Shown: positions 1 to 24,620 of the stretch, in pieces | How the letters are laid out: every line of letters starts with the position of its first letter | Position numbering within the stretch: position 1 is the first letter of the stretch | DNA from: a virus | Length of the DNA: 24,620 bases | Reading direction: 5' to 3' (one strand) | Virus record (IMG/VR): IMGVR_UViG_3300032081_000295 | Location: 1 to 24,620 of that record | Made by a program: the position numbers and the translations under genes | The notes under the pieces: model-generated | What the model was told of the DNA's origin: nothing | What the model saw: only the letters and a program-made list of their open reading frames with translations | Databases searched by the model: none

Positions 1-741
1 TTTACTTTTGAAAACAACCAGCCTGAAGATATAGTTAACATGTCACAGGTTTTATTACTTCAGTCAGGAGTATCTCTTAAAGATCTTAAACGAGAAGTAC
101 AGGTTGCACCTAACGGCTCCAAGATGACTGTTAAGTACACCCTACCTGACTACACTGTTGACCTTGGTAACGGTGACGAGACTCAGTTTCAGATATTGTT
201 TTATAATTCTTTTGACGGTACTTGGAGTTTTACTATTAGAGCTGGGGCAATACGTATGGCTTGTCTTAACAATCAAGTACATGCAAACGATATCAGCATG
301 TTCAAAGCCAAGCACACTCCCTCTATCAACCCTGATCATGCTCGTCGCAAGATGGTGGAAGCTATCCAACAGTTCCATGCTGAAGGTGAACGCTGGTCAC
401 GTTGGAAGCAACAGTCTGTCACAAACCGTCACGCCTTTGAAACCTTTGCCGTTGCAGCAGGTTGTAAGTTTGTTTTATCTAGTGAAACGATGAGCATCTA
501 CGAGCTGTTAGAACACAAGAGCGTGTACACTAACCGCAACCTGATGTACATGTGGAACCAGTACACCAAGCATGAACAGAAGTACCTTGGTTCTAACGAA
601 TGGGCTATCTACAACGCGCTTACTCACTGGTCTACCCACGCACCAGCGGGACGTAAAACTAATATTAATAACGAGATGGCTACCACTGTACGTAGGCAAG
701 AGTCTGTACGTGGCGCTATTGTACGGAGGTTAGCAGCATGA
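1..741 (+). CDS. DUF932-like phage protein, 5' end outside window
   Basis: The frame is open from the first base (13 sense codons before the ATG at 40), and that ATG has no good Shine-Dalgarno sequence, so the real start probably lies left of the window; ATG 40 would give 233 residues. Counting from that Met, the stretch around residues 55-82 (NSFDGTWSFTIRAG, then RMACLNNQVHAND) and the late segment EWAIYNALTHWSTH resemble the DUF932 family, phage and plasmid proteins of unknown biochemical role often found near replication genes. No catalytic motif is evident. The stop overlaps the next gene's start by four bases, so the two are probably translated as a unit. The DUF932 link is read from short motifs and is moderately secure; function is unknown. 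Confidence 0.62.
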   Translation, partial: FTFENNQPEDIVNMSQVLLLQSGVSLKDLKREVQVAPNGSKMTVKYTLPDYTVDLGNGDETQFQILFYNSFDGTWSFTIRAGAIRMACLNNQVHANDISMFKAKHTPSINPDHARRKMVEAIQQFHAEGERWSRWKQQSVTNRHAFETFAVAAGCKFVLSSETMSIYELLEHKSVYTNRNLMYMWNQYTKHEQKYLGSNEWAIYNALTHWSTHAPAGRKTNINNEMATTVRRQESVRGAIVRRLAA

Positions 742-1223
742 ACGAAATATTGCATAAAAATATAGAAGACCTAGAGTTATCTGTAAGATGTATAAATGCT
801 CTTAAAAAAGACGGTATTAATTTAGTTAGTGAGCTTATTAGAATACCACCTCTTTTGATTACAAAGCTTCCACATGTCGGTAAAAAACAGTTGACTGAAA
901 TAGAAGGTGCTTTTGCTAGGCATGGACTAGAGCTTGGTACTCCTGTACGTGCTGAAAGACCCACAGCAAAGATTGACTTAGATGCAGACTTTATTCTTCA
1001 GGCTTACGCAAAAGACTATATTTGTATAGACGGCGTGTATAAAGTTTCAAATAATAAAAGAATGCTCGCTTGTTTCACTACTTTCAGGGATTACAACGAC
1101 CCTGAAGAACATCTCAGAGAAATACTAAACCTAAGAGATTCCCTTCTTGCAGTGTATGCGTTTTACCCTGACGGTGATGTAACTGTGGAGTTAACTATAA
1201 AAGATGAACTGGTGAACGCATGA
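738..1223 (+). CDS. Protein with RNA polymerase alpha C-terminal-domain-like module
   Basis: The protein has 161 residues. Residues 6-68 read like the bacterial RNA polymerase alpha-CTD: IEDLELSVRCINALK followed by HVGKKQLTEIEGAFARHG. Lined up with E. coli alpha, the DNA-contact positions Arg265, Asn268, Leu270, Lys271, Gly296, Lys298 and Glu302 correspond to R17, N20, L22, K23, G48, K50 and E54; Ser299 is Q51. This two helix-hairpin-helix fold normally binds UP elements and activators. Residues 78-161 form a second, acidic domain I do not recognise. A strong GGAGG at 725-729 sits 8 bases before the ATG. It lacks the alpha N-terminal domain, so it cannot assemble like alpha itself. Likely role (inference): DNA binding, or mimicry that redirects host transcription. 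A general helix-hairpin-helix DNA-binding protein is the alternative. Confidence 0.85.
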   Translation: MNEILHKNIEDLELSVRCINALKKDGINLVSELIRIPPLLITKLPHVGKKQLTEIEGAFARHGLELGTPVRAERPTAKIDLDADFILQAYAKDYICIDGVYKVSNNKRMLACFTTFRDYNDPEEHLREILNLRDSLLAVYAFYPDGDVTVELTIKDELVNA

Positions 1224-1384
1224 ATAAGAAAGATTTAATATGGGAGTTGATGGAACTTAAAGAACAAGATCTAAGTGGTTATCCTATTGAGCATATACTT
1301 GGATACAAAAGTGCTTTGGATGAAGCTATAGATTTAATCATGCCGTTCCTAATGAAGATTAAGGAGAATGAAAATGAACATTGA
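1220..1384 (+). CDS. Small hypothetical protein (54 aa)
   Basis: An ATG at 1220 overlaps the preceding TGA (ATGA junction) and opens a 54-codon frame ending TGA at 1382-1384, filling what would otherwise be a gap. The product starts MNKKDLIWELMELKEQD and is charged and helical, with a hydrophobic stretch near residues 37-46. No family is recognised. Its 3' end overlaps the next gene by 11 bases. Support comes from gene packing and codon use like that of the neighbours; there is no strong independent ribosome binding site, so translation is probably coupled to the gene before it. Confidence 0.6.
   Translation: MNKKDLIWELMELKEQDLSGYPIEHILGYKSALDEAIDLIMPFLMKIKENENEH
1361..1366 (+). promoter_or_regulatory. 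Ribosome binding site (AAGGAG) that decides the start at 1374
   Basis: AAGGAG lies 1 base before an in-frame ATG at 1368 but 7 bases before the ATG at 1374. Normal spacing favours 1374 as the start of the following gene. Confidence 0.6.
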
Positions 1385-1631
1385 CATAGACTGGGACACA
1401 GTAGAAGCAGTCGGCATAGAGTACGTAAAAGAATCCTATGTCGCACTGCTTGAAACATTTCAGGGCTACGATCACAACAACGATGACCACCAAAAAGAGT
1501 TTATGAAGAACGTAACCCGCGCGGAATGCTTTGAAACTGTTTTAAAATACATACTACCTGAAGGAGAATCACATGCGTTTATTGCTGGACAAAGGCAGAA
1601 ACATCTTAACCAGATTGACCTCTTTAATTAA
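1374..1631 (+). CDS. Hypothetical protein (85 aa)
   Basis: The ATG at 1374 is chosen over 1368 because of the AAGGAG at 1361-1366. The 85-residue product begins MNIDIDWDTVEAVGIEYVK, is acidic with several aromatic residues (W, Y, F) and His/Asp-rich around residues 31-42 (YDHNNDDHQKEF). No family is recognised, and no transmembrane segment or known catalytic motif is visible. It overlaps the small gene upstream by 11 bases and the membrane-protein gene downstream by 59 bases, consistent with compact phage packing. Function unknown. Confidence 0.65.
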   Translation: MNIDIDWDTVEAVGIEYVKESYVALLETFQGYDHNNDDHQKEFMKNVTRAECFETVLKYILPEGESHAFIAGQRQKHLNQIDLFN

Positions 1632-1743
1632 AGACTGTATCGTAGATGTCTTAGAAGGAAACTTAACGAGACAAGAGTGGCTGGCGTTGTACTCTTGTGT
1701 TATAATATTTACAATCTTTTTTATTGTAGGAGCAGCATCGTGA
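1573..1743 (+). CDS. Small single-pass membrane protein (56 aa)
   Basis: The ATG at 1573 is preceded by AAGGAG at 1561-1566 with 6-base spacing and opens a 56-codon frame ending TGA 1741-1743. The first half is basic and amphipathic (MRLLLDKGRNILTRLTSLIK); the C-terminal third is a hydrophobic helix (YSCVIIFTIFFIVGAA) long enough to span a membrane. The last four bases overlap the GTG start of thyX (GTGA), the typical geometry of translational coupling. Most of this gene lies in the short stretch between the upstream gene and thyX that would otherwise be noncoding. No family is recognised. Confidence 0.62.
   Translation: MRLLLDKGRNILTRLTSLIKDCIVDVLEGNLTRQEWLALYSCVIIFTIFFIVGAAS
1698..1706 (+). 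promoter_or_regulatory. Candidate extended -10 promoter before thyX
   Basis: TGTTATAAT is a perfect extended -10 element (TGn plus TATAAT), about 33 bases before the thyX start codon. The -35 region at the expected place (about 1678-1683, TGGCTG) is poor, as allowed for extended -10 promoters. It lies inside the transmembrane codons of the 56-residue gene, so chance is a real alternative. Confidence 0.3.
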
Positions 1744-2381
1744 AAGTAGAAATGATAGACCTTATGGGTAGTGATTTAACTGTTGTAAACAGTGCGAGAG
1801 TTTCTTTTGATAAAATATCTACACGCTTTAAAGATAAAGATAAAGGGCTTATTAGATACTTAGCAGAGCATGATCATTGGACACCCTTCGGTCATGTACA
1901 GGCTCAGTTTAGGATTAAAGCTCCACTCTTTATTGCAAGGCAGTTGGTTAAGCATCAGACTGGATTGGTCTGGAATGAGGTCAGCCGAAGGTATGTAGAT
2001 AGCGAGCCAGAGTTCCATGCTCCTGAAGGTTGGAGAAAACGTGCGTCAGATAAGAAACAAGGTTCACTTGATGAAACATTTAAAGGAAATGATGAAGTAA
2101 GATTTGACGAAAAATACTGGGACTTAGTTACTAGAATTAAAACTACTTACGACAACATGATAGCTTCCGGTGTCGCTCCAGAGCAAGCACGTATGTTACT
2201 GCCTCAGTCTATGATGACTGAATGGATCTGGACTGGGTCGTTAGTTGCATTTGCTAGAGTATTTAAGCTAAGATCTAGTAAGGATGCTCAGTACGAATGT
2301 CGTCAAGTAGCTAGAATGATTGATGATGAATTTAGAAAATGTCCCCAACTTAAATACTCATGGAGAGCGTTATGTCAATAG
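1740..2381 (+). CDS. thyX: Flavin-dependent thymidylate synthase ThyX
   Basis: The enzyme methylates dUMP to dTMP using methylene-tetrahydrofolate, FAD and NADPH, supplying thymidine for phage replication. The start is GTG 1740, with AGGAG at 1728-1732 spaced 7 bases; earlier in-frame starts lack such a site. This gives 213 residues, typical for ThyX. The signature region at residues 67-85 reads RQLVKHQTGLVWNEVSRRY, matching the ThyX motif RHRxxSxNExSxRY in its second half but with KHQ for RHR and one extra residue. R151 in ARMLLPQS and R178 in FKLRSSKDAQYECRQ match conserved nucleotide-binding segments. It pairs functionally with the ribonucleotide reductase at 9954-11828. The family call is secure; the altered motif is noted as unusual. 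Confidence 0.95.
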   Translation: MKVEMIDLMGSDLTVVNSARVSFDKISTRFKDKDKGLIRYLAEHDHWTPFGHVQAQFRIKAPLFIARQLVKHQTGLVWNEVSRRYVDSEPEFHAPEGWRKRASDKKQGSLDETFKGNDEVRFDEKYWDLVTRIKTTYDNMIASGVAPEQARMLLPQSMMTEWIWTGSLVAFARVFKLRSSKDAQYECRQVARMIDDEFRKCPQLKYSWRALCQ

Positions 2382-2563
2382 GAACAAACATTTTTGTACA
2401 CAATACTGCTACAATTAAAATTAAAAAGTCTTTGGCGAGCGACACACAGTCTAAAGATACTTGGGATATTATAATTGAAGACGACAAAGGCGAGAGAGTT
2501 GCTATCTTTTGTTGGGGTGATGATGTTATACTCACTGGAGATTTAACAGGAGAAAAGGTATGA
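2372..2563 (+). CDS. Hypothetical protein (63 aa)
   Basis: The ATG at 2372 has GGAG at 2362-2365 with 6-base spacing; an in-frame ATG at 2360 lies deeper inside thyX and lacks a site. The product (MSIGTNIFVHNTATIKIKK...) alternates polar and hydrophobic residues in a way that suggests a small beta-sheet fold, with DKGERVAIFCWGDD in the second half. No family is recognised. It overlaps thyX by 10 bases and the next gene by 4 (ATGA), so it belongs to the same transcription unit. Function unknown. Confidence 0.7.
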   Translation: MSIGTNIFVHNTATIKIKKSLASDTQSKDTWDIIIEDDKGERVAIFCWGDDVILTGDLTGEKV

Positions 2564-2805
2564 CCGCAGATGAAGAAGGTTGGATAGAAGGCATGTCAGA
2601 TTTTCATATTGCTTTTGATGACGCGTGGTCTAGGATGTTTGCTATGATCTTAGGTACGGCATTGCCAGACACTAAAGTAAAAGACAAGTTTCTTGAGTTT
2701 GTTAAAGACTGGTCTATGAATGTTGATGGTAACCTTTCTGCAAACGAGAGTGATATCATTGAACTTTTTCCTGACTTCCTAGACACACTAGTATCGGAGG
2801 AATAG
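2560..2805 (+). CDS. Hypothetical acidic protein (81 aa)
   Basis: The frame starts at ATG 2560, overlapping the previous stop by 4 bases, with AGGAG at 2548-2552 upstream. The product is strongly acidic and helical, with aromatic residues (WIEGMSDFHIAFDDAW near the N-terminus and FVKDWSMNVDGN in the middle) and an acidic C-terminus ending SEE. No known domain is visible. Small acidic phage proteins in early blocks are sometimes host-enzyme inhibitors or DNA mimics, but nothing specific supports that here. Confidence 0.7.
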   Translation: MTADEEGWIEGMSDFHIAFDDAWSRMFAMILGTALPDTKVKDKFLEFVKDWSMNVDGNLSANESDIIELFPDFLDTLVSEE

Positions 2806-2806
2806 C

Positions 2807-3022
2807 ATGGAAAAAACACTAAGAATATCTAGTAAAGAGTTCTTTGCTTTTAAACTAAAGCATGAAGCACTTTTTTACAAAGATAAAATACTCACTAAGC
2901 TGCACACTATTGAACCTGATGGTACATATGTGATAAGCTTTGGAGATGGTATCTCAGAAGATGCCTACGAGCTGTACGAGCAATTCATTTTAAACAAAGG
3001 AGATAAGCATGAAGATGATTGA
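2807..3022 (+). CDS. Hypothetical protein (71 aa)
   Basis: The ATG at 2807 has a clear GGAGG at 2796-2800 with 6-base spacing. The 71-residue product (MEKTLRISSKEFFAFKLKHE...) mixes basic and acidic stretches and ends in an acidic tail, KGDKHEDD. No family is recognised. The last 14 bases overlap the single-strand DNA-binding protein gene and include its ribosome binding region, so translation of the two is probably linked. Confidence 0.72.
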   Translation: MEKTLRISSKEFFAFKLKHEALFYKDKILTKLHTIEPDGTYVISFGDGISEDAYELYEQFILNKGDKHEDD

Positions 3023-3485
3023 TGGTATTCCACAGATCATAGAAGGTATTTCTTACTACGCTCACGTAGGAAAACCTGTAGCTGACTACGCCGAGAAAAC
3101 TAATCCGGGTACGGGTAAGTTCGGATGGGAGCTAAACCTAGCAGTAAGTGACGAGGTGTTTGAGAAGTTTCAACGTGCTGGTTTCAACGTAGGCTTACGG
3201 GCTGCGGGAAGAAACAAGTACACTGAAGACAACGTGATCACCTTTTATAAGTATCTAACAAACTATAATGGGACTGAAAACAACCCACCTATTGTTGTAG
3301 ATACAGAGAAGAACTCGTTCTCAGAGATTATTGGGAACGGTTCAAAGGTAGCGGTACAGTGGTCACCTATGGTGTACTACAAAGGCAAGTACAAGCGACC
3401 GCTATTAAACGCTGTTCAAGTTCTAGATTTAGTAGAAGTAGGAGCAGCAGCAATGCCATTCACAGAAGAGGAGGTAGCATTTTAA
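3009..3485 (+). CDS. Single-stranded DNA-binding protein, T7 gp2.5-like
   Basis: The 158-residue product would coat single-stranded DNA at the fork and organise the phage replisome. Evidence is the overall pattern of an OB-fold phage SSB: KFGWELNLAVSD near residues 36-48, a basic central segment, VQWSPMVYYKGKYKRPLLNAVQVLDLVE near residues 115-143, and a short acidic C-terminus ending in Phe (FTEEEVAF). An acidic tail with a terminal aromatic residue is the hallmark of gp2.5 and other SSBs and docks onto the polymerase and helicase. AAGGAG lies 6 bases before the ATG. Its place just upstream of primase-helicase and polymerase fits. The family call rests on these features and on context. Confidence 0.78.
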   Translation: MKMIDGIPQIIEGISYYAHVGKPVADYAEKTNPGTGKFGWELNLAVSDEVFEKFQRAGFNVGLRAAGRNKYTEDNVITFYKYLTNYNGTENNPPIVVDTEKNSFSEIIGNGSKVAVQWSPMVYYKGKYKRPLLNAVQVLDLVEVGAAAMPFTEEEVAF

Positions 3486-3486
3486 G

Positions 3487-3723
3487 ATGGCTCAATTTAC
3501 TTTTAAAACCGATGATGGTGTGTATGATGTTGAGAAGCTGAACGATACTGCAAAGACTGCGTTCAATTACTTAGCTGAAATTCAGACTGAAGTTCAAAGC
3601 CTCAGCAAACGCATTGATGTGTTACAGGCAGCAGCCTCTAGCTATCAACGCGCTATGCTAGACAACCTTGATGAAGAGGCTCTGATTAACGAAGAAGAGG
3701 TAGACCAACCAGAAGAGGACTAA
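3487..3723 (+). CDS. DUF6447-like small phage protein (78 aa)
   Basis: The product starts AQFTFKTDDGVYDVEKLNDTAKT, continues with a helical stretch (residues 28-60) that could form a coiled coil, and ends in a very acidic tail (EEALINEEEVDQPEED). This layout, a short beta-hairpin followed by a helix with periodic Gln/Leu, matches what I recall of DUF6447 phage proteins, whose function is not known. It lies between SSB and primase-helicase, one base after the SSB stop. The DUF name is from memory and not verified. Confidence 0.7.
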   Translation: MAQFTFKTDDGVYDVEKLNDTAKTAFNYLAEIQTEVQSLSKRIDVLQAAASSYQRAMLDNLDEEALINEEEVDQPEED

Positions 3724-3727
3724 GAGG

Positions 3728-5401
3728 ATGGCGTTTAAAGAAACCCACCTTCCTTGTCCTACTTGCGGTAGCAGTGACGCACTCTGTATCAATTATGATG
3801 GGAGTGCTAACTGTTTTTCCTGCGGCAAGTACACAAGGAACTATGAAAATCCAACGGAATCTACAATGGAAATAGTTAATACAAGAAACAACGGTAACGA
3901 ACCCTTATCCTTTGCAGAAGAAGGGCATTATGCAGCCTTAAAGGATAGGGATATTTCACTTGAAACAGCTAAGAAATATGGAGTTAAAGTAACCTTTGAT
4001 GGGAACGGTGAAGTGTTCAAACACATCTACCCTTACTACGGTGAGAGTGATGTGGTCGCACGTAAAACTAGATTCGTAACCTCCAAAGGTTTTTCATGGC
4101 AAGGACTGAATAATCAGGCAGGGTTATTCGGACAGAACTTATTTAAAGAAGGAGGAAAGTACATTACTATTACTGAGGGAGAGTGTGACGCTATGGCTGC
4201 ATACGAACTCTTGGGATCTAAGTGGCCTGTAGTTAGTATTAAATCTGCGAGCAGTGCAGAGAGAGACATCAAGGATAATCTAGAATATTTAGAAAGCTTT
4301 GAGAATGTTGTCATTGCTTTTGATATGGACAAGGCAGGGAAGGAGGCTGCACGTAGGGTAGCTAGACTACTCCGACCTAGCAAAGCTAAGATCGCTACGT
4401 TACCTGAAGGTTATAAGGATGCTAACGATTTATTAAGAGACAACAAGCATTCGCTGTTTGTCCAATGCTTTTGGGATGCTAAAACCTATACCCCTTCAGG
4501 TGTTCTAAGCGTTACCGAGAACAGAGAAAAGTATAAGAACAGGCCCAAGGTAGAGTCATTCCCTTATCCTTGGGAAGGTCTTAACACTAAGCTAGAAGGA
4601 CTGCGGCAAGGTGAGCTGGTTCTATTAACTGGTGGTACAGGTCTAGGTAAGTCAAGTGTCACCAGAGAGATTGAACACTGGCTAATTAAAACAACAACCG
4701 ATAACGTAGGTATCATTGCTTTAGAGGAAAGCTTTAATAGAACTGTGGACGGTATACTTTCTATTGAGGCTAACGACAAGCTACACATTGAACGTATCAG
4801 GGAGCAGTACACCGAAGAAGAATTAGATAAGTTCTTTGACGTTATGTACGATGGTGAGAATAATAATCGTGTATGGATTCACTCACACTTCGGGGCTAAT
4901 GATATTGATTCTATCTTCAGTAAGCTCCGCTTCATGATTATAGGATGTGAATGTAAATGGGTTATACTAGACCACTTGCACATGCTTGTATCAACCACCA
5001 CTGAAGGAGATGAGAGACGCTCTATTGATGCCATCATGCACAGGCTCCGCACCTTGGTAGAAGAGACAGGCGTGGGTCTGATTCTTGTATCACACCTCCG
5101 TAGGATTGACGGTAACAAAGGACATGAGAATGGAGTTGAGACAGGGCTGAGTCACCTTAGAGGATCTCAGAGTATCGCCCAGTTGTCTGACTGTGTTATC
5201 AGCCTTGAGCGTAACCAGCAATCTTCTGACCCCGTAGAATCTTCTACAACTAGGGTACGCATACTTAAGTCTCGCTACACCGGGGACGTAGGTGTCGCTA
5301 CTCACTTGCTTTATGATAACGATACGGGTAGGCTGGCGGAGATAGAGACAGATGATATCTCTAACACCAACGAAGAAGAAGTTGTATTAGGATTTGAATA
5401 A
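3728..5401 (+). CDS. Bifunctional primase-helicase, T7 gp4-like
   Basis: This 557-residue replisome protein (T7 gp4 is 566) should make RNA primers and unwind the fork as a ring. N-terminal zinc ribbon: C10/C13 and C29/C32. TOPRIM primase core: Glu150 in ITEGECDA and D199/D201 in AFDMDKAG. RecA-type helicase from about residue 280: Walker A GGTGLGKS (302-309), Walker B VILDHLHML with D415, motif III SHLRR (455-459), motif IV LRGSQSIAQLSD (478-489), and an arginine-finger candidate R516 in LKSRYTGD. The C-terminus is acidic (NEEEVVLGFE), as in gp4, where such a tail contacts the DNA polymerase. AGAAGAGGA at 3711-3719 serves as ribosome binding site. The gene overlaps the polymerase gene by one base (TAATG). 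Confidence 0.96.
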   Translation: MAFKETHLPCPTCGSSDALCINYDGSANCFSCGKYTRNYENPTESTMEIVNTRNNGNEPLSFAEEGHYAALKDRDISLETAKKYGVKVTFDGNGEVFKHIYPYYGESDVVARKTRFVTSKGFSWQGLNNQAGLFGQNLFKEGGKYITITEGECDAMAAYELLGSKWPVVSIKSASSAERDIKDNLEYLESFENVVIAFDMDKAGKEAARRVARLLRPSKAKIATLPEGYKDANDLLRDNKHSLFVQCFWDAKTYTPSGVLSVTENREKYKNRPKVESFPYPWEGLNTKLEGLRQGELVLLTGGTGLGKSSVTREIEHWLIKTTTDNVGIIALEESFNRTVDGILSIEANDKLHIERIREQYTEEELDKFFDVMYDGENNNRVWIHSHFGANDIDSIFSKLRFMIIGCECKWVILDHLHMLVSTTTEGDERRSIDAIMHRLRTLVEETGVGLILVSHLRRIDGNKGHENGVETGLSHLRGSQSIAQLSDCVISLERNQQSSDPVESSTTRVRILKSRYTGDVGVATHLLYDNDTGRLAEIETDDISNTNEEEVVLGFE

Positions 5402-7212
5402 TGAGTAGACTAGTATTTGATATAGAAACGGATGGGCTTGATGCCACCAAGATATGGTGTATCGTTGCTCAAGATGTAGAATCTAAAACAGTATACAGCT
5501 ACGGGCCTAACCAGCTTGATGAAGGCTATGATCTTCTTGAGTCTGCTGACTCTCTTGTAGGTCATAACATTATAGGATTTGATATTCCTGTGGTACAACG
5601 ACTTATGAAGAAGCCTGACTTCTCTAAAGATAAAAAGATTATAGATACTCTTGTATTATCTAGACTCTTTAATCCTGTTAGAGACGGTGGGCATAGTCTG
5701 AATCAGTGGGGCCATGATCTTGGTTTTAATAAGATGGACTTCAAAGAGTTTGAGTCTTACTCTCCTGAGATGCTAGAGTATTGTATACGTGATGTTGAAT
5801 TAAATACTCAAGTATACTTTGCGTTGAAAGAACTAAGCAGAGGTTTCGCACCTCACTCAGTAGACCTTGAGCATGGTATAGCTAGGATAATCAAAGACCA
5901 AGAAGCACACGGATTCTTTTTCAACGGGCCTAAAGCAGAGATGTTATTGGCTCAGATCAGAGAGCGTATGACTGAGGTAGAAAAAGAAACTAAGACTGTA
6001 TTCTTACCTAAGATAGTAAGGCAGAAGCTGTACCCACGTTATACAAAGACTGGTACTATCTCTAAACTTGCTGATCAAGAACAGGCTTATCTTTTAAGAG
6101 GTGGAATAGATAAAGATAAAGCTGACGAGATTCCCGGCGTTAGATTAACAGAGGAAGAACACAGTTTGTTTTCTGAGAAGAATCATGCTGTACCTATGCA
6201 TATCACACGTACTACTTCCATTGATCTTAATCTAGGTTCGCGTAAGCAGATTGGAGAATACTTACAGGACTTTGGATGGCTACCCAATGAATTTACTGTT
6301 AACGGCAGACCTGTTGTTAACGAGAAGACGTTAAGTAAGATCAAAGGGATACCACAAGCAGAGTTAATCAAAGAGTTTTTTCTACTACAAAAGAGAGAAG
6401 GTCAGATTAAATCATGGCTTGAAAAGGTAGAAGATGACAGCCGTGTACATGGTTACGTTATACCGAATGGTACTATTACAGGACGTATGACTCACCGTGA
6501 TCCTAATATGGCTCAAGTACCCAACCTTGGGTCTGCTTATGGAGCAGAGTGTCGCTCCTGTTGGACAGTACCTAAAGGTTATAAACTGGTAGGCATTGAC
6601 GCTAGTGGTCTTGAGTTGCGTATGCTTGCTCACTACATGAATGACGAGGACTATACTAATGAAATCCTTAACGGAGACATACACACCACTAATCAAAAAC
6701 TTGCAGGACTTGAATCAAGAAATCAGGCGAAGACTTTCATCTATGCACTCCTATACGGAGCAGGAGACGAGAAGCTTGGTAGCGTGGCGGGAGGAGGTAG
6801 GCGAACTGGCGAAAGCCTTAGAAGATCGTTCTTTAATAATCTCCCATCATTTGCAACTCTTAGACATCAAGTTGAAGGAGCAACGGCAAAACGAGACTAC
6901 CTAAAAGGACTTGATGGTAGGAAGCTAAAGGTGCGTAGCGAGCATAGCGCACTCAATACACTGCTGCAAGGAGCAGGAGCTATTGTAATGAAGCAAGCGT
7001 TAGTTATACTAGATGAAAAGATTCAGCATCTAGACGCTCATATAGTTGCTAACGTACACGATGAATGGCAGATAGAAGTAAGAGAAGACCTAGCTGACAC
7101 AGTAGGTAAGCTTGGTGTTGAGGCAATCATTGAAGCCGGTAAGGTTCTTAAACTTAAATGTCCTCTTGATGGGGAATACAAAGTAGGAGACAACTGGAGT
7201 GAAACTCACTAA
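5401..7212 (+). CDS. Family A DNA polymerase with 3'-5' exonuclease, T7 gp5-like
   Basis: The replicative polymerase has 603 residues (T7 gp5 has 704). Exonuclease motifs: D7 and E9 in VFDIETDG, D61 in GHNIIGFD, Y127-x3-D131 in YCIRD. Polymerase motif A: D400 to R407 (DASGLELR); motif B (O helix): R440, K444, Y448 in RNQAKTFIYALLYG; motif C: H553-D554-E555 in NVHDEWQ. The conserved GTITGRMTHRDPNMAQVPN precedes motif A. Y448 is the position equivalent to E. coli Phe762 and T7 Tyr526. The exonuclease domain is shorter than in T7. Residues about 200-280 occupy the place of the T7 thioredoxin-binding insertion but show no clear similarity. No DnaJ-type zinc insertion is seen. Confidence 0.97.
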   Translation: MSRLVFDIETDGLDATKIWCIVAQDVESKTVYSYGPNQLDEGYDLLESADSLVGHNIIGFDIPVVQRLMKKPDFSKDKKIIDTLVLSRLFNPVRDGGHSLNQWGHDLGFNKMDFKEFESYSPEMLEYCIRDVELNTQVYFALKELSRGFAPHSVDLEHGIARIIKDQEAHGFFFNGPKAEMLLAQIRERMTEVEKETKTVFLPKIVRQKLYPRYTKTGTISKLADQEQAYLLRGGIDKDKADEIPGVRLTEEEHSLFSEKNHAVPMHITRTTSIDLNLGSRKQIGEYLQDFGWLPNEFTVNGRPVVNEKTLSKIKGIPQAELIKEFFLLQKREGQIKSWLEKVEDDSRVHGYVIPNGTITGRMTHRDPNMAQVPNLGSAYGAECRSCWTVPKGYKLVGIDASGLELRMLAHYMNDEDYTNEILNGDIHTTNQKLAGLESRNQAKTFIYALLYGAGDEKLGSVAGGGRRTGESLRRSFFNNLPSFATLRHQVEGATAKRDYLKGLDGRKLKVRSEHSALNTLLQGAGAIVMKQALVILDEKIQHLDAHIVANVHDEWQIEVREDLADTVGKLGVEAIIEAGKVLKLKCPLDGEYKVGDNWSETH

Positions 7213-7525
7213 TATGAAACAGAAAGATTTGTTTGAAACAAAAGAAGATTGGGTAGGCAGAGTCTACGATCATAAGTTTGATTTTACACGACTAAAAAAA
7301 CAGCGGCACAGGGTATGGGCTGTTATGATATCTCATGAATGGGTGACTCTTTCTGAGATATCTAATAAAACAGGCGATCCTGAAGCAAGTATTTCTGCAA
7401 GCTTAAGAGATTTTAGAAAGCCTCAGTATGGATCACACACGGTAATGAAAAGACCTAGAGGCTCTAGACAAAGAGGCTTATGGGAATATAAACTAGTGGA
7501 GAATACTTCTAATGAAACCAGTTAA
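7199..7525 (+). CDS. Winged-helix DNA-binding protein (about 108 aa)
   Basis: Residues about 38-98 form a winged-helix pattern: RVWAVMISHEWVTLSEISNK (helix 1 and helix 2), DPEASISASLRDFRK (recognition helix), then the wing GSHTVMKRPRGSRQRGLWEYKL. It probably binds DNA as a small regulator or replication accessory. Two starts are possible: GTG 7199, with AGGAG about 10 bases upstream and 14 bases of overlap with the polymerase, or ATG 7214, whose GGAG is 14 bases away. I favour GTG slightly. The last 14 bases overlap the next gene. The fold call is fairly good; targets are unknown. Confidence 0.78.
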   Translation: MKLTNMKQKDLFETKEDWVGRVYDHKFDFTRLKKQRHRVWAVMISHEWVTLSEISNKTGDPEASISASLRDFRKPQYGSHTVMKRPRGSRQRGLWEYKLVENTSNETS

Positions 7526-7820
7526 AATAACAAACAATAAACCTAAGCATGAACCTAACAGAATAGGGGATATGGCAGAGCATTACGCTATCACTTGGTT
7601 ATGGGACAACGGTTATCATGTATTCAAGAACTGCGGATGTACAGGCCCTGTTGATATTGTTGCTTTAGATCCTGAAGGCAATGTTACTCTTATAGATGTT
7701 AAGTCTTATAAGGATGGTAGACTTGCAGCCAAGACACCACATCAGAAAAAGTTAGGAGTACAATACCTTCACTATAACTCAGTCACACGTAAGTGTAGAT
7801 TCGTAAGGCATCGTAAATGA
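7512..7820 (+). CDS. Small PD-(D/E)XK nuclease (102 aa)
   Basis: Motifs read in order: GDMAEHYA with E23, GPVDIVALD with D48, and LIDVKSYK with D62-x-K64, followed by TPHQKKLGVQYLHYN. This is the minimal core of the PD-(D/E)XK nuclease fold, in a size range like archaeal Hjc-type resolvases and the group I intron endonuclease-like PDDEXK_5 family. The catalytic acid in the third motif is Asp, not the more common Glu. A role in processing recombination or replication intermediates, or host DNA, is inferred from the fold and from its place among nucleases. It overlaps neighbours on both sides by 14 and 4 bases. Confidence 0.75.
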   Translation: MKPVKITNNKPKHEPNRIGDMAEHYAITWLWDNGYHVFKNCGCTGPVDIVALDPEGNVTLIDVKSYKDGRLAAKTPHQKKLGVQYLHYNSVTRKCRFVRHRK

Positions 7821-8674
7821 AAACATTAGACACATTGATCCCTGATATCTATGAGGTTCTTGACGGACTTAACAGCGACAAGGGCATAAACATATCAGAA
7901 GAACTGATGGAAGACTTTCTTTTTAATATGAGAGAAGCTCTTGAAGGCTGGTCAACCCCTCACCTACAGTCAAAGACTATACGTATGTCTAATGTAGGAA
8001 GGCCGCTACGCCGTGTGTGGTATGACATGCAGGACACTGATGATACCAGAAAGGATATGCACCCTTCTAACTTTATTAAGTTCCTGTACGGTCACCTCCT
8101 TGAGCAGATTGCTATACTTCTTATTAAGCTGTCAGGACATGAAGTATCTGGTATGCAGAAAGAAGTAGAGGTAGACGGGATCAAAGGTCACATGGACTGT
8201 AAGATTGATGGCGAGGTTGTTGACATCAAGACCGCATCTAACTTCTCTTTTAAAAAGTTTTCGGAAGGTACGCTAGTAGAGGACGATCCTTTCGGATACC
8301 TTGCACAGCTTGCAGGTTACGAAGAAGCAGAAGGTACAGATGATGGCGGGTTCTTTGCAATTAACAAAGAGTCAGGTGAGATTTGTTTGTTTAGGCCGGG
8401 CAGTCTTTCAAAGCCTAACATCAGAACTAAGATAGCTACCATTAAAGAAAGCCTTACGATAGACGAGCCTCCTGCTATTTGTTATCCTCCAATACCAGAA
8501 GGTAAGAAAGGAAACTTAAGACTAGTATCAGGCTGTGTGTACTGTCCTCATAAGGCTAAGTGTTGGGAAGACTCTAACAACGGTAGAGGTCTTAGAGCTT
8601 TTAAATATTCTAACGGAGTCAAGTATTTTACTCGCGTTATATCTACCCCAAAGGTTGTGGAAATATCATTATGA
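7817..8674 (+). CDS. RecB/Cas4-like PD-(D/E)XK exonuclease with Cys cluster
   Basis: The 285-residue protein carries RecB-family nuclease motifs: GHLLE (H93, E96), GHMD (D127), VVDIKT (D136, K138) and QLAGY (Q164-x3-Y168). C-terminally there are four cysteines, C222, C240, C243 and C249 (GCVYCPHKAKCW), whose C-x2-C-x5-C spacing resembles the iron-sulfur cluster of Cas4 and AddB nucleases, where one distant and three C-terminal Cys hold 4Fe-4S. In those, the first Cys is near the N-terminus; here it is only 18 residues before the others, so zinc is also possible. Likely role: exonuclease for recombination or host DNA breakdown. No cas genes are nearby. ATGA overlap links it to the preceding nuclease gene. 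Confidence 0.83.
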   Translation: MKTLDTLIPDIYEVLDGLNSDKGINISEELMEDFLFNMREALEGWSTPHLQSKTIRMSNVGRPLRRVWYDMQDTDDTRKDMHPSNFIKFLYGHLLEQIAILLIKLSGHEVSGMQKEVEVDGIKGHMDCKIDGEVVDIKTASNFSFKKFSEGTLVEDDPFGYLAQLAGYEEAEGTDDGGFFAINKESGEICLFRPGSLSKPNIRTKIATIKESLTIDEPPAICYPPIPEGKKGNLRLVSGCVYCPHKAKCWEDSNNGRGLRAFKYSNGVKYFTRVISTPKVVEISL

Positions 8675-8952
8675 ATAGAAGGCTATCTAAAAGAATAAAT
8701 AAAAAAGCATCTGAGATTGCTGTTGAGTGGCTCAAGAGTATGCTACCTGAGTCAGAAGCAGAAACAGTAACTGCAAATAATATTCCTAGATCAAACCCAT
8801 GTGCTTACAAGAATGGAGTAGCTTACTCAATACCTTACTCCTTTAAAGGTTCTAAAAGAATTATAAAGGTCTTATTACGTAGAGGTGCAGACTTAGAGTC
8901 TATCACTACATCTGACATAGAAGACCACGTTAGGAGTACTCAGCGATCTTAG
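8671..8952 (+). CDS. Hypothetical basic protein (93 aa)
   Basis: The gene overlaps the exonuclease stop by 4 bases (ATGA). The product starts strongly basic (MNRRLSKRINKKASEIAVEW) and ends GADLESITTSDIEDHVRSTQRS. No family is recognised. The final codons run into a second open frame (8934-9119) in the -1 register, so the annotated C-terminus may not be the natural one if there is a frameshift. Confidence 0.62.
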   Translation: MNRRLSKRINKKASEIAVEWLKSMLPESEAETVTANNIPRSNPCAYKNGVAYSIPYSFKGSKRIIKVLLRRGADLESITTSDIEDHVRSTQRS

Positions 8953-9119
8953 AGCCACCACCAGACATAGACACTGAACCAGAAATTACTATTGTAGAGC
9001 TTGCTAAATTTTTTATAGCAGGCAATGGTAGTATGGCAGAAGTTCCTACTGAAATAATACAACAGCTTTTAATTCTGTTAGAGTTAGAAGTTATAAGAAG
9101 AGAAGGTGTAATACATTAA
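8946..9119 (+). CDS. Possible gene without a normal start codon, or -1 frame continuation of the upstream gene
   Basis: The register from 8934 to 9116 is open for 61 codons and ends TAA 9117-9119, which overlaps the ATG of the endonuclease gene (TAATG), the same junction type used elsewhere in the operon. Predicted residues look protein-like: an acidic, Pro-rich start (EPPPDIDTEPE), then ITIVELAKFFIAG and EVPTEIIQQLLILLELEV. The first ATG is only at 9033 (28 codons) and has no good ribosome binding site. AGGAG at 8932-8936 lies 9 bases before an ATC codon at 8946. Options: a rare ATC start, a -1 shift from the upstream gene, a sequencing error, or a decayed gene. Confidence 0.38.
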   Translation: MLEPPPDIDTEPEITIVELAKFFIAGNGSMAEVPTEIIQQLLILLELEVIRREGVIH

Positions 9120-9550
9120 TGAGAAGAAAGCCCAGAGCAAAAAGACCTATAGAAAAAGGTAAGCCTAAAGGCTACGATTCTAAATGGGAAAAAACTTTAC
9201 ATGATACAGTCTTACAAGATTGGGTACATCACGATGGTACTGTTCCTTATGTCATTGAACACAACTATCATCCTGACTTTACAAAGCGGATAGGACGTAA
9301 GAAAATTATCATTGAAGCTAAAGGTAGATTCTGGGACTACGCTGAATTTACTAAGTACATCTGGATACAGAAAGCTTTACCTAGTAGTACTGAACTGGTA
9401 TTCTTATTTGCAAACTCATCAGCACCCATGCCTCAAGCCAAGAGACGTAAAGACGGTACTAAAAGAAGCCACGGTGAGTGGGCATCTGACAATGGCTTTA
9501 GGTGGTTTACGGTAGAAACATTGCCTGAAGAATGGAGAAGTGAAGAATGA
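9119..9550 (+). CDS. T7 endonuclease I-like Holliday junction resolvase
   Basis: The 143-residue protein (T7 gp3 is 149) carries the endonuclease I active site: E24 in SKWEKTLHD, D53 in YHPDF, and E66-x-K68 in IIIEAKGRF, corresponding to T7 E20, D55, E65 and K67. It cleaves branched DNA and helps resolve concatemers and degrade host DNA. The N-terminus is highly basic (MRRKPRAKRPIEKGKPKG), suited to DNA binding. The start ATG overlaps the TAA of the irregular frame upstream, and the stop overlaps the DUF3310 gene by 4 bases. The family call is secure. Confidence 0.93.
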   Translation: MRRKPRAKRPIEKGKPKGYDSKWEKTLHDTVLQDWVHHDGTVPYVIEHNYHPDFTKRIGRKKIIIEAKGRFWDYAEFTKYIWIQKALPSSTELVFLFANSSAPMPQAKRRKDGTKRSHGEWASDNGFRWFTVETLPEEWRSEE

Positions 9551-9813
9551 AACAGAACACAAAGAAAAAACTTAACGATGCAACCCCTCAAGAGTGGGAC
9601 GCAGTTAGTAGACCAGCCCACTACAACAATGGAGATATTGAATGTATAGACGGAATTCGCGCCATGTTAACCGACGAAGAGTTTGTTGGCTATTTACGCG
9701 GAAACAGTCTGAAGTATCGCTGGCGCTATCCGTACAAAAACGGAACGGAGGATCTAAGAAAAGCCGCGTGGTACGAAGATAAGTTACTGAAGGTTTTGGA
9801 CAAGAATGGATAA
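9547..9813 (+). CDS. DUF3310 phage protein (88 aa)
   Basis: The sequence RPAHYNNGDIECIDGIRAML, then FVGYLRGNSLKYRWRY and NGTEDLRKAAWYEDKLL, is the DUF3310 pattern, a small helical phage protein commonly linked with nucleotide metabolism or replication genes; its biochemical role is not established. It overlaps endonuclease I by 4 bases and the next gene by 8. Its codons differ from the neighbours: Arg is mostly CGC and there are several GCC, GCG, ACG and CCG codons, where adjacent genes prefer CGT and AGA and A/T-ending codons. That may point to a separate origin. Confidence 0.88.
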   Translation: MKQNTKKKLNDATPQEWDAVSRPAHYNNGDIECIDGIRAMLTDEEFVGYLRGNSLKYRWRYPYKNGTEDLRKAAWYEDKLLKVLDKNG

Positions 9814-9991
9814 GAATTACGTTGACCGGAAATCTGAACGCAGAGACAACTACCATAAGAAACGCAAAGGTAAGATTACAAAAGAAAACAAGAACTTTAA
9901 AAACATTCGCTTAGAAGAACTAAGAAAGATAGACGCAGATGAGGAGCTGTTAAATGATGGATCAGTATCAACAATACATACACAAGAGTAG
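9806..9991 (+). CDS. Small basic hypothetical protein (61 aa)
   Basis: The ATG at 9806 overlaps the DUF3310 stop. The product is lysine/arginine-rich in its first 35 residues (YVDRKSERRDNYHKKRKGK), then becomes acidic (LRKIDADEELLNDG). The 3' end overlaps the ribonucleotide reductase start by 38 bases and includes its GAGGAG ribosome binding site at 9941-9946. No family is recognised. Its reality rests on packing and on filling the space between two secure genes. Confidence 0.58.
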   Translation: MDKNYVDRKSERRDNYHKKRKGKITKENKNFKNIRLEELRKIDADEELLNDGSVSTIHTQE

Positions 9992-11828
9992 ATATGCACG
10001 TTACATGGATGAAGAGAAGCGCCGTGAAGAGTGGGGAGAAACAGTTAATCGTTATCTTGCTTTCTTTGTAGAGCGTAATCAGCTTGGTGATTCAGAAGCT
10101 GAAGAGTTGTTTGAATCTATTACTAGACAAGAAGTAATGCCTTCTATGCGTTGTCTTATGACAGCAGGAGCAGCTCTACACCGTGACAACGTGGCGGGTT
10201 TTAACTGTTCTTATCTACCTATTGACAGCCCTCGCTCCTTTGACGAGCTTATGTACATTCTGTTATGCGGTACAGGCGTAGGCTTCAGTGTTGAGCGTGA
10301 CTACGTTAACAAGCTTCCAGAAGTAGCTGACAGCTTTCACGATACAGATTCTACTATTGTTGTAGCTGATAGTAAGGTAGGTTGGGCAAGCTCCTTTAGA
10401 GAGCTTATAAGCCTGTTATATGCTGGTAAGGTTCCTAAGTGTGACTTGACTAGGGTACGTCCAGCAGGCGCTAGGCTCAAGACATTTGGAGGTAGAGCCA
10501 GTGGCCCACAGCCTTTAGCAGAACTATTTAATTTTACTGTTGACATGTTTAAAGTAGCAGCAGGACGCAAGCTAACGTCACTAGAGTGTCATGATTTAGT
10601 ATGTAAGATTGCAGACATTGTTGTGGTAGGCGGTGTGCGTAGGTCAGCTCTTATTAGTTTAAGTAATGTTACTGATAACCGCATGGCTAACGCTAAGAAT
10701 GGTGAGTGGTACTTAGGCAACGGTCAACGAGCCTTAGCAAACAACAGTGCCGTATACTCTGAGAAGCCTGACTTTGATACTTACTCTTCTGAAATGAAAC
10801 GCCTGTATGATTCTAAGTCTGGTGAGCGAGGCATCTTTAGTCGTATTGCAGCTCAGAAAGTAGCAGCACGTAACGAACGAAGAGACGCTACATATAAGTT
10901 TGGTACTAATCCTTGTAGCGAGATTATCCTGCGACCTTATCAGTTCTGTAATCTATCAGAGGTTATTGTTAGACCAAACGATACAGAAGATACCCTTGTA
11001 GAAAAGGTACGTGTCGCTACAATCTTGGGAACGCTTCAATCTACTATGACTGACTTCCGTTATCTACGTAACATCTGGAAAAAAAACACAGAGGAAGAGG
11101 CTCTTCTGGGGGTGTCTATGACAGGCATCATGGACTGCAAATTAACTAATGGATCAACGGGTGAAGAGGCTTTAGGACGGCTCTTAGAGAATCTCAGAGA
11201 CGTTGCTATACTTACTAACAAAACATGGGCGCAGAAGCTAGGAGTTAATCCCTCTGCTGCTATTACTTGTGTTAAGCCTTCTGGCACTGTGTCTCAGTTG
11301 ACTGACAGCGCCAGCGGTATTCACCCAAGGTTTAGTGATTACTACATCAGGACTGTAAGAGCAGACAAGAAAGATCCTCTTGCTACAGCCATGATTGATT
11401 CAGGTTTTCCTCACGAAGAAGACGTAATGAATAACTCTAACTGGGTGTTCAGCTTTCCTCAGAAGGCTCCTAATAAAGCCGTGACAGTAGAAAGCATGGG
11501 AGCTATGGAGCAGTTAAAGCTTTGGAAGATCTATCAAGATAACTGGTGTGAACACAAACCTTCTATGACTTGTTACTATAACGACGATAACTTCTACGCT
11601 GTATGTCAGTGGATCTGGGAAAACTTTGACAGCGTTAGCGGCATTAGCTTTCTTCCAGAAGCAGAGCATGTATATAAGCAAGCACCTTACCAGAAGATAG
11701 ATAAGGCTACGTATCAAAAGCTTTTAAAAGAAATGCCTAAAGATATGGAGTGGGACATTGAAGAGCTGGATGATAACACAGAAGGCGCTCAAACCTTAGC
11801 GTGTGTTTCGGGGGTATGTGAGATATGA
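9954..11828 (+). CDS. nrdJ: Adenosylcobalamin-dependent (class II) ribonucleoside-triphosphate reductase
   Basis: The enzyme reduces ribonucleotides to deoxyribonucleotides using coenzyme B12 and needs no oxygen. The 624 residues resemble the monomeric Lactobacillus leichmannii enzyme (739): QYIHKSRYARYMDEEKRREEW at the N-terminus, C85 in GFNCSY, the catalytic loop N319-P320-C321-S322-E323 matching N406/C408/E410, C332 in QFCNLSE matching C419, the CVKPSGTVSQLTDSASGIH segment, and a C-terminal C617-x4-C622 pair for re-reduction. It is about 115 residues shorter than the reference, so some regulatory or insert regions are reduced. GAGGAG at 9941-9946 lies 7 bases before ATG 9954 (ATG 9957 also possible). 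The host must provide or import cobalamin. Confidence 0.96.
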   Translation: MMDQYQQYIHKSRYARYMDEEKRREEWGETVNRYLAFFVERNQLGDSEAEELFESITRQEVMPSMRCLMTAGAALHRDNVAGFNCSYLPIDSPRSFDELMYILLCGTGVGFSVERDYVNKLPEVADSFHDTDSTIVVADSKVGWASSFRELISLLYAGKVPKCDLTRVRPAGARLKTFGGRASGPQPLAELFNFTVDMFKVAAGRKLTSLECHDLVCKIADIVVVGGVRRSALISLSNVTDNRMANAKNGEWYLGNGQRALANNSAVYSEKPDFDTYSSEMKRLYDSKSGERGIFSRIAAQKVAARNERRDATYKFGTNPCSEIILRPYQFCNLSEVIVRPNDTEDTLVEKVRVATILGTLQSTMTDFRYLRNIWKKNTEEEALLGVSMTGIMDCKLTNGSTGEEALGRLLENLRDVAILTNKTWAQKLGVNPSAAITCVKPSGTVSQLTDSASGIHPRFSDYYIRTVRADKKDPLATAMIDSGFPHEEDVMNNSNWVFSFPQKAPNKAVTVESMGAMEQLKLWKIYQDNWCEHKPSMTCYYNDDNFYAVCQWIWENFDSVSGISFLPEAEHVYKQAPYQKIDKATYQKLLKEMPKDMEWDIEELDDNTEGAQTLACVSGVCEI

Positions 11829-12025
11829 GAGGCAACATCATCTCATTTCAGGTTTATATAGACTCAAAGGGTAATCTAATGACTGAGTACAGTAGATTAC
11901 CTAATGAGGGTTTAAAGATGTTTGACAGCTACGATAAGCCTTACATTAAAAAAGTATTAAATGAGGCCTCTGTTAAGCTGGAGGGGCTTCATGCTTACTT
12001 AGAAAAAGAGCTGCAGGCATTATAA
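11825..12025 (+). CDS. Hypothetical protein (66 aa)
   Basis: The ATG at 11825 overlaps the reductase stop (ATGA) and the TAA at 12023-12025 overlaps the next start (TAATG). The product begins MRGNIISFQVYIDSKGN and ends in a helix (SVKLEGLHAYLEKELQAL). No domain is recognised. Position directly after nrdJ hints at co-expression, not at a shared function. Confidence 0.65.
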   Translation: MRGNIISFQVYIDSKGNLMTEYSRLPNEGLKMFDSYDKPYIKKVLNEASVKLEGLHAYLEKELQAL

Positions 12026-12234
12026 TGGAAGATATATATTTTACACCAGAGACAAGACTGGCTACTGTTCTTAGAACTAATTCTGAAATTATAACCGCAC
12101 TAGCAGCCATAGAGTTAGCAGAAGAAAATATTGCAGTAATTACAGAGCTTTTAAAAAGACATTCAGACTTTGTTATAGAGGTATCCACTAAGGCCGCTCT
12201 AGCTGAACGACTAGATGTAAGAGCGGTTAAGTAA
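12025..12234 (+). CDS. Hypothetical helical protein (69 aa)
   Basis: This is the last rightward gene. The product is almost wholly helical and Ala/Glu/Leu-rich (EIITALAAIELAEENIAV, then TELLKRHSDFVIEV), possibly forming a short coiled coil. Translation is probably coupled to the upstream gene through TAATG. The stop at 12232-12234 directly touches the stop of the first leftward gene. No family is recognised. Confidence 0.65.
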   Translation: MEDIYFTPETRLATVLRTNSEIITALAAIELAEENIAVITELLKRHSDFVIEVSTKAALAERLDVRAVK

Positions 12235-12525
12235 CTACCATTTAACTTTATCAGCCCAGTAAGCCGCAGACATCTTGCCTCTTTTAATATTCTTTGCGTG
12301 TCTTGCTTTAAATGATTTACGTTTGGCTTTCATGCGATCAGACTCCCCGGCCTTTGGTTTTCCTGCTGTCTTTGCACCTTTCTGACCAAAGCGAATTGTT
12401 TTAATTTTATCGCCTTCTTTAGCTACAACAATATGAGACTTCTTAGGATGAGAAGGAGTACGCTTAGGTTTGTTAAAACCACTAACACCTGCTCTTGCTA
12501 AACGCGAATCTTTTTTCTTAGCCAT
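12235..12525 (-). CDS. Lysine-rich conserved marine phage protein (96 aa), DUF6321-like
   Basis: A very basic protein starting MAKKKDSRLARAGVSGFNKP, with the segments PSHPKKSHIVVAKEGDKIK and RKSFKARHAKNIKRGKM and ending SAAYWADKVKW. I recognise this layout from many marine phage genomes, where it is annotated as hypothetical or DUF6321 (name from memory). The two basic conserved blocks and the W-containing end suggest DNA or RNA binding, perhaps in the virion, but no activity is known. AGGAA before the ATG (minus strand) serves as ribosome binding site. It overlaps the 26-residue gene by 8 bases. Confidence 0.82.
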   Translation of the reverse strand: MAKKKDSRLARAGVSGFNKPKRTPSHPKKSHIVVAKEGDKIKTIRFGQKGAKTAGKPKAGESDRMKAKRKSFKARHAKNIKRGKMSAAYWADKVKW

Positions 12526-12598
12526 TTATATGTTCCTCTTCTTTTTTATCCAACCAAACAACAAGCAACAGTAGTAAAAATACTACTATAGTTCTCAT
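12518..12598 (-). CDS. Tiny hydrophobic membrane peptide (26 aa)
   Basis: On the minus strand an ATG at 12598-12596 overlaps the preceding gene's TGA (ATGA junction) and opens 26 codons ending TAA at 12520-12518, inside the start of the next gene. The peptide is a basic residue, a run of about 14 hydrophobic residues (TIVVFLLLLLVVWL), then a charged tail (DKKEEEHING). That is the layout of a single-pass N-in or N-out membrane peptide. It exactly fills the only gap in this part of the block. Proximity to the holin-like gene makes a lysis-regulating role possible, but this is inference. Confidence 0.5.
   Translation of the reverse strand: MRTIVVFLLLLLVVWLDKKEEEHING
12570..12587. repeat. Perfect 7-bp inverted repeat with 4-base loop
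   Basis: AGTAGTA, aaaa, TACTACT form an AT-rich hairpin inside the 26-residue gene. There is no GC stem and no following T-run, so it is not a good intrinsic terminator; it could affect mRNA stability or simply reflect the Val/Leu codons. Confidence 0.5.
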
Positions 12599-12840
12599 AC
12601 CTTGCGATGCCTACGTGTTTTCTTTGCAATCTTTTTAGGCTGCTTGCTGTGCTGCTTACCTTTCTTAGTATCTTCACGTTTCTTTTTAGTAGTGGCTGCG
12701 TATTCTTTGCTGCTTAAAGATTTAATAGCTTTTTCAGGAAGATAACGCTCGCCTGTTTCACTAGACTTTTTACCAGACTTAGTACGCCACTTCTGTTTTG
12801 TCCAAGCTTTTAAAGACTTCTGAGACTTTTTAAGTGCCAT
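12595..12840 (-). CDS. Lysine-rich conserved marine phage protein (81 aa)
   Basis: About one residue in three is Lys or Arg. It begins MALKKSQKSLKAWTKQKWRT, has GERYLPEKAIKSLSSKEYAA in the middle and TKKGKQHSKQPKKIAKKTRR at the end. The ERYLPEKAIKSLSSKEYAATT core and the KQPKKIAKKTRR end are familiar from marine phages and some giant viruses, sometimes labelled DUF5872 (from memory, unverified). A nucleic-acid-binding or DNA-packing role is plausible given the charge, but unproven. Start overlaps the stop of the upstream basic gene by one base. Confidence 0.82.
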   Translation of the reverse strand: MALKKSQKSLKAWTKQKWRTKSGKKSSETGERYLPEKAIKSLSSKEYAATTKKKREDTKKGKQHSKQPKKIAKKTRRHRKV

Positions 12841-13019
12841 TACTTGTATCCTCCACCCTTAGCTTTGTATTGCTTGGCTAACATCTGAGCCTTTCTAGCT
12901 GACCATTGACCAGCTTTACCGCCCTTTGAACCTGCTTTAATTCTGTTAAATAAATTTTTACGCATAGTAGGCTTAGTATAGTTACCTGCTTTGTTAACCG
13001 TAGATTTTTTCTTCGCCAT
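12840..13019 (-). CDS. Small basic conserved marine phage protein (59 aa)
   Basis: The start at 13019 is chosen because GGAGGAG lies 6 bases upstream on the minus strand and because the holin stop overlaps it (TAATG); a 20-residue upstream extension is open but lies within the holin gene and has no such site. The product begins MAKKKSTVNKAGNYTKPTMR and ends AGQWSARKAQMLAKQYKAKG plus GYK. I recognise this short Gly/Lys-rich family from many marine phages; its function is not known. It forms a trio with the two other basic genes downstream. Confidence 0.82.
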   Translation of the reverse strand: MAKKKSTVNKAGNYTKPTMRKNLFNRIKAGSKGGKAGQWSARKAQMLAKQYKAKGGGYK

Positions 13020-13402
13020 TACTTTCTCCTCCAAACACGAATACCATAGATAGCTGCAAACACTGCTAGTATTAACCACTGATACCAGTCAGGTGTTTTA
13101 GATAAAGCAGCAAAGCCATCTTCTACATATTGCACAGTACCGGGAATAAAACTAAGAACCATAGGAATAGAAAGAAGAAGTAATACAAACTCATCCTTCC
13201 AGCCAGAGTTACGGATCTGTTCAAGCTCCCAAGAGTTGTCCATCTCCTGCCCCCTCATAGTGGCCTCTAGCTTCGTTCTGTGGCGAGCTTCTTCAATCTC
13301 TAAGGTCTTTACCTTCTCTTGGTGCTTACGCTCGCTACGGGCTGATACAGCGTCTACAACCTTGCCTCCTAGCCCACCTACCAAGTTACCTATAATGCTC
13401 AT
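13019..13402 (-). CDS. Holin-like membrane protein (127 aa)
   Basis: N-terminal glycine-rich segment (MSIIGNLVGGLGGKVVDAV), then a long charged helix (residues 20-68), then two hydrophobic helices: EFVLLLLSIPMVLSFIP (about 71-87) and WYQWLILAVFAAIYGIRVW (about 106-124), ending in RRK. This layout, with WKDEF before the first helix, resembles the GTA_holin_3TM family of marine phages and gene-transfer agents, in which the protein permeabilises the inner membrane to release lysozyme. The M15 peptidase at 15432-15800 would be its partner. AGGAG lies upstream of the start. Holin function is inferred from architecture and context. Confidence 0.75.
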   Translation of the reverse strand: MSIIGNLVGGLGGKVVDAVSARSERKHQEKVKTLEIEEARHRTKLEATMRGQEMDNSWELEQIRNSGWKDEFVLLLLSIPMVLSFIPGTVQYVEDGFAALSKTPDWYQWLILAVFAAIYGIRVWRRK

Positions 13403-13411
13403 AGTTTTCTC

Positions 13412-13921
13412 CTAGTTCAAAGGATTAGATAAGTAATCCATTCCTGACCACAGATCTTCTATTTCTGTATCTATTTTATTTAATTTAGAATCTACATCTT
13501 TTAAATCTTTTGTCATCAGTTCAGCCTGTGTGACTGTAACACGCATAGATTCTAGTTCTTTTTCAAGCTCTATTACTTTATCATTGATTGTAAGCAGCTT
13601 GGCTTGTTGCTCCGCTATAGTTTTTAAATTAACTCCAAGCTCTGCAAGCTTGCCTTGTAATTGGTTTACGTCATTAGTAATAAGTTCTTGCTGAATTAGG
13701 CTTATTTGTTCTGATAACTGAGACTCAACACGGTTTACTTCTTCTTCAACAGGAGCAACATCAGGTATCTGTAAGGCTTCTACCGCCTCTAGACGGCTGT
13801 AAAGGCTGCTGGCAGTCCATACACCGCCTCCTAGTGTTGTAGCTAGGCTAAGTAATATAGCGATGTACACGCCTTTAAAAGACGTACCGCCAATAGTTAG
13901 TTCTGTTTCCGCAAGGCTCAT
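13412..13921 (-). CDS. Membrane-anchored coiled-coil protein, possible spanin-like
   Basis: The 169 residues hold one transmembrane segment (GVYIAILLSLATTLGGGVW, about residues 17-35) followed by about 120 residues of heptad-rich helix (ESQLSEQISLIQQEL, LQGKLAELGVNLKTIAEQQ, and further on KVIELEKELESMRV). An N-terminal anchor plus a long periplasmic coiled coil is what an inner-membrane spanin (Rz) looks like, and the gene is between holin and peptidase genes. No lipoprotein partner with a clear lipobox is seen, so a tail- or virion-linked role is also open. The start overlaps the previous stop by 4 bases (ATGA). Confidence 0.7.
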   Translation of the reverse strand: MSLAETELTIGGTSFKGVYIAILLSLATTLGGGVWTASSLYSRLEAVEALQIPDVAPVEEEVNRVESQLSEQISLIQQELITNDVNQLQGKLAELGVNLKTIAEQQAKLLTINDKVIELEKELESMRVTVTQAELMTKDLKDVDSKLNKIDTEIEDLWSGMDYLSNPLN

Positions 13922-14766
13922 GGGTCACAATCCTCGTTAAACATAAAACACCTGTAACCTAACACAGTAGGACCAGTTAAATACAGCTCACTTTCAGCTC
14001 CTGTCGCTAACCAGTCTGCCTCGCTAAGGTAAAAGTCCATGCCGAATGAACCTTGCTGGCCGTTAATATAAACTGCACTAGCGTTGTTAGTTCCAGTATG
14101 AGACAGCTTTACCCACTGTTGATTCTGAGAAAATGTTAGTGTCCCTTCGTTTGCATTAGTATTATTATTTTCAGCCCCTTGTTGCAAAAAAGCTACTGCA
14201 TCCTCATTGGCTGCTACCCCTAGAAAAGCTGACGCATTGTTACCATGTTCTTCTATATCGTCCAAAGACTGATTATAGGTATCTACTTGATCCTGTGTAA
14301 TCGTTAATGCTGTTTCGTTTGCAACAACGTATTCCTGAACTTCAGCTTTATCGTCGGGAGTCTCTGCCTCAGCAGCAATCTCTGCGACCTCTACAACTGC
14401 AATCATATCTACAACGACTTCGGTAAACTCTTCTACGGCAGTGTTCATTAATTCAAACTCTGTAGCTGCTTGGGACTCTAACAATGCTTGAACATCCCCA
14501 TAGGCTTGATAGTCACTCATGTTACCAAGCGCAGCATTATAAGCATCTAACTGAGCTGTGCTTATGTGAGCAGTACCAGCAAGGCTACCGCTTGTTAAAG
14601 CGCCTCCTGTGTTTGAATAGGCATAACCAGCACCCGCAAGCTTAATACCACGATCTATTTGATTAACAAGTGCGGTGCTAGAAGTAATTAAATTATCTAA
14701 CTCATTGGAGTGAGCTACGGAACTTAACAGACACAGAGATAACGTCATCATTATTCTCTTCATCAT
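13918..14766 (-). CDS. Secreted protein of unknown function (282 aa)
   Basis: A clear signal peptide begins the protein (MMKRIMMTLSLCLLSSVAHS, cleavage near residue 20); the Cys is not in a valid lipobox. The mature part is Ala/Asn/Glu-rich with a hydrophobic-acidic stretch (VVVDMIAVVEVAEIAAEAE, about 118-136) and a beta-type C-terminal region with NQQWVKLSHTGTNNASAVYI and two Cys near the end. AGGAG lies upstream of the start. The first 65 bases overlap the 3' end of the upstream secreted-protein gene in another frame. It is exported to the periplasm or beyond; role in lysis, superinfection exclusion or host-envelope change is unknown. Confidence 0.75.
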   Translation of the reverse strand: MMKRIMMTLSLCLLSSVAHSNELDNLITSSTALVNQIDRGIKLAGAGYAYSNTGGALTSGSLAGTAHISTAQLDAYNAALGNMSDYQAYGDVQALLESQAATEFELMNTAVEEFTEVVVDMIAVVEVAEIAAEAETPDDKAEVQEYVVANETALTITQDQVDTYNQSLDDIEEHGNNASAFLGVAANEDAVAFLQQGAENNNTNANEGTLTFSQNQQWVKLSHTGTNNASAVYINGQQGSFGMDFYLSEADWLATGAESELYLTGPTVLGYRCFMFNEDCDP

Positions 14767-15421
14767 TAATAGTTTCTCCTATTTTTAATATCTTGTTGTA
14801 CCATTCTTGTGTTTTTGTATAAGCAGGATACGCAGGTCTTTTACTAAATGTAGCATGTACGCGCATCTTTACTTTTCCATAGTCTGGTATATACAGTTCA
14901 GGCTCACGTTTCATTAAAAGAAAAGCTCTTTTGCCTACAACAAGCTTACTGCCAGAAAGAATAGGACAAGGCGTACCTGAAACAAACATACTTCTCCATA
15001 CATCCGGGTCTTCGCACATCCTAGCAATAGCAGCAACTTTCATGCCTAAGTCACTTAAAACTTTAGAGTCTCTACGCCTATTACAGTCGTTGTCAGATTT
15101 ATAATTACCTCTGGTAATCCCTATTATGCCTGTCTGGATACTTCCTCCTTGCCCTTGTAGACAAGTTTCAACACCGTTTGACATGTAAGTAGGTGCTATT
15201 GCAGAGCCTACAGGCATGTCAGAGGAGCTTCCTGCGCCGTTATACGTATTACTAACTGATCTATCTTCTGTCTGATTATTGCTGCCTACAGTGCTTCCTA
15301 CAGTATTAGTATTTAGCGAGCCTTCTTGGTTGTTGGTATTGTCGGCTGTATCGCCCATAACGGCTTGGTCTGCTGCAAAGGATAACAAAGGCAGCATAAG
15401 TAAAAGTAATAACCAACGCAT
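14702..15421 (-). CDS. Secreted Cys-containing protein conserved in marine phages (239 aa)
   Basis: The signal peptide is MRWLLLLLMLPLLSFAA. A low-complexity Asn/Thr/Ser/Gly region follows (about 20-65: NTNNQEGSLNTNTVGSTVG), then SNTYNGAGSSSDMPVGSAIA, and a compact domain with four cysteines: TCLQGQ, DNDCNRRR, ARMCEDP and GTPCPIL. I recognise the MPVGSAIAP / CNRRRDSKVLSDLGMKVAAI / MCEDPDVW / GTPCP series from other marine phages, always as hypothetical. Four Cys in an exported protein suggest two disulfides. The 3' end overlaps the signal-peptide codons of the next gene. Function unknown. Confidence 0.77.
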   Translation of the reverse strand: MRWLLLLLMLPLLSFAADQAVMGDTADNTNNQEGSLNTNTVGSTVGSNNQTEDRSVSNTYNGAGSSSDMPVGSAIAPTYMSNGVETCLQGQGGSIQTGIIGITRGNYKSDNDCNRRRDSKVLSDLGMKVAAIARMCEDPDVWRSMFVSGTPCPILSGSKLVVGKRAFLLMKREPELYIPDYGKVKMRVHATFSKRPAYPAYTKTQEWYNKILKIGETINDEENNDDVISVSVKFRSSLQ

Positions 15422-15431
15422 TTAACTAACC

Positions 15432-15800
15432 TCAATAGCTCCACACCCAAGGACGAGGACGAGTCTCATGCCATTCAAGGTCATCTAAATGTATAAATCT
15501 ATTGTTGCCTTTTTGATTAACGCCTATGCCTGTCATACCTATCCTAAACGCAGCGTCTAAAAGCCTGTGTGCTTGATCTCCGCTAACAGCAATATCTATG
15601 GCGTGTCCTGATGCGTGAGCGCCGGGAGCTTTTTTCTTACGCTCAATGATGTGATCCTTACAACGGTAAGCAGAAGTAACAACGAAAGGGAAACCTAGCT
15701 CCCAACGTAAGGCTTCTACTTTAACCATAAAAGCTTCATCCATACCCTGCTCTCCGCAGTGTTGACATTTAAGTTCATCCATGCTAAAATATTTATACAT
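15432..15800 (-). CDS. M15-type peptidoglycan peptidase (endolysin)
   Basis: The 122-residue enzyme should cut peptide cross-links of the cell wall at the end of infection. M15 zinc ligands are all present: H62 and D69 in GAHASGHAIDIA, H104 in RFIHLDD; the preceding VVTSAYRC (residues 40-47) is the usual substrate-side motif. It has no signal peptide, so it needs the holin to reach the wall. A C12-x2-C15 pair (KCQHCG) at the N-terminus could bind an extra metal ion or be structural. AAGGA upstream serves as ribosome binding site. It overlaps the 1742-residue gene by 8 bases. Confidence 0.9.
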   Translation of the reverse strand: MYKYFSMDELKCQHCGEQGMDEAFMVKVEALRWELGFPFVVTSAYRCKDHIIERKKKAPGAHASGHAIDIAVSGDQAHRLLDAAFRIGMTGIGVNQKGNNRFIHLDDLEWHETRPRPWVWSY

Positions 15801-18800
15801 TATTTACTTTCCTTTGTAGTGAACTTAGAACCTTACCACCTTTATTAAAAGGAACAGAAGGTATATTAACTTTCCCTTCTTGTGCCATAATACTTAAAGG
15901 AGCTTTTGATTTTTTATTTTTAAGTCCCTCTAAATCAACTTTAAACATAGGATCATTAGGAGAGGCAGTTTTCATTCCTTTCTTTTTAACAAGAACTAAA
16001 GGCCCTACCTGAATAACTTCTTCAGCACTTACAACCGGAAGCATTGTTTTTTTATCGTAAAAGTAAGAGTGCTTAAAAGGATTCATTCCCACCTGAACCC
16101 ACTCATCACTTTCTAAAAGATCTATCGCTTTGTTATAAATACTTCTAGGATTATGATTTACCCAGTCACCTTCCATCCTTGCTATCGTCCCTTTACTTTG
16201 ACCTAGAGCAATGTTTAAAGCATCTTTAGGATTAGTAGTAAAGTCTACATTTTTTAAAACAGAGGTTTGTCCATAGGCAAAAGCAGAACCGCCTTTGCCT
16301 TTGGGGTTGTGTAAGGTTACAGCCCAAACTCCTCTTAGATCATATGCTGGTATATCTAGCCTAGAAGAAACTCTTCTACCCTCTTCTACTTTTACATCGG
16401 CCCCTACAATTCCTCTTCCTCCTGTTAAAGTTTTCTTTCCAACAGCGCCCCTAACTTCCACTAACGTGGGAAACTCAGGAGCATTTTCTTTTGTATAAAG
16501 AGTAGGTGGAAATAGCTCATCAACCTCTGACACATAATCATCATAAGAAGCATCACCTCTTAAAACACTTTTTAACTTTTCAACAATTTCTGGACGTTGT
16601 TTTTGGCGTTTGCTTTCAGGCAGCCTATTAGCTTCTTGCCAAGCAGCTATGTCTTTTTCTGTCATGCTATCTGCAATTGCCGCATCTCTACCCAAAATTC
16701 CCTGCCGAACTTCAGGAGCGTTTAAAATTTTATTTTTCTTAGGATCAAAAGAAATAACTTGATCTTGGAAAATACCGTAATAAAATTTATCTTTTCTTTC
16801 AGCCTTATCAATTATTTTTTGTGTTTTTATTGAGTCGTCAAACCCTCTAATAATTAAACCGTCATATCCCTCACTTTTTAAAACATCAACAACGTCACCC
16901 CCAAATCTTCTTTTATCTTCAGGAATCAAAGATGCTAGTTTTTTTATATTTTGAGGAGTTAGAACAAAAGCCTTGTCAAAAATAGAATCAACATCGTACA
17001 AATAAGGAGAAGCTTCATAGCCGTACATGCCTTCAGCAGATGTAAATGGACTGTTTTTCTCTCCAAAATAAAGAGCGTTGTCTCCAAACTCATTCTCAGG
17101 ATAACGAGCAGCAGGGTTTACTTCAGACGGATCTATAAATTCTTTTAAAGATTTTTCAGAAGAAGCATGTTTAACAGATAAAGTCCCCTTAAAAATATTA
17201 TTATCTTCTAAAATTTCATCAGTAGTTTTAAGAGGTGTTTCATCTACAAGGTCATCGTCAAAAGCTTTAAACAGTTTTGCTCCTGCTCTTGTAACAAGAC
17301 TGCCTAATGCAAATCCCATACGCTGCAACGGATCTTGTCTGTCTTCTACGTCTGTAAAAGCTGTACCAGCCTGTTGGTTGTAAGGCATACCCGTCATCTT
17401 ATCTATACGTTGATCAGGCTCTGGGGCTGTATTAGGTACGTCTAAGACCTCACCGCCTTTGTCATAGTTAGGACGATCTTCTAGCAAAGGAGAACCCGTA
17501 ATTCTTCTTGAGTAACCCGTTACTTCTTTTCCGAAAGGAACAACATTAAGAACATTTCTACCTGCTCCTTCAACATCACCTGCTTCTAGGTTGCCTGAAA
17601 ATTTAAAAAGTTCACTCATAAAGGTGTCTGCATAACCTAAAGAAGGAGCTATGTTTGCAGATACAATTTTATTATCGGGCGCATTCAGCCCACTAACAAT
17701 CTTATCAATATGCCAAGGAAGTATATTACCACTTAACTTTAAAGATTCTTTTAAATGCTCTGTGGAAAACGTATCATGTGCTTCACTTTGTCTTACTTGA
17801 TAAGGAGAAGCCCACTCTCTTCCTGCTTGAACGGCCATATAAACAGTACTAAGACCTAAAGCTCTAACAGCCAAAGCCGCATCTTTGTTCTCTATTCTTT
17901 CTACCAAAGCGTTTGTCTGTGCAGTTTTAGCTTGCGCCCAAGAAAGAAACTGACCCAAAGATTTAATATAAGGATTGTTTGTTTGAGAAAAATAAAGCCT
18001 GTTACCTGCCAAAGGTACAATAGCATCTCTATCAGCAGACCTTCTTCCAGCCATATTTAAAATCTTTTGACCGTCTTCAGCATCAAACGCTTCATTTATA
18101 TTAGAGTACTTGGAAATAATTTTAAGATCATCAACAGACTGTATACCTAATTGATTCATTTCTTTTTGAAGACTAGCAGAAACTTTACCGCCTTTGCTTT
18201 CTACTTTTTTTGCAATATCATAAGCTCTTCTAACTCCCACATCATACGCAAATCCTCTAGCTACTTTAGTAATCCTTTCAAGCTGTACAAGTTTAAAAAA
18301 GTTTTTATTCCACGAATCTAAAGCAGACTGAAAAGAACTAAATGGATCTGTACTAGCATGAGCCATTAAAGCAGAGTATTCTCTTTCAAAAGACTTGTCG
18401 TATTTAAAACCAGACTTAGAAGAAAAAGATTCCCCCGGAGTTACTTTAGACATAGCAGCTCTAATTGCTGGCATAACACCGCTGTTCTGAATAGGCTGTA
18501 TAAGATCACCCAAAGCAGAAATACTAACCCTAGTCAGCATAGTACTGTTAGCCAGTGTAGTAAGAGTAGCCATAGCCATATTACCTAAACTACCTGAAGC
18601 ACTACTTGACCCGTGAACACCCCAATACACCTCTGCCATATTAGTAAGATTTTTTTTATAAGTATCTTTAAAATCAGCAACAGATCCTCTTTTATTTTTA
18701 AAAGCTCTTTCTACATCATCTAAAGCCCTGTTAAACAACTCTCCGTTAGCGCCTAGAGTGTTAGCCCAATTACGCATTTTTATAGCTCTGTCTGCGTATT

Positions 18801-21021
18801 GCATAGAGACAGCCGTAGAATCTAAATTTAACCATCCTTTCTCAGCCATAAAAGCTGTAGCCTCTGTATCCGTCAAGGCCCTATGCTTTTCAAAGTTTTT
18901 AGCAAGCGGTCTAAATCTTCCGTTACTATCAAAAATATCATAGCTATTATATTTATTTTTAGCTCCTGTTACCCTATTAATTCCTCTAATGTTATCAACA
19001 AAAGTACCGACTATATTATCAAGTCCCTTATCAGTAGGTGTACTTTTTATAAGCCCTGCAGCCTGTTTGTTTTCGTATTGAATTTTAAAAGCCTTTTTAG
19101 CGTCTTCAAAAAAAGAATCTTCTCCTGCCTTTTGTATAAAATTAAAGTCCCACGCTTGTGACAGTCCGTAGTTTTGCAACTCATCAAACTCAATACCTGC
19201 CTTACGCATACTATCTTTAATTTCATTATTTGCTTTTGTCATTAAAGGCACAATACGTTTTACTTCTGCTACATCTTCAGCAGTAAGAGCGTTGTTTTTA
19301 AACAGACCACTAATACCTGTGTAGCCTTCCTCCAAGGAATCTACATCTCGCCAGCCTCTCATTGCCTCTGTAACAGTCTTAACTACTTTCTGGTTCTCAA
19401 AAGAGTCGCCATAGATGCCAACAACTTTTGCAATAAAAGAAGCATTGTCAGATAAATTAAGAGTTTCTATTGCGTTAGTAGCCCCTCCCGGTTTTTGAAA
19501 AATAAGATTAGCTAGAACCTTGTTCCACCCACCTAAAGCGTCAGACTTGGTAGCAACTGTACCCGCTGTATGAAACTTTAAGGTAGTATTTAGATTCTGT
19601 TCTGCTGATTGCGTTAAAACCATTTTAGCTTTTTCTAAGTCCATGCCAGTAAGTTTCATGTTCTGTAAAACTTTTTGCCATTGTCCTAAAGCTGCTCCAG
19701 CTACAACAAGCCCAGCAGTAATGTGGTCATCGTCCTCATCACCTACTATTCCAGAAGTTACATACCCTCCTATACCTCCTATAATAGGTCTGGTGGGTTC
19801 AAATATTAAACTCTTTAAAATATTATCAGTAAGCTTTCCATTTTTATTAAGATCTTCTATTGTGTTACCGGCAAGATCTACCCTGTTAACAGATCCTTGG
19901 ATATGCCCACTGTAAAAATTATCTTTAGCTTTTTCAATTTTACTTTGAAGCTCTGTAATTTGATTTTTTATATCCTTGTCTTTTGGCTTTTGTATTACGG
20001 CTGTTTTAAAGAAAGCAATACGCTCGTTAATATCTTCTAAAGAAGGAATATCTTTACCTTGTTTCTCAGCTTTCTTTATAATTCTTTTTTTGCGAGCTTC
20101 ATATTTCTTTAAGGCACCAGCAGCTTTACCTTTTTCTTGTAAAGCTTTTAAATCAGAAAGAATAGCTTCCATCTTTCTAATAGGCTCATATCGCATAGTA
20201 AGATTAGCACCTGTACCAGTTGCTTCAGGAACATTTGCCAGCCTAGACTGAGCCGTGACAACCCTTTCTGCAGCCTCTTCAATAGCTTCCGTTTCAGCGC
20301 TTGTTAAAGCGGGAATAATAACTCTAGGTTTTTCTCCCACCTGAGAAGGTCTAACCCCAAGCCTTTCAAGCTTATCTGCTGTAGGAGCTTCTACGGGTAT
20401 ACGAGCTTCAGGAGAGGGAGAAGAAGAAACCTCTTTAACAGCTTCAGCAACTCTGCTATCAATTGGCTGTCCTCTACGATACTTAGCTGCTAGATGACCT
20501 GATAAAGCACCAGCAGCACCACCTATTAAGGCAGAGGCACCCACGTTAATAGGATTTATTTCACCATAAACTAACTGATCTCTAAGAGCGGCATCTGTAG
20601 CATTAAAACCTGCACCTACCGCAGCCCCTGTTAGCTTACCTGCCTTAGCAACCTTCATCCAAGGAAAAAGCCAAGTAACAGGATCAGCCACAGCAACACC
20701 TAAGCGGCCTGTTAATTCAGCACCCCCTTCTTGTTGCTCGCTTATGCCTTTAAACTCTGTATACTCTTTAAAAATGTCACGCTGCCGCTGATCTTCTATA
20801 TTAGAAAGAGCATCAGAATAAGACAGATCACTGCCTATGGAGTCATACAAAGCTTCTCCGTACCTGAACAAGTTACCTGTTAAAGTAGTTTCCTGTGCTG
20901 CGCCATAAGCCATTTTTCTAGACGTATCAATGGACTCGTACTCTCTCTGATTGTCCAGCATAAGCTGCCTTTCACTAGAAACATAGTCATTAATTTCATC
21001 GTCATCAAATATTGAAGGCAT
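15793..21021 (-). CDS. Giant polyvalent internal virion protein with ADP-ribosyltransferase-like domain (1742 aa)
   Basis: Probably ejected with the DNA, like T7 gp16 (1318 residues). N-terminal region: Gly/Ala-rich hydrophobic segments at about 125-140 and 158-180 (VGASALIGGAAGALSGHLAA). Residues about 235-370 are charged helix. A second hydrophobic region lies near 800-840 (MAMATLTTLANSTMLTRVSI). After DKGGEV (1188-1192) comes a domain at about 1283-1432 resembling PolyVal-type ADP-ribosyltransferases: H1285 in VKHASS, NALYFGE, SEGYDGLIIRG (1385-1388) and DQVISFDP, where the usual Glu is Gln1421. A further C-terminal domain (about 1530-1680, VQVGMNPFKHSYFYD) resembles polyvalent-protein associated modules. 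The C-terminus repeats an NKGGKV tag. No transglycosylase motif was seen. Virion role is inferred; a toxin-like effector role is possible. Confidence 0.8.
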   Translation of the reverse strand: MPSIFDDDEINDYVSSERQLMLDNQREYESIDTSRKMAYGAAQETTLTGNLFRYGEALYDSIGSDLSYSDALSNIEDQRQRDIFKEYTEFKGISEQQEGGAELTGRLGVAVADPVTWLFPWMKVAKAGKLTGAAVGAGFNATDAALRDQLVYGEINPINVGASALIGGAAGALSGHLAAKYRRGQPIDSRVAEAVKEVSSSPSPEARIPVEAPTADKLERLGVRPSQVGEKPRVIIPALTSAETEAIEEAAERVVTAQSRLANVPEATGTGANLTMRYEPIRKMEAILSDLKALQEKGKAAGALKKYEARKKRIIKKAEKQGKDIPSLEDINERIAFFKTAVIQKPKDKDIKNQITELQSKIEKAKDNFYSGHIQGSVNRVDLAGNTIEDLNKNGKLTDNILKSLIFEPTRPIIGGIGGYVTSGIVGDEDDDHITAGLVVAGAALGQWQKVLQNMKLTGMDLEKAKMVLTQSAEQNLNTTLKFHTAGTVATKSDALGGWNKVLANLIFQKPGGATNAIETLNLSDNASFIAKVVGIYGDSFENQKVVKTVTEAMRGWRDVDSLEEGYTGISGLFKNNALTAEDVAEVKRIVPLMTKANNEIKDSMRKAGIEFDELQNYGLSQAWDFNFIQKAGEDSFFEDAKKAFKIQYENKQAAGLIKSTPTDKGLDNIVGTFVDNIRGINRVTGAKNKYNSYDIFDSNGRFRPLAKNFEKHRALTDTEATAFMAEKGWLNLDSTAVSMQYADRAIKMRNWANTLGANGELFNRALDDVERAFKNKRGSVADFKDTYKKNLTNMAEVYWGVHGSSSASGSLGNMAMATLTTLANSTMLTRVSISALGDLIQPIQNSGVMPAIRAAMSKVTPGESFSSKSGFKYDKSFEREYSALMAHASTDPFSSFQSALDSWNKNFFKLVQLERITKVARGFAYDVGVRRAYDIAKKVESKGGKVSASLQKEMNQLGIQSVDDLKIISKYSNINEAFDAEDGQKILNMAGRRSADRDAIVPLAGNRLYFSQTNNPYIKSLGQFLSWAQAKTAQTNALVERIENKDAALAVRALGLSTVYMAVQAGREWASPYQVRQSEAHDTFSTEHLKESLKLSGNILPWHIDKIVSGLNAPDNKIVSANIAPSLGYADTFMSELFKFSGNLEAGDVEGAGRNVLNVVPFGKEVTGYSRRITGSPLLEDRPNYDKGGEVLDVPNTAPEPDQRIDKMTGMPYNQQAGTAFTDVEDRQDPLQRMGFALGSLVTRAGAKLFKAFDDDLVDETPLKTTDEILEDNNIFKGTLSVKHASSEKSLKEFIDPSEVNPAARYPENEFGDNALYFGEKNSPFTSAEGMYGYEASPYLYDVDSIFDKAFVLTPQNIKKLASLIPEDKRRFGGDVVDVLKSEGYDGLIIRGFDDSIKTQKIIDKAERKDKFYYGIFQDQVISFDPKKNKILNAPEVRQGILGRDAAIADSMTEKDIAAWQEANRLPESKRQKQRPEIVEKLKSVLRGDASYDDYVSEVDELFPPTLYTKENAPEFPTLVEVRGAVGKKTLTGGRGIVGADVKVEEGRRVSSRLDIPAYDLRGVWAVTLHNPKGKGGSAFAYGQTSVLKNVDFTTNPKDALNIALGQSKGTIARMEGDWVNHNPRSIYNKAIDLLESDEWVQVGMNPFKHSYFYDKKTMLPVVSAEEVIQVGPLVLVKKKGMKTASPNDPMFKVDLEGLKNKKSKAPLSIMAQEGKVNIPSVPFNKGGKVLSSLQRKVNNV

Positions 21022-21024
21022 TAA

Positions 21025-23328
21025 TTAAACTCCAGCAATCGGGGAAAAAGTTCCTAATATATCTAAAAGTTTTTCAATTGTTTTTTCATCAGGATCTACT
21101 AGTCTTTTTTGAGGAGCGTTTTCTTCTAAAACTTTTAGTATGGTTTGTATCTGCTCATCCGTAGGATCTACAAGCCCTGTAACTATTTTTCTGGTATCAG
21201 CCTTACTTAAGGTTACACCTAGCTGCTCTTTTACCTCAGACTTAAATTTAGCTACCACTCCTCTGCCTTCTTTAGTATTAAGAGAAGGAACATCAAATGA
21301 GTTAACTTTTTCTTGAGTTTGGATAGCTAAAGAGCTGCGATTACTTAGCAAAGAAGGTTTTCTTTTTGACTTAGGCTCAAAGTCTCTACCTCTTCTAATG
21401 TCATCTAAAAGCCCCTGTTGCTTGTCAGCTACAGAAGAAGTCTCTAAAAGCTCGCTAGTTTGTTCTAAAGGAATAGGCTTTAAAGAGGAAGTAGCTTTTA
21501 ATTCTTGTACACTGCTTTTAGACTCAGGTAAAAATGAACGCGGTTTAACATCTTCAGAAATGCCTTCTAAAGCATCAAACCAAGAAGTAACATTAATTAG
21601 AGTATCTAAACCAGAACCCGGAATTACCCTAGAACGTGTTTCAGAATCAGCATCATCACCTAGTAATTCTTTTTTTAAGCTATTAGGTATAGATATTCCT
21701 GCATTTTCTAAAGCACTCACAGAGTCTATTTTGTTTTGTAAATTATCCTCGTTTACTATGGCATCAATTTGTTGTTGGCTAATAGGGACTGGCATAGAAA
21801 CAGATTGAGTTGAAGTACTTGCAACAGCATTTCTAACTATAGGCTGAATAGCTCGTAAGTCCTCACGACTAGGAGCAGACACAAAGTTGTATGAAAAGCC
21901 ACTATCACGTAAAGCCCCTGTGTATTTCTTGTCTGTTATATAAGATGGGCCAAATCCAAACCAATTTTTTTCTTCTCCACCCGTATAGTCCAAGTTGTTT
22001 AAAGCAGCAATAGCGTTCTTTCTAATAAGAGCTGCTTGTGCTGGACCTGAAACTCTATTAACATACTCATCTGCTTCCTCAATACTTAAACCCTCGTAAA
22101 AAGAAGCAAAGTTACGCTGAGATTGGCTAACAGCCGCTTGAGATAGCCTCTTCCAAGCTGCGTCTACTCTTTTTTTATCTTCTGAACTAGCTTGCAAATA
22201 ACTATCGGCATTACTAAAATTTTGTAAATAATTTTCTCTAAAAACATCTCTCTGTCTTACTGCCGACTCTGCTGTCATAACACTGTTTACTAGATCTGCT
22301 TGCGCGGTGGCTGTTAAATTTAATCCAGTCCCGCCTAGACTTTCTGCCAACATACTAAGAGCAACTTCTTGATCAGGGTATTTTTTATTTTTAGCATAAT
22401 AACTTCTTACAGCATTAGACATGCCTCTAGAAAGGTTACCTGAATGATAATCTGAAATAAAGTTAGTCTGGTCTTTAGACTTTCCCCACCAAGCTTGAAA
22501 CTCAGGATCTTTATACTCAGCCATTATGTCTATTTCTTTTTCAAGCCTTTTAACAGTTGCCCCCTTATTAACCAAGGCTAAAAGCTTTTCAGCTTCCATA
22601 CCTGTTAAGTTTAAACCTTGTCTTGCAACCGCCACAGCATTCTTTTTTTCCTCGTCAGTAGGGCCTGAAAAAGGAGAAGAGCCTGTAAATAGTCTTTTAA
22701 CGCTTTTAAACACGCCCTGAAGAGGCCCTTTGGAATAAGGAGTAGTCTTAGCTAAAACTTCTTTTGCGTCTTGTCCTGTCTTATAATTAGACAAAGCAGC
22801 AATACCCGCTAAATACTGATTATCCTCTTCTCTGGCTATATCACCTGCTTTTTCTAATCGGCTGTGAAGTAATCTGCTAAACTGAATCGCTGCCTCTGTA
22901 CTCCCTTCTAATTCCTTAGGAGATATTCTTAAGTCTGCTAAAAACTTTCTGCGGGTATCTTCTTCTATATATTTTTCTACTTTTTCTAAATGATAAGCGT
23001 AAGAGTCCCCAGCATAATCTGTTGTAATTTTTTTGCCCAGAGCATCATAATTAGTTTTCTGGCGAGTAATAGCTTTTATATCTGAGTTTAAGGCTCTTCC
23101 TTGCTCAGTTTGTAACAACTTTTCAACAGGTTTTTCAAAAGGAGCAGATATAATATCTGATACACCTTTAGCAAATTGCTGCCCAATAGGAGCTAAAATA
23201 TAGCCTAGCATTTGATCTCTTCTAGCTCTTTTACGATACTCATCTTCTTCCTTGCGCCTACGCTTGTACTCAGATGTAGTAGCCTGTCCAAGAATTGAAT
23301 AGGCTTGTGCTAATTGGTTATCAGCCAT
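21025..23328 (-). CDS. Probable internal virion protein (767 aa)
   Basis: Mostly helical and charged throughout, with a strongly basic/acidic N-terminal stretch (YKRRRKEEDEYRKRARRDQM, about 21-40) followed by a mildly hydrophobic segment (LGYILAPIGQQFAKGVSDII). The middle is Ala-, Ser- and Asn-rich; the C-terminal 200 residues are Ser/Pro/Glu-rich and probably flexible. No enzymatic motif is recognised. Size, order and direct linkage (3-base gap) to the 1742-residue gene match the pair or trio of internal or ejection proteins of podoviruses. The N-terminal pattern MADNQLAQAYSILGQ looks like proteins seen in related marine phages. Function is by context. Confidence 0.72.
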   Translation of the reverse strand: MADNQLAQAYSILGQATTSEYKRRRKEEDEYRKRARRDQMLGYILAPIGQQFAKGVSDIISAPFEKPVEKLLQTEQGRALNSDIKAITRQKTNYDALGKKITTDYAGDSYAYHLEKVEKYIEEDTRRKFLADLRISPKELEGSTEAAIQFSRLLHSRLEKAGDIAREEDNQYLAGIAALSNYKTGQDAKEVLAKTTPYSKGPLQGVFKSVKRLFTGSSPFSGPTDEEKKNAVAVARQGLNLTGMEAEKLLALVNKGATVKRLEKEIDIMAEYKDPEFQAWWGKSKDQTNFISDYHSGNLSRGMSNAVRSYYAKNKKYPDQEVALSMLAESLGGTGLNLTATAQADLVNSVMTAESAVRQRDVFRENYLQNFSNADSYLQASSEDKKRVDAAWKRLSQAAVSQSQRNFASFYEGLSIEEADEYVNRVSGPAQAALIRKNAIAALNNLDYTGGEEKNWFGFGPSYITDKKYTGALRDSGFSYNFVSAPSREDLRAIQPIVRNAVASTSTQSVSMPVPISQQQIDAIVNEDNLQNKIDSVSALENAGISIPNSLKKELLGDDADSETRSRVIPGSGLDTLINVTSWFDALEGISEDVKPRSFLPESKSSVQELKATSSLKPIPLEQTSELLETSSVADKQQGLLDDIRRGRDFEPKSKRKPSLLSNRSSLAIQTQEKVNSFDVPSLNTKEGRGVVAKFKSEVKEQLGVTLSKADTRKIVTGLVDPTDEQIQTILKVLEENAPQKRLVDPDEKTIEKLLDILGTFSPIAGV

Positions 23329-23859
23329 TTATCTTTCTCCTAACAAAGAACGCTGCTTAGGCGGTTCTACTTGATCTAATTTTTCTGCTACTCCTGCAGG
23401 AAAGTCTTCGTCCATTTCAGGCTTTTCAATGCTTTTCATTGCTTGATTCATTACAGGAAGTTCTTCTTCTTCCTCAGTGGGCTTTTCGTCATCATCATTC
23501 ATAACAGTAAAGTCTACGTCTGCTCGCTCTGCTAAAGCTGCAATCATGTATGCCAGAGGTTCTGCAATCATTAGCATCATATCAGGGTTGTATAAACCAT
23601 CCTGAAAGCCCTGCATAATTAACACCTGAACAATATCCATTAAAGATGATCCTGCCTCAAGACTGTCTAATACAGACTCATAAGTTTCTTCTTCAGTAAG
23701 CAGTTCAAAGTAATACTCAAGAACATCATTACGATCAGTAAACTTAGGAGGCCCTTCAAAGGGACGCGGAGCTGATGGATCATCTGTTAAAGATTGTCCC
23801 GGTATAGGTCTTTTAAAAGATGTACCAGCTTTAAAAAAGTCATCGTCTAGTTCTGCCAT
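23329..23859 (-). CDS. Acidic conserved phage protein (176 aa)
   Basis: Starts MAELDDDFFKAGTSFKRPIP; the core (residues about 42-115: VLEYYFELLTEEETYESVL, then LMDIVQVLIMQGFQDGLYNP and IAEPLAYMIAALAERA) is helical and reminiscent of a conserved cyanophage/marine phage virion-associated protein. The tail is very acidic (MNDDDEKPTEEEEELP) and ends KQRSLLGER. It abuts the 767-residue gene directly (stop at 23329, next start 23328). No enzymatic motif. A role as virion component or assembly chaperone is inferred. Confidence 0.68.
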   Translation of the reverse strand: MAELDDDFFKAGTSFKRPIPGQSLTDDPSAPRPFEGPPKFTDRNDVLEYYFELLTEEETYESVLDSLEAGSSLMDIVQVLIMQGFQDGLYNPDMMLMIAEPLAYMIAALAERADVDFTVMNDDDEKPTEEEEELPVMNQAMKSIEKPEMDEDFPAGVAEKLDQVEPPKQRSLLGER

Positions 23860-23871
23860 AATTATATTCCT

Positions 23872-24620
23872 TTAACCGCCTTGACCTTGAAAGACTGCCA
23901 TCCGTTTGAAGTAGTCAGCATAGTTATTAGCACCGCCGTAGATACCTTGCGGGTTAGTATTAAGGCTAGAGCTTGTTACATAATCCGCATAAGCATCTTG
24001 CATAATAGGTTGTAATCCCATTTGTGCAGCTTCAGATAGCTGTGAGCGCATTTGAGGACTGTATCCTCCCCATGAAAGACCTTGCTCATATTTTTCTGGT
24101 CCAAAGCCGATAGCTTTAGATAAACCTTTTTTAAACTCACCTTTAACCAAATCACCGGGAGCAGACAGTAAACTATCTACAGCATATGCTTTAGCTTTAC
24201 CCGGAGCAGTTTTAAATACATCTTCAATGCTTTTTTCTCCTGTAATTTTTTCAAGACCTTTAGAAAATAAACTTTGTTTTGCCGAATCTACTTCTGTAGA
24301 AAGAACATCTTGCGAAATTTCTCCGGGTAGCTCGTTAAACTTTTTAAGATCTAAACTTGTTTGAGCTTGTTCCATAAAACCTGACTTTAACTCTCCAGTA
24401 ATAGGGTCTGTTACAGGAGCCGCACTTTGCACAGCAGCGCCTTCTACCGCTTTGGTGTTTCCAAAAGCTGCAAGATCCGCTGCCGTTTTTTCGCCTACAG
24501 TCATTATGCCTCTATCAGCAAAACTTTCAAGGTCAGACTGCCAGAAGTTACTAGCTTCTGCACCAAGCTTTGAAATGCTGTCAGATAGTCTACCGCCCCA
24601 GCCTTCTTTACCAAAAGCTT
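23872..24620 (-). CDS. Structural or virion-associated protein, 5' end outside window
   Basis: The leftward frame is open to the right edge of the window: upstream of a Met at 24504 there are 38 more sense codons that look protein-like (FGKEGWGGRLSDSISKLGAE), so the start lies outside. GAGG lies 4 bases before that Met, so an internal start cannot be ruled out. The visible part has 248 residues, Ala/Gly/Lys-rich and helical, with WGGYSPQMRSQLSEAAQMGL and a C-terminus rich in Asn/Tyr (GIYGGANNYADYFKRM, ending QGQGG). No family is recognised. Position at the head of the visible late block, before the internal virion proteins, suggests a virion component. Confidence 0.6.
   Translation of the reverse strand, partial: AFGKEGWGGRLSDSISKLGAEASNFWQSDLESFADRGIMTVGEKTAADLAAFGNTKAVEGAAVQSAAPVTDPITGELKSGFMEQAQTSLDLKKFNELPGEISQDVLSTEVDSAKQSLFSKGLEKITGEKSIEDVFKTAPGKAKAYAVDSLLSAPGDLVKGEFKKGLSKAIGFGPEKYEQGLSWGGYSPQMRSQLSEAAQMGLQPIMQDAYADYVTSSSLNTNPQGIYGGANNYADYFKRMAVFQGQGG

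What the first reader, a model, noticed from the sequence alone, without database searches (positions are those of the whole stretch)
738..1223. Phage-encoded mimic of the RNA polymerase alpha C-terminal domain
Residues 6-68 match alpha-CTD closely, including the positions that bind UP-element DNA (R17, N20, K23, G48, K50, E54), while the alpha N-terminal assembly domain is missing and replaced by an unrelated C-terminal domain. No phage RNA polymerase is seen, so the protein could steer host polymerase by occupying UP elements, binding activators or sigma, or competing with alpha-CTD. Residue conservation is read from the sequence; function is inferred.
Basis: partly seen in the sequence, partly recalled or inferred. 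Interest (0 to 1): 0.75.

Follow-up and report, generated by a model that had tools for sequence, protein, structure and literature searches.

The report
Phage protein with borrowed polymerase domain
A phage related to marine phages carries a small early protein whose front end is a real copy of the promoter-DNA-gripping domain of bacterial RNA polymerase, bolted onto a phage-only domain that sister phages carry alone; it probably helps the phage control the host's transcription machinery, but this is untested.

Summary
ORF 738-1223 (+, 161 aa) has a true RNA polymerase alpha-CTD at residues ~2-72 (PF03118 E=3.6e-15; top structural match E. coli alpha-CTD/sigma4 on UP DNA), no alpha-NTD, and a separate C-terminal domain. 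New here: the C-domain is an undescribed phage family (no Pfam, PHROG, PDB or cultured-phage match; predicted beta-beta-alpha-beta) that stands alone in 40 sister records. Seven of 52 records carry the alpha-CTD on its N-terminus. Primase and ThyX trees need at least three gains/losses, and one alpha-CTD (97% nt identity) sits on two C-domain types (72%), so it is a mobile module. UP-DNA contacts R265, N268, G296, K298, E302 are kept in six of seven copies (one has R265C); the CRP-contact surface is changed in all; dN/dS is high (0.6-1.15). Relatives carry one divergent pair of near-perfect sigma70 promoters around an AT-rich gap, a plausible target. Other viral contigs carry NTD-less alpha-CTDs, including sigma-region-4/alpha-CTD fusions. 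Most likely a DNA-binding modulator of sigma70 transcription; function is inferred.

The parts
738..953 (+). alpha-CTD module (residues 1-72) of the fusion protein
   Evidence: PF03118 3.6e-15; 1lb2 4.8e-11; Foldseek 3n97; DNA contacts R17, N20, G48, K50, E54
942..986 (+). flexible hinge (residues ~69-83) and, at its 3' side, the conserved start of the C-domain, where fused and unfused alleles appear to recombine
   Evidence: pLDDT <50 at residues 74-76; domain histories change here
963..1220 (+). C-domain (residues 76-161), undescribed phage family, beta-beta-alpha-beta
   Evidence: stand-alone homologues at about 33-85% identity; AF2 pLDDT 83; no match in Pfam, PHROGs or PDB sequences
1221..1223 (+). 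stop codon; overlaps the next start by 4 bases
40..741 (+). upstream neighbour, DUF932 protein (PF06067 1.6e-18), 4-base overlap
1220..1631 (+). two small downstream genes (54 and 87 aa) of one linkage cluster, conserved next to the C-domain gene in many relatives
   Evidence: cluster c5
1677..2381 (+). ThyX (PF02511 1.2e-43; start uncertain), conserved downstream landmark

Best explanation
The 161-aa protein is an early phage DNA-binding modulator of host sigma70 transcription. Its N-terminal alpha-CTD, of gammaproteobacterial type, docks in the minor groove of AT-rich (UP-like) DNA next to -35 elements, as host alpha-CTD does, and a flexible hinge places the phage C-domain (probably a dimerisation or partner-binding domain) at that promoter. 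The likely first target is the phage's own divergent early/late promoter pair, whose two -35 boxes face each other across a short AT-rich gap; there it could raise one promoter or block the host alpha-CTD. Shown: domain identity, modular and repeated gain/loss, selective retention of the DNA-contact surface, divergent near-perfect promoters in relatives. Inferred: DNA binding, the target site, the direction of regulation, the C-domain's role.
For: PF03118 and PDB/Foldseek identity. Of 23 polar or glycine positions near-invariant in host rpoA, the eight DNA contacts are kept in 4.9 of the 6 aligned phage sequences against 2.2 for the other fifteen (permutation P=0.007), while the CRP surface is lost. 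The alpha-CTD is gained/lost on a resident early gene at least three times and recombined between C-domain types, so it acts as a useful plug-in. Divergent TTGACA-N16/17-TATAAT and TTGACA-N17-TATACT promoters flank a 12-58 bp, 15-25% GC gap, once in each of nine related genomes; shuffled rate 0.6% per locus. Other viral contigs fuse alpha-CTD to sigma70 region 4 (PF04545 1e-16 plus PF03118 5e-15 in L206; also L203, L209), so phages elsewhere use this module in transcription proteins. UP elements are AT-tracts read by alpha-CTD upstream of -35 (PMC4496709); R265 and N268 are critical DNA-binding residues (PMC11434276).
Against: No binding or expression data. Whole-domain dN/dS is near 1 (0.6-1.15 against 0.08-0.42 for measurable C-domain pairs), compatible with relaxed constraint. 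One copy (L029) has R265C. S299 is Q in all copies. The width of the promoter gap does not track alpha-CTD presence (26 bp with; 12, 14, 28, 58 bp without), and most phages with this promoter pair lack the domain. The window does not reach its own divergent promoter region. The C-domain's fold and role are unknown.
Confidence: 0.5

Rival explanations
1. Competitor: the protein has no promoter preference of its own but coats UP elements genome-wide, displacing host alpha-CTD and depressing rRNA and other UP-dependent host promoters.
For: DNA-contact surface kept without the alpha-NTD; the CRP and, in most copies, sigma contact positions changed, as expected of a non-productive competitor.
Against: A free alpha-CTD competing against polymerase-tethered alpha-CTD is expected to need very high abundance (general knowledge). 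Fusion to a conserved phage domain argues for targeting. The gene sits inside a replication operon, not a host-takeover cluster.
Confidence: 0.18
2. DNA tether for a replication or nucleotide-metabolism role: the C-domain works in DNA replication and the alpha-CTD only adds DNA affinity.
For: The gene lies by DUF932, ThyX, primase-helicase and polymerase genes; in L002/L028/L029 it is between primase-helicase and polymerase. Most phages use the C-domain without the alpha-CTD.
Against: Position in an early operon does not fix function. The module gained is specifically alpha-CTD, and independent phage fusions join it to sigma region 4.
Confidence: 0.17
3. Sequestration of host activators or sigma: a soluble alpha-CTD titrates CRP-like activators or sigma region 4.
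For: E. coli alpha-CTD is the contact for CRP and sigma4 (general knowledge); the window copy keeps acidic D11 and E13 at the sigma-contact positions.
Against: The 287 determinant (CRP contact) is P/L-rich in the window and K/Q/R in relatives; E261 is G or K in the five other aligned fused copies. Sequestration would not need the DNA-contact residues that are kept.
Confidence: 0.06
4. Decaying passenger: an accidental fusion that persists without function and is being lost.
For: dN/dS near 1 across the alpha-CTD; R265C in L029; patchy presence (7 of 52 records).
Against: Seven open fusions with no stop in the domain, at 51-96% identity; the core and DNA-contact residues stay fixed; the module has been transferred by recombination.
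Confidence: 0.09

Closest known systems
Bacterial RNAP alpha subunit (RpoA) C-terminal domain, PF03118
   Same: Sequence, fold and most DNA-contact residues; nearest to gammaproteobacterial sequences, SAR86 among the best.
   Different: No alpha-NTD; sits at the N-terminus instead of the C-terminus; fused to a phage domain; GKKQL[TS]EI replaces GKKSLTEI, and no relative in 84,980 genomes was found with that signature.
Phage proteins that act on the host alpha-CTD/UP axis: T4 transcription takeover (review PMC2988021; Alt/ModA from memory), phiKMV-like Rac (PMC7552054), Mu Mor at a promoter with a partial UP element (PMC4390567)
   Same: Phage control through the alpha-CTD/UP axis.
   Different: Those modify, cleave or contact the host alpha; this protein carries an alpha-CTD itself.
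Viral sigma70-region-4/alpha-CTD fusions seen here (L203/L210, L206, L209) and other NTD-less viral alpha-CTD proteins (L171-L211)
   Same: Phage-encoded alpha-CTD without alpha-NTD.
   Different: Partners differ (sigma4 HTH, coiled-coil-like stretches, other domains); the alpha-CTD is usually C-terminal; not close relatives of this protein.
Cellular proteins with an alpha-CTD-like stretch outside RpoA: BREX PglW (NF033442) and small protein family NF005841
   Same: Weak similarity over the same stretch (PglW 7e-4 in PADLOC; NF005841 7.5e-4 for L030).
   Different: Unrelated architectures and weak scores.

Membership tests
alpha-CTD domain (PF03118) | score above the curated cut-off | tested here: met
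   55.9 bits against 23.8; six related records also above it
alpha-CTD domain (PF03118) | alpha-CTD fold, closer to alpha-CTD than to a generic HhH | tested here: met
   Foldseek hits with E<=0.001 are RNAP alpha entries; no HHH family listed for this protein at E<=10
alpha-CTD domain (PF03118) | UP-DNA contact residues R265, N268, C269, N294, G296, K298, S299, E302 | tested here: inconclusive
   window keeps R, N, G, K, E; C269 is A, N294 is H, S299 is Q
alpha-CTD domain (PF03118) | binds UP-element DNA | not testable with these tools
   needs EMSA or footprinting
RNAP alpha subunit (RpoA) | alpha-NTD assembly domain | tested here: not met
   best rpoA equivalog 51 bits, all far below cut-offs of 228-523, matching only the C-terminal part
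RNAP alpha subunit (RpoA) | 287 determinant for CRP-type activators | tested here: not met
   T285 E286 V287 E288 replaced by P P L L in the window
RNAP alpha subunit (RpoA) | 261 determinant for sigma region 4 | tested here: inconclusive
   D11 and E13 kept in the window; E261 is G or K in the other aligned fused copies
Single-subunit (T7-type) RNA polymerase phages | phage-encoded RNAP, PF00940 | tested here: inconclusive
   no hit in 15 records, but no control rang and the records are fragments
C-domain in any described family | match in Pfam, PHROGs, PDB sequences or cultured phages | tested here: not met
   no significant match
C-domain in any described fold | clear structural neighbour | tested here: inconclusive
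   PDB best E=0.19 (phi29 p6) and Z<=4.2; BFVD best E=4e-3 to an unnamed 98-aa viral protein

The most novel reading that the evidence does not exclude
Phages use the polymerase alpha-CTD as a mobile plug-in: they attach it to their own proteins (here an early C-domain protein; elsewhere sigma-region-4 proteins) to dock at UP elements beside sigma70 promoters, a widespread undescribed class of transcription regulator built from polymerase parts.
Probability: 0.4. Interest if true: 0.8.

Novelty: new variant of a known kind. Interest (0 to 1): 0.62.

Why it matters
Known phage tactics against the alpha subunit modify, cleave or contact it. A phage that carries its own alpha-CTD on a separate protein would be a new way to redirect host transcription without a phage polymerase. 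It offers a natural test of what a detached alpha-CTD can do, and a lead to how uncultured phages with divergent sigma70 promoters control early and late genes. The contrast between fused and unfused sister genes makes it experimentally tractable.

Tried and rejected
Generic HhH: no such family listed and no preference for it. Host rpoA fragment or contamination: rejected, the gene sits in a tight phage operon with a fused phage domain and six fused relatives. SAR86 as donor/host: SAR86 sequences are among the best hits (56% to L030), but the tree puts phage copies on one long branch without placement inside a host clade, and the window copy's best scores are to other gammaproteobacteria; left open. 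T7 Gp2-like fold for the C-domain (memory of its beta/alpha make-up): no support in Foldseek or VIA. phi29 p6 was the top PDB fold hit but at E=0.19; not claimed. Promoter-gap width as a marker of alpha-CTD phages: no correlation. Compensated frameshift to explain the divergent block at residues 36-46: the alignment of the phage copies is ungapped. Literature on phage-encoded alpha-CTD: nothing found in seven searches; the library lacks most subscription journals. First genome-contig scan with phage alpha-CTDs found no cellular relative carrying the phage signature.

Full report
OBSERVATION. The ORF at 738-1223 (+) is intact (161 aa, ATG) and overlaps the genes on both sides by 4 bases. Residues 2-56 match PF03118 at E=3.6e-15, the only Pfam family listed at E<=10. 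phmmer against the PDB gives E. coli alpha-CTD first (4.8e-11), and nearly all of the 52 sequences listed are RNAP alpha subunits. AF2 gives two separate domains with a low-confidence hinge at 74-76 (mean pLDDT 81 for the best model, but only one of five models is good). Foldseek puts the E. coli alpha-CTD/sigma4/UP-DNA complex 3n97 first. NCBIfam rpoA models match only over their C-terminal stretch, far below the cut-offs, so the protein is not an RNAP alpha subunit.

THE C-DOMAIN IS A PHAGE FAMILY OF ITS OWN. Residues 76-161 find homologues only in uncultured viral contigs and none in 50,697 phage records, Pfam, PHROGs or PDB sequences. An alignment of 34 members (A8) gives a confident beta-beta-alpha-beta model (pLDDT 83) without a convincing structural neighbour. 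In 40 records the gene is complete at its N-terminus and stands alone (about 84-97 aa; counted); five further records are cut at a contig end. The gene usually sits just upstream of one or two small genes and ThyX, with a variable upstream neighbour: DUF932, a Pyr_excise-like protein or primase-helicase.

SEVEN FUSED COPIES. PF03118 rings in the window and in 6 of 51 related records: L001, L002 (near-identical), L028, L029, L030, L038. On the primase tree the label needs at least 3 changes forced by well-supported branches; the window's closest relative, L013 (81% primase identity), has the stand-alone form in the syntenic place. The ThyX tree likewise needs 3. The two domains have different histories: L001 and L028/L029 share alpha-CTDs 97% identical in DNA but C-domains only 72% identical, whereas the L028/L029 C-domains are 88-95% identical in DNA to those of unfused L013, L027, L023 and L031. 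The switch lies at the conserved start of the C-domain. L029's genome carries a stand-alone C-domain paralogue directly after the fusion gene. So an alpha-CTD was added to a resident phage gene and then moved among alleles; it is not an alpha subunit that lost its NTD.

ORIGIN. The best cellular matches are gammaproteobacterial rpoA; SAR86 gives the highest identity (56% to L030). The phage copies group together on a long branch (73 columns, weak resolution), with a signature GKKQL[TS]EI for which no relative was found in 84,980 genomes. One ancient capture from a gammaproteobacterium is the simplest reading; the host is not established. By DNA polymerase, the nearest cultured phages are marine (Pelagibacter phage HTVC103P/HTVC115P types, Roseobacter phages, about 48% or less).

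WHICH SURFACE IS KEPT. In E. coli numbering, R265, N268, G296, K298 and E302 are conserved in all copies except R265C in L029; S299 is Q in all; the window also has A at 269 and H at 294. The CRP-contact 287 determinant is changed in every copy, and E261 of the sigma-contact determinant is kept only in the window. Among 23 polar or glycine positions near-invariant in host rpoA, the DNA contacts are retained in 4.9 of 6 aligned phage sequences against 2.2 for the rest (P=0.007; the rows are related, the polar-only comparison was chosen after the first test, and over all 41 positions including the hydrophobic core P is only 0.086). NG86 dN/dS over the alpha-CTD is 0.6-1.15, against 0.08-0.42 for C-domain pairs that could be measured: either diversifying change of other surfaces or relaxed constraint. 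That residues R265 and N268 are critical for DNA binding is from PMC11434276; UP elements as AT-tracts upstream of -35 from PMC4496709. The other determinants are named from general knowledge of E. coli alpha-CTD.

A PLAUSIBLE TARGET. The scan of 25 loci from 14 genomes found, in nine genomes and once in each, a divergent pair of near-perfect sigma70 promoters (one 12/12 and one 11/12, or both 11/12) back to back, with 12-58 bp of 15-25% GC DNA between the two -35 boxes (shuffled rate 0.6% per locus; several of the nine are close relatives, so about five distinct sequences). In L212 one promoter reads toward the terminase gene and the other toward the early operon that holds the fusion gene. 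Host alpha-CTD would bind there, and so could the phage alpha-CTD. The gap does not differ consistently between fused and unfused phages, so this is a candidate and not evidence of function. The window itself ends before this region.

MECHANISM. Best supported: an early DNA-binding modulator of host sigma70 transcription, with the alpha-CTD docking at AT-rich DNA and the C-domain as oligomerisation or partner domain (0.5). Rivals: genome-wide UP competitor (0.18), DNA tether for a replication-related C-domain (0.17), passenger in decay (0.09), activator/sigma sequestration (0.06).

WIDER CONTEXT. A broader viral scan found some forty further alpha-CTD loci, and those read out carry no alpha-NTD, among them proteins with both sigma70 region 4 and alpha-CTD above Pfam cut-offs (L203/L210, L206, L209). 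Several of these contigs carry terminase hits. Nothing on phage-encoded alpha-CTD proteins was found in the paper library, which is incomplete. The domain is known, the use is not: a new variant of a known kind.

Noticed in passing
L203 2599-3264, L206 2410-3210, L209 2581-3273 (and L210): Viral contigs encode proteins with sigma70 region 4 (PF04545, 3e-14 to 1e-16) followed by alpha-CTD (PF03118, 5e-15 to 3e-18): two promoter-binding parts of the polymerase holoenzyme fused in one phage protein.
   Followed up: partly
L212 3209-3292 (also L214, L221, L224, L226, L229, L233, L234, L235): One divergent pair of near-perfect sigma70 promoters around a short AT-rich gap, once per genome in this phage group, apparently serving the early and late strands.
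   Followed up: partly
L212 3510-3650: Repeated CTAGACTGTCTAG-like motifs in the divergent intergenic region; possible operator or origin repeats.
   Followed up: no
L212 11341-12086: Tandem alpha-CTD/C-domain fusion and stand-alone C-domain paralogue of another subtype; the alpha-CTD there has Cys at the R265 position.
   Followed up: partly
L198 3001-3423: Another N-terminal alpha-CTD (starts MKEVLDKNVEELELSVRAINALK, like the window) fused to a different, unidentified C-terminal domain.
   Followed up: no
window 1220-1631: Two adjacent small genes (54 and 87 aa) fall in one linkage cluster, appearing separate or merged in relatives (c5).
   Followed up: no
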